A DNA stretch of 64,000 nt from Defluviitalea saccharophila (GCF_038396635.1 NZ_CP121687.1:124001-188000); one strand, 5' to 3'; numbered from the stretch's first letter, positions 1 to 64,000 are shown. Notes: generated by a model not told the origin, from the letters alone. Numbers and translations: made by a program.

Positions 1-488
1 CAAGCATTCATTACTTGGGATGGGGTTTGTTGCCCTTTTGCAATGTTTTCACCGGCAGATGAAAACTTAATGCCGAAGTTTTCCATCATATTAAATGGTG
101 AGCCGTAAGTAGGAGATTGATGGGCAAAATAATTTTTATTGATCATATCTTGAGATTTCATCCTTGCCACTCTGGAAAGTTCCCAGTTAGCTTTTAGAGC
201 TGGAAGACCTTGTTTGGCCCTTTCTGCATTTACCAATCTAATGACTTCATTTTCTAATGCTTTGACATCATCAATATTTGGAATAGTGAGTTTTTGATTA
301 GGATAAATAAGTGCTGGATTTTTAATTTGAGGATTTGCTGCAATGATTTCACTAAGTCCAATCTGATACTTTACGGCAATTTTCCACATACTGTCTCCTG
401 GCTGTACAGTATAGGTAACTGATTGAGCAAAAACGGGTACAGATAATAACATAAAGATCGTCGCTATTAATAAAATTTTTCTTTTCAT
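1..488 (-). CDS. Secreted LysM-CAP domain protein (3' end outside window)
   Basis: Read on the minus strand from an ATG at 488 with GGAGGTG just upstream. The protein opens with a signal peptide (MKRKILLIATIFMLLSVPVFA), then a LysM module at about residues 25-70 (VTYTVQPGDSMWKIA ... YPNQKLTIP), a short helical linker, and the start of a CAP/SCP domain (VNAERAKQGLPAL, FAHQSP, GENIAKG). The architecture matches SafA/YkwD-like secreted proteins of spore-forming Firmicutes; LysM binds peptidoglycan. The frame is open to base 1, so the CAP domain continues outside the window. It is divergent from the gene at 750. The role (spore coat, wall or general secretion) is not shown by the sequence. Confidence 0.9.
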   Translation of the reverse strand, partial: MKRKILLIATIFMLLSVPVFAQSVTYTVQPGDSMWKIAVKYQIGLSEIIAANPQIKNPALIYPNQKLTIPNIDDVKALENEVIRLVNAERAKQGLPALKANWELSRVARMKSQDMINKNYFAHQSPTYGSPFNMMENFGIKFSSAGENIAKGQQTPSQVMNA

Positions 489-749
489 TAATGAACACCT
501 CCAATATTAGTTTTAATAAAAAATGGATTAATATTTCTTGTATGTTATTACATTAATGGAATAATTAACAACAAACAAATATATCTTAAGTTATATGAGT
601 ATAGTTTATTTATAATTGAATATTATAAGAAAATTTGATATTATTTAACCAATAGAAGGAAATATTTCTAAAATAACTTGCAATCGTTGAAGATTCTAAG
701 TTTAACATAATAGTAAAAATATATATTAAAACTATTGGGGGGCAGAATT

Positions 750-1583
750 ATGGAAAAGATTGTTATATTAATGGAAGATAAAAAAGAAAAACAAGATATA
801 AACGAGCTGTTTCGAAAGGAAAACATTGAAATTTATTTTGGGGATGACGAAAATGGCGTTTTAAAGATTCTTGGAGAAAAAGATGGCGTTATTGATCTCA
901 TCATTATTGATATGGTAAACGATCCTGTTAAAGGATTAGAATGCATCAGCCTGATTAAGGGAAAATATAAATATAGGAATATTCCTATTGTTATCATTGC
1001 ACAAAAAGAAGATGTAATGAAAGGCTTGGCAATTGGTGCCCAAGAGTATATAATACCACCATATAAGGCTGAAGAAATTTGTGATTTTATAAAAGCCATT
1101 TTGAATAATAAAAGGAATAATGAATACGCATATGCCCCACAAACATCCATTGATATGACTTTTGAACAATACTTTAATAGTGAGATTAAACGTGCTGAAA
1201 GAGGAAATTATGATTTATCCATCTTAATTTTAACCATAACGTCTAATCATACCAGTCGATTAGACACTGAAAAAAATAGAATCGAAATGATTAATCAGCT
1301 GGCGTTTCTTGTAAAAGAGAATTTAAGAGTTACTGATACAATTATGCGTTATAATAAAAGTAATATTATTGCTTTTTTACCTTATACACCGAGGTTTAAT
1401 GCAGAAATTGTTTATGAAAAAATCTTAAAGGTTTTTGAAGATAAAATATTAAATTCATATAACGAAATAGATGATTGGGAAATAATTTATAGTATAGTAT
1501 CCTATCCTCAAGATGGAGAAAATGTAAAGGATCTACTATTTAATGCAGAGCAATATCTGGAAAATAATATAGCTGGGAGATGA
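750..1583 (+). CDS. Degenerate receiver + degenerate GGDEF protein
   Basis: 277 residues. ATG 750 is chosen over an upstream in-frame TTG (735) because GGGGGG lies just before it. Residues 1-120 have a CheY-like pattern: a strand ending in the likely phospho-acceptor Asp (IDLIIIDM), but the conserved Thr and Lys positions read VIIAQK and IIPPYK. Residues 135-277 follow a GGDEF fold (FNSEIKRAERGNYDLSILIL), but the active-site motif is replaced (RYNKSNIIAFLP where RYGGDEF is expected). Cyclase activity is therefore unlikely; a scaffold or binding role is an inference. The gene is followed after 4 bases by the DegV gene, so the two are probably co-transcribed. Confidence 0.75.
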   Translation: MEKIVILMEDKKEKQDINELFRKENIEIYFGDDENGVLKILGEKDGVIDLIIIDMVNDPVKGLECISLIKGKYKYRNIPIVIIAQKEDVMKGLAIGAQEYIIPPYKAEEICDFIKAILNNKRNNEYAYAPQTSIDMTFEQYFNSEIKRAERGNYDLSILILTITSNHTSRLDTEKNRIEMINQLAFLVKENLRVTDTIMRYNKSNIIAFLPYTPRFNAEIVYEKILKVFEDKILNSYNEIDDWEIIYSIVSYPQDGENVKDLLFNAEQYLENNIAGR

Positions 1584-1587
1584 TTGA

Positions 1588-2451
1588 ATGTCGATTAAAA
1601 TTATAACTGATAGTGGTGCTGATTTGCCTAAAGAGATCATTAAGCAATATGATATTCATGTTATTCCTCTTTATGTTTATTTAGGGGATGAAGAATTTCT
1701 TGATGGTGTAACATTAGAACCAAATAAATTATATAATGATATGCGTAGTGAAAAGGTTTATAAAACCGGTCAAATTACTCCTGAAGGGTTTAAAGAAGTT
1801 TTCATAGAATATGCAAAGAAAAATCAAAGCTGTATATATATTGCTTTTTCTTCCGGATTATCAGGTACATATCAAGCCTCCCTTATTGCTAAAGAAGAAG
1901 TATTGGAAGAATATCCAGAATTTCATTTGGATATTATCGACACCAAATGTGCTTCTTTAGGTTTTGGTCTAGTAGTTTATAAAGCGGCTCAGATGGCAAA
2001 AGAGGGAAAATCCCAACAAGAAATTGTAGAAGCAGTGAAATTGTATTCAGAGCATATGGTCCATGTTTTTACTGTGGATAACTTAGAGTATCTTTATAGA
2101 GGAGGAAGAGTAAGCCGTACTTCTGCTTTTATTGGAGGCATCCTCAATATTAAGCCTATTTTAACAGTGGATGATGGTAAACTCGTACCCATAGAAAAAG
2201 TAAGAGGAAGAAAAAAATCTCTTAAAAGGCTTGTGGAAATTGCAGAAGAAAAAGGCGTAAATCTTAAAAATCAAACGATAGCGATCAGTCATGGAGATGC
2301 CCTTGAAGAAGCTGAAGAAGTTAAAAACATGATGATAGAAAAGTTTGGCTGTAAGGACTTCATCATTAATTCGATCGGATGTGCCATAGGTGCCCATGCA
2401 GGTCCTGGAACAATTACTATTTTCTTTTTAGACAAAGAGTTACCGCTATAA
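1588..2451 (+). CDS. DegV family (FakB-like) fatty-acid-binding protein
   Basis: 287 residues, the usual family length. The N-terminal signature IKIITDSGADLPKEI, the central SSGLSGTYQ and IIDTKCASLGFGL, and the late GGRVSRTSAF and HAGPGT segments are DegV hallmarks. DegV/FakB proteins bind a fatty acid and present it to the kinase FakA for phosphorylation, feeding exogenous fatty acids into phospholipid synthesis; no FakA gene is in the window. Start ATG 1588 follows GGGAGATG and sits 4 bases after the preceding stop. A strong terminator follows at 2477. Confidence 0.93.
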   Translation: MSIKIITDSGADLPKEIIKQYDIHVIPLYVYLGDEEFLDGVTLEPNKLYNDMRSEKVYKTGQITPEGFKEVFIEYAKKNQSCIYIAFSSGLSGTYQASLIAKEEVLEEYPEFHLDIIDTKCASLGFGLVVYKAAQMAKEGKSQQEIVEAVKLYSEHMVHVFTVDNLEYLYRGGRVSRTSAFIGGILNIKPILTVDDGKLVPIEKVRGRKKSLKRLVEIAEEKGVNLKNQTIAISHGDALEEAEEVKNMMIEKFGCKDFIINSIGCAIGAHAGPGTITIFFLDKELPL

Positions 2452-2476
2452 AATTTTACATTGATTCAAAAACTAA

Positions 2477-2510
2477 AAAAGCTTAAGGAGCCTTTTGACC
2501 TTAAGCTTTT
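2477..2510 (+). terminator. Rho-independent terminator after DegV gene
   Basis: Twelve-base inverted repeat, AAAAGCTTAAGG pairing with CCTTAAGCTTTT across a 10-base loop. It is A/T-flanked on both sides. Confidence 0.8.
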
Positions 2511-2575
2511 AATTATAAGGTTTAATTTTTTAATTATTTTGAATTGCAGTGATACAATGAATAATATTAAAAGAG

Positions 2576-3313
2576 GTGAGAACTATTAAAACGATAGCTG
2601 CTTTTTTTGATATAGACGGCACTTTATATAGAGAAGGGCTTATAACCGAGATGTTTAAGAAGCTGGTTCGTTATGACATTATAGAACCAAAAGGATGGCA
2701 TGAAAAAGTAAAACCTAAATTTATTAAATGGGATAATAGAGTAGGCGCATATGATGATTATCTTTTAGAAATGGCAGAAATTTATATTAATGCGATACAA
2801 GGAGTCGATTCGGCCATCATTCAATTTATTGCAAAACAAGTAGTTGAACAAAAGGGCGGAAGAGTTTATACTTTTACAAGGGACAGAATTTTGTGGCATA
2901 AGGAACAAAACCATAAAGTGATTACTATATCGGGGAGCCCCATTGAATTAGTAAAAGAAATGTCAGCAAGATACGATATGGATGACTGTAGAGGAAGTAT
3001 TTATATTTGCAATAATCAAAAATATACCGGTGAAGTTATACCTATGTGGGACAGCAAAAGCAAAAGAAAAGCAATGAATGAGCTAGTTAAGCAATATGAC
3101 ATTGATTTAGAAAACAGCTATGCATACGGAGATACTGCAGGAGATTTTTCTATGTTGGAAGCCGTGGGAAATCCTTTTTGTATTAATCCGACAAGGGAAT
3201 TAATAGGTTTAATCATGAATAATGAAGCTTTAAAGCAAAAAATTAAAATCATCGTAGAAAGAAAAGATATGATCTACTACTTAGATTCAAGCTATTTTGA
3301 AGATAAGAAGTAA
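2576..3313 (+). CDS. HAD-superfamily hydrolase (SerB-like subfamily IB)
   Basis: About 245 residues. Motif I is DIDGTLY, motif II ISGSPIE, motif III includes the Lys-rich WDSKSKRKA stretch, and motif IV is YGDTAGDFSML: a complete HAD phosphatase set of the PSP-like type, probably a cytosolic phosphomonoesterase of unknown substrate. The start is odd. GTG 2576 lies inside the only Shine-Dalgarno-like string (AGAGGTGAG), so it would have no ribosome site. The in-frame ATT at 2585, well spaced from that string, would give MKTIAAFFDIDGTLY, the usual beginning of this family. GTG is listed as the conservative start. Confidence 0.85.
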   Translation: MRTIKTIAAFFDIDGTLYREGLITEMFKKLVRYDIIEPKGWHEKVKPKFIKWDNRVGAYDDYLLEMAEIYINAIQGVDSAIIQFIAKQVVEQKGGRVYTFTRDRILWHKEQNHKVITISGSPIELVKEMSARYDMDDCRGSIYICNNQKYTGEVIPMWDSKSKRKAMNELVKQYDIDLENSYAYGDTAGDFSMLEAVGNPFCINPTRELIGLIMNNEALKQKIKIIVERKDMIYYLDSSYFEDKK

Positions 3314-3360
3314 ACGACATTTATAAGTATTCTAATAGTGATTAAAGGGGATTTAGTAAA

Positions 3361-4173
3361 ATGAATACAAGAAATGAGCTTAAAAATTGCAGAAGAATTG
3401 TTATTAAAATTGGAACTTCATCATTAACCCATCAAAATGGAACACTCCATTATGCGAAAATGGAACATTTAGCAAGGGTGTTATCCGATTTAAAAAACGC
3501 AGGGAAAGAAGTTGTATTAGTTTCTTCAGGAGCTATAGGAGTTGGGGCCGAAAGGTTAGGATGCAAAGAACGCCCTAAGGAAATTGAGATGAAACAAGCT
3601 GCCGCTGCCGTAGGTCAAGCGATTCTCATGCAGATTTATGAGAAATTTTTTAGTGAGTATAATCAAGTGATTGCACAAATCTTATTAACAAAGGATGTTT
3701 TGGAAGACTCCATTAAAAAAACAAATGCGCAAAATACGTTTAATACATTGCTGAAAATGGGTGTCATTCCTATTGTAAATGAAAATGATACCGTTGCTAC
3801 TGAAGAGCTGCAAGAAAGCATTTTTGGCGATAATGATACATTATCGGCTATGGTTGCCGTATTAATTGAAGCAGACTTGCTTATTCTTCTTTCTGATATT
3901 GACGGATTATACACACAAGATCCGAGAGAATGTTCTGATGCGGAGTTAATCGATACGGTTAAAGCTATTACAGATGAAATTGAAAGCCTTGCAGGAGGAG
4001 AAGGAAGCAGCCTGGGAACCGGTGGAATGATAACAAAAATCTCCGCGGCTAAAATTGCAAACAGCAATGGTGTAAATATGGTCATCGCCAATGGAGAAGA
4101 TTTGACTAATATACATAAAATATTAGAAGGAGAAATAGTGGGAACTTTGTTTGAAAGAAATACTGAAGTATAA
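3361..4173 (+). CDS. proB: Glutamate 5-kinase
   Basis: 270 residues. It phosphorylates L-glutamate to glutamyl-5-phosphate, the first step of proline synthesis; ProA at 7403 does the second. Visible amino-acid-kinase motifs are VIKIGTSSLT at the N-terminus, VVLVSSGAIGVG, VPIVNENDTVA-type (IPIVNENDTVATEEL), FGDNDTLSAMVA and GTGGMITKI. It ends after the kinase domain, so the C-terminal PUA domain of E. coli ProB is absent, as in many Firmicute short forms. ATG 3361 follows AAAGGGG. It is convergent with the lipoprotein gene and shares a terminator with it. Confidence 0.96.
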   Translation: MNTRNELKNCRRIVIKIGTSSLTHQNGTLHYAKMEHLARVLSDLKNAGKEVVLVSSGAIGVGAERLGCKERPKEIEMKQAAAAVGQAILMQIYEKFFSEYNQVIAQILLTKDVLEDSIKKTNAQNTFNTLLKMGVIPIVNENDTVATEELQESIFGDNDTLSAMVAVLIEADLLILLSDIDGLYTQDPRECSDAELIDTVKAITDEIESLAGGEGSSLGTGGMITKISAAKIANSNGVNMVIANGEDLTNIHKILEGEIVGTLFERNTEV

Positions 4174-4174
4174 A

Positions 4175-4200
4175 AATGAACGCTGGTTCCAGCGTTCATT
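4175..4200. terminator. Bidirectional terminator between proB and lipoprotein gene
   Basis: Ten-base perfect stem AATGAACGCT / AGCGTTCATT around GGTTCC. It lies two bases past the proB stop and overlaps the last codons of the convergent gene, so it can serve both strands. Confidence 0.75.
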
Positions 4201-5161
4201 CTAATGTTTCGGATATTTTTTTGATGTTTTCCAGAGCTATATCGCATTTGATGGTCGTTAAAGTAGAATCTTTTTGCGCGACTACATCTTTTAATTCCAC
4301 TACACTTTGATTAAATTGTATTGCGAGAGTATCCTTTTTTTCCATTACTTTCGGTTGAAGTCTTGGCCATACTTCGTCAATTTCTTCTAAGTCTTTTTTA
4401 ATTTCATCCCACTTACCTTGTTTTGAAGATATTTTGATATTTCTGATGTGATATTTTAAGATTAATATTTCCGATGGCAGCTTAGTCTTAAATAATTCTG
4501 TCATATAAGGTATGTGTTTTGTAAGCTTTACGGCCGCATGAGCAATCTCTAATTCATCAGGCGTTGCGGTCATTAAAGGATATGAATCAGGAAGAGCTTC
4601 TTCAGGCAATTTCAGTTCTTTCTCAGAGGATTCGGAGCCTCCGCCGTGTCCGGATTGACTGGATTGACCGGAATTACCAGATTGTCCTCCCGAACCATCG
4701 CTGCCCCCACTGGATTCTCCTCCAGATTGTCCTTGTGAACTTTCACTTTTTTTAGACATAGTCCGTTCCAATTCCAAGGCTGTCTTTTTATATTCCAAAG
4801 CGGCTTTATCTTTGCTGTCTTCCATTGCCTTTGAAATGATTAAGGTGGTTAGGGTATTTAGATCCTTATTGAATTCATCTGCTTTTTCAGTAGGCATACC
4901 TTTTTTTTGTGCATCGGCAAAGAAGGCGTTCCATTTTGAGTGCATAGATTTTATTTGTTCTGCTCCGCCTGCCCAATCTTTTTTACTTACTGTGGCTATA
5001 AGTTCTTCAGATAATTTTTGTAAATCTTCCAATGCAGATGGAGGAGAATTGCTTTCAGAAGAATCTGTGTTGGATTTTTCTTGCTTTTTTTGACAACCAA
5101 CAAGCAGCATTAAAGATAATAAAAGAAGTAATACTATATTGAACAGATAATGTTTTTTCAT
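4196..5161 (-). CDS. Lipoprotein of unknown function with Gly/Ser-rich linker
   Basis: 321 residues from ATG 5161, preceded by GGAAGGAGG; an upstream in-frame ATG at 5236 has no ribosome site. A signal peptide ends in a lipobox (LMLLVGC), so the mature protein should be a membrane-anchored lipoprotein. Two mostly helical segments (about residues 40-140 and 195-320) are separated by a low-complexity linker rich in Gly, Ser and Gln at about 145-185. Paired similar helical halves (repeated W-x-x-x-x-x-x-L patterns) suggest a duplicated bundle domain. I do not recognise the family. It is convergent with proB. Confidence 0.8.
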   Translation of the reverse strand: MKKHYLFNIVLLLLLSLMLLVGCQKKQEKSNTDSSESNSPPSALEDLQKLSEELIATVSKKDWAGGAEQIKSMHSKWNAFFADAQKKGMPTEKADEFNKDLNTLTTLIISKAMEDSKDKAALEYKKTALELERTMSKKSESSQGQSGGESSGGSDGSGGQSGNSGQSSQSGHGGGSESSEKELKLPEEALPDSYPLMTATPDELEIAHAAVKLTKHIPYMTELFKTKLPSEILILKYHIRNIKISSKQGKWDEIKKDLEEIDEVWPRLQPKVMEKKDTLAIQFNQSVVELKDVVAQKDSTLTTIKCDIALENIKKISETLE

Positions 5162-5257
5162 CTTTTTCCTCCTTCCATTGCAATATAAAAATAATTTAGT
5201 AATAGAAATAGTATTTGCCAGAACTTCTGACAACATACAAATTTACTTTTGCATTCT

Positions 5258-5286
5258 TTGATATTTCATGGAAAATATATTATAAT
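5258..5286 (+). promoter_or_regulatory. SigA-type promoter for DUF896 gene
   Basis: TTGATA, 17-base spacer, TATAAT; 32 bases before the ATG of the DUF896 gene. Confidence 0.75.
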
Positions 5287-5318
5287 GTAATAAAATACTA
5301 GACTTTACGGAGGACAAA

Positions 5319-5519
5319 ATGGAAGATAAAAAAATAAAAAGAATCAATGAACTGTATAAAAAACAAAAATCAGTTGGTCTTACAGAAGAAGAAAAGATAG
5401 AGCAAGAGCAACTGAGAAGAGAATATATTGAACTGGTAAAAAGAAATTTCAGGCAAACCATGGGGAACGTAAGAATACAACATGAAGATGGAACAGTAAC
5501 ACCTTTAAAGTCTAAATAG
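5319..5519 (+). CDS. DUF896 (UPF0291, YnzC-like) small protein
   Basis: 66 residues. The family signature is clear: KIKRINELYKKQKSVGLTEEE, then REYIELVKRNFR and the C-terminal GTVTPLK. Members are small soluble helical-hairpin proteins of Firmicutes; the B. subtilis homologue YnzC/SosA lies beside the SOS regulator region, but no function is certain here. ATG 5319 follows a GGAGGA site. The gene starts a plus-strand run with the zinc-ribbon gene 25 bases downstream. Confidence 0.92.
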   Translation: MEDKKIKRINELYKKQKSVGLTEEEKIEQEQLRREYIELVKRNFRQTMGNVRIQHEDGTVTPLKSK

Positions 5520-5544
5520 AAAATCTGGATAGGAGAGATTAAGA

Positions 5545-6048
5545 GTGAACTATTGCAGAGAGTGCGGTAAGTTTATAGAAAATGATCAACAACAATGCCC
5601 ATATTGTGGAACAGAGGTCAATGACACTATTGATATAGAAAATCAAAATGTGGAGATAAATACGGATATATATGCTGAGATAAAATCAGTGGACGAAGAA
5701 GAACCAGTTTTTCAGAGAGAATCCTTTGATGAAGCACCTTATGAAGCATCTTATGAAACACCTTATTTAAGAGAAAATAAATACAACACTGTCCATAATC
5801 CAGTTGAATTCAATACACCACCTCTTAGCAATTGGATAAAAGTTACACTTTCTGTTTTAATTCCTGCATTGCCGGGATTAGGTGCTTTAATCGGTGTTAT
5901 TGCTGCTATTATTTTTATGACTAAGGAAGATGAGGATAGAAAAACCTTCGGTTATGCACTCCTTACTTATAGTGTTATCTTTCTTGTACTCTTATGTAGT
6001 TGCTGTATGATATTTTTTATTGGTGCATCAGATAGCATACAATTTTAG
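5545..6048 (+). CDS. Zinc-ribbon membrane protein, unknown function
   Basis: 167 residues from a GTG (5545) after AGGAGAG. An N-terminal zinc ribbon (CRECGKF ... CPYCG, residues 4-22) is followed by an acidic, low-complexity linker (repeats of EAPYEASYETPY) and two membrane segments near residues 95-120 and 133-157. The order zinc ribbon / linker / two helices is common in small Firmicute membrane proteins. Function is not evident. It lies 23 bases before the DUF2085 gene. Confidence 0.75.
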   Translation: MNYCRECGKFIENDQQQCPYCGTEVNDTIDIENQNVEINTDIYAEIKSVDEEEPVFQRESFDEAPYEASYETPYLRENKYNTVHNPVEFNTPPLSNWIKVTLSVLIPALPGLGALIGVIAAIIFMTKEDEDRKTFGYALLTYSVIFLVLLCSCCMIFFIGASDSIQF

Positions 6049-6071
6049 TAAAATTCCTGGGTGAAAATACA

Positions 6072-6722
6072 ATGATGAAATTGATATATTTTATGGGCCG
6101 TTCAGTATGTCATCAAATTCCTGAACGTTCTTTTTTTATTCTAAATAAACAGCTCCCTCTATGTGCGAGATGTACGGGAATTTATATGGGGGTATTTTTA
6201 GGTTTTTTATATTTATTTTTAAGAAAACGTTGGAAGGGAAACAAACCTCCTTCTCTAAAAATTTTATTGAGTATTATATTTTGCTGGATTCCTATTATAA
6301 TAGACGGAGTAACATCTTATATCGGGCTAAGGGAATCTAATAACATGATAAGGCTTATTACTGGATTTTTATTTGGAGTTTTTTGGCCTGTTTTTATTTT
6401 ACTGCTTAAAAATTATCAAGTCACAAAGAAAAACTCTTTGGATATCATTAAAGATTATCAGGATTTAATTTTTATGATTTGTATATTGATTCCTTTTACA
6501 GGGATACTTTCAGTACAATCCGTTCTTATATGGTGGATGATTTCAGGAATCACAGTAGGAACGCTGATGTATGTCTATGTACAAATGATTTTTATCCTAA
6601 TAAAAAATTTATTTTTTTCCTCTTATATAAAACTCCTTTATTTCATTGCATTTATTATTTCTGCAATGATTATGAGTGGATTGTCATGGATGAATCATCA
6701 TTTATTAGCACAATATAGATAA
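6072..6722 (+). CDS. DUF2085 membrane protein
   Basis: 216 residues with several hydrophobic segments. The N-terminal motif CHQIPERSF followed by LCARCTGIYMG is the DUF2085 signature; the Cys/His set suggests metal binding or redox chemistry at the membrane, but the family has no proven function. Two adjacent ATGs (6072 and 6075) are possible starts; the upstream site is weak (CTGGGTGAAAA). Confidence 0.82.
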   Translation: MMKLIYFMGRSVCHQIPERSFFILNKQLPLCARCTGIYMGVFLGFLYLFLRKRWKGNKPPSLKILLSIIFCWIPIIIDGVTSYIGLRESNNMIRLITGFLFGVFWPVFILLLKNYQVTKKNSLDIIKDYQDLIFMICILIPFTGILSVQSVLIWWMISGITVGTLMYVYVQMIFILIKNLFFSSYIKLLYFIAFIISAMIMSGLSWMNHHLLAQYR

Positions 6723-6772
6723 AACTTACTACAGATAAAAATTTATCTACAGTAACTAGGGAGATGCTAGAT

Positions 6773-7339
6773 ATGACTGAAAAACAAAGGCTTAGAAAAT
6801 TATTTCTTGATAAGAGGGCTCGAATGATAAAAGAGGATCTATATCATAAAAGTCAACTTATTTATGAAACTATTATTCATTCCTCCTTATATCATCAATG
6901 TAAAGCTGTTTTTACATATGTCAGTATGGGGAATGAAGTGGATACTAAGCAAATTATTCATAGGGGATTAATAGACGGAAAAATCATCGGGGTGCCTAAA
7001 GTATATCCCAAAAAGAAAGAAATGATTTTTTCTCAAATAGAAGCCATAGATGAATTAGAAATAGGCCATTTTAATGTCCTTGAGCCTAAAGAGGAATCGA
7101 TACGTCTTTTAGAGAGCAATCAGGATACACTGATCCTTGTTCCGGGAGCAGTATTTGATAAAAATAAACACAGAATTGGCTATGGAGGAGGCTATTATGA
7201 CCGATATCTTTCTTCTATAAAAGGGGCATTAAAGATTATAGGGATCGGATATGATTTTCAACTTATTGATCAGATTCCTTCAGATCCTTATGATGTCCCT
7301 TTAGATGCCATAGTTACAGACAAAGACTGGATAAAATAA
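6773..7339 (+). CDS. 5-formyltetrahydrofolate cyclo-ligase
   Basis: 188 residues. It converts 5-formyl-THF to 5,10-methenyl-THF using ATP, recycling a folate storage form in the cytoplasm. The C-terminal family motif is intact (VPGAVFDKNKHRIGYGGGYYDRYL), as is the N-terminal basic LRKLFLDKRARM. ATG 6773 is preferred over the in-frame ATG 6764 because of spacing to AGGGAG. A short A/T-rich hairpin (AGATAAA / TTTATCT) lies just upstream. Confidence 0.93.
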   Translation: MTEKQRLRKLFLDKRARMIKEDLYHKSQLIYETIIHSSLYHQCKAVFTYVSMGNEVDTKQIIHRGLIDGKIIGVPKVYPKKKEMIFSQIEAIDELEIGHFNVLEPKEESIRLLESNQDTLILVPGAVFDKNKHRIGYGGGYYDRYLSSIKGALKIIGIGYDFQLIDQIPSDPYDVPLDAIVTDKDWIK

Positions 7340-7341
7340 AG

Positions 7342-7370
7342 TTGCATTAAAAATATGCTCATGATAAAAT
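7342..7370 (+). promoter_or_regulatory. SigA-type promoter for proA
   Basis: TTGCAT, 17-base spacer, TAAAAT, 32 bases upstream of the proA ATG. It suggests that proA has its own transcript even though proB lies 3 kb away. Confidence 0.6.
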
Positions 7371-7402
7371 AATCGAAACATTACAAACAATGAGGTGATG
7401 GA

Positions 7403-8650
7403 ATGGGAGAGTTGCAGCAAAAGGGAGCGTTAGCAAAAAAGGCATCCGTAATACTTGCTAAAAAGTCTTCAGAAGAAAAAAATAAGGGGCTTATTAAAGC
7501 TGCTGACTTTTTATTACAATATAAAGAAGAAATCATAAAAGCTAATGAAATTGACTTACAGTTCGCAAAAGAAAATGGCATTAAGGGTTCATTAATAGAT
7601 CGACTCACCTTAAATGAAAAAAGAATTGAAGCTATGGCAGAAGGGCTTAGAGAAATTGCTATGCTGGAGGATCCAGTAGGAGAAGTATTGTCTATGAAAA
7701 AACGTCCTAACGGTTTAGTGATTGGACAAAAGAGAGTACCTATGGGCGTTATAGGTATTATTTATGAGGCCAGACCGAATGTAACAGCAGATGCTTTTGG
7801 TCTATGTTTAAAAACAGGAAATGCGGTTATTTTAAGAGGCGGAAAAGAGGCCATACATTCTAATATCCAAATTGTTAAAATACTGCAAAATGCCTTAGAA
7901 ATAGTAGGGCTTCCTAAGGAAGCTGTACAACTGGTAGAGGACACCAGCAGAGAAACCGCTAAAGAAATGATGCGGTTAAATGAGTATTTAGATGTATTAA
8001 TTCCCAGGGGTGGTGCAGGACTAATTCAAACTGTTGTTCAAAACAGTACGGTACCGGTTATAGAAACTGGAGTAGGTAATTGTCATATCTATGTTGATGA
8101 TAAAGCGAAGATAGACGATGCAGTATCCATTACTGTCAATGCAAAGGTTCAGAGACCAGGTGTCTGCAATGCAGCCGAAAGCTTACTGGTTCATAAGGAT
8201 GTTGCAGAAATCTTTTTACCTAAAGTGTATGATGAACTGAAAAGATATAATGTAGAAATTAGAGGAGACGAAAAGGTACGAGGAATCCTTCCAGATGTTA
8301 ATGCTGCAACAGAAGAGGATTGGGGAAGAGAATACCTGGACTACGTTATAGCTGTTAAAGTGGTAGATTCTATCGATGAAGCCATTGAGCATATCAGTAA
8401 GTATGGTACAAAACATTCGGAAGCTATTATTACAGAAGATTATTCAAATGCTCAGCGTTTCTTGGAAGAAATTGATGCAGCAGCAGTGTATGTGAATGCA
8501 TCCACCCGTTTTACAGACGGTTTTGAATTCGGCTTTGGAGCTGAAATTGGAATTAGTACACAAAAGCTTCATGCCAGAGGGCCTATGGGCTTAAAGGAAC
8601 TCACTACAACAAAATATATTATTTACGGAAACGGACAGATCCGTCAGTAA
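7403..8650 (+). CDS. proA: Glutamate-5-semialdehyde dehydrogenase (gamma-glutamyl phosphate reductase)
   Basis: 415 residues, full length. It reduces glutamyl-5-phosphate to glutamate semialdehyde with NADPH, the second step of proline synthesis. Aldehyde-dehydrogenase-fold motifs include [25 protein letters not shown], the catalytic-Cys segment [10 protein letters not shown] and the C-terminal [19 protein letters not shown] 7403 follows GAGGTGATGG. It is monocistronic, closed by a terminator at 8666. Confidence 0.97.
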
Positions 8651-8665
8651 CTAAGAAATTTATTT

Positions 8666-8702
8666 AACCGCTGGTTTAGATTATTTATATCAGCGGTTTT
8701 TG
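8666..8702 (+). terminator. Terminator after proA
   Basis: AACCGCTG / CAGCGGTT stem with a 17-base loop, followed by TTTT. Confidence 0.75.
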
Positions 8703-8783
8703 CATGTCTTCTTATGGGGAATTTAAGGGAAATTTAAATCTTCCATAATGCAGGGGAGAAATCTGCTTGATGGCTGTTGAACC

Positions 8784-8812
8784 TTGTTATTTTTTTATGG
8801 TTACAGTATAAT
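8784..8812 (+). promoter_or_regulatory. SigA-type promoter of ruvAB
   Basis: TTGTTA, 17-base spacer, TATAAT. The expected start of transcription is about 8819, immediately before the LexA-like box. Confidence 0.75.
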
Positions 8813-8822
8813 GAATGAATAA

Positions 8823-8836
8823 AGAACGAATGTTCT
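8823..8836 (+). promoter_or_regulatory. LexA (SOS) operator upstream of ruvAB
   Basis: AGAACGAATGTTCT matches 12 of 14 positions of the Gram-positive SOS consensus CGAACRNRYGTTYG, including the whole GAAC-RNRY-GTTY core. It lies 11 bases after the -10 hexamer, where a repressor would block initiation or escape. ruvAB is a classic SOS operon. Confidence 0.75.
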
Positions 8837-8888
8837 TCTAAATTTAGACAGGCTTTCATAGAATATTTGCCCAGAAAGGATGAACGGC

Positions 8889-9488
8889 TTGATTTCGTTT
8901 GTTAAAGGGATTTTAGAATATATGACTGAGGAGTGGATTATAGTAGATGTGAATGGTATAGGGTATAAAATAGGCATACCTTCCTCTGCTGTGAGTAAAC
9001 TCCCTTCTATTGGAAAGGAAGTTAAGATATTTACCCATCTTCAAGTGAAAGAGGATGAAATGGCTTTATACGGGTTTCTATCCCAAGACGAGCTTAATAT
9101 GTTTGAACGATTGATATCGGTAAGCGGCATTGGACCTAAAGGAGCCCTTGGTATATTATCAACCTTATCTCCTGCTGATTTATGTATGGCTGTGATCACA
9201 GAAGATATAAAAACCTTAAGCAGTGCCCCGGGAATCGGGAAGAAAACTGCCCAAAGAATGATTTTGGAATTAAAAGATAAAATTAACACATTAGAAGCCA
9301 TAGGAATGGGTGGAGAACCGGTTTTAGAATTACAGCAAAACGGTACGGCTGAAGAAGCGATCGTTGCATTGGCTGCTTTGGGATATAGCAGGGTGGAAGC
9401 AGCAAAAGCTGTTAACGATGTTTTTAAAGAAGATATGTCTGTTGAAGACATTATTAAAGCAGCCCTTAAAAAGTTGGCATTATTTTAG
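8889..9488 (+). CDS. ruvA: Holliday junction branch migration protein RuvA
   Basis: 199 residues. The RuvA tetramer binds four-way junctions and loads RuvB. TTG 8889 gives the canonical opening MISFVKGIL and is well spaced from AAAGGA; the ATG at 8880 overlaps that site. Visible features are the OB-fold N-terminus, two helix-hairpin-helix motifs (ISVSGIGPKGALGIL and SSAPGIGKKTAQRMI) and the C-terminal RuvB-interacting helical domain. No ruvC precedes it, in keeping with Firmicutes that use RecU (59485). Confidence 0.96.
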   Translation: MISFVKGILEYMTEEWIIVDVNGIGYKIGIPSSAVSKLPSIGKEVKIFTHLQVKEDEMALYGFLSQDELNMFERLISVSGIGPKGALGILSTLSPADLCMAVITEDIKTLSSAPGIGKKTAQRMILELKDKINTLEAIGMGGEPVLELQQNGTAEEAIVALAALGYSRVEAAKAVNDVFKEDMSVEDIIKAALKKLALF

Positions 9489-9506
9489 ATGAAATGGGTG
9501 AAGACA

Positions 9507-10508
9507 ATGAAAGAACGTATCATAACTGCTGAATTAAGAAATGAAGATTTGGAAATAGAAGCAAGTATACGCCCTAAAACACTAGAGGATTATATTGGAC
9601 AAAAAAAGGCAAAAGAAAACTTAAAAGTGTTTATTCAAGCAGCCAAAAATAGAAAAGAAGCCTTAGATCATGTACTGCTCTATGGCCCTCCAGGCTTAGG
9701 AAAAACAACTTTGGCAAATATTATTGCCAATGAAATGCAGGTGAATATAAAAGTAACCTCGGGACCTGCTATTGAAAAACCTGGGGATATGGCAGCAATA
9801 CTCAATAATCTAAATGAAGGGGATCTTTTATTCATAGATGAAGTCCATCGCTTAAACCGTCATGTGGAAGAGATTTTATATCCAGCTATGGAAGACTTTA
9901 CAATTGATATCGTTATTGGGAAAGGTCCCGGTGCCAGGTCCATACGCCTGGATCTTCCTAAGTTTACGCTCATTGGTGCAACAACCAGGGCAGGATTATT
10001 AACGGCTCCCTTAAGGGACAGATTTGGTGTGATTCAACGGCTGGAATATTATAAAACCGATGAGCTTACGAAAATTGTAACCCGCTCAGCGCAGGTTTTA
10101 GGAATAAAAATAAATACTGCCGGAGCAGAAGAAATTGCGAGAAGATCAAGAGGAACCCCGAGAATTGCCAATAGGCTTTTAAAAAGAGTAAGAGATTTTG
10201 CGGAAGTAAAGTTTGAAGGATATATAGATGAAGAAGTGGCTTCGGCTGCTTTGGAATCCTTAGAAATAGATCAAATGGGACTGGATAGAATTGATAGGAA
10301 AATGCTCCTTGCAATGATTGAAAAATTTGGAGGAGGGCCGGTAGGAATAGATACTCTGGCAGCTGCCATAGGGGAAGAAAATGATACCATTGAAGATGTT
10401 TACGAACCTTTTTTAATTCAACTTGGATTTATTAACAGAACGCCCAGAGGCAGAGTTGTTACTGCTTTAGGCTATAAACATTTTGGGATCGAACAGCTTC
10501 ACTTTTGA
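9507..10508 (+). CDS. ruvB: Holliday junction branch migration ATPase RuvB
   Basis: 333 residues. It is the AAA+ motor that drives branch migration with RuvA. Walker [10 protein letters not shown], Walker [10 protein letters not shown], sensor 1 GATTRAG, arginine-finger region [11 protein letters not shown] and a C-terminal winged helix ([16 protein letters not shown]) are all present. ATG 9507 is preferred to ATG 9489 because GGGTGAAG lies between them. It is 18 bases from the ruvA stop and co-transcribed with ruvA under the same SOS-type promoter. Confidence 0.97.
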
Positions 10509-10521
10509 AAATGAATTTAGA

Positions 10522-10569
10522 TTGACAAAAATGATAAATATGCTACAATTATAATAGAGTAAAACTCTA
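10522..10569 (+). promoter_or_regulatory. Promoter with overlapping perfect palindrome upstream of DUF1836 gene
   Basis: TTGACA at 10522 with TACAAT at 10544 (16-base spacer). The 15-base perfect inverted repeat TAGAGT-AAA-ACTCTA at 10555-10569 begins just after the -10 region and is a candidate operator, possibly for the downstream regulator itself. Confidence 0.55.
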
Positions 10570-10638
10570 CTCAATGTAGATGATGTATACAGACTTAAGA
10601 ATAAAGGATTTCGGCAATTTAGGAGGAAGGAGATTTGT

Positions 10639-11232
10639 ATGGGAGAGAAAATAAATTTTACCACGCAGGAACTACTGGATTTAGCTAAGACAGTATCTGA
10701 TGAATGTCAGTTTATAGAGCTTAACACGTTTAATGATGAGATGACTATTTCGCAGGTAGTTCGTTTTTTTAATAAACAAGGCAAAAATTTCACAAAAACA
10801 ATGATTCAGAATTATGTAAGAGTAGGAGTGTTGCCTCCTCCCCTTGATCGAAGATACTATACAAAAAATCATTTGATCCTCCTTTCATTGATTGACAACT
10901 TGAAAGCCATATATTCACTGGATGAAATAAAGCTTGTGCTTGCTCCTATATTAAAGAATCCTGAAACCTTTGACGATGATATCATTAAGGTATCTAATTT
11001 ATATGAAGATTATATTTTATTGCATAAAAATGCTTTAAGAAATTGGGAAAATTATCTTCCCAAAACCCTTGAAGAAGTGAACCAATTATTACAAAAGGAT
11101 CGCGTTTCGAATGAGGAAAAGGATGTTGTTTCTGCTTTTATGCTTGTCTTGACATTAATGGCTGAAACAATAGCAATCAAAAAACTAATCCATTTAATAT
11201 CAGAGAAGTATTTAACCAACGTAGAAGAATAA
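10639..11232 (+). CDS. DUF1836 putative helix-turn-helix regulator
   Basis: 197 residues. The motif MTISQVVRFFNKQGKNFTKTMIQNYVRVGVLPPP with a following KNHLILLSLIDNLK is the DUF1836 signature, which resembles the DNA-binding half of MerR-type regulators. The C-terminal half is helical and may be a sensor or dimer domain; no ligand is evident. ATG 10639 follows AGGAGGAAGGAG. A palindrome in its own promoter suggests autoregulation (inference). Confidence 0.82.
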   Translation: MGEKINFTTQELLDLAKTVSDECQFIELNTFNDEMTISQVVRFFNKQGKNFTKTMIQNYVRVGVLPPPLDRRYYTKNHLILLSLIDNLKAIYSLDEIKLVLAPILKNPETFDDDIIKVSNLYEDYILLHKNALRNWENYLPKTLEEVNQLLQKDRVSNEEKDVVSAFMLVLTLMAETIAIKKLIHLISEKYLTNVEE

Positions 11233-11239
11233 ATAGTTG

Positions 11240-11267
11240 TTGTTTAATTATTACAATATGATATAAT
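11240..11267 (+). promoter_or_regulatory. SigA-type promoter for zapA
   Basis: TTGTTT, 16-base spacer, TATAAT, 37 bases before the zapA ATG. Confidence 0.6.
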
Positions 11268-11304
11268 AAAGCTAATACTCTTTAATGAACTAAGGGGCGG
11301 TCAT

Positions 11305-11757
11305 ATGGGAGAAAAAAATAAAATTGAAGTCATTATTGGTGGAAGAGTCTATACATTAGTTGGAGAAGAAAGTCAAGAATATATCCAAAGAGTTGCTTTA
11401 TATATTGACAGAAAAATGAGTGAAGTGCGAAAGGCTGACTCTTCTAGAAAATTAAGTACCAGTATGATTGCCATTTTGACTTCAATAAATGTGGCCGATG
11501 ATTTGTTTAAGATGAAAGAAGCATTAAAGGATGCTGCTGCTGAAATTGAATCCTTACAGAAGCAGCTGGATGAAAAGGACAAGCAAATAGAAGTTTATCA
11601 AAATGAATTGGGCAATATGCAGCAGGAAAACCTTGCTTTAAAGGATAAAATAGATGAAATTCAACTGGAAATTATGCGAAGCAAAATGGAGTTAGAGGAA
11701 TATATTAATATATTCGATGCAAATTTAAAGAATAAGAGTCTTTCAGACGATCATTAA
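11305..11757 (+). CDS. zapA: Cell division protein ZapA with extended coiled coil
   Basis: 150 residues. The N-terminal 80 residues are ZapA (IEVIIGGRVYTLVGEESQEYI, then RKLSTSMIAILTSINVADDLFK), which cross-links FtsZ filaments at the division site. The C-terminal 70 residues form a long Glu/Lys/Gln-rich coiled coil (LKDAAAEIESLQKQLDEKDK onward), making it longer than the 85-110 residues of typical ZapA, as often in Clostridia. ATG 11305 follows AAGGGGCGG. It precedes the U32 / FtsW / PBP run. Confidence 0.9.
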   Translation: MGEKNKIEVIIGGRVYTLVGEESQEYIQRVALYIDRKMSEVRKADSSRKLSTSMIAILTSINVADDLFKMKEALKDAAAEIESLQKQLDEKDKQIEVYQNELGNMQQENLALKDKIDEIQLEIMRSKMELEEYINIFDANLKNKSLSDDH

Positions 11758-11860
11758 ATGAATGATGAAGTAAATAGGATTGAATTTAGAGGGGAGTAAT
11801 AGTATGTTTATTACATCCCCTTTTCTATATTCCGATTATTATTTAGAAAGGATACACTAT

Positions 11861-14263
11861 ATGAATAAAAAAAATATCGAGCTTCTTGCTCCTGTTGGCA
11901 ACAAAGAAAGCCTGTTTGCTGCTGTAAACAACGGCTGTGATGCAGTATATTTAGGAGGAAAAGCATTTAGTGCAAGACAATATGCAGGAAATTTCTCCTT
12001 AGAGGAAATGGAAGAAGTTCTTGATTATTGCCATCTAAGGAATGTAAAAGTATATGTAACAGTGAATACCTTGTATAAACAGGAAGAATTGGGAAATCTA
12101 TTTGAGTTTTTAAATCAATTATATATTTTAGGGGTAGATGCTTTTATTGTTCAGGATCTGGGTACGGCTGTAAAGATTAGAAAGCTCTTTCCTGATATTG
12201 AACTTCACGGGAGCACCCAAATGACCATCCATGATTTAAACGGAGTTAAATTTTTAGAGGAGCTAGGGTTCGATAGAGTTGTTTTAAGCAGAGAAATGTC
12301 CCTTGAAGAAATTTCTTATATTACAAAAAACACAAATATGGCAATAGAAGTATTTGTCCATGGTGCACTGTGTTTTAGTTATTCCGGTCAGTGTTTGATG
12401 AGCAGTATGATTGGAGGAAGAAGCGGAAATAGAGGTCGATGTGCACAACCCTGCAGGCTGCCCTATCACTTGGTGGATAAAGATAATAAGAAAGTTGCTT
12501 CCGGATATCTTTTAAGTCCTAAGGACATACAGACTCTGGAATATATTCCTCAATTGATAGAGAGTGGCGTAACTTCATTTAAAATAGAAGGCAGAATGAA
12601 GAGGCCGGAATATATCGCTTCAGTGGTGAGCACTTACAGAAAATACATTGATCAATACCTTTCTGAACAAAAGGACTATTCTGTAGATCCTCGCGATATC
12701 AAGAATCTTGCTCAAGTTTTCAATAGAGGAGGCTTTTCAAAGGGATATCTGTATCAGCATGGCGGCAGAGATATGATGAGTTTTGAAAGTCCTAAACACT
12801 GGGGGATCTATGCAGGAAAAGTGGTTCAATATAATCCTTCAACAAAGAAATGTGTTATTGATACAATAGAACCTTTAGAGCCTGGAGATGGTATAGAGAT
12901 ATGGAGAAAAGGAAAGGAAAACACAGGAGTTGCCATTTCTAAATCAAGTAAGGCAGGCGAGCAAATTACTATTTTTATAAAAGATCCTGTTCAAAAGGGA
13001 GATTTGGTATATAAAACGAAGGATAAACCTCTTCTTGACGGGCTTCAAAAAACTTATGAGAAAGATGTACGAAAGAGTTCAATATTTGGACATATTAAAT
13101 TTAAGAAACATATGCCGATTATTCTTCAGCTTTGGGATAATCAAGGTAATTTTATTGAAGCAGAAGGAGAATTAGTTGAAGAAGCACAAAATCAGGCATT
13201 AACAGAAGAAAGATTGCAATTACAGATATCCAAAACAGGAAATACTCCTTTTAATATAGAATCCTTAACAGTAGAGATGGATGAAGACGGGTATTTGCCT
13301 ATAGGAGAATTAAATGCCCTTAGAAGAAAAGGGATAGAAGAATTAGAAAAATGCATTATAAAAAATACTAGACGAAGTTCTGTCAATATTAGAACTGTCG
13401 AGGAGTCTTTTGAAGAGGCAGAGGAAGCTCCAAAGGGAGTAAAAGATAAAAGTCTTTCAATACTAATAAGAGACATTCATCAGCTTGAGGCTGCTTTCCA
13501 TCCAAAAGTTAAAAGAATTTATTTTGAATTCAATTCAAATCCAATCGAAGAGATAGAAAAGGCAGCTAAAGCTTGTTATGATAGAAATATAGAATTTTTT
13601 GTAGCATTACCGCGCATAGATGTGAATTACAAAAAGAAAAAAATATGGTACAATTTAGAAAATACATTAATAGACGGATATTTAATCAGAACCTATGGAC
13701 AAGCTTATACACTTAAGAATACTTGCAAAAAAAGAATCATGGATTACACTTTTAATATATTTAATCCACTAACCGCTCAATTTTGGATGAGATCCGATGT
13801 GGAAGGAGTTACTCTTTCTCCTGAATTAAACTACGAAGAATTGAAGGTTTTCAGGGGAGATGGGATAGAAGTTATTGGATATGGCTATTTGCCTTTAATG
13901 ACAACCCAGCAATGTATTATAGGCAATACCGTAGGCGATAAATTTCCTCAAGGCTTTTGTAAAAACAGGAACGATCATAAACCATACAAGCTCATTGATC
14001 GCAAGGGAGAAGAATTTCCTATTATTCAGGACTGTTCTTCCTGTATCGCTGTTATTTATAACGGTAAGCCTATTCTGCTTTTAAACGAATTTGATAAATT
14101 ATCATCGCTTCCCGTAGATTCTATAAGATTGGATTTTGTATTTGAATCAACAGAAGATATGAAAAAGATCATAGAAAGCTATGGGAATTGTAAAAAGGCA
14201 GCATTTCCGCAAATAAAAGGGCAAGAATATACGAAAGGACACTTTTTTAGGGGCGTAGAGTAG
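11861..14263 (+). CDS. Peptidase U32 family protein with C-terminal DUF3656 (RlhA-like)
   Basis: 800 residues from ATG 11861 (AGAAAGGA upstream). The N-terminal half is U32: IELLAPVGNKESLFAAVNNG, DAVYLGGKAFSARQ, and the Cys-rich FSYSGQCLMSSMIGGRSGNRG ... CAQPCRLPY. The middle has GFSKGYL and the 900-residue-class DUF3656 region follows. The best-studied relatives, E. coli RlhA (YdcP) and TrhP, hydroxylate 23S rRNA or tRNA rather than cleave peptides, so an RNA-modifying role is more likely than proteolysis. A second in-frame ATG at 11804 with a stronger site (GAGGGGAG) would add 19 residues. The gene lies 8 bases before the FtsW-like gene. Confidence 0.88.
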   Translation: MNKKNIELLAPVGNKESLFAAVNNGCDAVYLGGKAFSARQYAGNFSLEEMEEVLDYCHLRNVKVYVTVNTLYKQEELGNLFEFLNQLYILGVDAFIVQDLGTAVKIRKLFPDIELHGSTQMTIHDLNGVKFLEELGFDRVVLSREMSLEEISYITKNTNMAIEVFVHGALCFSYSGQCLMSSMIGGRSGNRGRCAQPCRLPYHLVDKDNKKVASGYLLSPKDIQTLEYIPQLIESGVTSFKIEGRMKRPEYIASVVSTYRKYIDQYLSEQKDYSVDPRDIKNLAQVFNRGGFSKGYLYQHGGRDMMSFESPKHWGIYAGKVVQYNPSTKKCVIDTIEPLEPGDGIEIWRKGKENTGVAISKSSKAGEQITIFIKDPVQKGDLVYKTKDKPLLDGLQKTYEKDVRKSSIFGHIKFKKHMPIILQLWDNQGNFIEAEGELVEEAQNQALTEERLQLQISKTGNTPFNIESLTVEMDEDGYLPIGELNALRRKGIEELEKCIIKNTRRSSVNIRTVEESFEEAEEAPKGVKDKSLSILIRDIHQLEAAFHPKVKRIYFEFNSNPIEEIEKAAKACYDRNIEFFVALPRIDVNYKKKKIWYNLENTLIDGYLIRTYGQAYTLKNTCKKRIMDYTFNIFNPLTAQFWMRSDVEGVTLSPELNYEELKVFRGDGIEVIGYGYLPLMTTQQCIIGNTVGDKFPQGFCKNRNDHKPYKLIDRKGEEFPIIQDCSSCIAVIYNGKPILLLNEFDKLSSLPVDSIRLDFVFESTEDMKKIIESYGNCKKAAFPQIKGQEYTKGHFFRGVE

Positions 14264-14271
14264 GTGAAAAT

Positions 14272-15624
14272 ATGCTAAAAGAATCAATTGTTGAAATTTG
14301 TATATTGATTTCTAGGTATGTATTTCTATTCATTATTTTCATGTTTGTGTGGTCAGGATATAAGGCTGTTCTTTTTGAGCGAAGAAAAGATATTGAGGCA
14401 TATACGCATAAAGTTTTTATGCAGAGAGGATTTATTATACTGCTTCATATATTGGGCTTTATTATTTTAATGCTCAATTCTAAAGATATGGCAGAACTGC
14501 AGCAAATAGCGAAGCTTGGCAGTGTAGGCCTTATATTTATTGTAGGCTGTATGATATTGACTTTCCTTGTTTATAAGAAATCCGATCCAGTACTTTGGAA
14601 CTCTATGATTTTTTTAATGGATATCGGACTAATCATTTTACAAAGATTAGAACCGGAAACAGCACAGAGCCAAATTATCAGGTATATTTTGGGTATGATT
14701 GTCATGCTTTTTATCCCATTGATCTTTAAGATTATACCTAGATTTGAGAAATTTGAAATTGTATATTTGGTAAGCGGATGGGTTTTATTATTATCTCCAT
14801 TTTTATTTGGGAAAGAACAATTTGGAGCTAGAAACTGGATTAATATTGGAGGTTTTAGCTTTCAGCCTTCAGAAATTGTGAAATTTTTATTTATATTTTA
14901 CTTAGCCTGCTCCCTTAGGAAATATCATTCCATAAAAGATATTGTATTGCCATCGGTTATGAGCGGAGGATATATTCTTGTCCTTGTTCTCCAAAGAGAT
15001 TTAGGAGGGGCTTTAATCTATTTTCTTACGTTTTTAATACTGCTTTATCTTAGCACTTCCAGTTATTTATTTTTCTTTGGAGGCTTAGGCGGTGCGTCTG
15101 TTGCCTCTATGATTGCCTATAAATTATTCAGCCATGTTAGAGTTCGCGTAGAAGTATGGCTAAATCCTTGGAAGGAAATTGATACAAAAGGATATCAAAT
15201 CACTCAGTCCCTGTTTGGAATCGGAACATGGGGATGGATGGGCAGTGGATTAACCAGAGGATATTCTAAACATATACCGGTAGTAACAACTGATTTTATT
15301 TTTTCTGCGATCTGTGAAGAATTTGGAAATTTATTCGGAATAGGAATCATTCTGATATTTTTACTGATCGTACTCCGTGGAATTATGATTGCCCTTAGAT
15401 GCAATCGAGTGTTTTATTCCCTTCTTGCAGCTGGAGCAACCAATTTAATTGCCATCCAAACATTTTTAATTATTGGAGGGGTTATTAAATTCATACCTTT
15501 AACGGGTGTAACTCTACCTTTCATAAGTTATGGAGGAAGTTCAGTTGTTGCCAGTATTTTAATCATCGGAATTCTCCAATGGATACAGAGCTTTTATGAA
15601 ATGAAAGAAGAAGCGGAGGGATAA
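14272..15624 (+). CDS. FtsW/RodA/SpoVE (SEDS) family peptidoglycan glycosyltransferase
   Basis: 450 residues with about ten to twelve membrane helices. SEDS signatures are FGARNWINIGGFSFQPSEIVKF, VLVLQRDLGGALIYFL, the extracellular WLNPWKEIDTKGYQITQSLFGIGTWGWMGSGL and the C-terminal PLTGVTLPFISYGGSSVVAS. SEDS proteins polymerise lipid II with a partner class B PBP, and such a PBP follows one base downstream. The first ~120 residues carry extra hydrophobic segments compared with minimal family members. Whether the pair serves division, elongation or sporulation cannot be decided here. Confidence 0.93.
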   Translation: MLKESIVEICILISRYVFLFIIFMFVWSGYKAVLFERRKDIEAYTHKVFMQRGFIILLHILGFIILMLNSKDMAELQQIAKLGSVGLIFIVGCMILTFLVYKKSDPVLWNSMIFLMDIGLIILQRLEPETAQSQIIRYILGMIVMLFIPLIFKIIPRFEKFEIVYLVSGWVLLLSPFLFGKEQFGARNWINIGGFSFQPSEIVKFLFIFYLACSLRKYHSIKDIVLPSVMSGGYILVLVLQRDLGGALIYFLTFLILLYLSTSSYLFFFGGLGGASVASMIAYKLFSHVRVRVEVWLNPWKEIDTKGYQITQSLFGIGTWGWMGSGLTRGYSKHIPVVTTDFIFSAICEEFGNLFGIGIILIFLLIVLRGIMIALRCNRVFYSLLAAGATNLIAIQTFLIIGGVIKFIPLTGVTLPFISYGGSSVVASILIIGILQWIQSFYEMKEEAEG

Positions 15625-15625
15625 T

Positions 15626-17023
15626 TTGAATCAATTAAGAAAAGATATAAAAAAGATATTTTGGCTATATGCAGCTATGTTTTTGTCTCTTATTATATAT
15701 TTGATTAAATTTTTAGTGTTCGACAGTCCATCTGTGATTATCAACGCTTATAATCCTAGATTAGGTGCCTTGGAAAAAAATATCGTAAGAGGTGAAATAA
15801 GAGACAGTAAGGGTATAGTATTGGCAAGAACGAAGAAAAATGGAGACACATGGATTAGAGAATATCCAAAAGGAAGAGATTTTGCTCATGTCGTAGGTTT
15901 TGTTCAGAAAGGAAAAACTGGAATAGAGGCATATAGTAATTTTAAACTATTAGAAGTAAGCAATAAAATGATGCAGACTGTTGATCGGATGTTTTCCGGG
16001 GATAATTTTCAGGGGAATCATGTTATATTAACGATGGATGCCGAGCTTCAACATACGGCCAGGGAGCTCCTTAACGGAAGAAAAGGTGCAATTGTTGTCA
16101 TGGAGCCCTCCACAGGTAAGATTCTTGCCATGGTCTCTTATCCTGATTTTGACCCTAATCAATTGAATCAGAATTGGGAACAATTAAATAAAGACGAAGA
16201 AAATAGTCCGCTGATCAATAGAGCAGCTCAAGGACTTTATCCACCAGGCTCAATATTTAAAATGATTACAAGTGCAGCCGTTTTGGAAAAGAATGAGGAT
16301 TGGAAGGACTTTCATTATAATTGTACAGGGGAAGAAATTTTCGACGAAAATTTAATTCGCTGTTTTAATTCCAAAGCCCATGGAGAGGTTGATTTAGAAA
16401 GTGCTTTTTATCTTTCATGCAATACGGGCTTTGCCACTTTAGGAATTGATGTTGGAGGAGAACAGTTAGGGAGAATATCCGAAAGACTCCTTTTTAACCG
16501 AAATTTACCCTATGAGTTGGAATACTCAAAAAGTCAATTCCGCATTACAAAGGATTCAAAAGACAGAGAAATCGTTGAAACAGCTATTGGTCAAGGAAAA
16601 ACCTTAGTTTCTCCTTTGCATATGGCAATGATCACTTCTGCAATTGCCAATGGTGGAATTTTAATGCAGCCGTATATTATTGACCATGTGGAAACAAACT
16701 ATGGAAGTATAAAGGATAAAAAAATACCTCAAAGCTATGGCATATTGTTTGAACCAGAAATCGCCAGTCAACTTTCAAAGATGATGACAGATGTAGTTAA
16801 TAAAGGAACAGGTACTCAGGCGAAAATATCCAATGTTTCAGTGAGCGGTAAGACAGGGACTGCGCAAAACGCTTCAGGAAAAGATCATGCATGGTTTGTT
16901 GGTTTTGCTCCTACGGAGAAGCCAAAAGCCGTTGTAGCAGTAATCATCGAAAATGGAGGATCAGGAGGTCAGGTGGCAGGACCGATTGCCCGTCAACTGT
17001 TTCAAAAAGTCTTAAATCAATAA
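15626..17023 (+). CDS. Class B penicillin-binding protein (PbpA-like transpeptidase)
   Basis: 465 residues from TTG 15626 (GCGGAGGG upstream), one base after the SEDS gene stop. One N-terminal membrane helix (residues 12-32) precedes a short pedestal (RGEIRDSKGIVLA) and the transpeptidase domain. Active-site motifs are all present: SIFK (Ser209, Lys212), SCN (264-266) and KTG (409-411). It cross-links peptidoglycan outside the membrane and is the expected partner of the SEDS protein. It is shorter than FtsI/PBP2 (about 600-700) and resembles the actinobacterial RodA-PbpA arrangement. Confidence 0.94.
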   Translation: MNQLRKDIKKIFWLYAAMFLSLIIYLIKFLVFDSPSVIINAYNPRLGALEKNIVRGEIRDSKGIVLARTKKNGDTWIREYPKGRDFAHVVGFVQKGKTGIEAYSNFKLLEVSNKMMQTVDRMFSGDNFQGNHVILTMDAELQHTARELLNGRKGAIVVMEPSTGKILAMVSYPDFDPNQLNQNWEQLNKDEENSPLINRAAQGLYPPGSIFKMITSAAVLEKNEDWKDFHYNCTGEEIFDENLIRCFNSKAHGEVDLESAFYLSCNTGFATLGIDVGGEQLGRISERLLFNRNLPYELEYSKSQFRITKDSKDREIVETAIGQGKTLVSPLHMAMITSAIANGGILMQPYIIDHVETNYGSIKDKKIPQSYGILFEPEIASQLSKMMTDVVNKGTGTQAKISNVSVSGKTGTAQNASGKDHAWFVGFAPTEKPKAVVAVIIENGGSGGQVAGPIARQLFQKVLNQ

Positions 17024-17039
17024 AGGCAGGTGCTTCAGT

Positions 17040-17723
17040 GTGGCAGCTTTGTTACAAGTGGCTTTGGCTCCCGTTTTCATTGCTTCTACATATATTTATA
17101 TAAGAGACAAGTATGAGAAGGAGCCTATTAGACTTTTGTTTTTGGGACTGCTTTTTGGATTGATTATAGCCGCTCCAATTATGGGCGTTGAGATGTTTTT
17201 ATCAACATTTACCCCTACTGAGGCAGTGTTTAAAGAGGCACTATATACAGCTTTTATTGTTGCTGCCGGTACTGAGGAATTTTTTAAATTTATCGTTTTA
17301 TATTTCTTAGTATGGAGAAATAGAAATTTTAACGAGCCTATTGACGGAATAGTATATTCGACTTTTATTTCCTTAGGATTTTCAGGGATTGAAAATATTT
17401 TATATGTATTTAACCCTTTATTAGGAGGATACCAAACAGGTTTGGCCAGAGCTGTTTTTTCGGTCCCCGGCCATGCATTATTTGGCGTAACGATGGGATA
17501 CTATTATGCAATAGCAAAATTTGAATCAAGTGAGAGGAAAACGATGCTTATAAAAAGCTATTTAATACCATGGTTTCTTCATGGCATATATGACTTTATT
17601 CTTCTTGCGAAAATTCCAATGCTTATGCTCTTATTTGTTCCATTTGTTCTATATTTATGGGTACAAGGAATGAGAAAGATCAAAGTCCATGTACAAAGCT
17701 CACCTTTCAAGCCACAGGAATAG
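17040..17723 (+). CDS. prsW: PrsW-type intramembrane protease
   Basis: 227 residues, about seven membrane helices, from GTG 17040. Conserved PrsW elements are the N-terminal YIYIRDKYEKEP, the catalytic pair GTEEFFK (Glu79-Glu80), the GIENILYV helix, PGHALFGVTMGYYY and HGIYDFIL. In B. subtilis PrsW makes the first cut in the anti-sigma factor RsiW. Here an ECF sigma and ZAS-type anti-sigma lie 1 kb downstream, a plausible substrate pair (inference from proximity). It closes the SEDS/PBP operon. Confidence 0.9.
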   Translation: MAALLQVALAPVFIASTYIYIRDKYEKEPIRLLFLGLLFGLIIAAPIMGVEMFLSTFTPTEAVFKEALYTAFIVAAGTEEFFKFIVLYFLVWRNRNFNEPIDGIVYSTFISLGFSGIENILYVFNPLLGGYQTGLARAVFSVPGHALFGVTMGYYYAIAKFESSERKTMLIKSYLIPWFLHGIYDFILLAKIPMLMLLFVPFVLYLWVQGMRKIKVHVQSSPFKPQE

Positions 17724-17725
17724 GT

Positions 17726-17754
17726 AAGAAGATGCGAAAGTATCTTCTTTTTTT
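17726..17754 (+). terminator. Terminator after prsW
   Basis: AAGAAGAT-GC-GAAA-GT-ATCTTCTT with a GAAA tetraloop, followed by seven T. Confidence 0.85.
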
Positions 17755-17773
17755 ACAATTCGAATACTGCAGG

Positions 17774-17802
17774 TTGAAAAATCTAGAAAAAAGATGTATA
17801 CT
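17774..17802 (+). promoter_or_regulatory. SigA-type promoter for Nudix gene
   Basis: TTGAAA, 17-base spacer, TATACT. Confidence 0.65.
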
Positions 17803-17881
17803 CATTTCATATTTGTACATAAAATGACATGTACTCTCTTTTCTTGCGTAAAATTTGAACATTGTGTCAGGAGGAATAGGA

Positions 17882-18349
17882 ATGATAGAAGCCATAAGCT
17901 GTGGAGGTGTTGTGATTCATAGAGGTAAAATTCTATTATTGTATAAAAATTATAAACATAAATATGTCGGTTGGGTTCTTCCAAAAGGAACGGTAGAACC
18001 GGGCGAGATGCATCGAGATACGGCATTAAGAGAAGTTGAAGAGGAGTCTTCTGTTTCTGCAAAAATCGTAAAATACATTGGACATAGTCAATATACATTT
18101 CAGGGAAGAGATGATATTGTTAACAAGACAGTTCATTGGTATTTAATGAGAGCGAATAGTTTTTACTGCAAACCGCAAAGAGAAGAACATTTTGTAGATG
18201 CAGGATACTATAAATTTCATGAAGCATATCATCTGTTAAAATTCAATGATGAGCGACAAATCATGAAAAAAGCCTATTATGCCTATATAGAGCTTAGAAA
18301 AAATAAACAATGGATTAAACCCTCTAAAGCAAAAAATGATTTATATTAA
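17882..18349 (+). CDS. Nudix hydrolase
   Basis: 155 residues from ATG 17882 (AGGAGGAAT upstream; in-frame ATG 17855 lacks a site). The Nudix box is GTVEPGEMHRDTALREVEEE at about residues 38-57, with Ser replacing the usual Gly after the EE pair. The N-terminal SCGGVVIHRGKILLLY and GWVLPKG are typical of the diadenosine-polyphosphate / 8-oxo-dGTP group. Substrate cannot be assigned. It is monocistronic between its own promoter and terminator. Confidence 0.92.
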   Translation: MIEAISCGGVVIHRGKILLLYKNYKHKYVGWVLPKGTVEPGEMHRDTALREVEEESSVSAKIVKYIGHSQYTFQGRDDIVNKTVHWYLMRANSFYCKPQREEHFVDAGYYKFHEAYHLLKFNDERQIMKKAYYAYIELRKNKQWIKPSKAKNDLY

Positions 18350-18352
18350 AGT

Positions 18353-18378
18353 TCAGCCAATTGGCTGGATTTTTTTGT
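18353..18378 (+). terminator. Terminator after Nudix gene
   Basis: TTCAGCCAA / TTGGCTGGA stem (with G-U pairs) followed by seven T. Confidence 0.8.
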
Positions 18379-18395
18379 GATAAAAGAAAGCTTCT

Positions 18396-18416
18396 CTTGC
18401 TTACAACGGACAAAGC
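18396..18416 (+). repeat. Copy 1 of a 21-base intergenic motif (other copy 62305-62325)
   Basis: CTTGCTT-A-CAA-C-GGACAAAGC; identical to the copy at 62305 at 19 of 21 positions. Both are on the same strand, in non-coding DNA, shortly after a terminator. Nature unknown. Confidence 0.4.
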
Positions 18417-18441
18417 ATTGACATTTATATTTTCGTGCAAA

Positions 18442-18466
18442 CAAAAAAACATGGAATAATCCATGC
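18442..18466 (-). terminator. Terminator of tRNA-Leu transcript (minus strand)
   Basis: Read on the minus strand: CATGGA-TTAT-TCCATG followed by TTTTTTTG, 16 bases past the tRNA 3' end. Confidence 0.75.
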
Positions 18467-18481
18467 TTCTTAATTTATGAA

Positions 18482-18566
18482 TGCGGATGAAGGGAGTCGA
18501 ACCCCCACGATGTTGCCATCGGCAGATTTTGAGTCTGCTGCGTCTGCCTATTCCGCCACATCCGCA
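18482..18566 (-). tRNA. tRNA-Leu (anticodon CAA)
   Basis: 85 bases on the minus strand. The acceptor stem TGCGGAT / ATCCGCA, the D-arm with GGCAGACGC, the anticodon stem CAGA/TCTG with loop CTCAAAA (anticodon CAA), a long class II variable arm and the T-loop GGTTCGACTCC are all visible. The long variable arm and anticodon identify leucine (UUG codons). CCA is not encoded. TTG is used as a start codon by several genes in this window, but this elongator tRNA does not read those. Confidence 0.95.
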
Positions 18567-18598
18567 CAGTGTTTAATTTTAACGCCTAACGCTTAATC

Positions 18599-18627
18599 AT
18601 ATTAACACAAATTATTTTAAAAATCAA
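18599..18627 (-). promoter_or_regulatory. SigA-type promoter for tRNA-Leu
   Basis: On the minus strand TTGATT (18622-18627), 17-base spacer, TAATAT (18599-18604), 33 bases before the tRNA 5' end. Confidence 0.65.
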
Positions 18628-18753
18628 GCAAAAGTCTTTAAAAAAATTGGGAACAATTTGTATTGTTGAAACGTCATATTGTATAGTATCATTTTAAATA
18701 TATACAAAAAATGTATATTCAAATGAAAATGGTTACGGGGAGGAGTGAATTCG

Positions 18754-19374
18754 TTGGAGAGCAAAGATGAAATAAGACTTATTAATAAGGCGAAAAATGG
18801 AAGTATCGCTGCTTTTGAAGAACTCATTATGGCACATGAAACTAAAATATATAATATTGCTTACAGAATGTTTCATAATGAAGAAGATGCCAAGGACATA
18901 TCACAAGAGATCTTTATAAAAGTATTTGAGAATATTGGAAAATTTAAAGGCAATTCAAGCTTTTCTACATGGTTATACCGCATCGCAACGAATACCTGCA
19001 TAGACGAATTAAGACGGCGAAAAGGGAAGGAGACCTATTCTATAGATGAAGAAGTAGAAACGGATGAAGGAAGAATGAAGCGAGAATACTCTGATACAAA
19101 ACCTGGTCCTGAAGAAGCTGCTATCAATAAAGAAGTAAGACATCAGATTCAAGATGCCATGAATCATTTATCAGAGGAACATAAAACTGCATTAATTTTA
19201 AGGGATTTACAGGGGTTTGGATACGGTGAGATTTCTGAAATACTGGAATGTTCTCTTGGAACGGTCAAATCGAGAATTTCAAGAGCAAGAAGGCAATTAA
19301 TAGAATTACTTATAAAAAAGGAACCATTTGAATATAAACATCGTCTAAAAGATAGAAAGGAGGGGAGCAAATGA
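18754..19374 (+). CDS. ECF sigma factor (SigW-like)
   Basis: 206 residues from TTG 18754, well spaced from GGGGAGGAG; GTG 18745 overlaps that site. Region 2 is clear (FEELIMAHETKIYNIAYRMF, EEDAKDISQEIFIKVFENI, FSTWLYRIATNTCIDELRRR) and region 4 carries the helix-turn-helix (DLQGFGYGEISEILECSLGTVKSRISRARRQL split around residues 155-186). It should direct RNA polymerase to envelope-stress promoters. Its stop overlaps the anti-sigma start (ATGA), a sign of translational coupling. A TGAAAC at 18667 resembles an ECF -35 element, but no matching -10 was found. Confidence 0.93.
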   Translation: MESKDEIRLINKAKNGSIAAFEELIMAHETKIYNIAYRMFHNEEDAKDISQEIFIKVFENIGKFKGNSSFSTWLYRIATNTCIDELRRRKGKETYSIDEEVETDEGRMKREYSDTKPGPEEAAINKEVRHQIQDAMNHLSEEHKTALILRDLQGFGYGEISEILECSLGTVKSRISRARRQLIELLIKKEPFEYKHRLKDRKEGSK

Positions 19375-20645
19375 GTTGTGAACAGTTTAGAGAAGCAATG
19401 TCTCCTTATATGGATGGACTATTGGAAGATAACGAAAAAATATTATTTGAAGAGCATTTAAAATCCTGTCCAAACTGTAATGAAGAGTTTGAACAGTTTA
19501 AATTGATCATGGAAGAGATTCATAGTCTGCCAGAAATGGAATTGCCGGCTCATTATCATCAAGAATTGTTATTAAAACTCTATCAAAAGAAAGAGGAAAG
19601 AAAGTATCAAAAGAAAGGATTTTCTAAGAGCTGGAAAGTATTATCTACCCTGGCAGCAAGTTTTATATTTTTGATTTTAGTTTTAGAAAGTATTGGGAAC
19701 ATGGGGATGGGTACGAAGAATTCCGCTCCAGAACAATCAGCTCCCAGTGCTGGTGCTGCGGATATGTATGATATGGCAGTATCAGAGGAATCCACAGCTA
19801 AGTCTCTAGCAGTTAGTCCTGAACGAACCATGGAAAATGAAGCGGCAGCTGATGGGGCTGGGTCATTGGTTCCGGAGAATGCTCAAACCCTTATGAAGGC
19901 AGAAAAGAGCAGTATTACCGAAAGAAAAATTATTTATGAATCTTTTATGTCCATAGAGGTAGATGTATTTGATGATGCAATCGGTAAAATCAAATCAATA
20001 ACCAATCAAAGCGGTGGCTATGTTGAGAATTCTTCCAGTTATATTTACTATTCTGAACCTGAGCGAAATATTTATTTGAAACAGGGAACTATAAAAATTC
20101 GTATTCCTGTAGAGCAATATGGACAAATACAAGAGCAAATTAGTAACCTGGGACATCTGATTCATCAACAAGAAACGAGTACGAATGTGACGGAAGAGTA
20201 TATCGAGACAGAAAGCCGAATTCGTATGCTGGAAGTGGAGCAGGAACGGCTTTTAGAGATTATGAAGAAAGCTGAAAAAGTAGAAGACTTAATTAAATTA
20301 GAGGAACGTCTTAATGTGGTAAGAACGGATTTGGAAATTTATAAGAGTAAAATTAAAAATTGGGATCAACTTGTTTCTTTCTCCACTTTTACAATAGATA
20401 TCACAGAAGTAAAAAAAGTAGAACATATTAAAAGCGCTGATCCGAATTTTAAGACAAAGCTTCAATCCAGCTTTATTAAATCTCTAAATGATTTTAGAAA
20501 AGGATTTGAAGACATGATGATAGATTTGGCATATATAATTATTCCATTCACCTTTTTTATCATCGTTTTAGGAATAGTGTTTTTAATCGGAAGACCTTTA
20601 TTTAAAAAAATATCAATGAAAATAAGAAACTGGAGGGAAAAATAA
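19371..20645 (+). CDS. Anti-sigma factor with ZAS zinc finger and extracellular DUF4349
   Basis: 424 residues. The N-terminus has the zinc-binding anti-sigma motif His29-x3-Cys33-x2-Cys36 with Cys3 (MSCEQFREAMSPYMDG). A membrane helix at about 84-104 is followed by an Ala/Ser/Glu-rich linker, then a DUF4349 domain (ERKIIYESFMSIEVD, SGGYVENSSSYIYYS, ESRIRMLEVEQERLLEIM coiled coil) and a second membrane helix near the C-terminus (IIPFTFFIIVLGIVFLIG). The sigma factor would be held at the membrane by residues 1-80 and released after proteolysis; the double-anchored DUF4349 domain is the likely outside sensor (inference). It overlaps the sigma gene by 4 bases and precedes the SIMPL gene by one base. 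Confidence 0.88.
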   Translation: MSCEQFREAMSPYMDGLLEDNEKILFEEHLKSCPNCNEEFEQFKLIMEEIHSLPEMELPAHYHQELLLKLYQKKEERKYQKKGFSKSWKVLSTLAASFIFLILVLESIGNMGMGTKNSAPEQSAPSAGAADMYDMAVSEESTAKSLAVSPERTMENEAAADGAGSLVPENAQTLMKAEKSSITERKIIYESFMSIEVDVFDDAIGKIKSITNQSGGYVENSSSYIYYSEPERNIYLKQGTIKIRIPVEQYGQIQEQISNLGHLIHQQETSTNVTEEYIETESRIRMLEVEQERLLEIMKKAEKVEDLIKLEERLNVVRTDLEIYKSKIKNWDQLVSFSTFTIDITEVKKVEHIKSADPNFKTKLQSSFIKSLNDFRKGFEDMMIDLAYIIIPFTFFIIVLGIVFLIGRPLFKKISMKIRNWREK

Positions 20646-20646
20646 T

Positions 20647-21393
20647 ATGAAAAAACTTACGAAGATTTTATCTGTTACATTAATTGTTGCGGGGCTATTA
20701 ACAGTAGGATTTACTGGAAGAGAGTTATTTAAGGCAGAACCTGCAATGGCTGCATTAGATTCTGCTAAAGTGAATACTATTACATCAAGAGGAGAAGGAG
20801 TCGTTAAAGTTAAACCGGATATAGCATATATTACGATGGGTGTTCGTACAGAAAATAAAGATGCTAAAGTGGCTCAAACAAGCAATGCTGAAAAGATGGA
20901 TAAGGTTATTGCTGCCCTGAAAAAGATGGGGATTGAAGAGAAGGATATTCAAACCTCTAACTACTCGGTTTATCCTCAGTATGATTATGAAGCTAAAGGT
21001 GCAGAAAAGATTGTTGGTTATGTCGTTGACAATACTGTTATGATCACAGTGAGAGATATATTAAAGGTAGGAGATGTTTTAGACATTGGCGTAGCAGAAG
21101 GAGCAAACGTATCCAATGGAATACAATTTAGCATTTCCGATACGGAAAAATATTATCAAGAAGCATTAAAATTAGCGGTTAAAAATGCCAGAGGCAAAGC
21201 AGAAGCAATGGGAGAAGCAATTGGAGTAACCCTTAAAAATCCTAGCTCTATAGTAGAACAAAGTAGTGGAGGCAGCAATATTATCTATGCGGATCGAGGA
21301 GTTGGGATTGAAGCAGCAAAAATGGCATCAACCCCAATTTCCACAGGTGAATTGGATGTTAGAGCAATGGTAGAAGTAAGTTATCAATACTAA
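20647..21393 (+). CDS. SIMPL domain (DUF541) exported protein
   Basis: 248 residues. A signal peptide or anchor (residues 1-35, with AMA before the mature part) leads into the DUF541 fold: ITSRGEGVVKVKPDIAYITMGV, KMDKVIAALKKMGIEEKDIQTSNYSVYPQYDY, VGYVVDNTVMITVRD and LKLAVKNARGKAEAMGEAIGV. SIMPL/Oxidative-stress-defence-type proteins act outside the membrane; the molecular role is not settled. Position as third gene of the sigma/anti-sigma operon suggests an effector or partner of the anti-sigma sensor. Confidence 0.9.
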   Translation: MKKLTKILSVTLIVAGLLTVGFTGRELFKAEPAMAALDSAKVNTITSRGEGVVKVKPDIAYITMGVRTENKDAKVAQTSNAEKMDKVIAALKKMGIEEKDIQTSNYSVYPQYDYEAKGAEKIVGYVVDNTVMITVRDILKVGDVLDIGVAEGANVSNGIQFSISDTEKYYQEALKLAVKNARGKAEAMGEAIGVTLKNPSSIVEQSSGGSNIIYADRGVGIEAAKMASTPISTGELDVRAMVEVSYQY

Positions 21394-21417
21394 TAGAATA
21401 TATCTTAAAATAATTTA

Positions 21418-21447
21418 AAGTTCCGAATCTGATTCGGAACTTTTTTG
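21418..21447 (+). terminator. Terminator closing the sigma operon
   Basis: AAGTTCCGAATC / GATTCGGAACTT stem with one-base centre (loop opens by a few pairs), followed by TTTTTG. Confidence 0.85.
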
Positions 21448-21479
21448 TGTTATAATACTAAAAATAGGAGGGTTTACAA

Positions 21480-22340
21480 ATGAAAAAAATAAAAAGATAT
21501 TTTATTTTTTTGTGTTTGGTATTTATTTTTCTCATTATGTATGTTTATATAAATAATATACTAAAAATTAAATACCAGACAGAAATTCATTTTTTAAAGC
21601 TTCCCACAGGGGATTGTACCTTGATCAAAAGTATGAACAGAGTGATTTTAATTGGGGAAGCAGGTAAAAAGGACAAAAAGCACCTAAGCCAATATTTAAA
21701 CAAACAAAAAATAGAGCATATAACAGAATTAATTATTACTTATCCTAATAAGGATAAGGCAATCGGCTTTTCTTCTATTCTGCAAGAGATGAAAGTAGAT
21801 TCGATTTATCTGCCTCATATTGCAGATTTAGATTCGGATACCAAAGAACTTTTAAAAATAGCCAAAGATAAAGAGACCTTGATCTATCAGATAAAAGGAA
21901 AAGATAAATGGACAATCAATAACTGGACCCTTCTGTTCTTAAGACCTTCAATAAATAGTACAATTCCTGAATCAGAAAGGAAACCTATTATAAAATTAAA
22001 CCTGCCCCAGAATTCTATCTTATGGCTTCCCAGTATGAATGAAATGGATCAAAAGGATTTATTACTGGATTCAAAAGACCTAAGAGCAGATATACTTAAA
22101 GTTTCAGGACATAATGGGGAAATTCTTTTTGCTAAAGATTTCTTAGATGTTGTCAAACCTAAAACAATCATATTTGGGGATGCAGGGAAAGTAAAAGAAA
22201 GTGAAATGAGAGCAATTTATGAATGGAACGCTAATACAAAGATTCTTTCTATTGAGAATGAAGGGGATATTATATTTTATGGAAAAGGGAATAAATATAA
22301 TATCACGACAAAACGAATGATGAATATAAGGATTCAGTAA
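21480..22340 (+). CDS. Membrane-anchored ComEC-like metallo-beta-lactamase fold, metal site lost
   Basis: 286 residues from ATG 21480. One N-terminal membrane helix (residues 6-28) precedes a fold resembling the C-terminal domain of ComEC: IHFLKLPTGDCTLIKS (compare FLDVGQGDS), VILIGEAGK, ELIITYPNKDKAIGF where the HxHxDH metal motif should be, and ADILKVSGHNGE near ADVLKVGHHGS. The Asp/His ligands are largely replaced, so hydrolase activity is unlikely. Function unknown; it lies 15 bases upstream of polA and follows the sigma-operon terminator. Confidence 0.7.
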   Translation: MKKIKRYFIFLCLVFIFLIMYVYINNILKIKYQTEIHFLKLPTGDCTLIKSMNRVILIGEAGKKDKKHLSQYLNKQKIEHITELIITYPNKDKAIGFSSILQEMKVDSIYLPHIADLDSDTKELLKIAKDKETLIYQIKGKDKWTINNWTLLFLRPSINSTIPESERKPIIKLNLPQNSILWLPSMNEMDQKDLLLDSKDLRADILKVSGHNGEILFAKDFLDVVKPKTIIFGDAGKVKESEMRAIYEWNANTKILSIENEGDIIFYGKGNKYNITTKRMMNIRIQ

Positions 22341-22355
22341 AAGAGGAGAATGAAT

Positions 22356-25034
22356 ATGCAAAAAAAGATCATGTTAGTGGATGGTCATAGTATAATTAAT
22401 AGAGCTTTTTATGGGGTACCTCTGTTATCTAATGCAGAGGGAATTTATACGAATGGTGTATATGGATTTCTAAATATCTTATTTAAGTTATTAGATGAGG
22501 ACAAGCCAGATTACATAGCGGTTGCTTTTGATTTAAGTGCACCTACATTTAGACATGAGGCATTTAAAGAATATAAGGGAAATAGAAAAGGAATGCCTGA
22601 AGAACTCAAACCTCAAGTACCATTATTAAAAGAAGTCTTAGATGCCATGGGAATTAAAAGACTTGAAAAAGAAGGATACGAAGCAGACGATATTCTAGGA
22701 ACTGCAGCCAAAAGAGCGGAAGAACAAGGAATGGAGCCTATTATCGTTTCAGGAGACAGAGACCTTCTGCAATTGGCTACAGATAAAATAAAAATCAGGA
22801 TTCCAAAAACTAAAAAAGGCGGAACAGAAATTGAAGATTATTTTGCTAAAGATTTAATTGAAAAAATAGGCGTTACACCTCTTGAGTATATTGATGTAAA
22901 AGCGCTTATGGGGGATTCTTCTGATAATATTCCGGGGGTTCCTGGGATTGGAGAAAAAACAGCTATAAAAATTATTCAGGAATATCATAATATTGAAAAT
23001 GCCATTGCAAATGCAGATTATATTAAGCCAAGCCGTGCTTCCGCAAATTTAAAGGCATATGAAGAACAGGCAAGACAAAGCAAATATCTTGCAACGATTT
23101 GCACCGAAGTACCTATTGAATTTGACTGGGAACAATATAAACTTGATTCTATAATGAATCCCAGAGTATATGAGCTCTTTAAACAATTAGAATTTAAAAG
23201 TTTTTTAGATCGATTTAGTATGCCCTCAGAATCTAATAGTCTCATAATGAACTCTAATTTGTCCGAGGGAGAATATAGGGCTGTTGGTACTAAAGAAGAC
23301 TTTGAAAAAATAGTTCAGGAAATATTTGAAGCAGGCAGATTTTCTTTTATAATATTCTCTGAGAATCATAAGCCTATAGGAATAAGCTTTTGCTATGCAG
23401 ACATTAAGGGGATATGGGTAGAACAATCGGAAGAATTTACTGTAGAAGAACTTATGGCAGTGGCAAAGCCCCTTTTTGAATCCAATACAGTAGAAAAAAT
23501 AGCCCATAATGCCAAAGATGATATGCATATTCTAAAACATTTTGGCATTACACTCAGAAATTTAACGTTTGACACGATGATTGGCGGATATGTATTAAAT
23601 CCGACTAAAGAAACCTATGGATATGATGATCTTTCACAAGAATTTTTAGGTCAGACCTTTCCAAGCGAAGAAGAAATTTTAGGTAAAGGAAAAAGCAAAA
23701 AGTCCATTATGGATTTAGAAGAAAAGGACAGAACAAAGTTTGCAGCAGGACAGGCTTATATTATATACCACTCTGAAAAACAAATAAGAAAGAAATTAAA
23801 AGAAAACAATCAAGAACAACTGTATTATGAAATTGAGCATCCTCTGATTGAAGTTTTATTCAGCATGGAAGAATACGGGTTCAAAATAGATACTAAGAAA
23901 TTAAAAGAATATGTCACCGAACTGGAAGAGAAAATAGATATTCTCACAAAAGAAATATATGATATAGCAGGAGAAGAGTTCAATATTAACTCTCCAAAGC
24001 AACTGGGGGTCATTCTTTTTGAAAAGCTAATGCTTCCCATGGGAAAAAAGACAAAAACCGGTTATTCAACAGCCGCTGAGGTATTAGAAAAGCTAAGAAA
24101 TAAGCATATTATTATTGAAAAGATATTGGAGTATCGCCAATTGATAAAGCTAAAAACCACTTATGGAGACGGCTTATTTGCGGTAGTGAATAAAGACACC
24201 AATAAAGTCCATTCAACATTTAATCAAACAATTACTGCTACCGGCAGAATAAGCAGTACTGAACCTAATCTACAAAATATTCCTATCAAACTTGAGATGG
24301 GAAGAAAAATAAGAAAAGTCTTTATTCCCAGTGATGAAGATTATTTATTGCTGGATGCGGATTATTCTCAAATTGAGCTTCGCGTTCTGGCACATATTGC
24401 TCAGGATGAAACTTTGATTCATGCATTTCGTACGGGAGAAGACATTCACAAAATTACTGCATCACAAGTATTTAAGGTGCCTTTTGATGAGGTAACCCCC
24501 AGACAAAGAAGCAATGCCAAAGCTGTAAATTTTGGAATTGTATATGGGATTGGAGCATTTAGCTTAAGCCAGGATTTAAACATTTCCAGAAAAGAAGCAG
24601 AAGCCTATATAGAAGGTTATTTCGAAAAATATCCAAATGTAAGAAAATACATGGATGAAACCATAAAGCAAGCAAGAGAACAAGGATATGTGACTACATT
24701 ATTTGGAAGAAGAAGAGTTATTCCGGATATTAGTTCTAATAATTTTACGCGACGTTCTTTTGGAGAAAGGGTTGCCATGAATACACCTATTCAAGGGACT
24801 GCAGCAGATATTATTAAAATCGCTATGATTAAAGTTTTCAATAAATTAAAAGAAAAGAATCTGAAATCTCGCCTCATTCTTCAAGTTCATGATGAGCTTC
24901 TAGTTGAAGTGCATAAAGATGAAGTGGATGAAGTGAAACAAATTCTTAAACATGAAATGGAGCATGCTGCAAAACTAGATGTTCCTTTAGATGTGGATAT
25001 GCACCTTGGTAAAACTTGGTTTGAAACTAAATAA
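22356..25034 (+). CDS. polA: DNA polymerase I
   Basis: 892 residues from ATG 22356 (AGAGGAG 8 bases upstream; ATG 22350 too close). It fills gaps and removes RNA primers. The 5'-3' exonuclease (residues 1-290; LVDGHSIINRAFYG, EADDILGT, DSSDNIPGVPGIGEKTA) and polymerase domain (LDADYSQIELRVLAHI, RSNAKAVNFGIVYG, LQVHDELLVE) are intact. In the middle 3'-5' exonuclease-like domain the first Asp-x-Glu motif reads FSFIIFSENH, so proofreading is probably lost, as in B. subtilis and Taq Pol I. It heads polA-coaE-transglycosylase with 12-base gaps. Confidence 0.97.
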   Translation: MQKKIMLVDGHSIINRAFYGVPLLSNAEGIYTNGVYGFLNILFKLLDEDKPDYIAVAFDLSAPTFRHEAFKEYKGNRKGMPEELKPQVPLLKEVLDAMGIKRLEKEGYEADDILGTAAKRAEEQGMEPIIVSGDRDLLQLATDKIKIRIPKTKKGGTEIEDYFAKDLIEKIGVTPLEYIDVKALMGDSSDNIPGVPGIGEKTAIKIIQEYHNIENAIANADYIKPSRASANLKAYEEQARQSKYLATICTEVPIEFDWEQYKLDSIMNPRVYELFKQLEFKSFLDRFSMPSESNSLIMNSNLSEGEYRAVGTKEDFEKIVQEIFEAGRFSFIIFSENHKPIGISFCYADIKGIWVEQSEEFTVEELMAVAKPLFESNTVEKIAHNAKDDMHILKHFGITLRNLTFDTMIGGYVLNPTKETYGYDDLSQEFLGQTFPSEEEILGKGKSKKSIMDLEEKDRTKFAAGQAYIIYHSEKQIRKKLKENNQEQLYYEIEHPLIEVLFSMEEYGFKIDTKKLKEYVTELEEKIDILTKEIYDIAGEEFNINSPKQLGVILFEKLMLPMGKKTKTGYSTAAEVLEKLRNKHIIIEKILEYRQLIKLKTTYGDGLFAVVNKDTNKVHSTFNQTITATGRISSTEPNLQNIPIKLEMGRKIRKVFIPSDEDYLLLDADYSQIELRVLAHIAQDETLIHAFRTGEDIHKITASQVFKVPFDEVTPRQRSNAKAVNFGIVYGIGAFSLSQDLNISRKEAEAYIEGYFEKYPNVRKYMDETIKQAREQGYVTTLFGRRRVIPDISSNNFTRRSFGERVAMNTPIQGTAADIIKIAMIKVFNKLKEKNLKSRLILQVHDELLVEVHKDEVDEVKQILKHEMEHAAKLDVPLDVDMHLGKTWFETK

Positions 25035-25046
25035 TGGAGGATTGCC

Positions 25047-25652
25047 ATGAAAGTAATTGGCTTAACCGGGGGCAGCGGCAGCGGCAAAAGTACGGTTGTA
25101 CTTTTGCTGTCACAATTAACAAAGGTATATATTATAGATGCAGATAAAATTGGACATCAAATTATTTTAAAAGGCAAACCAGCATATGAAGATATTGTTC
25201 AGTATTTTGGAAGAGGAATTTTAAGGGAAGATGGTGAAATCAATAGAAAGTTTTTAGGGGAAATTGTATTTTCTAATAAAGATTCTTTGAATATCCTAAA
25301 TCAAATTACCCATCCTCGTATTAAAGAAGAAATTTTTAGGAAAATTAAGCAAATAAAGGAGAGCCGTTCTTCATATAATTATATAGTTATTGATGCTGCC
25401 CTTTTAATTGAAATACAACTTCATAAAATTGTGGATGAAGTATGGGCTGTCTACACAGAGGAAGAAAAAAGAATACAGAGGATCATGAAAAGAGACGGAC
25501 TTGATATAAAACAGGCAGAAAATCGTATCAAATCTCAAATGCCGTGGGAAGCAATGAAAAGATATGCCGATAGAATTATAGATAATAGCAAAGATCAAGA
25601 CTTTACTCTTAAGCAGCTGGAATGTATTTTATCAGAAGATATAAGTTTCTAA
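25047..25652 (+). CDS. coaE: Dephospho-CoA kinase
   Basis: 201 residues. It phosphorylates the ribose 3'-OH of dephospho-CoA, the last step of coenzyme A synthesis. The P-loop GLTGGSGSGKST is at residues 5-16, with DADKIGHQ, the lid HPRIKEEIF and VIDAALLIE. The polA-coaE order is common in Firmicutes. ATG 25047 follows ATGGAGGATTGCC. Confidence 0.95.
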   Translation: MKVIGLTGGSGSGKSTVVLLLSQLTKVYIIDADKIGHQIILKGKPAYEDIVQYFGRGILREDGEINRKFLGEIVFSNKDSLNILNQITHPRIKEEIFRKIKQIKESRSSYNYIVIDAALLIEIQLHKIVDEVWAVYTEEEKRIQRIMKRDGLDIKQAENRIKSQMPWEAMKRYADRIIDNSKDQDFTLKQLECILSEDISF

Positions 25653-25664
25653 AGGAGAAAACGT

Positions 25665-26249
25665 ATGTTTTATATAATTGATCTTCGAGGTAGAAAATTA
25701 CGATTATTGGCCTCTGTGATTATATTCTGCATTATTATATATATGGTTACATTAACTTTTTTTCGGACTTTTTTATTTCCCATAAAATACGCGGATTTGG
25801 TAACCAAATATTCTGAGAAATATAATTTGGATACCTATTTGGTGTTTTCAATCATTCGGATTGAAAGTAAATTTAATCCCCAAGCGACATCCCATAAGGG
25901 TGCAAGAGGACTAATGCAGATTACTGATCAAACAGGAGCATGGGCTGCAAAAGAAATTGGAATAGAAAATTATCACAGTGATCGACTTTACGAACCGGAG
26001 ATTAATATTCAAATTGGATGCTGGTATATTAGAAAGCTCATCAATCAATATAAAGATAACCTTGAAACAAGCTTAGCAGCATACAATGCCGGAAGCGGAA
26101 ACGTATCGAAATGGTTAGGAAATGAGAAATATAGCGATGATGCCGAAAAACTTAATTTTATACCCTTTAAGGAAACCAGGGAATATGTTGAGAAAGTGAT
26201 GAAAAGTCAAAAATGTTATGAACGTTTGTATAAGAATTCAAAAAAATAA
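25665..26249 (+). CDS. Membrane-anchored lytic transglycosylase (SLT domain)
   Basis: 194 residues. An N-terminal membrane helix (about residues 12-33) anchors an SLT/lysozyme-like domain outside the cell: the catalytic Glu in FSIIRIESKFNP, HKGARGLMQIT, and AAYNAGSGNVSKWL. It cleaves glycan strands of peptidoglycan to leave 1,6-anhydro ends. It is 12 bases after coaE in the conserved polA-coaE-SLT order. Start ATG 25665 follows AAAGGAG. Confidence 0.94.
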   Translation: MFYIIDLRGRKLRLLASVIIFCIIIYMVTLTFFRTFLFPIKYADLVTKYSEKYNLDTYLVFSIIRIESKFNPQATSHKGARGLMQITDQTGAWAAKEIGIENYHSDRLYEPEINIQIGCWYIRKLINQYKDNLETSLAAYNAGSGNVSKWLGNEKYSDDAEKLNFIPFKETREYVEKVMKSQKCYERLYKNSKK

Positions 26250-26284
26250 ACAGCATTGCGTGCATTAGAAAGGTGAGGATGATA

Positions 26285-27931
26285 TTGGCTAAAAAATTAA
26301 GGTGGATTACCATTTTTGTTTTTATATTATTATTTGCTACGAGTTGTTCAAATACCGGAACAGAAGAAATGGAGAATCCACAACAGCAAGAAGAGCAGGT
26401 TGAAACAGCTCCCATAGAACCAACCAAAGGAGGGGAAATGATTTTATCTCTCAGAACACCCAAAACTCTAAATCCCCTATTAAATGAAGAATATACAGTG
26501 GATCAAATTTCTAAATTGATTTTTGATACCTTAATAGATTTTGATGAGACTCAAAAACCTATACCCAATTTGGCTTCTGAATGGACATTCTCAGATGACG
26601 GTACGGTTCTTACGATTAAACTTCGATCAGATGTAAAATGGCATGACGGAGAACCTTTTACAGCTAAAGATGTTATATTTTCTCTGGATACTATAAAGAA
26701 GGCACAGGAGTCCGCTCCATATAAAAAATGTATACAAAATATTAACTCATACAAATCCATCGATGAATATAGCTTAAAAATAGTTTACAATCAACCTTTT
26801 AGTGGAGCATTGTACGGACTTTATTTCCCTATTATCCCTGCCCATGTTTATGGAGGCAAAACTGAGAGTACTGTAGGAGAAATAAAGCCTGTTGGGACAG
26901 GAGCATATATGTTTTCAGAGTTTATTCCCACTAAAGAGTTGATTTTAACAGTAAATAATAATTGGTTTAAAGGTCAGCCCTATATAGAAAAAATAAAGGC
27001 TGTGATTACTCCAGATGAAGAAACAGATCTTTATTCTTTTGAGCAAGGGCAAATAGATGTAATCGGAACAGATGTGGTTGATTGGGAAAAATACTCTGAA
27101 CAAGAGAATACAAGAATTCATGAATACATTACCTCCTATTATGATTTCATCGGGCTTAATTTTAACAAACCACTATTTCAAGATAAGAATCTTAGAAAAG
27201 CTATAGCCTACGCTATTGATCGAGAGACCTTGCTAGAAAATCAATATCTTAACCATGGGGTGATCACGAATTCCCCCATCAATCCTGAATCATGGCTTTA
27301 TAATAAAGAAACTGAGCAATATAACTTTGATCTGGAAAAATCAAAGCAAATTCTTAAGGATGCAGGTTGGAATGATTCCGACAACGATGGAATTTTGGAC
27401 AAACCGAATAATGGAAATAAAATAGATATTTCTTTTACTTTATTAGTAAGTTCAGAAAACATTCAAAGAAAAGAAGTAGCTTATGAAATTCAAAGGATGC
27501 TAAATGAAGCAGGAATGAGCATACAGGTTGAAGAAGTATCTCAAGAGGAATTTTTAAATCGTTTACTGTCTAAAAACTTTGATGCATTTCTTGGTGGTTG
27601 GAAGCTTTCACCTATTCCAGACTTTACATTTGCGTTTCATTCAGCTCAAATAGAAGTAGGAACAAACTATGTTTCTTTTAGAAGTGAGCAGATGGATGCT
27701 TTGCTTCAGCAAGCATTTACAGCTGTTGGAGAAGAAAAGATGAAAAATGCTTATGGGAATCTGCAGAAATATATATCTGATGAATTGCCTTACATTAGCC
27801 TCTATTTTAGAACGGCAGCACTAATAACCAACGAAAGAATTCAAGGAGAAATCAAGCCTAAAAAAGAATGCATAATTGGAAACATACAAGACTGGTTCAT
27901 ACTTGAAAAAACACCTGCATCAAACAACTAA
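26285..27931 (+). CDS. Peptide/oligopeptide-binding lipoprotein (SBP family 5)
   Basis: 548 residues from TTG 26285; GTG 26273 and ATG 26279 sit in or against the ribosome site AGGTGAGG. The signal peptide ends in the lipobox LLFATSC. The mature part is a family 5 solute-binding protein: GGEMILSLRTPKTLNPLL, FDTLIDFD, VKWHDGEPFTAKDV, VGTGAYMF, LRKAIAYAIDRETL. These capture peptides for an Opp/Dpp ABC importer. No permease or ATPase gene is adjacent, so it is an orphan that either serves a distant transporter or signals. Confidence 0.93.
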   Translation: MAKKLRWITIFVFILLFATSCSNTGTEEMENPQQQEEQVETAPIEPTKGGEMILSLRTPKTLNPLLNEEYTVDQISKLIFDTLIDFDETQKPIPNLASEWTFSDDGTVLTIKLRSDVKWHDGEPFTAKDVIFSLDTIKKAQESAPYKKCIQNINSYKSIDEYSLKIVYNQPFSGALYGLYFPIIPAHVYGGKTESTVGEIKPVGTGAYMFSEFIPTKELILTVNNNWFKGQPYIEKIKAVITPDEETDLYSFEQGQIDVIGTDVVDWEKYSEQENTRIHEYITSYYDFIGLNFNKPLFQDKNLRKAIAYAIDRETLLENQYLNHGVITNSPINPESWLYNKETEQYNFDLEKSKQILKDAGWNDSDNDGILDKPNNGNKIDISFTLLVSSENIQRKEVAYEIQRMLNEAGMSIQVEEVSQEEFLNRLLSKNFDAFLGGWKLSPIPDFTFAFHSAQIEVGTNYVSFRSEQMDALLQQAFTAVGEEKMKNAYGNLQKYISDELPYISLYFRTAALITNERIQGEIKPKKECIIGNIQDWFILEKTPASNN

Positions 27932-27943
27932 TTGTTTATTTTG

Positions 27944-27987
27944 ACTCCTGTATGAAAAATTGTAAGAATATCATATAGGAGTTTTTA
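27944..27987 (+). terminator. Terminator after peptide-binding protein gene
   Basis: ACTCCTGTATGA / TCATATAGGAGT stem (one G-U pair) with 15-base loop, followed by TTTTTA. Confidence 0.75.
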
Positions 27988-28079
27988 TTCACCTATTAAA
28001 GTATTCTAAGTATTATGAACTTTCCTCGATGAAGTGAATATAATATTAAAGAATATTCATTTTTTGAGAGGGAAAAGCT

Positions 28080-28958
28080 ATGAAAATCGGTTTAGCCTTA
28101 TCAGGTGGCGGCGTAAGGGGGATGTCTCATATAGGGGCCATGAAGGCTCTCATTGAAAATGGGATTAGACCTGATTTGGTAGCGGGTGCCAGTGCTGGCG
28201 CTATTGTAGCAGGATTATATGGATACGGATATGAGCCGGAAGAGATAGAGACAATTATAAAAAATAACGTATTTAGAATTATTGATATAGATTATTTGCA
28301 AATGATCTGCACACTTTTAAACTTGCGCCAAATTAAAACGAGAGGTTTAAGTGGATTGATCAAAGGACAAAGATTGGAAAAGATTCTTAGATATTATACA
28401 GATAATATAAAAATTAAAAATACAAAGATTCCTGTTGCTATATCGGCAACAAGAGTGCAGAATGGAGACAGCTTTTATTTTGTTTCTGACAGATCATCCT
28501 TGACGGATGAGACAAAAATAAAGTATGTTGACGATATAAGTTTATGTGATGCGATTAGAGCAAGTATTTCTTTTCCTGCACTATTTCAGCCAAAAGATAT
28601 ACTATACCAGGGAGAAATCGTATCTTTAATGGATGGAGGCGTTGTAGACAATATCCCCATTAGAGTACTGCAAAAAATGGGGGCAGATGTAGTGATTGGA
28701 ATTAATTTAGGCTATAATGGACGTATGGATAGAGATATTGATAGTTTTATTGAAATTGGTGAGCAAGCCATAGCAATCATGTCTTATATGATTACTAAAA
28801 AGGAATACTCATGTCGAGAACGATCTATCTATATTTATAATCCTGAAATATGGGATATTTCATTACTTGAACTATCAGCTATTGACGAATGCATCGAAAA
28901 GGGATATGAAGCTATGAAGAAGCATATCATTCCCATTAAACAAAAGCTTAGGATATAA
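28080..28958 (+). CDS. Patatin-like phospholipase
   Basis: 292 residues. The oxyanion loop SGGGVRGMSHIGA (8-20), nucleophile elbow GASAG (Ser38) and catalytic Asp in MDGG (Asp185) complete the Ser-Asp dyad of a patatin acyl hydrolase, probably acting on membrane lipids from the cytoplasmic side since no signal peptide is seen. The C-terminal region is unremarkable. ATG 28080 follows GAGAGGGAAAAG. Confidence 0.93.
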   Translation: MKIGLALSGGGVRGMSHIGAMKALIENGIRPDLVAGASAGAIVAGLYGYGYEPEEIETIIKNNVFRIIDIDYLQMICTLLNLRQIKTRGLSGLIKGQRLEKILRYYTDNIKIKNTKIPVAISATRVQNGDSFYFVSDRSSLTDETKIKYVDDISLCDAIRASISFPALFQPKDILYQGEIVSLMDGGVVDNIPIRVLQKMGADVVIGINLGYNGRMDRDIDSFIEIGEQAIAIMSYMITKKEYSCRERSIYIYNPEIWDISLLELSAIDECIEKGYEAMKKHIIPIKQKLRI

Positions 28959-29043
28959 TTAGAAATTCGCCTTTATTTTATCACAATTATATAGTAAAAT
29001 GAAATTTGCTTGTATTAATTATGCTGCAGATGGGGGTAGAAGC

Positions 29044-30048
29044 ATGTCAGAAATACGAAAAGATATTGTCACTGGGGTATGGACGATTATCGCTGTAGAA
29101 AGAGGTAAAAGACCCCATGATTTTGAAAAGCAGTCTATAAGAAAAACGAGTGAGGGATGTCCTTTCTGTGCAGGAAACGAAAGTCAAACCCCTCCTGAGG
29201 TATTGGCATATAGAACAGGCCAGCAAGAGCCTAATAATTCTAAATGGAAAGTAAGAGTTGTTCCAAATAAATACTCTGCATTGAAAGAGCAAAATGCAGT
29301 TGAAACTATAAAAGGATTTTATGAAACGGTTACCGGGTATGGAGTTCATGAGGTCCTCATTGACACAACAGACCATGAAGCTACCCTTGGAAAGATGTCC
29401 TATGAGCAGCTGGAATTGGTGTTAAGAGCTTTAAAAGAAAGATATAAGGATATTTCTTCTGACGAAAAAATTAAATATGTGCAGATTTTTAAAAACCAAG
29501 GGGCAGAAGCAGGGGCATCCCTTCAACATCCCCATTGGCAGATTATTGGAGTTCCGATCATGCCGGAGAACCAAAAGCAGATTATAAAAGGAAGCAAAAA
29601 GTATTTTCAAGAACATTCAAGATGTGTATATTGTGAGATGCTTAGATATGAGCGAAACGCAAAAGTAAGGATTATACAGGAGAATAAACATTTTATTTTA
29701 TTTGCTCCTTATGCCTCCAGATTTTGCTATGAAACATGGATAATGCCAAAGCAGCATTTTTATGATTTTAGTCGTTTGAAAGAAGAACATCTGAAATATC
29801 TGGCGCAGATCTTAAAAGAAACGATACAAAGATATGAAAAGGTCTTTGACGAGCTATCCTATAACATTTGTTTTATGGGTCCGCCCCAGGAGGCTAGTGT
29901 TGAAAAGTATTTCCATTGGCATATACAGATTATCCCAAGATTAGGAAATCTGGCGGGATTTGAATTGAGTACAGGGTCGTACATTAACCCTACTCCGCCG
30001 GAAATGGTAGCCGAGACATTGCAGAAAGTGGTCAAAAAAGTAAGATAA
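29044..30048 (+). CDS. GalT-like hexose-1-phosphate nucleotidylyltransferase (HIT superfamily)
   Basis: 334 residues from ATG 29044 (GGGGGT upstream); ATG 28999 has no site. Zinc-type motif CPFCAGNESQTPPE, second pair CVYCEML, active-site HPHWQ in LQHPHWQIIG and FHWHIQIIPR place it in the GalT family (COG1085). Classical GalT exchanges UMP between UDP-glucose and galactose-1-phosphate. Here no galK or galE is near; it lies 22 bases before glgA, so it may act on a glucose nucleotide linked to glycogen. The plant relative ADP-glucose phosphorylase shows the fold can use ADP-glucose (inference). Confidence 0.85.
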   Translation: MSEIRKDIVTGVWTIIAVERGKRPHDFEKQSIRKTSEGCPFCAGNESQTPPEVLAYRTGQQEPNNSKWKVRVVPNKYSALKEQNAVETIKGFYETVTGYGVHEVLIDTTDHEATLGKMSYEQLELVLRALKERYKDISSDEKIKYVQIFKNQGAEAGASLQHPHWQIIGVPIMPENQKQIIKGSKKYFQEHSRCVYCEMLRYERNAKVRIIQENKHFILFAPYASRFCYETWIMPKQHFYDFSRLKEEHLKYLAQILKETIQRYEKVFDELSYNICFMGPPQEASVEKYFHWHIQIIPRLGNLAGFELSTGSYINPTPPEMVAETLQKVVKKVR

Positions 30049-30069
30049 GCATGTATTAGGAGTGGTAAT

Positions 30070-31530
30070 ATGCAAAATTCTAATTTGAAAATTCTATTTG
30101 TGGTTTCTGAAATGGCACCCTTTGCAAAAACAGGTGGAGTAGGTGAATTCGCCGGCACTTTGCCTTTTGAAATCGCTTCTTTGGGATGGGATGTACGAAT
30201 CGTAATGCCAAAGTATAAACATATTAGTGATCAATATACTCATTGTATGGAGTATGTATGCGATTATCCAGTCAATTTAGATTGGCGAAAGCAGACAGCG
30301 ATTATTAGAAAAATAGATTATGACAATGGCAGAGGAAGGATTCCATGCTATTTTATAGATAATGCATATTATTTCGACAGACAGCAGATGTACAGCAATC
30401 CGGATGATGCAGAGCGATTTGCATTTTTTTGCAAGGCAGTATTAGAAATGCTTCCTAAAATCAACTTTATGCCTGATATCATTCATTGCAATGATTGGGA
30501 AACCGGCCCCATATGTGTTTTATTGCATCATCAGTACAAATACATAGATTTTTATAAAAATATAAAGACTGTATTTACTATACATAATCTTCAATGTCAA
30601 GGAAATTTTCCTAAGGATACTTTGAGTTTATTAAGCTTAGGAGAAGAATTTTATCACCCTGACAGTCTGGAGTTTTATGGAAGTGTCAACTATATGAAAG
30701 CAGGAATTGTTTACAGTGATCTCATAACAACTGTTAGTCCTACCTATGCGAAAGAAATACAGATGCCTGAATATGGCAATGGATTAGATGGAGTTATTAG
30801 GAAAAGGCAGTCTGATTTATTTGGGATCATTAATGGTATAAATTATAATATTTATAATCCTGAAACCGATCCCTATATCTATCAGACATACAATTATCAT
30901 TCTTTAGAAAATAAGCAAGTGAACAAAAGTAAGTTTCAAAATGAAATTGGATTAGAACAAAATTCTAAGATCCCTTTAATAGCTATGATTTCTTATTTGT
31001 CAGATGAAAAAGGATTTGATTTAATCGAAGAAAGCATAGAAGAAATTATGCAAATGAATATTCAATTTATTATTCTGGGCACAGGGGATCCGTTTTATGA
31101 AGATTTGATTTACTCCATACAGCAGAAGTATCCGAACAAAATGAGGGCTATTATTGCTTTTAATATGGAATTGGCTCAAAAAATATTTGCAGCATCTGAT
31201 ATTTATCTTATCCCTTCAAAATTTGAAGCTTGCGGTTTAAATCAGATGATTGCCCTTAGATACGGTTCAGTGCCAATCGCCCGGGCAACTGGAGGATTGG
31301 CAGATACTATTATTCCCTTTGATATGCAAAGTTTTGATGGCAGTGGCTTTATATTTAAAGAGCATTGCAAACAATCCATGCTTTTTACTCTTAAAACAGC
31401 TATAGAATTGTATAATACATATCCTTCTGCTTGGAAACAAATAGTTTTAAAAGGAATGAAACAAGATGTTTCCTGGAACGCATCGGCGCTTCAATATACG
31501 AAGTTATATCAGAAACTGACAGAAAGATAA
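30070..31530 (+). CDS. glgA: Glycogen synthase (GT5)
   Basis: 486 residues. It transfers glucose from ADP-glucose to alpha-1,4-glucan ends. The N-terminal motif is FAKTGGVGEFAGTLP (KTGGLADV in most relatives), with VFTIHNLQCQGNF, GINYNIYNPETD and the C-terminal PSKFEACGLNQMIALRYG and GGLADT. It is slightly divergent from typical GlgA. glgC, glgD, glgB and glgP are not in the window. Paired with the GalT-like gene. Confidence 0.92.
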   Translation: MQNSNLKILFVVSEMAPFAKTGGVGEFAGTLPFEIASLGWDVRIVMPKYKHISDQYTHCMEYVCDYPVNLDWRKQTAIIRKIDYDNGRGRIPCYFIDNAYYFDRQQMYSNPDDAERFAFFCKAVLEMLPKINFMPDIIHCNDWETGPICVLLHHQYKYIDFYKNIKTVFTIHNLQCQGNFPKDTLSLLSLGEEFYHPDSLEFYGSVNYMKAGIVYSDLITTVSPTYAKEIQMPEYGNGLDGVIRKRQSDLFGIINGINYNIYNPETDPYIYQTYNYHSLENKQVNKSKFQNEIGLEQNSKIPLIAMISYLSDEKGFDLIEESIEEIMQMNIQFIILGTGDPFYEDLIYSIQQKYPNKMRAIIAFNMELAQKIFAASDIYLIPSKFEACGLNQMIALRYGSVPIARATGGLADTIIPFDMQSFDGSGFIFKEHCKQSMLFTLKTAIELYNTYPSAWKQIVLKGMKQDVSWNASALQYTKLYQKLTER

Positions 31531-31561
31531 AAAAATCTAGAAGATGATTTGTATTTTTTTG

Positions 31562-31593
31562 TCTAGATGAACAAAAATCATCTAGATTTTTTT
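31562..31593 (+). terminator. Terminator after glgA, with an upstream third repeat
   Basis: TCTAGATGA / TCATCTAGA stem, seven-base loop, then seven T. A third TCTAGA at 31536-31541, preceded by five A, can alternatively pair with the last one, giving a longer competing hairpin from 31530. Confidence 0.85.
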
Positions 31594-31691
31594 GTTACTT
31601 GTGATATCATAGTAGATATACTATTATTTATAATTATACAGATATTAGTTATACCACATCCAAATTTAGTATCAATAGAGGAGTGGAAGCA

Positions 31692-33743
31692 TTGAGTTTA
31701 GACTGTCACTTTAAAGAAGAGGAACTAGTTTTTGGACTAGATATCGGTACACGAACGATCATGGGCATATTAGGCTTTCAAAAGGGTAAAGACTTTATTG
31801 TCATTGCTGCAGAGCAGATAGAACATGAATCCAGGGCAATGATGGATGGCCAGATTCATGATATATTTAAAGTAGCACAAACAGTCCAGAAGGTGAAAAC
31901 AGCTTTAGAAAAACGGGTCGGAATTCAATTAAAGGATGTAGCCATTGCCGCTGCGGGTAGAGTATTAAAAACATACTTGGTCAGAATCGATCAAAGCCTG
32001 GATGAAGTAAAAGAAATTCAAAAAGACCTCATTAGAGAATTAGAACTTAAAGGAATAGATGAAGCACAGGCAAAACTGAAAGAAGAATTAGGAGATACAA
32101 ATATAGACTATTTTTGTGTAGGTTATTCTGTGGTAAACTATTACTTAAACGAATATATTATTACTAATTTAGAAGGACATAAAGGGAAAAAAATTGGTGC
32201 AGACGTACTGGCTACGTTTTTGCCTCGCAGTGTTGTAGAGAGTTTATATGCTGTAATGGATAAAGTAGGATTAAATGTCGTTAGTCTTACCTTAGAACCT
32301 ATAGCAGCAATTAATGTAGCAATTCCTGAAAATCTGAGACTTCTAAACTTGGCACTGGTGGATGTAGGAGCAGGAACTTCCGATATTGCTATTACAAAAG
32401 AGGGAGCAGTGATTGGGTATGGCATGATACCCATTGCTGGGGATGAAATAACAGAAAGAATTGTACATAAATATTTAGTTGATTTTCAAACTGCTGAAAA
32501 GATAAAATATCAAATAAATAAACAAGAAAAAATTTCATTTTTAGACATATTGGGTATACCCCATACGGTTACTTCTCAAGAATTATTAGAACACTTAGAA
32601 GATGCTGTAAATTACTTAGCAGATCAAATAACTGCTAAAATTTACGAGTTGAATGGAAATAAAGCTCCAAATGCTGTTTTTTGCGTTGGAGGCGGAAGTC
32701 AGGTTAAAGGTTTAACAGAAAAAATTTCTGAAAGACTTAAACTTCCGAAGGAAAGAGTTGCCCTTCGAGGAGGAGATACATTAATCAATGTTAAATATGA
32801 ATGTGAACCTTTAGTGGCTCCTGATGTCATTACTCCAATAGGAATTTGTGTTACTTCTATTCTTCAAAGAGGTTATGACTTTATTGAAGTAAAAGTTAAT
32901 GGAGACCCTGTAAAACTTTTAAACACAAAAAGATTAACCGTTGCTGATGCAGGGATACAAAAGGGCTTCAATCATACAAATTTATTAGGAAGAAAAGGCT
33001 CTTCCCTCATCTTTAAATTAAATCAACAAAGCAAAAAGATTTGGGGAGAACCAGCGATTCCTGCAGAGCTTTATGTCAATGGGAAAGAAGCTAGCCTTGA
33101 TACGCCTATTCATGCTGGAGACGATATTACTATCAAACCTGCAATCAACGGAAAACCTGCTAGGGCTTATATAAAAGACTTTCTTGATGAAAAGAAAGTT
33201 AAAAAAATTATTATTAATGATATTGAAATGGAACTTTCTGTTCTATGTATGTCAAATGGGACTATAGTTGATCAGGATACTCCTATACATAATAATGACG
33301 AAATTGAATTTTTTGAAATTCAGACCATTGAAGATTTAGCTCGATATGCAGATATTGAGATCAACGGTAAAGAGTTTTTTGTCAATGGTGAAAAAGTTGA
33401 TTTAAATTATTCAATACAAAATGGAGACAAAGTATATTTCAAACCAATAAAAGAGGATCAGGAAATTATAGTAAATGAAGAGAATAAAGATCAATTATCC
33501 GTGCATTTTCAGGATATTCCTGTTATAGTAACAGTTAATAGCAATAAAGTAACACTAAAAGGTAAAAAGTCAGATTATATCTTTGTAGATATTTTTAATT
33601 TTATTGATTTTGATTTAAAAAATCCTCAAGGAAATATTGTTCTAAAATTAAATGGAAAAAGAGCAGCATTTACTGATATAATAAAGCAAGGAGATCAGAT
33701 TGAAATCTACTGGGATAAATTTAATAAGGCGGATGATATATGA
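31692..33743 (+). CDS. FtsA/PilM-like actin-fold ATPase with long repeated C-terminal region
   Basis: 683 residues from TTG 31692; GTG 31683 lies inside the ribosome site GAGGAG. Residues 1-395 are FtsA-like: VFGLDIGTRTIMGIL (phosphate 1), an SHS2-like insert, LALVDVGAGTSDIAITKEG (phosphate 2) and VFCVGGGSQVKGLTE (adenosine motif). Residues 400-683 hold at least four similar beta-rich modules built on VNG/LNG ... TPI..GD.I, for example near 461 (YVNGKEASLDTPIHAGDDI), 556 (INGKEFFVNGEKVDL) and 653 (LKLNGKRAAFTDIIKQGDQI). No amphipathic FtsA-type C-terminal helix is seen. The stop overlaps the start of the cyclase gene (ATGA). Possibly a membrane or envelope scaffold; exact role unknown. Confidence 0.8.
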   Translation: MSLDCHFKEEELVFGLDIGTRTIMGILGFQKGKDFIVIAAEQIEHESRAMMDGQIHDIFKVAQTVQKVKTALEKRVGIQLKDVAIAAAGRVLKTYLVRIDQSLDEVKEIQKDLIRELELKGIDEAQAKLKEELGDTNIDYFCVGYSVVNYYLNEYIITNLEGHKGKKIGADVLATFLPRSVVESLYAVMDKVGLNVVSLTLEPIAAINVAIPENLRLLNLALVDVGAGTSDIAITKEGAVIGYGMIPIAGDEITERIVHKYLVDFQTAEKIKYQINKQEKISFLDILGIPHTVTSQELLEHLEDAVNYLADQITAKIYELNGNKAPNAVFCVGGGSQVKGLTEKISERLKLPKERVALRGGDTLINVKYECEPLVAPDVITPIGICVTSILQRGYDFIEVKVNGDPVKLLNTKRLTVADAGIQKGFNHTNLLGRKGSSLIFKLNQQSKKIWGEPAIPAELYVNGKEASLDTPIHAGDDITIKPAINGKPARAYIKDFLDEKKVKKIIINDIEMELSVLCMSNGTIVDQDTPIHNNDEIEFFEIQTIEDLARYADIEINGKEFFVNGEKVDLNYSIQNGDKVYFKPIKEDQEIIVNEENKDQLSVHFQDIPVIVTVNSNKVTLKGKKSDYIFVDIFNFIDFDLKNPQGNIVLKLNGKRAAFTDIIKQGDQIEIYWDKFNKADDI

Positions 33744-35401
33744 GCAGATTGGAATTTTTAGAAAAAAGATATACCTATATCCATATTGGATTTTTGATAT
33801 TGATGCTGATTCATTTAGAATTTAATCAATGGATTGGAAAATCAAGCGATATATCTTTGAATAAATTTCTCCTTGCAGCAGCATTAGCCGTTATGGGCAT
33901 TAAATTTCTTGTTATAAAAAAAGGATTGCTTCAAAAGTATCACCTATATATTTGTTTTAAAATCATGGAATTATTATACGTGGGTGGCCTCATCTATCAG
34001 GATCAAGTTGTTCTAGTATTTGAACCCTTAGTTTATTTATTGATTTTAATTGAAATTTTTTCTGTAAGTGCGAACTTAAATTCTTTATTTTATTACTTTA
34101 TTCCATTGATTGTATCCAGTGTAATGATGCTGGGAAAAGATTTTTTCCTGCTTAGTAATCTCGTTAATACAATATTTCTTATTTTATCCAACGCTTTATT
34201 TATTTATATTGTGAATTCTACGATCCATGAAATAGAAAAGAATTCAGATAAGCATAAAGAACTCCTTATACAAGCACAGAAGAAAAACGAAGAATTACTA
34301 AAAATTAAGGAACATATGGAATTAGTTAATAAAGAATTGGAACAACAAAAAGAAGAAATGAGAAAAACCAGTGAAAGTTTTAGAAATAATGTGGCAGAAC
34401 TGTTTATTCTCAAGGAAACCAGTTCTTACATTGGGTCAATTCTTGAAATTCAACAGCTACTGGAACTGGTTTGTGATATGATTATGGGTATTTTGGGCGT
34501 GGATACTTGTTCAATTATTGTTTATGATGAAAAATATGAAACCCTTGATTTTCATATCAAAAGTATTTACAGTCATGAAGTTATAGAAAATTTTAAAGTG
34601 AACTTATCTAACAGTTCTTTGCAAAAAAGAATCAAAGATAAAGAAATTTTAATCAATAACAATTGCAGAGATAAAAAGTATTCTTTTTTAGAGGGCAGAG
34701 ATGTTGGCTCCTTTGTTGCAGTTCCCTTGTACAAAGGAAATAAGTCCTATGGACTGATTTTAGCAGAACATACTTTAGAAAATTATTTTTCCACAAGTAA
34801 TACGGATCTATTTAAAGCAGTATCTATGCAGGTAGCTGTAGCCATTGAAAATGCAAAGTTGTATGAGCAAATGGAAGAGATGGCTGAAAGAGATGGTCTT
34901 ACAAATGTGTACAATAGAATGTATTTACAAAAAATCATGCCCAAATTGATAGAGAGTGCAAAAATACATAATCAATCTATTTCTATCGGTATATTCGATA
35001 TTGATCATTTTAAAGTTTTTAATGATACTTACGGACATCTTTTTGGGGATGAAGTGCTTAAGGCAATTGCTCATTTAGCGCAGAAAAAGGTGGATGCATA
35101 CCATGGAATTGTCGCTAGATATGGTGGAGAAGAATTTGTTATGATTTTTCCAAATGTCACTTTGAGCGAAGCCGCAGTTATTATAGAGGATCTGCGAAAA
35201 GAAATTGAACATTTTACTTTAACCAAAGAAGATGTAAGTGCCAAAATTACAGCGAGTTTTGGAGTGAGCGGTTTTCCGGAAGTAGTAGATAATGTAGAAA
35301 GTCTTCTTAGAACTGCCGACGATGCTATGTATATGTCTAAACGTCAGGGAAGAAATCGTGTAACGGTAGCATCTGTTAATGGAAATAATGCTATGGATTA
35401 A
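33740..35401 (+). CDS. Membrane-bound GAF-GGDEF diguanylate cyclase
   Basis: 553 residues. About five membrane helices (residues 14-160) are followed by a coiled coil (165-225), a GAF sensor domain (about 235-370) and a GGDEF domain (385-545) with an intact GGEEF (462-466) and the metal-binding DIDHFK. It should make c-di-GMP. The RxxD inhibition site upstream of RYGGEEF is missing (AYHG), so product inhibition is not expected. It overlaps the FtsA-like gene by 4 bases, implying coupled expression. The GAF ligand is unknown. Confidence 0.92.
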   Translation: MSRLEFLEKRYTYIHIGFLILMLIHLEFNQWIGKSSDISLNKFLLAAALAVMGIKFLVIKKGLLQKYHLYICFKIMELLYVGGLIYQDQVVLVFEPLVYLLILIEIFSVSANLNSLFYYFIPLIVSSVMMLGKDFFLLSNLVNTIFLILSNALFIYIVNSTIHEIEKNSDKHKELLIQAQKKNEELLKIKEHMELVNKELEQQKEEMRKTSESFRNNVAELFILKETSSYIGSILEIQQLLELVCDMIMGILGVDTCSIIVYDEKYETLDFHIKSIYSHEVIENFKVNLSNSSLQKRIKDKEILINNNCRDKKYSFLEGRDVGSFVAVPLYKGNKSYGLILAEHTLENYFSTSNTDLFKAVSMQVAVAIENAKLYEQMEEMAERDGLTNVYNRMYLQKIMPKLIESAKIHNQSISIGIFDIDHFKVFNDTYGHLFGDEVLKAIAHLAQKKVDAYHGIVARYGGEEFVMIFPNVTLSEAAVIIEDLRKEIEHFTLTKEDVSAKITASFGVSGFPEVVDNVESLLRTADDAMYMSKRQGRNRVTVASVNGNNAMD

Positions 35402-35501
35402 AAGAAAAATTAGTTAATCTATTAACACCAATATAATAAATTTTAGGAAAGAGGCTAAAATATGATATAGTCTCTTTTTGTATTAAAAGGAGGTGGTAAT
35501 A

Positions 35502-36377
35502 GTGAATACTAGAGATATAATAGCACTATTGCTCACGCCAGGAGTCGGAAGAAAAAATGTGTATAAAATCCTAAGTCAATATGGCGAAGAAGATTTGACG
35601 ATTCATCATTTAAAAGAAATCATTAGTAATAAATTTTATAAAATTTCTTCTACTGATCTTTATCATTTTTATGAAAAAAGCAAACGAATTTTGGATTGGG
35701 CAGAGAAAGCCCGTATTGATATCGTGGATTTTCAGAATACGAGATACCCTTCTTCGTTGAAAGCGATCGATGATCCGCCATTGCTTTTATTTATTAAAGG
35801 AAAATATGAGTTTATTAAAAAGGAAGAAAATTGTATTGGGGTGATAGGTACTCGAGAGCCTACAGCCTATGGAAAAGAAATTGCAAAAATGATTGGAGGA
35901 TATTTGGCCCAAAAAGATATAGGGGTGATTAGTGGGCTGGCATTGGGCTGTGATACCGGGGCCCATATAGGCTGTTTAAAGCATAAAGGAAAAACGGCTG
36001 CTATTCTTGCCCATGGTTTAAATATGATCTATCCCAATGAAAATAAAAAGTTGGCTGAGGAAATTATTGCCGCAGGAGGTTGTCTCATCAGCGAGTATTT
36101 TCCTTTTGAAAAACCTAAAAATTATTCTTTCATTGAGAGGGACAGACTTCAAAGCGGATTAAGCAAAGGGATCATAGTCATTGAAACTGAAGAAACTGGG
36201 GGAACCATGCATACGGTAAATTTTGCTCGAAAACAAAATAAAAAGATTGGATGTATGAAATATTCCAGTATATTTAATAACTATTCAACCTTAAAAGGCA
36301 ATGAATACATATTAAAAAATATGAATTCTGTACCAATAAAAAATTATAGTGATATTGATGATTTTATAAAAAAATAA
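35502..36377 (+). CDS. dprA: DNA processing protein DprA
   Basis: 291 residues from GTG 35502, spaced 7 bases from AAGGAGGTG; the earlier GTG is within that site. It loads RecA on incoming single-stranded DNA in transformation. The extended Rossmann fold is clear: IGVIGTREPTAYGKEIA, VISGLALGCDTGAHIGCL, AILAHGLNMIYPNENKKLA, LISEYFPFEKP, RLQSGLSKGIIVIET. A helix-hairpin-helix-like LLLTPGVGRKNVYKIL lies at the N-terminus. The C-terminal winged-helix domain of longer DprA proteins is absent. Confidence 0.92.
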   Translation: MNTRDIIALLLTPGVGRKNVYKILSQYGEEDLTIHHLKEIISNKFYKISSTDLYHFYEKSKRILDWAEKARIDIVDFQNTRYPSSLKAIDDPPLLLFIKGKYEFIKKEENCIGVIGTREPTAYGKEIAKMIGGYLAQKDIGVISGLALGCDTGAHIGCLKHKGKTAAILAHGLNMIYPNENKKLAEEIIAAGGCLISEYFPFEKPKNYSFIERDRLQSGLSKGIIVIETEETGGTMHTVNFARKQNKKIGCMKYSSIFNNYSTLKGNEYILKNMNSVPIKNYSDIDDFIKK

Positions 36378-36412
36378 ACAATAAAAAACAAGAGAAAACT
36401 ATTGGAGGAAAA

Positions 36413-36967
36413 ATGAGAATATTTATTGCTATCACGTTCAATGAAGCTATTAAATCTTATTTACAGGAAGTGCAAAATGAGATTCGTTCATTCTGTTATA
36501 AGGGAAATTTCTCTCTCAAAGAGAATTTTCATCTTACTTTAAGATTTATTGGTGAAGTCAATCCATCAGAAATTATTAATATTCAAAAAGCTATGGATCA
36601 AGGAGCAGAAAGCAGCAAAGGATTTAAGCTTGAACTGAGTCAACTAGGTTCCTTTGAAAGACAAAATGAACATCTTATTTGGATTGGACTTAAAGGAGAG
36701 GTTTCAGAACTCAATCAGTTATACAATACGGTCCAATCAGAATTATTTAAGATAGGCATTCCACGGGAGAACAAACCTTTAAAACCCCATATTACCTTGG
36801 CCCGTCGTGTGCAAATCAAAGATTCTTTTGATGATCTTAGGAAAAAAATGATTATAGACCATAAGCTGATACAAGTAGATTCTATTGTCCTTATGGAAAG
36901 CAGACGAATCAACGGAATATTAACCTATATTCCTATTTATGAAAAAAGATTATGTGACAAGGAATGA
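36413..36967 (+). CDS. thpR: RNA 2',3'-cyclic phosphodiesterase
   Basis: 184 residues. Two HxTx motifs of the 2H phosphoesterase family are present, HLTL in FHLTLRFIGEV and HITL in PHITLARRV, with N-terminal MRIFIAITF. It hydrolyses 2',3'-cyclic phosphate ends to 2'-phosphates; physiological RNA unknown. ATG 36413 follows TTGGAGG. It is followed after 6 bases by a small unknown gene. Confidence 0.93.
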   Translation: MRIFIAITFNEAIKSYLQEVQNEIRSFCYKGNFSLKENFHLTLRFIGEVNPSEIINIQKAMDQGAESSKGFKLELSQLGSFERQNEHLIWIGLKGEVSELNQLYNTVQSELFKIGIPRENKPLKPHITLARRVQIKDSFDDLRKKMIIDHKLIQVDSIVLMESRRINGILTYIPIYEKRLCDKE

Positions 36968-36973
36968 AGCCTT

Positions 36974-37369
36974 ATGTCATCAAACAGACGCCGTTCTCAC
37001 ATTCACTTTGTAAAACAGTATCGAAGAAAAACTTTAGAATATACAGGCACCAGGATCGTCATATTCATTAAAGAAAAGGGTATTAAGTATATAAAGGATT
37101 TTGATAATTTTTACATACATAGATATCATAGACCTAAAAATAAGAGACATTCCATTTCTATGTGGAAGATTATGCCCTGCGACATTGTTGAAGTGGTTAA
37201 AAAGATGATGACTAATGAGAGTATTTGTGGAGAGTATAAGATGATCCATACTTTATATGAATCCACTAAAAGAAATATAGAAGATTTTCTAGAAGAGGTA
37301 CTTATAGAAGAAGATATTATACTTTTAAGAGAGCAGGTAGAAAAAATAATAGAAAAGATTAAAAAATAA
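36974..37369 (+). CDS. Basic 131-residue protein, family not recognised
   Basis: 131 residues, soluble, with a very basic N-terminal half (SSNRRRSHIHFVKQYRRKTL, then HRYHRPKNKRH) and a helical, charged C-terminal half. No signal peptide, membrane segment or Cys motif. ATG 36974 is 6 bases after the thpR stop with only a weak site (GGAATGAAG), suggesting it is the last gene of dprA-thpR. The basic character would suit nucleic-acid binding, but that is a guess. Confidence 0.7.
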   Translation: MSSNRRRSHIHFVKQYRRKTLEYTGTRIVIFIKEKGIKYIKDFDNFYIHRYHRPKNKRHSISMWKIMPCDIVEVVKKMMTNESICGEYKMIHTLYESTKRNIEDFLEEVLIEEDIILLREQVEKIIEKIKK

Positions 37370-37398
37370 TTGATCATTAAAATATATTATGATAAAAT
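37370..37398 (+). promoter_or_regulatory. SigA-type promoter upstream of glycine riboswitch
   Basis: TTGATC, 17-base spacer, TAAAAT, starting directly after the preceding stop codon. Confidence 0.65.
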
Positions 37399-37433
37399 GA
37401 TTAAATCAATTGAATAATTCGGATGAAGATTGC

Positions 37434-37588
37434 AGGAGAGAGATGGAAACATCCACCGAAGAAGTAAATCTTTCAGGTACCATGACTGTAATTGGACGAA
37501 CCTCTGGAGAGATTCATTAAATGAACACCGAAGGAGTAAGCCGTAATCAATGATTGCGGTGAAACTCTCAGGTAAAAGGACAGAGCTT
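37434..37588 (+). promoter_or_regulatory. Tandem glycine riboswitch
   Basis: Two aptamers in the usual tandem. Aptamer 1 (about 37434-37508) has GGAGAGA, CACCGAAGAAGTAAAT, CTTTCAGGTA and GGACGAACCTCTGGAGAG. Aptamer 2 (about 37507-37588) has ACACCGAAGGAGTAAG, the variable P3 arm, AACTCTCAGGTAAAAGGACAGAG. The conserved cores and short linker are intact, so cooperative glycine sensing is expected. It lies 150 bases before the AGCS symporter gene, with two hairpins between. Confidence 0.95.
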
Positions 37589-37592
37589 ACAT

Positions 37593-37660
37593 ATATTATG
37601 CAAAGATGCATAGTATATTTTTGCGTTTTTCAGAGGCCAATATTTTTTGGTCTTTTTTTA
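37593..37660 (+). terminator. Expression platform of glycine riboswitch: two hairpins
   Basis: First hairpin ATATTATGCA / TGCATAGTAT (37593-37616) followed by ATTTTTGCGTTTTT. Second, GGCCAA / TTGGTC (37635-37652) followed by a seven-T run. Either can act as an intrinsic terminator; which one glycine controls cannot be read from the sequence. Confidence 0.65.
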
Positions 37661-37736
37661 TTGCATATTAACGAGTTCATTTAAAAATCTTTTCCTAACA
37701 TTTTATCACTAATTTAAATGACAGGGAGGAAGTAAC

Positions 37737-39110
37737 ATGATGAATTTTCTAAACACATTAAATGGATGGGTATGGGGACCGCCGCTTTTGATCCTATTGG
37801 TGGGAACAGGATTATTTTTAACAATTCAATTAGGATTATTGCAAATAACAAAGTTGCCATTAGCATTAAAATATTTATTTACTAAGGATGAAGATGATGA
37901 TTCTGGGGAAGGGGATGTATCCAGTTTTGCAGCTTTATGTACCGCATTGTCCGCTACCATTGGAACAGGAAATATTGTAGGGGTTGCTACAGCAATCAAA
38001 ACAGGAGGCCCTGGCGCTTTGTTCTGGATGTGGGTCGCAGCATTTTTTGGAATGGCAACCAAATATGCCGAAGGTCTTTTAGCAGTTAAATACCGTGTGG
38101 TAGACGAAAACGGACAGATGTCCGGAGGACCTATGTACTATATTGAAAAAGGATTAGGCAACAAATGGCTTGCGAAGCTTTTTGCACTGTTCGGGATTAT
38201 TGTGGCTTGTTTAGGTATAGGTACCTTTGCACAAGTACAATCTATTAGCACCGCAGCTAAAGATAGCCTTAATATACCTATTTGGATTACAGCCATTATA
38301 CTAACGGTTTTGGTGGCAATGGTAACCCTCGGAGGCATCAAAACGATATCAAAAGCATCAGAATTGATTGTTCCTTTTATGGCTATATTTTATATTGTTG
38401 GCGGAATAATTATTTTAATCTTTAATGCTTCTGCCATTCCACAGGCGGTAGCGCTTATTATCAAAAGTGCATTTACAACAACAGCGGCAGTAGGAGGTTT
38501 TCTAGGTTCAACTGTAATGATGGCAATTAAAAACGGAATTGCCCGTGGGGTTTTTTCTAACGAATCAGGTTTAGGAAGCGCACCTATAGCAGCAGCCGCT
38601 GCAAAAACAAAATCCTGTGTAAGACAAGGACTTATTTCTATGACAGGTACATTTATAGATACCATTATCGTATGTACGATGACAGGTCTTGTATTGGTTG
38701 TAACAGGGGCGTGGAGTTCGGAACTTGAAGGAGCTGCAATGACCAACCAAGCATTTCGTGTAGGTCTGCCTATAGCTGGCGTGGGACAATACATTGTAAC
38801 CATAGGTTTAATATTCTTTGCCTTTACTACCATCTTGGGATGGAATTATTATGGGGAAAGATGTGTTGAGTATTTATTCGGCATAAATGGCATAAAACCC
38901 TACAGATTTATATATATTGTTCTCGTAGGCATTGGAGCATTCTTAAAATTAGATATGATTTGGACTTTAGCGGATATAGTGAATGGATTAATGGCAATAC
39001 CGAATTTAATCGGGTTGATTGGATTAAGCGGAGTCGTTATTCATGAAACTAAAATGTATTTTGCAATATTAAAGAAAGGAAAATTAAGAACGGTTGATTA
39101 CACTAAGTAG
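37737..39110 (+). CDS. Sodium:alanine/glycine symporter (AGCS family, AlsT-like)
   Basis: 457 residues, about ten to eleven membrane helices. AGCS motifs: ALSATIGTGNIVGVATAI, GPGALFWMWVAAFFGMATKYAE, GGPMYYIEKGL and NESGLGSAPIAAAAAKT. It imports small neutral amino acids with Na+. The upstream glycine riboswitch points to glycine as a substrate. In streptococci an equivalent riboswitch turns such a gene off in glycine excess. ATG 37737 follows GGGAGGAAG. Confidence 0.94.
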   Translation: MMNFLNTLNGWVWGPPLLILLVGTGLFLTIQLGLLQITKLPLALKYLFTKDEDDDSGEGDVSSFAALCTALSATIGTGNIVGVATAIKTGGPGALFWMWVAAFFGMATKYAEGLLAVKYRVVDENGQMSGGPMYYIEKGLGNKWLAKLFALFGIIVACLGIGTFAQVQSISTAAKDSLNIPIWITAIILTVLVAMVTLGGIKTISKASELIVPFMAIFYIVGGIIILIFNASAIPQAVALIIKSAFTTTAAVGGFLGSTVMMAIKNGIARGVFSNESGLGSAPIAAAAAKTKSCVRQGLISMTGTFIDTIIVCTMTGLVLVVTGAWSSELEGAAMTNQAFRVGLPIAGVGQYIVTIGLIFFAFTTILGWNYYGERCVEYLFGINGIKPYRFIYIVLVGIGAFLKLDMIWTLADIVNGLMAIPNLIGLIGLSGVVIHETKMYFAILKKGKLRTVDYTK

Positions 39111-39151
39111 AATATGTTAAACTGATTTTGAAATAGAATGGGGGTATGGAA

Positions 39152-39421
39152 ATGAGAGGTATCATTACCGTTGTAGGAAAAGACCGTGTTGGCATCATTG
39201 CAAAGGTTTGCACATTGCTTTCAGAAAGGCAAATTAATATTTTGGATATATCCCAAACGATTGTTCAAGGTTTTTTTAACATGATGATGATTGTGGATTT
39301 ATCGAATTCCACAGAGAACTTTGAGAAGAATGAAGAGGATTTGAAAAATTTAGGAAATGAAATAGGAGTTGTTATTAAACTTCAAAGAGAAGAAATTTTT
39401 AACAGCATGCATCGAATTTAA
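39152..39421 (+). CDS. ACT domain protein (UPF0237, GcvR-like)
   Basis: 89 residues from ATG 39152 (ATGGGGGT upstream; ATG 39146 is too close). The whole protein is one ACT repeat: MRGIITVVGKDRVGIIAKV, QINILDISQTIVQGFFNMMM. ACT domains bind amino acids. Members are almost always adjacent to UPF0210 genes, as here (26 bases). It lies just after the glycine-controlled symporter, but cotranscription is not certain. Confidence 0.92.
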   Translation: MRGIITVVGKDRVGIIAKVCTLLSERQINILDISQTIVQGFFNMMMIVDLSNSTENFEKNEEDLKNLGNEIGVVIKLQREEIFNSMHRI

Positions 39422-39447
39422 TTCCTTAATTCAAAGGAGGAAAAGCA

Positions 39448-40806
39448 GTGATTACACGCTTGGAAGTACAAGAAACAAATAAAATGATTGAAGAAGCCAA
39501 GCTGGATGTACGAACTATTACGCTTGGAATTAGCTTACAGGATTGTGCCGATAGTGATATTAATCGTTTTAATCAAAAGATATACGATAAAATTACAAAA
39601 ACTGCGGAGAACTTGGTAAAGACAGGAGAAGAAATAGAAAAAGAATTTGGAATTCCCATTGTGAATAAAAGAATTTCCGTTACACCGATTTCTATAGCAG
39701 CAGCAGGATGTCAAACAGACTCCTATGTATCCGTTGCCCATGCCTTGGATCGGGCGGCAAAACAAGTGGGAGTGAATTTTATAGGTGGTTTTTCTGCTTT
39801 GGTTCAAAAAGGATCAAATCCCTCCGATGAGATTCTTATGAACTCAATTCCACAGGCATTGGCTGAAACAGAAAGAGTTTGTTCTTCGGTGAATCTGGCC
39901 ACTACACGATCAGGAATTAATATGGATGCTGTTAAAAATATGGGAAGAATCATAAAACAGACAGCTCAAAATACCAAGGAAAAAGACTCTATAGGATGCG
40001 CAAAACTTGTTGTGTTTTGTAACGCACCGGAAGACAATCCTTTTATGGCAGGAGCTTTTCATGGAGTAGGAGAAAGAGATTGTGTTGTAAATGTAGGTGT
40101 CAGTGGACCTGGAGTTGTTAAAAAAGCTCTGGAGTCGGTTAAAGGAAAAGATTTTGAAACCCTTTGTGAAATGGTTAAAAAGACAGCTTTTAAAATTACA
40201 AGGGTAGGTCAATTGGTTGCCCAGGAGGCAGCTAAACGCCTGAATGTTCCCTTTGGTATCATTGATTTATCCCTTGCCCCAACTCCGGCTATTGGAGACA
40301 GTATTGCAGAAATACTGGAAGAAATGGGACTAGAGAATGCAGGGGCTCCGGGAACAACAGCTGCTTTGGCACTGTTAAATGACAATGTAAAAAAGGGTGG
40401 GGTAATGGCTTCATCCTATGTTGGTGGTCTTAGTGGTGCATTTATTCCTGTCAGCGAGGATCAGGGGATGATTCGAGCGGTAGAAGCAGGAGCATTAACC
40501 TTGGAGAAATTAGAAGCTATGACTTGCGTATGCTCAGTTGGTCTTGACATGATTGCAATTCCTGGGGATACTTCTGAAGAAACCATTTCAGGAATTATTG
40601 CAGATGAAATGGCTATAGGAATGATCAATGGCAAAACGACAGCGGTTCGTATTATTCCGGTAATCGGTAAAGGAGTCGGAGATATCGTTGAATTTGGAGG
40701 ACTTCTAGGCTATGCACCTATTATGCCGGTAAACAATTTTAGCTGCAAAGATTTTATTCATCGAGGAGGACGTATTCCTGCACCGATTCATAGTTTTAAA
40801 AATTAA
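39448..40806 (+). CDS. UPF0210 (DUF711) protein
   Basis: 452 residues from GTG 39448 (AAAGGAGG upstream). The family is recognised by [51 protein letters not shown] and the C-terminal [14 protein letters not shown]. Structures in this family resemble the fold of glycyl-radical enzymes, but no glycyl-radical motif is present; function unknown. The pair with the ACT protein suggests amino-acid-controlled activity. Confidence 0.92.
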
Positions 40807-40830
40807 ATAAATATGTTATATTTAAATAAG

Positions 40831-40865
40831 ACCAAGTCAAAAATAGATATATGACTTGGTTTTTA
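40831..40865 (+). terminator. Terminator after UPF0210 gene
   Basis: ACCAAGTCA / TGACTTGGT stem, 12-base loop, then TTTTTAT. Confidence 0.85.
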
Positions 40866-40892
40866 TAATGATTAAATAGAAAGGAAATGGAT

Positions 40893-42350
40893 ATGAACAT
40901 GATTTTAGAAGGATTGGAACCCAAAAGTGTATGGCAGTATTTTGAAGAAATCAGCCAAATTCCTAGAGGATCGGGAAATGAAAAGCAAATTAGCGACTAT
41001 TTGGTGGATTTTGCAAAAAAACATCATTTAGATGTTATTCAAGATAATGCTCTGAATGTTATCATTAAAAAGCCTGGAACCTCAGGATATGAGAATGCAC
41101 CGGCTGTTATCTTACAAGGTCATATGGATATGGTCTGCGAAAAGAATAAAGATACAAAGCATGATTTTTTAAAAGACCCTATTCATTTAAAAGTAAATGG
41201 AGATTTTGTTGAAGCAGAAGGAACAACTTTAGGTGCGGACAATGGAATTGCTATCGCATATTGCCTCGCTTTACTGTCTTCAGAAGATATTCCCCATCCT
41301 CCATTGGAAGTTGTAATTACTACCAATGAAGAGACAGGGATGGAAGGTGCTGCCGAACTGGATGCCTCCAAATTAGCGGGAAAAATATTAATTAACATGG
41401 ATTCAGAAGAAGAAGGAGAATTTCTGGTAAGTTGTGCAGGAGGAGCAAGAGCTCATTTAATATTAAAGCCTGAATGGGTATCAGGAAAAAAAGAAGGGGC
41501 AGTGTATTCTATTCAGATTAGAAACTTAAAAGGTGGCCATTCCGGTCAGGAAATTGATAAAGGAAGAGGCAATGCCAATAAAATGATGGGAAGAATCCTT
41601 TTTGATCTTCAAGAGAAAATATCCTTTAATTTGATATCCGTCAATGGAGGACTTAAAGATAATGCTATTCCAAGAGAAATGGATGCGGTTGTACAAGTTA
41701 ATGATAACGATGTAAGTAAATTGACTGAGATCATAGATGAATGGAACGAAATCTTCAAAAACGAATATAGCACTTCTGATGGAGACGTTACTGTTAAACT
41801 TGAGCTTGTAAGGGAATCAACTGACGAAATTTTATCAGAAGAAACTAAAAAGAAAGTAATTGATGTACTTACCCTTATCCCTAATGGTATTCAATCCATG
41901 AGTATGGATATGCAGGGATTGGTGGAGAGCTCAACGAATCTAGGCGTTGTAATAACCGATAAAGATAAAATACAATTTATTAGTGCAGTAAGAAGCTCAG
42001 TTAAAACTCGTAAATATGCGATTATCAATCAAATTAAAAGATTGGCTGATGTAGTGGGGGCTGAATTCTTTACCCGAGGAGAATATCCTGCATGGCAATA
42101 TACTACCCATTCAAAAATACGCAACCTTTTCGAAAAGGTTTATGAAGAAATGTATGGCAAAAAGTCTAGAATCAATGCAATCCATGCCGGAGTGGAATGC
42201 GGATTTTTTGCAGAAAAAATAGAAGGAATCGATATGATTTCTTTTGGACCGGATATGTATGATGTTCATACGCCTGATGAAAGACTAAGTATTTCTTCTG
42301 CTAAAAGAACGTGGGAATTTTTATTAGCTGTACTTAAAGAGATAAAATAA
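40893..42350 (+). CDS. pepD: Aminoacyl-histidine dipeptidase (M20, PepD)
   Basis: 485 residues from ATG 40893 (AAAGGAA upstream; ATG 40887 closer to it). A cytosolic zinc dipeptidase of broad specificity (Xaa-His and others). Metal and catalytic segments are GHMDMVCEK, GADNGIAIA, TTNEETGMEGA, INMDSEEEGE, GGHSGQEIDKGRGNA and the C-terminal HAGVECGFF. It is monocistronic and full length. Confidence 0.94.
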   Translation: MNMILEGLEPKSVWQYFEEISQIPRGSGNEKQISDYLVDFAKKHHLDVIQDNALNVIIKKPGTSGYENAPAVILQGHMDMVCEKNKDTKHDFLKDPIHLKVNGDFVEAEGTTLGADNGIAIAYCLALLSSEDIPHPPLEVVITTNEETGMEGAAELDASKLAGKILINMDSEEEGEFLVSCAGGARAHLILKPEWVSGKKEGAVYSIQIRNLKGGHSGQEIDKGRGNANKMMGRILFDLQEKISFNLISVNGGLKDNAIPREMDAVVQVNDNDVSKLTEIIDEWNEIFKNEYSTSDGDVTVKLELVRESTDEILSEETKKKVIDVLTLIPNGIQSMSMDMQGLVESSTNLGVVITDKDKIQFISAVRSSVKTRKYAIINQIKRLADVVGAEFFTRGEYPAWQYTTHSKIRNLFEKVYEEMYGKKSRINAIHAGVECGFFAEKIEGIDMISFGPDMYDVHTPDERLSISSAKRTWEFLLAVLKEIK

Positions 42351-42365
42351 GTACCAATATTTGTA

Positions 42366-42394
42366 TTGTCCTGCGACATCTAAATGTGTATAAT
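42366..42394 (+). promoter_or_regulatory. SigA-type promoter for AI-2E exporter gene
   Basis: TTGTCC, 17-base spacer, TATAAT. Confidence 0.65.
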
Positions 42395-42456
42395 AATCAT
42401 AAAATTAATTTAAATTTGAGGAATTTAAATCATAGAGAAAGATGTGGTAAATAATC

Positions 42457-43659
42457 ATGAAATTGCCGTGGGATAAACAATATTTAAAAATATCTTTTCA
42501 TGTTATATTCACATTGCTTGTCATATTTGGCATAGCACTTATTATTCAAAATATCGTTCCGATATCTGTAAGTTTGGGTTTGTTTATTTCAAAAATATTT
42601 TCTCTGCTATCACCGTTTTTTGTAGGAGTAGTTATTGCGTATTTATTGGATCCTCTTGTAGAGCTTTATCAAAAAAATCTTGTAGAACCCTTATACTTAA
42701 AATACAGTCAAAAGAAAAAGCATTCTAAAAAAAGTGATAAAAATGAGTTGAATAAAAAAGAAAATACAAGAACCATTTCAACCCTTCTTACTTATATTAC
42801 AGTTATTTCAGTAATCCTTTTGGTGGGACTTTTATTTTCATCCAGTATAGGAAATAATAAAAGTTTTAAGAATGTCGATAACTTAGTGGATAGTATTAGA
42901 GCATATACACTGTCATTTAATAATATGGTATATAATATTCAGCAAAAATTGGACAGTATAGGATTCTTACAAGAAGCTGAGGAGGCAATACAAGAGCTTT
43001 CAGGTAAGTTAGGTAGCCTCGTGCAAAGTATTACTGCAAAGGTTATTGAAAGCATAACAAAGGCCGGCAACCAAGTTGTTAACTTTACAATGGCAATGGT
43101 TATAGCATTTTATTTATTAAAAGACAAAGCCGGCTTCATCAGTTTAACCAATAGATTATTTAAAATCATTTTACCCAATAGAATTCTTAAAAGTGGAGAA
43201 CAACTTTGGAGAGATGTTGACCATGTCTTATCGGGATACATAAGAGGGCAATTAACGGATTCACTTATTATGGGCATATTGATAGGAATAAGCGTTGCGA
43301 TCATTGGAATTGACTTTCCAATTATCATTGGCATTATCGCAGGTATTGCCAATATAATTCCTTATTTTGGCCCCATCATTGGAATGATTCCTGCAGCCCT
43401 CATGGGCTTAATAAGTGATAATCCGATGAAGGCTTTATACGCAGGTATTACCCTATTAATTCTTCAACAAATAGACGGGGCAATCATTGCCCCCAAAATT
43501 GTAGGAGAAAGTGTGGATGTTCATCCAGTTGCTATAGTGGTAGCCCTTGCTGTGGGAGGGTCCTTGTTTGGAATACTTGGAATGTTATTGGCTGTACCGG
43601 CTGCAGCATTATTAAAATTATTGCTTGTTCGTTATATGGATAGTAAATCCAATGCATAA
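42457..43659 (+). CDS. AI-2E transporter family (PerM-like) membrane protein
   Basis: 400 residues. Seven to eight membrane helices with the family pattern: N-terminal helices, a large soluble insert (about 75-210), DVDHVLSGYIRGQLTDSLIMG, IIAGIANIIPYFGPIIGMIPA and DGAIIAPKIVGESVDVHPVAI. Relatives include the autoinducer exporter TqsA and Na+/H+ antiporters, so substrate is open. ATG 42457 has a weak site (GATGTGG). It is convergent with tyrS and shares its terminator. Confidence 0.9.
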   Translation: MKLPWDKQYLKISFHVIFTLLVIFGIALIIQNIVPISVSLGLFISKIFSLLSPFFVGVVIAYLLDPLVELYQKNLVEPLYLKYSQKKKHSKKSDKNELNKKENTRTISTLLTYITVISVILLVGLLFSSSIGNNKSFKNVDNLVDSIRAYTLSFNNMVYNIQQKLDSIGFLQEAEEAIQELSGKLGSLVQSITAKVIESITKAGNQVVNFTMAMVIAFYLLKDKAGFISLTNRLFKIILPNRILKSGEQLWRDVDHVLSGYIRGQLTDSLIMGILIGISVAIIGIDFPIIIGIIAGIANIIPYFGPIIGMIPAALMGLISDNPMKALYAGITLLILQQIDGAIIAPKIVGESVDVHPVAIVVALAVGGSLFGILGMLLAVPAAALLKLLLVRYMDSKSNA

Positions 43660-43692
43660 AAGCCTTGGGAACTATAGTTCCCAAGGCTTTTT
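43659..43692. terminator. Bidirectional terminator between AI-2E exporter and tyrS
   Basis: AAAGCCTTGGGAACT / AGTTCCCAAGGCTTT perfect inverted repeat with T or A runs on both sides. Confidence 0.9.
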
Positions 43693-44917
43693 AGATTAAT
43701 TGAACACGATGGAATACTTTTTTACCTTTTTGAATCATTACAGTATTATCTGAAAAATCGTTCTCTGTTACTAAGTAATCAATATCTGTGATCTTTTGAT
43801 CCTGGACTTTAATACCTCCTTGCTGAATCAAACGACGTCCTTCTGAACGGGATGGAGCAAGTCCTGTTTTTTGAAGCAATGTAAGAATATCAATACCTTC
43901 TTTAAATTCTTCCTTAGAAATTTCTGTGGTAGGAATAGAGCCACCTTGGGCACCGCCAGCAAATAGAGCTTTAGCAGCTGTTTCTGCTTTTTTTGCTTCT
44001 TCTTCTCCATGAACGATTTTGGTAACTTCAAAGGCAAGGACTTCTTTTGCTTTATTGATTTCTGCTCCTTCAAGAGCACTTAATCGATTGACTTCTTCCA
44101 TAGGAAGGAAGGTAAGTAGGGAGAGACATTTCTTCACATCTGCATCTGCGACATTTCTCCAATATTGATAGAAGTCATAAGGAGAAGTTTTTTCAGGATC
44201 AAGCCAAATGGCTCCTTTTTCTGTTTTGCCCATTTTTTTGCCTTCACTGGTTGTAAGAAGGCTAAAGGTCATGCCGTAGGCATCATCATGACCAATTCTT
44301 CGGATGAGTTCCACACCTCCCAGAATATTAGACCATTGGTCATTGCCTCCTAGCTGCAGCTTACAGTTGTACTTTCTGTATAATTCCAAGAAGTCATAGG
44401 ATTGCATAAGCGTATAATTAAATTCTAAGAAAGAAAGTCCTTTTTCCATTCTTGTTTTATAACTTTCATAGGTGAGCATTCTATTTACAGAAAAATGAAC
44501 ACCTATTTCTCTTAAAAAGGAGATATAGTTCAGATTGAGCAGCCAATCTGCGTTATTGACCATAATTGCTTTGTCTTCACCGAATTCTATAAATCTGGAA
44601 AGCTGCTTTTTGAAACATTCTGCATTATGAGCGATGGTTTCTTCGGTCATCATTTTACGCATATCGGTTTTACCCGTTGGATCTCCAACCATTGCTGTTC
44701 CGCCGCCTATAAGTGCAATTGGTCTGTGGCCAGCCTTTTGCATATGAGCCATAGCCATGATTGTAACAAAATGACCTACATGAAGGCTGTCCGCAGTAGG
44801 ATCAAAACCAATATAGAAAGTAACAGATTCTTTTCCAAGCAATTCTCTTATTTCTTCTTCATGGGTTGTTTGTTCAGTAAAGCCTCTTTCTTTTAAAATA
44901 TCATATACATTTCGCAT
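43691..44917 (-). CDS. tyrS: Tyrosyl-tRNA synthetase
   Basis: 408 residues from ATG 44917 (AAAGGAG upstream). It charges tRNA-Tyr. The class I HIGH motif reads HVGH ([13 protein letters not shown]), KMSKS reads KMGKT ([11 protein letters not shown]), and a C-terminal S4 RNA-binding domain ([16 protein letters not shown]) is present. Insertions and spacing match the TyrS2 (TyrZ-like) group more than E. coli TyrS. It is controlled by a tyrosine T-box leader. Confidence 0.95.
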
Positions 44918-44948
44918 AGAAAATCTCCTTTACTTAATAATTTTCATA

Positions 44949-45192
44949 AAAAAACTCTCGCCTTATCATGTAAGGACGAGAGAACCCGTGGTACCACCTT
45001 AGTTCGTATACAATGATGTTGTATACCTTTAGCCTCATATAACGGTGAGAAGCCGTTAGGATTTTATCCTAATGCTCAAGAGGTGTATTTCACATATTCA
45101 TGTGCTGCAAACCTTTCACCAACCGATCTGCTCTCTGAATTTGTAACCATGAAATGCTACTTGACTCTGTCATCACATATATCTTAATAATT
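44949..45192 (-). promoter_or_regulatory. Tyrosine T-box leader of tyrS
   Basis: Minus-strand leader of about 240 bases. The T-box proper reads GGTGGTACCACGGGTT (44982-44998), pairing partner of an uncharged tRNA 3' end. The terminator is CTCTCGTCCTTAC / GTAAGG.CGAGAG (about 44955-44983) followed by seven T. Stem I is upstream, with GTGAAA-TAC-ACC giving specifier codon TAC (Tyr) at 45085-45087. Uncharged tRNA-Tyr should stabilise the antiterminator and turn tyrS on. This explains the 317-base gap between tyrS and pepT. Confidence 0.93.
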
Positions 45193-45198
45193 GGTCAT

Positions 45199-45227
45199 AT
45201 ATTATCACAAAATTTGTAGAAACTCAA
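45199..45227 (-). promoter_or_regulatory. SigA-type promoter of tyrS T-box transcript
   Basis: On the minus strand TTGAGT (45222-45227), 17-base spacer, TAATAT (45199-45204). It begins 8 bases beyond the pepT stop. Confidence 0.7.
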
Positions 45228-45234
45228 GGGGCAG

Positions 45235-46452
45235 TTAGAGTACTTCAGCAATTTTTACAATAACTTCTACTGCTTTTCTCATGGAATTCACTGAAATATA
45301 TTCGTACCTGCCGTGAAAATTATCACCGCCAGTGAAGATATTAGGGCAGGGAAGACCCATATAGGACAATCTCGAACCATCCGTACCGCCGCGGATAGGT
45401 TTAATTTTAGGTTCAACGCCTACAGTTTTCATTGCATTGAAAGCTCTTTCTACAATGTACATTTTATCTTCCAGCTTTTCTTTCATGTTATAGTATTGAT
45501 CTCTTAATTCCAAATGAACTGTGCCATTGCCATATAACGCATTCATTTTTTCAACAGCCGTTTTTACAAAGTTTTTGCGGTTATTAAAATTATCCATATC
45601 AAAATCGCGAATAATATATACCATTTCAACTTTTTCCACATTGCCGTTGAAACTGTTTAGATGGTAAAAACCTTCATAGCCATCCGTATGGGCGGGGACT
45701 TCTTTCTCTGGGAAAAGCTGAGCAAGCTGAACGCCGATTAATACTGCATTTTTCATTTTGTTTTTCGCAGTGCCGGGATGAACATTTTGCCCGTATATTG
45801 TAATTTTTGCTTGAGCAGCATTAAAATTCTCATACTCCAATTCTCCGAGTAAGCCTCCGTCAATGGTATACGCAAAGTCAGCTCCAAATCTATTTACATC
45901 AAAGAGATCGGCACCTCTGCCTATTTCTTCATCAGGAGTAAAGGCAATGCATATTTTACCGTGTTTAATTTCAGGATGCTGAATAAGATATTCCATTGCA
46001 GTAAGAATTTCTGCAATACCCGCTTTATTATCCGCCCCTAAAAGGGTAGTTCCGTCTGTTGTAATCAAAGTATCTCCTGCACATTGAGCTAAATTAGGAA
46101 AAATCTTAGGAGATAATACAATATTCTTTTCTTTGTTTAGGACGATATCTTCACCATTATAATTTTCTATAATCTGAGGATTAACGTTTTTACCGCTCAT
46201 ATCGGGACTCGTATCCATATGAGCAATGAAGCCTATTACGGGAACATTTTCATTACAATTCGATGGAAGAACTGCCATTACATATCCGTTTTCATCAATG
46301 GTCACATCTTTTAATCCAATTGCTTTACATTCTTCTGCCAACACTTTGCCAAAGTCTAATTGATTTTTTGTACTGGGACAAGTATTGGAGGTTTCATCAG
46401 AAGTAGTATTGTATTTGACATATTTAATAAAGCGTTCAACTAATCGATCCAT
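45235..46452 (-). CDS. pepT: Peptidase T (tripeptide aminopeptidase)
   Basis: 405 residues from ATG 46452 (AAAGGAGT upstream); ATG 46470 has no site. An M20 zinc aminopeptidase that frees the N-terminal residue from tripeptides in the cytosol. Motifs: [57 protein letters not shown], and the terminal [12 protein letters not shown]. Same strand as tyrS, which has its own promoter. Confidence 0.95.
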
Positions 46453-46641
46453 TGTAGACTCCTTTTTCATAAATAATTATTTTATTGTAGTATTTTTAAT
46501 AAAAATATTTAATCCTATAATATATTATTTTTCAGTTTTAAAAAATAATTTATAAAAAGTTTATGCAATTTTGCAGGCTATTATAAATAAAAACAGATTT
46601 TACTCGTTATATCTCAAGGAGATAGTAAAATTCATTAAAAG

Positions 46642-46664
46642 TCCCCAGTCGGATGGACTGGGGA
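46642..46664 (-). terminator. Hairpin after P-loop gene, probable terminator
   Basis: TCCCCAGTC / GACTGGGGA, 9 bp with a 5-base loop, followed on the minus strand by a short ACTTTTAA. It is the most GC-rich hairpin in the area. The 46453-46641 remainder is AT-rich with no gene seen. Confidence 0.6.
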
Positions 46665-46684
46665 TCGATATCTCTATATATATT

Positions 46685-47098
46685 TTATGCTATTAAAAAG
46701 GACCTTAAATTTTCGGGGATTTCTTTTTCTTTACAATTCATTCCGATAATAAATTTAACATTATATTTTTCTGATATTTCCTTCAACCTTTCAATAAATG
46801 ATTGTGCTTCTTCTAAAGAGAGACGAGACAATTTCAACAATCCATCGATATACACATAATCAATATCATGGTCTTGAGATAAAATACCACATATAAAACC
46901 ATAAAATTCTTTATACCCAGAAACAGGAAAATCAGTGGTTTCAATAAAACGAATGTTATGATGCAAATCGAAGATATGATCTCGGTCGTTGTCCAGATAT
47001 ACGACATGACCATGACTGGTTTTAGCAGAACGATTGGCCATGTCAATTAAATGCTTGGTTTTTCCTTCACCTTTTTCCCCCGCAATGATTTGTATCAT
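46685..47098 (-). CDS. Small P-loop ATPase, unknown function
   Basis: 137 residues from ATG 47098 (AAGGGGGAG upstream). Walker A is GEKGEGKT at residues 7-14; a Walker B-like strand is DYVYIDGLLKL, followed by a helical SLEEAQSFIERLKEI and FIIGMNC. It is a compact single-domain ATPase resembling the core of RecA/PilT-type proteins and is sometimes labelled PilT-like. No membrane segment or partner gene is visible. Monocistronic. Confidence 0.75.
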   Translation of the reverse strand: MIQIIAGEKGEGKTKHLIDMANRSAKTSHGHVVYLDNDRDHIFDLHHNIRFIETTDFPVSGYKEFYGFICGILSQDHDIDYVYIDGLLKLSRLSLEEAQSFIERLKEISEKYNVKFIIGMNCKEKEIPENLRSFLIA

Positions 47099-47162
47099 AA
47101 GAATCTCCCCCTTTAATATGATTGTACAAATTTATATATAATAATTATATTCTTCTTAAAAT

Positions 47163-47206
47163 TAAAAAAACCTTTTTTAAAAAAATAATTTTTTAAAAAA
47201 GGTCGA
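47163..47206 (-). terminator. A/T-rich terminator after DUF378 gene
   Basis: ACCTTTTTTAAAAAA / TTTTTTAAAAAAGGT, 15-base arms; on the minus strand followed by seven T. Confidence 0.65.
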
Positions 47207-47253
47207 TTTTTTAATTATTTAGCATCAAAAGTAAAGAGTATATTACTCTTATT

Positions 47254-47478
47254 TTATTCTGATCTTCTAACAGATTCATTGTCAATTCTTCCGAATAAAC
47301 TTAACCCGTAAAGACCGGCTAATCCAACTAACGCATAAATGATTCGGCTTAACCAACTGTCCATCCCGCCGAATAAAGTAGCTACCAGGTCAAATTGGAA
47401 AAAGCCAATTAAGCCCCAGTTTATAGCTCCAATTATAATTAATAATAAGGCAATAAAATCTAAAGGTCTCGTTCTCAT
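47254..47478 (-). CDS. DUF378 small membrane protein
   Basis: 74 residues from ATG 47478 (AAAGGGGC upstream). Two membrane helices with the family signature PLDFIALLLIIIGAINWGLIG and RIIYALVGLAGLYGL. Widespread in Firmicutes; function unknown. Confidence 0.92.
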   Translation of the reverse strand: MRTRPLDFIALLLIIIGAINWGLIGFFQFDLVATLFGGMDSWLSRIIYALVGLAGLYGLSLFGRIDNESVRRSE

Positions 47479-47582
47479 AATAAAGCCCCTTTCAATTAAA
47501 TTATAATTCTTTATGGCTTATTTACTATATATAGTGTTTCACTATAACTCATTTTTATTATTGTAAAATTATACCAAGAAAA

Positions 47583-48038
47583 TTAAGGGTTTGTTTTTTG
47601 GACGAGATAGTAGATATACATCGTATCTGTTACAATAATACTTCTTATCTCCAATTGATATTCGCCATCTTTAAATTTTAGAAAACGGCGATTAAGCCCA
47701 TTATAAATTAAATCTACATCGATTTGGTTGAGCTCTTTACCAATCTGATTTTTTAATAAAACTTTTATATATTGATCTATTTCATTTTTCGGAAGAAACT
47801 CTTCATTTTTATTAAGCATAATAGGAGAGATTTGATTTAATACGGGAGTTTCTTTTTTTTGATTGGATTCTTCTAATTTTTTTAATTTAACCCTATGATC
47901 TTCCAATTGGGCAGAAAGATATTCATTTTCATTTATTAGACTTTCAATTTTAGACATATATATAGTATTATAGAATGCTATACCTATAAGAAAGCCAAAG
48001 ATAAAAATCCATAAAACAGAAAAATTTCTCTTTTTCAT
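47583..48038 (-). CDS. ytrI: YtrI-like sporulation membrane protein
   Basis: 151 residues. One N-terminal membrane helix (about 8-27), a coiled coil (30-62) and a small C-terminal domain (NQIDVDLIYNGLNRRFLK ... MYIYYLV). Sequence alone is weak, but its start overlaps the ytrH stop by 4 bases (ATGA) as in the B. subtilis ytrHI operon, where both are SigE-dependent and needed for normal sporulation. Assignment rests mainly on that context plus the helix/coiled-coil layout. Confidence 0.72.
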   Translation of the reverse strand: MKKRNFSVLWIFIFGFLIGIAFYNTIYMSKIESLINENEYLSAQLEDHRVKLKKLEESNQKKETPVLNQISPIMLNKNEEFLPKNEIDQYIKVLLKNQIGKELNQIDVDLIYNGLNRRFLKFKDGEYQLEIRSIIVTDTMYIYYLVQKTNP

Positions 48039-48361
48039 GATTTGTACTCTCCCAAAGCATGAAGAATGACATACCCCATGTGCGCCCCGGCAAAAGCGCT
48101 TAATATGTAGAGGATCTGTTTTACTACTGCCTTAAATTCTCCTTTTAATATGCCTAAGTCTAAAATCTCGAAGGAAGAAAAAGTACCTCCCAAGGCGACA
48201 ATAATTGCCCAAAGCTTAAGCTGTTCTGAAAAAATAAGCATCATTTTAACCGGCTTTTCACCACATAAAATGGCAGCGGTACAGCCTAATAGGGCTCCTC
48301 CCAGTATTACTCCTAAAGCAATAAAAAAGTTATAGACCATTGTATTTAACAGCTTGTTCAT
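48035..48361 (-). CDS. ytrH: Sporulation protein YtrH
   Basis: 108 residues from ATG 48361 (AGGAGTGATT upstream). Three membrane segments with the YtrH pattern FFIALGVILGGALLG, LKLWAIIVALGGTFSS, GILKGEF and ILSAFAGAHMGY. In B. subtilis it is a forespore-engulfing-membrane protein of the SigE regulon. Its presence is good evidence for an endospore former. It is divergent from the M14 peptidase gene. Confidence 0.9.
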   Translation of the reverse strand: MNKLLNTMVYNFFIALGVILGGALLGCTAAILCGEKPVKMMLIFSEQLKLWAIIVALGGTFSSFEILDLGILKGEFKAVVKQILYILSAFAGAHMGYVILHALGEYKS

Positions 48362-48518
48362 ACAATCACTCCTGTTCCAGCACTTCTTATATATTATATG
48401 AATAGAAAATATATTACTTTAGAACCAAATTTTAAATGAAATTGAAAATAAAGAGCACATTTGTATAGTTAACTTGATAAAATAGTATAGTAATGATTAT
48501 TAAAAGTAGGTGAAGCAG

Positions 48519-49787
48519 TTGAGAGTCTTGAGAAAAGGCATGAGAGGTTCTGATGTGGCAGAAATACAAAGCATTTTAAAACTCATAGGATATAATATAG
48601 ACAGTATTGATGGGATTTTCGGTGAAAATACCGAACAGGCAGTCAAGGCTTTTCAAAGAAACAATGGGTTAACTGCGGACGGGGTTATTGGTCCTAGAAC
48701 CTATGAAAAGCTAGAACCCTTTTTGTTAGGATATGCTTTATATACGATTAAGCCTGGAGATACACTTTACAAAATTGCCAATCAATTTTCTACAAGTGTA
48801 TATAGTATAACTACCGCTAATCCCGGGCTCAACCCCTTCTTTTTAAATGTGGGAGAAGAGATCATTGTACCTTTTGGATTTGATGTTGTCCAAACCAATA
48901 TACCGTATACCTATGATGTAATGGAAAAAGATATTAGAGGGTTGGCAATGAGGTATCCCTTTTTAACTGTGGATACGATTGGAAAAAGTGTTGAAGGCAG
49001 AAATCTATATATGATAAAGATAGGGGAAGGACCAAGAGAAGTTTTCTATAATGGAGCGCATCATTCTAACGAATGGATTACTGCACCCGTTTTAATGAAA
49101 TGGATTGAACAATTTTCTAAGGCATTTGCCATGGATGGCATTATAAGAGGATATCCTGCGAGGACTATATGGGAACAAGCCACGATCTATATCGTTCCAA
49201 TGGTAAATCCTGATGGTGTAGAATTGGTTATTAATGGCGTATCTCCGGATAACCCAAGATACAATGAGCTCATTGAATGGAATGATGGCAGCAGTGATTT
49301 TGACAGATGGAAGGCGAATATTAGAGGAGTTGACTTAAATCGCAACTATGACGCATCTTGGGAAGAATTTAAAGAAATGGAAGAAAGTTTAGGAGTGGAT
49401 GGACCAGGACCCTATTTATATGGTGGTCCAAATCCGGAATCCGAGCCAGAATCCAAGGCGGTAGCCGATTTTACAAGAGCACATGATTTTCGCCTGGTAC
49501 TTGCATATCATACCCAGGGAGAAGTCATCTTCTGGACCTATAGAAACCTTCAGCCTTCGGAAGCATTGAAAATAGGAGAGATGTTTGCAGCGGTCAGCGG
49601 ATATACCCTTGATGAACCGGTTGGTGCTGCCCTGTATGCCGGATATAAAGATTGGTTTATCAAAGAATATAGAAGGCCAGGATATACAATCGAGGTAGGA
49701 AGAGGGGAAAATCCATTGCCTATTTCACAATTCGATGAAATCTATGAAGCGAACGAAGAACTTTTGCTATTGGCTGCTTTAGTCTAA
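48519..49787 (+). CDS. M14 carboxypeptidase with peptidoglycan-binding and LysM domains
   Basis: 422 residues from TTG 48519 (TAGGTGA upstream). Domain order: PG_binding_1 (residues 1-68; GMRGSDVAEIQSIL, VIGPRTYEKL), LysM (72-115; YTIKPGDTLYKIANQF), M14 zinc peptidase (125-422) with HSNE metal motif in NGAHHSNEWIT, VDLNRNYDASW, third ligand in LAYHTQGE and catalytic Glu in YTIEVGRGE. It resembles gamma-D-glutamyl-L-diamino-acid endopeptidase I of sporulating bacilli. No signal peptide is visible, so it may act in the mother cell on the cortex, or be released by lysis. Confidence 0.92.
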   Translation: MRVLRKGMRGSDVAEIQSILKLIGYNIDSIDGIFGENTEQAVKAFQRNNGLTADGVIGPRTYEKLEPFLLGYALYTIKPGDTLYKIANQFSTSVYSITTANPGLNPFFLNVGEEIIVPFGFDVVQTNIPYTYDVMEKDIRGLAMRYPFLTVDTIGKSVEGRNLYMIKIGEGPREVFYNGAHHSNEWITAPVLMKWIEQFSKAFAMDGIIRGYPARTIWEQATIYIVPMVNPDGVELVINGVSPDNPRYNELIEWNDGSSDFDRWKANIRGVDLNRNYDASWEEFKEMEESLGVDGPGPYLYGGPNPESEPESKAVADFTRAHDFRLVLAYHTQGEVIFWTYRNLQPSEALKIGEMFAAVSGYTLDEPVGAALYAGYKDWFIKEYRRPGYTIEVGRGENPLPISQFDEIYEANEELLLLAALV

Positions 49788-49833
49788 ATTATTTTACTGA
49801 AATTAAATTAAAAATGTATATAAAATGGATCGA

Positions 49834-49858
49834 AGCTCTCCACATGGAGAGTTTTTTG
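49834..49858 (+). terminator. Terminator after M14 peptidase gene
   Basis: GCTCTCC / GGAGAGT-type stem (CTCTCC-ACAT-GGAGAG) followed by TTTTTTG. Confidence 0.85.
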
Positions 49859-49901
49859 TTATATGGATAATTTCTCCAAATTTCCTATGCGATAAAAAGA
49901 T

Positions 49902-49947
49902 GAAATAAGAAAGTTCGTCCTGCTTAGGACCAAACTTTCTTAATTTC
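49902..49947. repeat. Long imperfect inverted repeat in the M14-csoR gap
   Basis: Arms of about 20 bases (GAAATAAGAAAGTT.GTCCT and AGGAC..AACTTTCTTAATTTC) around GCTT. There is no T run, so it is not a clear terminator; a shorter dyad AGTGGC ... GTCACT follows at 49948-49967. Together with the terminator and a possible promoter (TTGATA 50001, TATAAT 50022) it accounts for the 315-base gap 49788-50102; no gene is seen there. Confidence 0.5.
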
Positions 49948-50102
49948 AGTGGCGAGACGTAGTCACTCTCTTGTTTGTACGATTCGTGCCTGGATTTAGT
50001 TTGATAAAACAATAATTATGTTATAATAGGTTATAGCTAAGATAAAGCAAAGAACTGTTTTCATTTTGTAGAATGAAATTCTTTAGATTAGGAGTGACTG
50101 GT

Positions 50103-50369
50103 TTGATCGAAAAAGATAAAAAGCAAGTATTAAATCTTTTAAAAACTGCAAGAGGACAATTGGATGGCATTATCCGTATGGTTGAAGAAGACAGATACTG
50201 TATAGATATATCCAAACAAATTTTGGCAGTACAGGCATTGCTTAAAAAAAGCAATCTTACCGTATTAAAGCAACATATTCACGGCTGTGTAAGACGTGCC
50301 CTTTTGAATGGCGAAGGAGAAGAAAAAATTGAAGAAATTATCACGATTTTAGACAAATATATGAAATAA
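50103..50369 (+). CDS. csoR: CsoR-type copper-sensing repressor
   Basis: 88 residues from TTG 50103 (AGGAGTG upstream); ATG 50073 has no site. The all-helical CsoR/RcnR fold is clear (LLKTARGQLDGIIRMVEEDRYC, ISKQILAVQALLKK, KQHIHGCVRRAL). The Cu(I) triad Cys33-His58-Cys62 keeps the exact spacing of known CsoR (25 and 4), unlike persulfide sensors that lack the His. It should repress until copper binds. No copA or copZ is adjacent; instead a zinc-ribbon and a YHS protein follow. Confidence 0.9.
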   Translation: MIEKDKKQVLNLLKTARGQLDGIIRMVEEDRYCIDISKQILAVQALLKKSNLTVLKQHIHGCVRRALLNGEGEEKIEEIITILDKYMK

Positions 50370-50468
50370 AATGTACTTGTTCAAGAATTGTTCATAATTT
50401 TTTCATATTTATATATTATAATATACCATGAGCATATTTTATTCTAATGAACAAGGAAGTGAATGGTT

Positions 50469-50639
50469 ATGGAATGCCCTGTGTGTGGAAACCAACGTTT
50501 GGGTATATTAGGAAGAATCAGATATTATTGTCCTCATTGTAATCTTGAAATCGTGGTAAAAGATAGTATACTGGAAATTTATGAAATAAAAGAAGACGGA
50601 GAGTTAATACTTATTAAGCAGCAAAAAAAGGCATCGTAG
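50469..50639 (+). CDS. 56-residue zinc-ribbon protein
   Basis: Short gene from ATG 50469, spaced 8 bases from AGGAAGTGA (in-frame ATG 50463 is too close). The protein begins MECPVCGNQRLGILGRIRYYCPHCN, a four-Cys zinc ribbon (Cys3, Cys6, Cys22, Cys25), then a charged tail of short strands ending KQQKKAS. It is soluble; function unknown. It lies between csoR and the YHS gene, 20 bases before the latter. Confidence 0.75.
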   Translation: MECPVCGNQRLGILGRIRYYCPHCNLEIVVKDSILEIYEIKEDGELILIKQQKKAS

Positions 50640-50659
50640 TGTAGAGAGGAGATCATAAA

Positions 50660-50983
50660 ATGGATATACTTAGTAATCTTTTGTGGATGATTGCAATATG
50701 GTGGATGTTGTCGAGAATGCTTAGAACTGTCAGACTTATTCAGCATCAGAGGCTGCTTCAGGAAAAAAAGGAAAATCAAATGCATTTTGAACAGTCAGAT
50801 ATGCAATCAAACTATAAACAGCAGTCAGAAGTTCCTTTAGAAATGGTTGAAGATCCGGTTTGTGGCAAGTTTGTTGAGAAACATCGGGGGTATCAACTTT
50901 CACGAGGGACAGAGACTTTTTATTTTTGCAGTTGGGATTGCCGTGAAAAATTTATTAAGGAACATTTAAAGCAGCCCGAATAA
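50660..50983 (+). CDS. Membrane-anchored YHS-domain protein
   Basis: 107 residues from ATG 50660 (GAGAGGAG upstream). An N-terminal membrane helix (residues 3-20) and a Gln-rich linker lead to a YHS domain (63-103): EDPVCGKFVEKHRG, FYFCSWDCREKFIKEH. YHS domains bind metal through their Cys residues and occur in copper ATPases and oxygenase systems. Probably a metal-binding protein facing the cytoplasm; topology not certain. A terminator spans its stop. Confidence 0.85.
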   Translation: MDILSNLLWMIAIWWMLSRMLRTVRLIQHQRLLQEKKENQMHFEQSDMQSNYKQQSEVPLEMVEDPVCGKFVEKHRGYQLSRGTETFYFCSWDCREKFIKEHLKQPE

Positions 50984-50998
50984 GTGGGGCTGCTTTTT
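50970..50998 (+). terminator. Terminator spanning the YHS gene stop
   Basis: AGCAGCCC / GGGGCTGCT stem whose loop contains the stop codon, followed by TTTT. Confidence 0.85.
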
Positions 50999-51031
50999 GA
51001 TCATAATACTAATAAAAAAGGGAGTGGCAAA

Positions 51032-51793
51032 ATGAAGAAAATTGCCATTGTAACAGGCGCTTCCTCAGGTCTGGGGAAGGACTTTGTCAGACAGCTGGAC
51101 AGAAAATATGAATTAGACGAAATCTGGATGATTGCTCGAAGAAAAGAAAAAATGAAGAAATTAGCTCACAGCCTAAAAAACTCAAAGGGAGTAGTCATTG
51201 GAGCAGATTTATCACGACGAGAAGAAATAAATAAAGTTATTAATAAATTAAATGATGAAAAGCCAAGAGTGTTATTTCTTGTGAACAGTGCTGGCTTTGG
51301 AAAAATTGGATCATTTATTGAATTAGGGTTAGATGAGCAGCTGGATATGATCGATTTAAATATTAAAGCACTGACAGCCATGACATATAACGTCCTTCCT
51401 TATATGAGCAAGGGCTCTAAAATTATTCAAATTGCTTCTTCGGCAGCTTTTTTGCCACAGCCGGGATTTAATATTTATTCAGCTACGAAAGCATATGTTT
51501 TTCATTTCAGCAAGGCTTTGGGCATTGAACTCAAAAATAAAGGCATCGGAGTGTTGGCGGTATGTCCCGGTCCGGTGAAAACAGAATTTTTTAAAGTGGC
51601 ATCTTCGAAAGGAAAACCTTTAGATTGGAAGTCTAAGTTTATGGTTCAATCAAAGGATGTAGTGGCTCAGGCATTAAAAGATTCAGAACAAAATAAGATG
51701 GAATCTGTTTATGGAGTCACAATGAAGTTGTTTAAGATTGTTTCAAGAATCATTCCCCATAGGATGATTTTAAAGATGTTTAAATGGAATTAA
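51032..51793 (+). CDS. Short-chain dehydrogenase/reductase
   Basis: 253 residues from ATG 51032 (GGGAGTGG upstream). Classical SDR: cofactor loop TGASSGLGKDF, NSAG (VNSAGFG), Ser of SSAAF and the YSATKAY catalytic Tyr-x3-Lys. An NAD(P)H-dependent oxidoreductase of the DltE/YqjQ type; substrate unknown. No membrane segment. Confidence 0.93.
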   Translation: MKKIAIVTGASSGLGKDFVRQLDRKYELDEIWMIARRKEKMKKLAHSLKNSKGVVIGADLSRREEINKVINKLNDEKPRVLFLVNSAGFGKIGSFIELGLDEQLDMIDLNIKALTAMTYNVLPYMSKGSKIIQIASSAAFLPQPGFNIYSATKAYVFHFSKALGIELKNKGIGVLAVCPGPVKTEFFKVASSKGKPLDWKSKFMVQSKDVVAQALKDSEQNKMESVYGVTMKLFKIVSRIIPHRMILKMFKWN

Positions 51794-51867
51794 GTATATC
51801 ATTTATGTATTGGTATATACTTTATTAGAGAATTTAAAACAACAATAGAAATATAGGAGATGAATAT

Positions 51868-54789
51868 ATGGAATTAAATAGTGTAGTACATGGATTTAAG
51901 CTGATTGAGGAAAAGCAAGTTAAAGAACTTAATTCTACAGCTCGTATTTTTATCCATGAAAAAAGCGGCGCTAAATTATTACATTTAGAAAATGATGATG
52001 AAAATAAGGTATTTGCAATTACCTTTAGAACCCCGCCCGCTGATAGTACAGGACTGCCACATATATTAGAGCATTCTGTATTATGCGGTTCCAGAAAATT
52101 TCCCACTAAAGACCCCTTTGTAGAATTGGCCAAAGGCTCATTAAATACATATTTAAACGCTATGACTTTTCCGGATAAAACGATGTATCCAATTGCCAGT
52201 ACCAATGAAAAAGACTTTATGAACTTAATGGATGTATATCTCGATGCGGTATTTTATCCAAACATATATAAATATCCTGAAATACTTATGCAAGAAGGCT
52301 GGCATTATGAATTAGAGAATGAAGACGATGAACTGACTTATAAGGGAGTTGTTTATAATGAAATGAAAGGAGCTTTTTCATCTCCCGAAGCCATTCTTTT
52401 TAGAAAGATCCAAGAATCTGTATTGCCCGACACGCCTTATGGAGTAGAATCGGGAGGAGACCCGGAGTATATTCCGGATTTAACTTATGAGGATTTTCTT
52501 GCTTTTCACAAAAAATATTATCATCCTTCCAATAGCTTTATATATCTTTATGGCAATGGAAATTTAGAAGAGCAGCTTCAGTTCATCGATCAAGAATATC
52601 TCAGTAATTTTGACAAACAGGATATTGATTCTTCAATTCCGATCCAAGAATCTTTTGATAAAATAAAAGAGATCAATGTGGAATATCCTATATCCCCCGA
52701 AGAAGGAGAACAAGGGAAAACTTTTTTAAGTTTAAATTATGCCATAGACCGTTCTACAAATCCGGAAGTATATTTGGCTTTTCAAATTCTGGAGTATTTG
52801 CTTCTTGAGACCCCGGCTGCACCTCTTAAGAAAGCATTACTGGATGCCGGAATAGGAAAAGATGTTTTTGGAAGCTTTGACATGAGTATTCAGCAGCCTA
52901 TTTTTAGTATAGTAGTTAAAAATTCCGATAAAGAGAAAAAAGAATTATTTGAGAAGACAGTATATGAAACCTTAAATAAATTGGTCAATGAAGGAATTGA
53001 TAAGAAGCTCATTCAGGCTGCTGTGAACTCAAAGGAATTTACCCTTCGTGAAGCGGATTCAAGAAGCTATCCAAAAGGACTGATTTATGGGATTAAAGTG
53101 TTGGACAGTTGGCTCTATGATTCTGATCCTCTTATAAATCTTCAATATGAGCCCACGCTGGAAAAAATTAAAGAAAGCTTTACTTCTCCATATTTTGAAG
53201 AATTAATTAAAAAATATTTACTCAATAATACACACGGAACCATGCTCATTTTAAATCCTAAGAAAGGACTTTTAGAAGAAAGAACCAAAAAAGTAAAGCA
53301 AAAGCTCTCAGAATATAAAGCTAAGCTATCAGATGAAGAGATTAAAGAGCTAATCAAGCAAACGGAAAAATTAAGAGAAAGACAGATAACTCCCGATGAT
53401 CCAAAAGATATAGAAAAGATTCCTGTGCTATCCCTTGATGATATTAATAAGGAAGCAGAGAAACTGCCACAGTTAGAAAAGAAAGAAAACGATATAACAG
53501 TATTGTTCCATCCTTTATTTACAAATAAGATCACATATTTGAATCTATATTTTGATTTAAAGGTTTTAGAACAAAAGCTTATTCCCTATGCAGGTATGTT
53601 AGTTGGCATTTTAGGTAAAATGGATACCGAAAAGTATACTTATGCAGATTTAGCCAACGAAATCAATATCCATACCGGAGGCATTCATTTCTATGCAGAA
53701 ACTTATGGAATTAATGGAGACTCAAAGTCCTACGAAAGTAAATTTATTATAAAGACAAAGGCACTTACTGAAAAACTTCCACAACTCGTTGGATTGATTA
53801 AAGAAATTATTACTGCAACTTCCTTTGAAAATGAAAAACGACTTTTAGAGATTATTAGAGAAATGAAGTCTCGTATGGAGATGGCATTAAACAGCCAAGG
53901 ACATGTGGTTGTCTCTGATAGGCTTCTGGCGTATTTTTCAGAGAAAGGCCAGTTTGCTGAAATATTAAAAGGCTTCTCCTTCTATAAATTCGTAGAAGAT
54001 ATTGAAGAAAATTTTGAAGCCAAAAAGCAAGAGCTCATTGCGAATTTAAAAGAAGCTGCGAATCAGATTTTCAATGTGAATAACTTGTTCATTGGCGTAA
54101 CAGCCCAGGAAGAAGATTACGCTGAATTCCAAACACATATAAAAGAATTGCTTAATAACTTAAAGAACACACCTGTTACGAAGCAACAATATTCCTTTGA
54201 TTTATCCGTTAAAAATGAAGGATTAATGACTCAAAGTGATATTCAATATGTAGCAAAAGGTTATAATTTCTTAGAATTAGGATATTCTTATTCAGGAAGT
54301 TTGCAGGTATTAAAAACAATTATCGGCTTAGATTATCTTTGGAACAGAGTACGTGTTCAAGGCGGTGCCTATGGTGCATTCATTAGCTTTTCACGAAATG
54401 GCAATGTGTATTTCTCTTCCTATAGAGATCCTAATTTAAAAAAGACATTGCAGGTATACGATGAAGCAGGAAGTTATCTTGAAAAATTCGATGCCAATGA
54501 AAGAGAAATGACAAAGTACATTATAGGCACAATTAGCAAATATGATTTCCCGCTAAGTCCTTCCATGAAAGGAGAAAAGGCAGTATCTCAATATATCAGT
54601 AAAATCACTTATGAGGATGTTCAAAAAGAAAGAGATGAGATTTTAAGCACAAAAAGAGAAGATATTATAAACTGTAAAGAGATGATGGAAAAATTAGCTG
54701 GGCAGAATTATATTTGTGTTATGGGAAACAAAGATGTCATTAAAGAAAACAAAGACATCTTTGAACAATTGATTGATGTATTTAAATAA
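51868..54789 (+). CDS. M16C metallopeptidase (presequence protease-like)
   Basis: 973 residues, full length for M16C. The inverted zinc motif is HILEH (His65, Glu68, His69), with the distal Glu in YNEMKGAFSSPE and the C-terminal R/Y pair in LWNRVRVQGGAYGAF. Four M16 half-domains are enclosed by a helical hairpin around residues 460-545. It degrades unfolded peptides in a closed chamber; bacterial members are probably cytosolic. ATG 51868 follows AGGAGATG. Closed by a terminator. Confidence 0.94.
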   Translation: MELNSVVHGFKLIEEKQVKELNSTARIFIHEKSGAKLLHLENDDENKVFAITFRTPPADSTGLPHILEHSVLCGSRKFPTKDPFVELAKGSLNTYLNAMTFPDKTMYPIASTNEKDFMNLMDVYLDAVFYPNIYKYPEILMQEGWHYELENEDDELTYKGVVYNEMKGAFSSPEAILFRKIQESVLPDTPYGVESGGDPEYIPDLTYEDFLAFHKKYYHPSNSFIYLYGNGNLEEQLQFIDQEYLSNFDKQDIDSSIPIQESFDKIKEINVEYPISPEEGEQGKTFLSLNYAIDRSTNPEVYLAFQILEYLLLETPAAPLKKALLDAGIGKDVFGSFDMSIQQPIFSIVVKNSDKEKKELFEKTVYETLNKLVNEGIDKKLIQAAVNSKEFTLREADSRSYPKGLIYGIKVLDSWLYDSDPLINLQYEPTLEKIKESFTSPYFEELIKKYLLNNTHGTMLILNPKKGLLEERTKKVKQKLSEYKAKLSDEEIKELIKQTEKLRERQITPDDPKDIEKIPVLSLDDINKEAEKLPQLEKKENDITVLFHPLFTNKITYLNLYFDLKVLEQKLIPYAGMLVGILGKMDTEKYTYADLANEINIHTGGIHFYAETYGINGDSKSYESKFIIKTKALTEKLPQLVGLIKEIITATSFENEKRLLEIIREMKSRMEMALNSQGHVVVSDRLLAYFSEKGQFAEILKGFSFYKFVEDIEENFEAKKQELIANLKEAANQIFNVNNLFIGVTAQEEDYAEFQTHIKELLNNLKNTPVTKQQYSFDLSVKNEGLMTQSDIQYVAKGYNFLELGYSYSGSLQVLKTIIGLDYLWNRVRVQGGAYGAFISFSRNGNVYFSSYRDPNLKKTLQVYDEAGSYLEKFDANEREMTKYIIGTISKYDFPLSPSMKGEKAVSQYISKITYEDVQKERDEILSTKREDIINCKEMMEKLAGQNYICVMGNKDVIKENKDIFEQLIDVFK

Positions 54790-54795
54790 CTATGA

Positions 54796-54824
54796 AAGGT
54801 CTGCTTTGATGCAGGCTTTTCTTT
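54796..54824 (+). terminator. Terminator after M16C gene
   Basis: AAGGTCTGC / GCAGGCTTT stem with G-U pairs, six-base loop, then TCTTTTT. Confidence 0.75.
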
Positions 54825-54896
54825 TTGCATTTTTTTTGATACACTAAAATATGGCTGTATCAGTGCTTTAAATCATAGTTGAGATGGAGGCATAAA

Positions 54897-55460
54897 ATGG
54901 CAAAGGTAATACAAGAAGCAGACTACATAAAGAAGAGAAAACTTAAATATTTTATTCGTACATCAATCAGTTTAGGTATTATGCTGGGAATATTTATTTC
55001 AGGGCTTATTTTAACTAAGACCAGAAATAATTTATTTACTCTGGTTGCTATATTGTGTACATTGGCTGTAGCTCAATATGGCGTTCAATACATTTCCATT
55101 ATTCCGTATAAAGATGGAAGTTTAGAGGTTGCTAAACAGCTTGAAAGCCTCTCTCATGCTTATGTTGTTTGGAACAGTGCTTTATTTGGAGATCAGAAGG
55201 GTATGGCTTTTTTCGATCATGTGCTTTTTAGCGATACTCATATTTACTGTATTATGGATGAAGAATATAAAAATTATAATAAAAATATTGAAAATATGAA
55301 GAGAATTGTAGAGCAGAAAGGGCTTAAAGATAATATAGTATTTATCCAAAGAACAAAAGGTGAGCTTAATCAGCTGCTAAAATACCTAGAAAATAAAGAA
55401 GTAAAAGATTTAGAAAGCCAAAAGGAATTTATAGATGCCCTAAAAACCGCGGCAATATAA
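54897..55460 (+). CDS. Two-helix membrane protein, unknown function
   Basis: 187 residues from ATG 54897 (GATGGAGG upstream; ATG 54879 lacks a site). A basic N-terminus (KKRKLKYFIR), two membrane helices (about 25-45 and 50-70) and a soluble alpha/beta C-terminal domain (EVAKQLESLSHAYVVWNSALFG, HIYCIMDEEYKNY, NIVFIQRTKGEL). I do not recognise the family. The C-terminal part probably faces the cytoplasm. Confidence 0.75.
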   Translation: MAKVIQEADYIKKRKLKYFIRTSISLGIMLGIFISGLILTKTRNNLFTLVAILCTLAVAQYGVQYISIIPYKDGSLEVAKQLESLSHAYVVWNSALFGDQKGMAFFDHVLFSDTHIYCIMDEEYKNYNKNIENMKRIVEQKGLKDNIVFIQRTKGELNQLLKYLENKEVKDLESQKEFIDALKTAAI

Positions 55461-55570
55461 TATCAATTTGATTAAAATTATTTTTTATTTCATGATAGTT
55501 GTTCCAATTAGGTTACTATTGTGATATTATTAACATGGAATATATTTCAAAAAAGGATGGAGGAATATTA

Positions 55571-57091
55571 ATGAAACTGAAAAAAAGCTTTTCTATAGTA
55601 GTGGCTGTGATTATGCTTGTATCTCTGCTAACGGGGTGCAGCAGTGCAGAATGGGGCTTCTATAATCTTTCACAAGAGGTAAATGCCTTAAAAAAATATC
55701 AAGTCACTGGAGAAATGAGTCTTTCTTTAGACAATATTAGTCCGGAATTAGTACGAGTACCTTCAGAACAATTTTCCTTAGTACAATCAATAGTTAATAA
55801 GTATAACCTTGTTATTGATTGTAAAGTAGACAGTGTAGCCTCAAAATTGAATTTTACATATTACATCAAAGATAAAAATACAGCAGAACAAAAAGAAATT
55901 ATAAAATTACAAAGTGATGGCAATAAAGTTTACATAAAAGTGGACGAATTATTTAATTTTATTAAAAGCTTCGGAAATGAAGAAGTGAATCGTAGTATTG
56001 ATCAGATATATGCAAATGTGCAATATTTTAGCATCGACAGGCAAGAAATGAAAGAAATCCTTACAGAGGCCTATAACAATGAGGCATTAGCGGAAAAAAT
56101 GTGTGAAATATATTTTGATTTTGGTTCACTTAGAGAACAAAATAAAGCATGGCAGGATTTATATAAAGGTTTAATGGAAAACGTATATGATGAATACGAA
56201 ATGGGTATTGTTAAAGAAGATAATAATAAATATACCGTTTCTCTTACATTGCAAGATTCTGTAAATGTGTTTGCTTCTTTTGCTCAGTATTCAATTGATC
56301 ATATTGAAGAAATAGGCACTTACTTAAAAGAATCAATAGCTAATTTGAATGATGCTCAAAAACAGCTCTTAAACGTATATGCATTAGATGCTGATAGCTT
56401 TAATAGTTCTATAGACCGTATGGTTCAAAATGTTACAGAGAATAAAGAACTCTATAAATATCAAATTGATTTAGCAACGTTAGCTATGCAAAATCCTTCA
56501 TTTAATAGTATATGGGAAGGAACTCAATTAGAGTATTCCTTTGAAAAAACAAAAGACAATGTATATGTTTCAAACGTGAATGGAAAAATTAATTATAACG
56601 ATTCTATAACTGAAAAAAATATATTTAAGGGTTCATTTACAATTAAAGAAACAATTAAAGAAATTGATTCTGTTCCTATGGAAGTGCCCACAGGGAATGT
56701 ATTGACGTTGAGGGAAATAGTAGAAATAGAGAAAGCTTTTAAAGAAGCTTATATCATGGATGCAGATAAAGCAATTCATTTAAGTGTTGACTTAGACAAC
56801 GGCTATTATATATCAAGTTATAATGAAGAAAAGCTAGAAGAAGGAAAGCTTAATATAAAAGTTATTGACTCTACTTCATATCTTCCATTAAGAGATATAG
56901 GCAATGTATTAGGAGAAAATATTCAGTGGGATGCAGCAAAGAAACAGCCATATGTCCATTATAAGGGTACTGCGGTTTATTTAAATGCTAGAGTAATTGG
57001 CGGCACTTCATATATTCCTTCAAGAGAGTTTTCAAAATTAGGTTATCAGGTTATATGGGATGCAAAGTCCAATATTGTTCATATTCAGTAG
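55571..57091 (+). CDS. Lipoprotein with C-terminal copper amine oxidase-N-like (stalk) domains
   Basis: 506 residues from ATG 55571 (GGATGGAGG upstream); earlier in-frame ATGs have no site. The lipobox is SLLTGC. A long mixed region (30-410) of unknown type is followed by two short beta modules of the copper_amine_oxidN1 kind (SYLPLRDIGNVLGENIQWDA and SYIPSREFSKLGYQVIWDA). These modules are common wall-associated stalks in Clostridia and are not oxidases. An extracellular binding or structural role is likely; ligand unknown. Confidence 0.88.
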   Translation: MKLKKSFSIVVAVIMLVSLLTGCSSAEWGFYNLSQEVNALKKYQVTGEMSLSLDNISPELVRVPSEQFSLVQSIVNKYNLVIDCKVDSVASKLNFTYYIKDKNTAEQKEIIKLQSDGNKVYIKVDELFNFIKSFGNEEVNRSIDQIYANVQYFSIDRQEMKEILTEAYNNEALAEKMCEIYFDFGSLREQNKAWQDLYKGLMENVYDEYEMGIVKEDNNKYTVSLTLQDSVNVFASFAQYSIDHIEEIGTYLKESIANLNDAQKQLLNVYALDADSFNSSIDRMVQNVTENKELYKYQIDLATLAMQNPSFNSIWEGTQLEYSFEKTKDNVYVSNVNGKINYNDSITEKNIFKGSFTIKETIKEIDSVPMEVPTGNVLTLREIVEIEKAFKEAYIMDADKAIHLSVDLDNGYYISSYNEEKLEEGKLNIKVIDSTSYLPLRDIGNVLGENIQWDAAKKQPYVHYKGTAVYLNARVIGGTSYIPSREFSKLGYQVIWDAKSNIVHIQ

Positions 57092-57100
57092 TATGATACC

Positions 57101-57136
57101 TATAAGAAAATCGCCTGTTCAGGCGATTTTCTTATA
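57101..57136 (+). terminator. Terminator after stalk-domain lipoprotein gene
   Basis: Perfect 17-base inverted repeat (TATAAGAAAATCGCCTG and its complement) around TT, able to work in both directions. Confidence 0.9.
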
Positions 57137-57166
57137 GTAAAGATTATTAAAGATAAAGGTGAGCAG

Positions 57167-58147
57167 ATGAAAGAAATACAAATCACACAGAATGATGCAA
57201 ATCAACGATTGGATAAGTTTTTAATGAAATATATGAATCAAAGTTCAAAAGGATTTATATACAAAATGCTTAGAAAAAAACGAATTAAATATAATGGCAA
57301 AAAAGGAGAAGGAAATGAAAAACTTCAAATAGGAGATACCATTCAATTGTATTTAGCTGACGAAACAATCAATCAGTTTCGTGCACTTAAAGATGTAAAT
57401 AAAGTCAGTAGAACTTTTTCTATTATATTTGAAGATGAGCAGATATTATTGTGCAATAAACCTTTAGGGCTTTTGGTGCATCCGGATCAAAACAATAATC
57501 AAAATACATTAGCCGATGAAATACTGTCTTATTTAGTGGAGCAAGGAGAATATAACCCTCATGAGACTGCGGGTTTTACTCCTGCAGTCTGTAATCGTTT
57601 AGACAGAAATACCAGCGGTATCATTATAGCAGGTAAGACCTTAAATGCCCTTCAAGCCATGAATCAAATGATTAAAGAAAATAAAATACAAAAGTATTAT
57701 TTAACCATTGTAAAAGGCACTATCAAAACCCCTGGAGTTTTAAAAGGCTATCATAAGAAAAATCAAAAAACAAATGAAGTCGAAATCCTTGATGAATACG
57801 AAGAGGGAAGCAAATATGTGGAAACCCATTTCACTCCCATAGTAAACAATTCCGATTATACTCTTTTAGAAATACAATTGATTACAGGAAGATCCCATCA
57901 AATTCGTGCCCATCTTTCTAAAATAAACCATCCGATTATTGGAGACAGTAAATATGGAGATATTAAGGTAAATGATTATTTTAAATCAAAATATGGTTTA
58001 AAGCATCAGTTTTTACATGCCTATAAAATAAAGTTTGCAGAATGCCCTGAAGATTTTGGTTACCTGGAAAATCGCAGCTTTAAAGCAGAACTGCCAGATA
58101 TATATAAAAAAATTTGCACTAAAGAAAAATTGGAAATTAAATTTTAA
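57167..58147 (+). CDS. RluC/RluD-family pseudouridine synthase
   Basis: 326 residues. An S4 domain (residues 12-70; QRLDKFLMKYM ... YKMLRKKRIKYNGKK) precedes the catalytic domain with CNRLDRNTSGIIIAGKT (catalytic Asp in RLD), LLVHPD and the late GRSHQIRAHLSKINHPIIGDSKYG. It isomerises specific uridines, most likely in 23S rRNA. ATG 57167 follows AAGGTGAGC. Full length. Confidence 0.93.
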   Translation: MKEIQITQNDANQRLDKFLMKYMNQSSKGFIYKMLRKKRIKYNGKKGEGNEKLQIGDTIQLYLADETINQFRALKDVNKVSRTFSIIFEDEQILLCNKPLGLLVHPDQNNNQNTLADEILSYLVEQGEYNPHETAGFTPAVCNRLDRNTSGIIIAGKTLNALQAMNQMIKENKIQKYYLTIVKGTIKTPGVLKGYHKKNQKTNEVEILDEYEEGSKYVETHFTPIVNNSDYTLLEIQLITGRSHQIRAHLSKINHPIIGDSKYGDIKVNDYFKSKYGLKHQFLHAYKIKFAECPEDFGYLENRSFKAELPDIYKKICTKEKLEIKF

Positions 58148-58161
58148 GAATTATGTGATTA

Positions 58162-58196
58162 TAACTAAAGGGTGAACGATGTTAACCCTTTAGTTA
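58162..58196. terminator. Bidirectional terminator between pseudouridine synthase and helical-repeat gene
   Basis: TAACTAAAGGGT / ACCCTTTAGTTA, 12-base perfect arms, 11-base loop; overlaps the minus-gene stop. Confidence 0.8.
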
Positions 58197-59375
58197 TGCC
58201 GGATAATTTTTAACAAAAAAGTAATTTTCAATTTCTAACGGAGTTTTGCCTGACAACTCTAAACAATTTTTACATTCTTCTTTAAGATCTTCTAAAAGAT
58301 AATAGTGTGCTGCCTGTTCATAGTATCCTATCTCTTTTAAGACAGCGGCAGTTTCTGAAGATTTCGTCAGCAATTTTGCCAACTGGGCAGCATATTCAAA
58401 CATATTTTCTTCTTTAAAATATTGGATACCTTCTTCGATTGTGTGGGTTTCCTCGAAAATCCATAGTATTTTTTCATAGTTTTTCTTTTCTTTATAATAT
58501 GAAAGCAAAAGAGAATATAAATCGTGTTCTTTTGCAATTTTTATTGCCTCTGCTTCCTTATCATTCTTCAAATACAGGTACAACGCTTCTTCCCATTTTT
58601 CTTGTTGTGTCAGCAATCGAGCGGCATTGTCAATATCTTGTATCTTCATATACAGTGAAAAGGCTTTGGAGGTATCCAATTTTTCATAATAATAGGCAGC
58701 TTTATTCATTTCATTTTGATCCAGGGCTTGTCTTACCAATTGTTCATAAAGAATTTTAGAAGTTTTCTCATCCTTTATTTCTTCTGAAAGATTCAAAGCT
58801 TTTTCCAAGGCATTGATCCGTATAAATAGCTTAATGGCTTCTTCATAATTTCGTTTAGTGTATAATTCATCTCCTATTTGTTCAATCTTATTATAATATT
58901 TATTCTTTACTTCTTCAGAAGCCATCTGTTCTATACATTCTATTGCTCTAAGCCACTGCATAGATTTTATGTAACAATTAGCGGCTTTATCCCAGATATG
59001 CTCTTGCTTATATAAGGATGCGGCTTTAATCGGATTAAAATAGGAATACATATGGGCAGCTTTAATAAGCTCTCCTTCCTTTTCGCAAAGAGGAGCACCC
59101 AATTCATACAGTTCATAGATCTCTGCAGTTTGCATGGCTTCATATATTTGATTATTTTTGACTTGATACATGAATACTTGTTTATAATCATGAAGACGAC
59201 GGCTGATTTCTATGACTTTTTCATAATTGTTTAGCAGAATATATTTTTTTCTAGCTATTCTATATATGGATTTCTCTTCCAGATAAGAAGCTTGATCTTC
59301 TAATTCCATAGATAAATAATGAAAGATTTCCTGAACAAATGCATAAAGTCTTTTTATCCAATTAGTACCAATCAT
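58194..59375 (-). CDS. Alpha-helical repeat (TPR-like solenoid) protein
   Basis: 393 residues from ATG 59375 (AAGGGGGAA upstream). Nearly the whole protein is helical hairpins of about 30-35 residues with TPR-like spacing, for example KAANCYIKSMQWLRAIECIEQM, EEAIKLFIRINALEKALNLSEE, KAAYYYEKLDTSKAFSLYMK and EEALYLYLKNDKEAEAIKIAKEH. About ten repeats can be seen. No catalytic motif, signal peptide or membrane helix; probably a cytosolic scaffold for protein partners. Divergent from recU. Confidence 0.82.
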   Translation of the reverse strand: MIGTNWIKRLYAFVQEIFHYLSMELEDQASYLEEKSIYRIARKKYILLNNYEKVIEISRRLHDYKQVFMYQVKNNQIYEAMQTAEIYELYELGAPLCEKEGELIKAAHMYSYFNPIKAASLYKQEHIWDKAANCYIKSMQWLRAIECIEQMASEEVKNKYYNKIEQIGDELYTKRNYEEAIKLFIRINALEKALNLSEEIKDEKTSKILYEQLVRQALDQNEMNKAAYYYEKLDTSKAFSLYMKIQDIDNAARLLTQQEKWEEALYLYLKNDKEAEAIKIAKEHDLYSLLLSYYKEKKNYEKILWIFEETHTIEEGIQYFKEENMFEYAAQLAKLLTKSSETAAVLKEIGYYEQAAHYYLLEDLKEECKNCLELSGKTPLEIENYFFVKNYPA

Positions 59376-59484
59376 TACATATTCCCCCTTACAGTATTAA
59401 GTATAATACATTTTTACAAAATACTCAATGAATAGATTAAAGATTTATGATAATATAGTAAAAAAAGATATTTGGAGTGTTTTT

Positions 59485-60036
59485 ATGGGATATTGGAATA
59501 CCAGAGGTTTAAGAGGAAGTACGTTAGAAGAACTTATAAATTATACCAATGAAAGCTATAGGGCAAAGGGGTTGGCAGTGATCCAGAAAGTACCTACGCC
59601 GATTAAACCGATTCAAATAGATCAAAAAAGCAGAACCATCACTTTGGCATACTTTGACCAAAAAAGTACGGTAGATTATATTGGAGTCGTACAAAGCATC
59701 CCAATATGTTTTGATGCAAAAGAGACAAGCAAGAAAAGTCTGCCGATACAAAATATCCATCCTCATCAAATTCTTTTCATGGAAGATTTTCAAAAACAGG
59801 AGGGAGTAGCCTTTCTGCTGGTTTATTTTATAGAATACAATCAGTATTTTATGCTGCCCTTTGAAATATTAAAGAAATATTGGGATAGGGCTCAGGAAGG
59901 GGGAAGAAAATCTATTCCTTATGATGCCTTTCCAAAAGATTTAGAAATATACAGTAAAGGCGGAGCATATATTCATTACCTTGAAGCATTAAACACATAT
60001 CTTGTAAGAAAAAAGTATGACAGGAATAAATATTAA
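59485..60036 (+). CDS. recU: Holliday junction resolvase RecU
   Basis: 183 residues from ATG 59485 (TTGGAGTG upstream; in-frame ATG 59428 would add 19 residues without a site). Recognised from NTRGLRGSTLEELINYTNESYR, VIQKVPTPIKP, the nuclease core STVDYIGVVQ and CFDAKET, IHPHQILFMEDF and GGRKSIPYDAF. It cuts four-way junctions left by recombination and replaces RuvC in Firmicutes; RuvAB is at 8889. No SOS box was seen upstream. Confidence 0.93.
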   Translation: MGYWNTRGLRGSTLEELINYTNESYRAKGLAVIQKVPTPIKPIQIDQKSRTITLAYFDQKSTVDYIGVVQSIPICFDAKETSKKSLPIQNIHPHQILFMEDFQKQEGVAFLLVYFIEYNQYFMLPFEILKKYWDRAQEGGRKSIPYDAFPKDLEIYSKGGAYIHYLEALNTYLVRKKYDRNKY

Positions 60037-60075
60037 TAAAAATGGAAAAGATATCATATGAAGGAAGGGATTTGT

Positions 60076-61350
60076 GTGAAATCAAAACTTTTTCATATGA
60101 TAATTTTCGTGTGTTTACTATTAACAAGCTGCAATGCATCAGAAAAAAGTAAAGCTCCTATTGCTTCTGAGGAAGAAAAAGAAGTATCAGCAGCTCAGGC
60201 CATTATTGAAAAAACAGAGTATAAACTTTATAGAAATATATCAAGACCCCTCAGCTTATATGAACCAAAAGAAGGCTGCTATTTAGGGGCATATATTTTA
60301 TCTAATTCCGATATAAATTTCGATATTGAAACCTTTGAAAAAATTACAGAAACCAGTCACGGAATCTATTTAAGAAATATGAAATTAGGAGCGATTTTTC
60401 CTATTGATTGGGTTTTGGAGTGTACATCTCGTATGAAGACTCCATATATTATTTTACAGCCTCCATCAGAAGATTTTCCCTATCAAGATTATTTATTGGA
60501 AGAAACCGCAAAAGAATTCGGATACTATTTTATTCCGATGTTTGTTCAATTTTATCCTAATCCCCATCAATACGATAATCCTCAGGCATATAAAGACTTT
60601 TTTATAAAGGCAAGAAACATATTTAAGGAATATGCCCCCAACGTAGCTTTCATATGGAGTGTTAATCTGGAAAATTGTGAAGACAGTTTAATATACTATC
60701 CCGGAGATGAAGCAGTAGATTGGGTGGGGATCGATGTATATGATCTGATTTATACCAATAACGAAAAGAATGATCAAAATTTATTTGAAGATATCGATTT
60801 TGTGTATTATTCCTTTCAAGGCAAAAAGCCTATGATGATTTCACAGTTAGGAATATCCCACTATTCGAATAAAGATCATGGGTACTACATAGATGAAGCG
60901 GCAAATAAAATTAGTGCTTTTTACAATACAATAAGAAATCAGTATCCTCAAATTAAAGGAATAAACTATATGGATTTTAACAACATTGAGGCGGCTCCTA
61001 ATGATATGGGACAAGATAATTTTAAGATTACCAGTCAGGAGCAGCTGACAGAAGCTTATAAAAATGCTTTGAAGTATACCTATTTTATTGATTCTCTTGA
61101 TATTCAAAGTTCATCTTCCGTTGAGGAGCAGTGGATTGTTAGCTTTTATCCTATTTATAAACAAAATGACAAAATCTATGTTTCCGAGAAGGTCATTAAA
61201 TATGAGTGGGAGGATCTAGGTATAATGAATCAGGAAGAAAAGCCAATCTGGGTGAATGATGATGCATATTATTCATTAGAAAACATCATACAAAACAGTA
61301 GCTTAAATATGCAGATTGATTTTGAAAGCAATAAAATAAAAATTCAATAA
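60076..61350 (+). CDS. GH26-like lipoprotein, catalytic acids apparently lost
   Basis: 424 residues from GTG 60076 (AAGGAAGGGA upstream; ATG 60058 precedes that site). The lipobox is CLLLTSC. A TIM-barrel region of GH26 (mannanase) type is suggested by AYKDFFIKARNIFKEYAPNVAFIWSVN, YYPGDEAVDWVGIDVYDL and KKPMMISQLG. At the acid/base position the sequence is FYPNPHQ (Asn162 region) instead of His-Glu, and at the nucleophile position it reads SQLG (Gln257) where Glu is expected. Residues 340-424 form an extra domain. It is likely a carbohydrate-binding or structural surface protein rather than an enzyme. Confidence 0.7.
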   Translation: MKSKLFHMIIFVCLLLTSCNASEKSKAPIASEEEKEVSAAQAIIEKTEYKLYRNISRPLSLYEPKEGCYLGAYILSNSDINFDIETFEKITETSHGIYLRNMKLGAIFPIDWVLECTSRMKTPYIILQPPSEDFPYQDYLLEETAKEFGYYFIPMFVQFYPNPHQYDNPQAYKDFFIKARNIFKEYAPNVAFIWSVNLENCEDSLIYYPGDEAVDWVGIDVYDLIYTNNEKNDQNLFEDIDFVYYSFQGKKPMMISQLGISHYSNKDHGYYIDEAANKISAFYNTIRNQYPQIKGINYMDFNNIEAAPNDMGQDNFKITSQEQLTEAYKNALKYTYFIDSLDIQSSSSVEEQWIVSFYPIYKQNDKIYVSEKVIKYEWEDLGIMNQEEKPIWVNDDAYYSLENIIQNSSLNMQIDFESNKIKIQ

Positions 61351-61392
61351 AAAGATATATAAGGAAGCAATCTTCTTTATATATCTTTTTTG
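61351..61392 (+). terminator. Terminator after GH26-like gene
   Basis: AAAAGATATATAA.GGAAG / CTTCTTTATATATCTTTT long A/T-rich stem, then T run. The following 61393-61589 is AT-rich with no gene seen; a TATAAT at 61543 may be the udk -10. Confidence 0.75.
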
Positions 61393-61589
61393 TGGAAGAA
61401 ATTTCTAAATTACTTTCTCAAATGTTTCTATTCCTTGCATATACGACATTTAGCAAAATCAAGTGCTATTTTTGCATTCTTTGTGTGACAAATAATCTTG
61501 ATTCATGTAAATAAATATCTTTTAATGTAGAAAAAATTTTTATATAATATATAAAGCATTTAAATCATAAAACTATGAGGAGAGAAATT

Positions 61590-62210
61590 ATGGGGAATGT
61601 AATTGTTATTGGAGTAGCCGGGGGAACGGGATCTGGTAAAACAACTTTAGTGAATCGCTTAAAAGAAGAATTTAATAATGAAGTAGCTACAATTAGTCAT
61701 GACTATTATTATAAATCCAATGATCATTTGCCTCTGGAAGAAAGAAAAAAATTAAATTATGACCATCCCAATGCTTTTGATACAGAACTTATGATATCTC
61801 ATATAAAATGTTTAAAAAATGGAGAGAGTATTGATCGTCCTTCCTATTCATTTGTGGAGCATACCAGAACAAATGAAACCGTACATATTATGCCGGCAAA
61901 AGTAATTATAGTAGAGGGAATTTTGATTTTCGAGAATAAGGATTTATTAAATTTAATGGATATTAAAATTTTTGTTGATACTGACGCAGATGTCAGATTA
62001 ATTAGAAGGCTATTAAGGGATGTAAAGGAAAGAGGAAGAGATTTAGATTCTGTGATTAAACAATATCTTACCACCGTAAAACCCATGCACGAAGAATTTG
62101 TTGAGCCCAGTAAGAAGAATGCCGATGTCATTATTCCTGAGGGTGGCTTTAACAGTGTTGCGCTTTCTATGATTATAGATAAAATTAAGACCTTTTTATC
62201 TCAAAAATAA
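61590..62210 (+). CDS. udk: Uridine kinase
   Basis: 206 residues from ATG 61590 (AGGAGAG upstream; an upstream in-frame TTG/ATG-type start is less likely). It phosphorylates uridine and cytidine in pyrimidine salvage. P-loop GVAGGTGSGKTTL (residues 8-20), ISHDYYYKS, the YDHPNAFD motif and RLIRRLLRDVKERGRD are all present. Monocistronic with its own terminator. Confidence 0.95.
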   Translation: MGNVIVIGVAGGTGSGKTTLVNRLKEEFNNEVATISHDYYYKSNDHLPLEERKKLNYDHPNAFDTELMISHIKCLKNGESIDRPSYSFVEHTRTNETVHIMPAKVIIVEGILIFENKDLLNLMDIKIFVDTDADVRLIRRLLRDVKERGRDLDSVIKQYLTTVKPMHEEFVEPSKKNADVIIPEGGFNSVALSMIIDKIKTFLSQK

Positions 62211-62255
62211 ATACAGATATAAATTAAATAATTTATCACATTAGAAATAACACCT

Positions 62256-62286
62256 AAAATCGCCCACTGGGCGATTTTGTTGTTTT
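62256..62286 (+). terminator. Terminator after udk
   Basis: AAAATCGCCCA / TGGGCGATTTT-type stem with a tiny loop, then GTTGTTTTT. Confidence 0.85.
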
Positions 62287-62304
62287 TGAAATAAAAAATC
62301 TCTT

Positions 62305-62325
62305 CTTGCTTTCAAGGGACAAAGC
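62305..62325 (+). repeat. Copy 2 of a 21-base intergenic motif (other copy 18396-18416)
   Basis: CTTGCTT-T-CAA-G-GGACAAAGC, 19 of 21 positions as in copy 1. It lies between the udk terminator and the histidine-operon promoter. Confidence 0.4.
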
Positions 62326-62374
62326 TTTCTTATTTTACAAGTGTAGCCAACGCACTATCTTTTGTAAGAAAAAA

Positions 62375-62403
62375 TTGACAAATTAATTTATTGCTTATAT
62401 AAT
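62375..62403 (+). promoter_or_regulatory. Consensus SigA promoter of the histidine operon
   Basis: TTGACA, 17-base spacer, TATAAT: both hexamers are perfect consensus, the strongest promoter seen in the window. The 66-base gap to hisZ has no obvious leader peptide or T-box. Confidence 0.85.
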
Positions 62404-62468
62404 GATTATAATTCATCAATTTATAACTTTAAAACGATAAAGAGATGAAATGATAAAGGAGGGTTATT

Positions 62469-63749
62469 GTGAAGGATTACAGACTGCATACACCGGAGGG
62501 GGTTAGAGATTTACTTCCCCGAGAATGTGCTAGAAAGATAGAAATCGAGAGAAGAATTGAATCGGTTTTTAATAGATATGGTTTCTATAATGTACAAACA
62601 CCTACGTTTGAATATTATGATGTTTTTTCAGAAGATAACGGCAAAATTCAGCAGAAACATATGTATAAGTTTTTTGATAGAGAAGGAGCAATTCTTGCGC
62701 TTAGACCTGACATGACACCTCCAATTGCTAGAATGGCTGCCACTACCCTAAAGGAAGAATCAAAACCAATACGGCTATGCTATATAGGCAATGCCTTTCG
62801 TTATAATGAAAGTTATCAAGGGAAAACAAGGGAATTTTCTCAGGCAGGAGTAGAACTTCTGGGAATGAACTCTGACGAAGCTGATGCAGAAGTTATTGCA
62901 TTGGCGATTAATAGCTTAAGTGCAGCAGGACTTAATGAGTTTCAAATTGATTTAGGTCAGATAGAATTTTTTAAAGGACTACTAGAAGAGGCAGGTTTAA
63001 ATACAGAAGAGGAAGAAGAAATAAGACAATTAATTGAAAATAAAGATTTCATTGGAGTCGAAGAGTATATAGAGCAGTTCCCAATTGACTCTGATTTAAA
63101 ACAATTGTTTCTGGATTTGCCAAAGCTTTGTGGTTCAATTGATATCATTGAAAAGACAAAGAGCTTAACCAATAATTCCAGATCAAGGGAAGCCTTAGAA
63201 AAATTAAAAAAGGTTTATGAGATTTTATGTGATTATGGTGTTGAAAAATATGTTTCTTTCGATCTTGGAATGGTGAACAGAAGCGATTATTATACAGGGA
63301 TTATTTTTAGGGGATACACCTACGGAACAGGTTTTTCTATTTTAGAAGGAGGACGTTATGACGGACTGGTTGGAGAATTTGGCAAAGACTGTCCGGCTAT
63401 AGGATTTGGTATTACCATAGAACAGCTTATGAATGCAATCAACAGGCAAAAAATAGATATACCTGTTTGGAAAGTGGATACTCTCCTGGTTTATGAACCA
63501 AAAGGAAGAAAACAGGCATTAATGACCGGGGACCATCTTAGAAGTCAGGGGGGAATGTATATTGAAAATAGTTTAATTAATGGAGATATTGAAGAAAATA
63601 AAAAATATGCCCTTTCAAAGAATATCGGAGGAATATTATATTTTGAAGATGATCAGCATGTACAACTTATTAATTTAGTTAACAACCAAACTATCAAGAC
63701 GACTGTGGAAGAATTGCTCCAAAACGCAGATAGGGGGGAAACTGAATGA
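62469..63749 (+). CDS. hisZ: ATP phosphoribosyltransferase regulatory subunit HisZ
   Basis: 426 residues from GTG 62469 (AAAGGAGGG upstream). A HisRS paralogue without charging activity that activates and lends histidine feedback to short-form HisG. HisRS-like segments: [62 protein letters not shown] and [12 protein letters not shown]. It overlaps hisG by 4 bases (ATGA), as expected for partners of one complex. Confidence 0.95.
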
Positions 63750-64000
63750 GATATTTAACCTTTGCCTTAGCAAAAGGAAGACTAGCGGATAAAACCATGG
63801 AATTATTGGAGTCCATTGGCTTTACCTGTGATGAAATGAAGGAAAAATCGAGAAAATTGGTTTTTACAAATGAAGATTTAAAACTCAAATTCTTTTTGGC
63901 CAAAGCAACAGATGTCCCCACATATGTAGAGTACGGGGCAGCAGATATAGGGGTAGTGGGAAAAGATACCCTATTAGAAGAAAAAAAGAATTTATACGAG
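63746..64000 (+). CDS. hisG: ATP phosphoribosyltransferase HisG, short form (3' end outside window)
   Basis: First 85 residues only. It joins ATP and PRPP, the first step of histidine synthesis. [27 protein letters not shown] and [23 protein letters not shown] are HisG signatures. The partner HisZ upstream implies the short form that lacks the C-terminal regulatory domain. The rest, and probably further his genes, lie beyond base 64000. Confidence 0.95.

Follow-up and report, generated by a model that had tools for sequence, protein, structure and literature searches.

The window, a 64,000-nucleotide stretch of the Defluviitalea saccharophila genome, encodes an actin-fold ATPase of 683 residues, here named FtsAL, followed by a gene for a predicted membrane-bound diguanylate cyclase. 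Proteins of the FtsAL type are readily mis-annotated as FtsA, but they constitute a separate actin-like family that often occurs alongside true FtsA and almost never without flagella. We tentatively propose, at somewhat less than an even chance, that FtsAL serves the flagellar motility of Clostridia as an ATP-gated scaffold, and that the cyclase is a partner found often but not required. The two genes are:

31692-33743, plus strand: FtsAL (683 aa; 686 from GTG 31683), an actin-fold ATPase of FtsA-like type that carries three ubiquitin-like domains at its C-terminus
33740-35401, plus strand: predicted membrane GAF-GGDEF diguanylate cyclase (553 aa), whose start codon overlaps the FtsAL stop

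Residue numbers of FtsAL motifs and domains count from GTG 31683, the 686-codon frame used in our analyses. The ATPase core comprises the following features:

31716-32870, plus strand: actin-like ATPase domain, residues 12-396, with FtsA topology including subdomain 1C
31737-31754, plus strand: phosphate-1 motif LDIGTR, residues 19-24
32361-32384, plus strand: phosphate-2 motif DVGAGTSD, residues 227-234
32688-32696, plus strand: adenosine-site GGG, residues 336-338

Pfam FtsA, MreB, and PilM domains match FtsAL at residues 18-356, and the best PDB sequence matches of the family profile are FtsA (E 5e-21). The full-length AlphaFold model, built from an alignment of 66 homologues, has a mean pLDDT of 88 and superposes on FtsA (7q6g) with a Z score of 37 over 367 aligned residues, ahead of PilM (Z 33) and MreB (Z 24), in support of the FtsA-like fold claimed in an earlier note on this DNA. 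The intact actin-type nucleotide site described there is likewise borne out, with all three motifs present and invariant across the 66 homologues (L-D-I-G-T-R at 19-24, D227...G229-A-G-T-S-D234, and G336-G-G). No transmembrane segment was recognized outside the ATPase fold, the lone hydrophobic stretch (residues 376-394) being an ATPase helix. We read FtsAL as a cytoplasmic actin-family ATPase, kin to FtsA and PilM and in a family of its own.

The actin fold with subdomain 1C and the ATP-site motifs are common to FtsAL and FtsA, which share 16-22% identity over about 365 residues. FtsAL scores 96.5 bits against the FtsA model TIGR01174, however, below its cut-off of 175.85, and the C-terminal amphipathic membrane helix of FtsA is missing from the model: the ATPase leads directly into the ubiquitin-like domains, and the chain ends in a beta strand and a short disordered tail. 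The earlier note had indeed described a C-terminal region unlike the short membrane-binding tail of FtsA. In a tree, 15 FtsAL sequences form one clade apart from four Clostridial FtsA and from PilM (support 86/90), with a small sample and long branches that leave the deeper joins unsure. FtsAL is thus a clade distinct from divisome FtsA. Across 245 genomes of the class Clostridia, FtsAL occurs in 59 and true FtsA, called at E 1e-40, in 61, with both present in 24. A published ftsA of C. beijerinckii adjoins ftsZ (PMC6362236); we take this gene to be true FtsA, a judgment made from its description rather than its sequence.

FtsAL could in principle be an accessory scaffold of division or the envelope, an FtsA paralogue whose tail binds FtsZ or wall-synthesis proteins, especially where true FtsA is missing, and whose link to flagella reflects merely a shared lifestyle. 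The fold and ATP site are those of FtsA, proteins that reach the FtsA model cut-off are missing from the window's genome and from all 57 relatives sampled, and in this neighborhood and those of close relatives a transglycosylase gene (SLT) is found upstream. Against this, 24 of the 59 FtsAL genomes also have true FtsA, FtsAL lacks an FtsA-like C-terminal tail, and ftsZ adjoins it in none of 40 loci whose neighbors were screened for the GGGTGTG FtsZ signature. Because 27 of the 57 FtsA-less relatives lack FtsAL too, it is not a general substitute for FtsA, and a role as FtsA replacement was rejected; SepF, identified in the window's genome only, is the likely tether in those relatives. We regard a division scaffold as rather unlikely.

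The tail of FtsAL is resolved in the models into the following parts:

32874-33149, plus strand: ubiquitin-like domain 1, residues 398-489, TGS-like (Z 8.7 to TGS 3hvz and SpoT 7qpr)
33189-33461, plus strand: ubiquitin-like domain 2, residues 503-593, of ThiS/MoaD-like type and interrupted by a hairpin insertion (Z 8.7 to ThiS 1zud; Pfam ThiS, TGS, and Ub-Mut7C above cut-off)
33462-33515, plus strand: low-confidence linker, residues 594-611 (4 to 159 residues long in homologues)
33516-33725, plus strand: ubiquitin-like domain 3, residues 612-681 (Z about 7), with a conserved end, an invariant W677, and no terminal Gly-Gly

Structure prediction of the C-terminus, a check proposed in the earlier note, was carried out on the last 291 residues alone and yields a globular region of ~290 residues with a pLDDT of 91. 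Compared with known structures by VIA-align and Foldseek, the modeled tail is a set of three tandem ubiquitin-like beta-grasp domains of the ThiS/TGS type. The profile search also proposed there finds Pfam matches in many tails (at E 0.01, 43 of 65 match ThiS, 39 TGS, and 33 Ub-Mut7C), and residues 396-488, corresponding to domain 1, span 93 residues in 66/66 homologues. A non-FtsA C-terminus built of related beta modules, as the earlier note had it, is therefore supported by the models. Its count of at least four VNG/LNG...GD.I modules holds for the motifs, of which there are four (GDDITI, NDEIEF, GDKVYF, and GDQIEI), but not for the domains, of which the models contain only three: the motifs correspond to hairpins, one of them in the hairpin inserted within domain 2.

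The beta-grasp is a fold that serves many functions. All three tail domains share it with ThiS/MoaD and TGS domains, and several family members score above the Pfam cut-offs; FtsAL differs from these in carrying its beta-grasp domains in tandem on an actin-type ATPase and in lacking the C-terminal Gly-Gly of sulfur carriers and ubiquitin. None of 150 FtsAL homologues ends in Gly-Gly; nothing thus points to conjugation or sulfur transfer, and a sulfur-carrier or ubiquitin activity of the tail was rejected. Tandem ubiquitin-like domains also occur in bacterial multi-ubiquitin-domain proteins (9cd2, 9d5b), but those chains lack an ATPase, and their likeness to FtsAL is one of fold only, the domains being arranged differently (rmsd 15 or more).

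FtsAL might instead be a metabolic or chaperone-type actin-fold ATPase, such as an EutJ-like reactivase linked to CoA or another cofactor, a reading that would account for the ThiS/MoaD-like folds of the tail and for the gene order polA-coaE-FtsAL. The protein scores 61 bits against the EutJ model, and in most Lachnospiraceae a CoaE gene lies upstream of FtsAL, to which it is fused in ten loci. The linkage to CoaE is limited by lineage, however, with the fusions amounting to only 4 changes on the tree, while subdomain 1C and the overall structural match favor FtsA and PilM. With Gly-Gly ends missing from 150/150 homologues, the tail would be no sulfur carrier, and the flagellar distribution described below is left unexplained. 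A metabolic role of this kind therefore seems improbable.

The presence of FtsAL follows that of flagella. In the class sample of 245 genomes, the flagellar motor protein FliG is found in 58 of 59 FtsAL-positive but only 38 of 186 FtsAL-negative genomes (Fisher p about 4e-29, uncorrected for ancestry), and the sole positive genome without FliG is 80% complete. By the family labels in the genome tables, FtsAL occurs in 16 of 32 families with FliG and in 0 of 42 without. The association recurs within the Lachnospiraceae, where, with one genome for each of 150 genera, FliG is present in 60 of 64 FtsAL-positive and 20 of 86 FtsAL-negative genomes. The four FtsAL-positive exceptions, listed in the tables as 91-100% complete, lack FliG, and the cyclase is retained in two (L181, L182); the link between FtsAL and flagella is thus strong but not absolute. 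Conversely, 38 of the 96 flagellate genomes of the class sample have no FtsAL, which implies that flagella do not require it. True FtsA, taken as a control, is accompanied by FliG in just 40 of 61 genomes. A link to sporulation was also considered and is not clear (SpoIVA-FtsAL association, p 0.07). The flagellar link was unexpected from the earlier note, which raised neither flagella nor a separation from divisome FtsA.

The genes around FtsAL are usually housekeeping genes (polA, coaE, ACT, and UPF0210) rather than flagellar ones. In one genome (L068), a single chemoreceptor gene stands between FtsAL and a flagellar gene cluster. Joint loss of FtsAL and flagella in lineages with small genomes could be an alternative source of the co-occurrence.

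With PilM second to FtsA in fold similarity (Z 32.8) and the pilus motor PilT present in 55 of the 59 FtsAL genomes, FtsAL could also belong, in the manner of PilM, to the cytoplasmic ring of type IV pili or of a related envelope machine. The two proteins have in common the actin fold with subdomain 1C and a cytoplasmic location, but the distribution of FtsAL tracks flagella, not pili: it occurs in 0 of 37 genomes with PilT and without FliG, as against 3 of 11 with FliG and without PilT, so that its association with pili arises only together with flagella, and a link to type IV pili was rejected. FtsAL scores 67.7 bits against the PilM model TIGR01175, short of the cut-off of 133, and no pilN, pilO, or other pilus genes were recognized beside it. 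The window's genome, moreover, has two PilM-like proteins separate from FtsAL. A pilus component is accordingly a very doubtful identity for this protein.

The second gene overlaps the first by four bases, the FtsAL stop and the cyclase ATG sharing ATGA at 33740-33743. Hydrophobic segments lie at residues 38-162 of its product, which also has a GAF domain at 236-370 and a GGDEF domain at 383-540 (E 3.6e-40), with the following active-site feature:

35123-35137, plus strand: GGEEF active-site motif; the upstream I-site RxxD is absent, with AYHG instead

From its sequence, the protein is predicted to make c-di-GMP. The membrane N-terminus, GAF sensor, GGDEF domain, and GGEEF motif are all those of membrane GAF-GGDEF diguanylate cyclases, from which it differs in its pairing with FtsAL and in the replacement of the product-inhibition I-site. 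Both the overlap of the two genes and the intact GGEEF of the membrane GAF-GGDEF protein had been read correctly in the earlier note.

A survey of gene neighborhoods, which the earlier note had set as a refutation test should FtsAL homologues never adjoin a GGDEF gene, finds a GAF-GGDEF gene downstream of FtsAL in 38 of 136 distinct loci, at gaps of -41 to 250 bases, and the refutation fails. The locus sample is nonrandom, being made up of close relatives and best matches, and the 28% of paired loci is not a population frequency. The pair occurs in two gene contexts, polA-coaE-FtsAL in the Lachnospiraceae and their relatives and glgA-nth-FtsAL in Ruminiclostridium-like families, and thus persists while the flanking genes change. 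Since the same GAF-GGDEF type recurs in many loci, and other GGDEF proteins at FtsAL loci have no match to the GAF domain of the paired cyclase, the pairing is more than chance.

It is nevertheless quite possible, if short of probable, that the cyclase is a passenger, with the ATPase working alone and the gene overlap reflecting operon economy. In about 70% of homologous loci no cyclase adjoins FtsAL, and cyclases are common and mobile; set against this are the recurrence of one GAF-GGDEF type beside FtsAL in several families and two flanking contexts and the clustering of the pairs on the FtsAL tree, where the cyclase label changes 17 times compared with 33 when shuffled. The earlier note called the ATPase coupled to a c-di-GMP synthase; recurrent pairing stands, but coupling is too strong as a rule, as most homologues lack an adjacent cyclase.

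In the motility scaffold that we tentatively favor, FtsAL would act in, for example, placing, assembling, or tuning the activity of flagella. On binding ATP, its core would change state or self-associate in the manner of FtsA and PilM, and it may form filaments; partner proteins would dock on the three ubiquitin-like domains of the tail, of which the third is flexibly linked. In many lineages, the presumably co-transcribed membrane GAF-GGDEF cyclase would set c-di-GMP levels near FtsAL, with a putative direct effect on it, or recruit FtsAL to the membrane, and motility and adhesion would be switched together as a result. The more specific case of a dedicated motility cytoskeleton or adaptor, assembling with ATP, engaging flagellar or chemosensory partners through its tail, and switched by c-di-GMP from the co-transcribed cyclase, we consider unlikely.

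The component parts are of known kinds; their combination and its flagella-linked distribution were not found in the literature searched. Searches on the FtsAL family, on FtsA with ubiquitin-like or TGS domains, on FtsA-like proteins with diguanylate cyclases, and on motility profiling returned no paper on FtsAL, and the passages retrieved from two beta-grasp reviews (PMC1949818, PMC1779556) name no FtsA-like fusion. If the motility link is true, then Clostridia possess a dedicated motility protein of the actin family, possibly with a built-in c-di-GMP switch, and tandem ubiquitin-like domains have a new use in bacteria. The role of FtsAL is directly testable in cultured motile Clostridia.

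The window's genome, a single contig of 3.01 Mb, belongs to the Clostridia. Upstream of FtsAL lie the following candidate signals:

31561-31587, plus strand: terminator-like hairpin and T-run (10-pair stem, TTTTTT tail), between the upstream glgA and the FtsAL transcript
31599-31627, plus strand: weak candidate sigma-70-like promoter, TTGTGA-17-TATTAT (site count in the region not above chance)
31677-31683, plus strand: Shine-Dalgarno AGAGGAG, read from the sequence, 8 nt 5' of TTG 31692

No sigma-28 (flagellar) promoter was seen upstream of FtsAL, nor any excess over shuffled sequence. The open reading frame comprises 686 codons from GTG 31683, but TTG 31692, the start given in the earlier note, is the better choice because it lies 8 nt downstream of AGAGGAG. 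The closest named record to the FtsAL protein is from 'Candidatus Epulonipiscium sp.' (L074), with 99% identity across the protein.

Dephospho-CoA kinase (CoaE) forms an in-frame N-terminal fusion with FtsAL at ten loci from other genomes, two of which (L139 and L184) possibly represent one and the same genome:

CoaE-FtsAL fusions: L064, L115, L128, L131, L134, L139, L178, L179, L180 and L184

The usual order in Lachnospiraceae is a separate CoaE gene directly before FtsAL. A full-length FtsAL is also encoded outside Clostridia, in Bacillus sp. M6-12 (locus L148, 7989-10157).

Because the cut-off of the FtsA model (TIGR01174, 175.85 bits) is reached in none of the 57 sampled genomes of the window's order, cell division in this order apparently does not rely on canonical FtsA, and SepF presumably takes its place.

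At one locus from another genome (L068, 8385-18000), the neighbours of FtsAL are an MCP chemoreceptor gene, encoded on the opposite strand, and a cluster of flagellar genes, fliG among them. Across the Lachnospiraceae sample (one genome per genus, 150 genera), matches to this flagellar motor protein fall into two score groups, and FtsAL is missing from most genomes that carry the weaker-scoring FliG type, as though there were a second flagellar lineage that makes no use of it.

Further genes lie downstream of FtsAL in the window:

36974-37369, 131-residue ORF, 3' of the RNA 2',3'-cyclic phosphodiesterase gene
39146-40806, gene pair encoding an ACT-domain protein and a UPF0210 (DUF711) protein

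The 131-residue ORF has no Pfam match and is kept in the close relatives represented by loci L042, L044 and L045. The position of the ACT-domain and UPF0210 pair downstream of FtsAL is retained in many relatives, often with PepD adjoining as the next gene.
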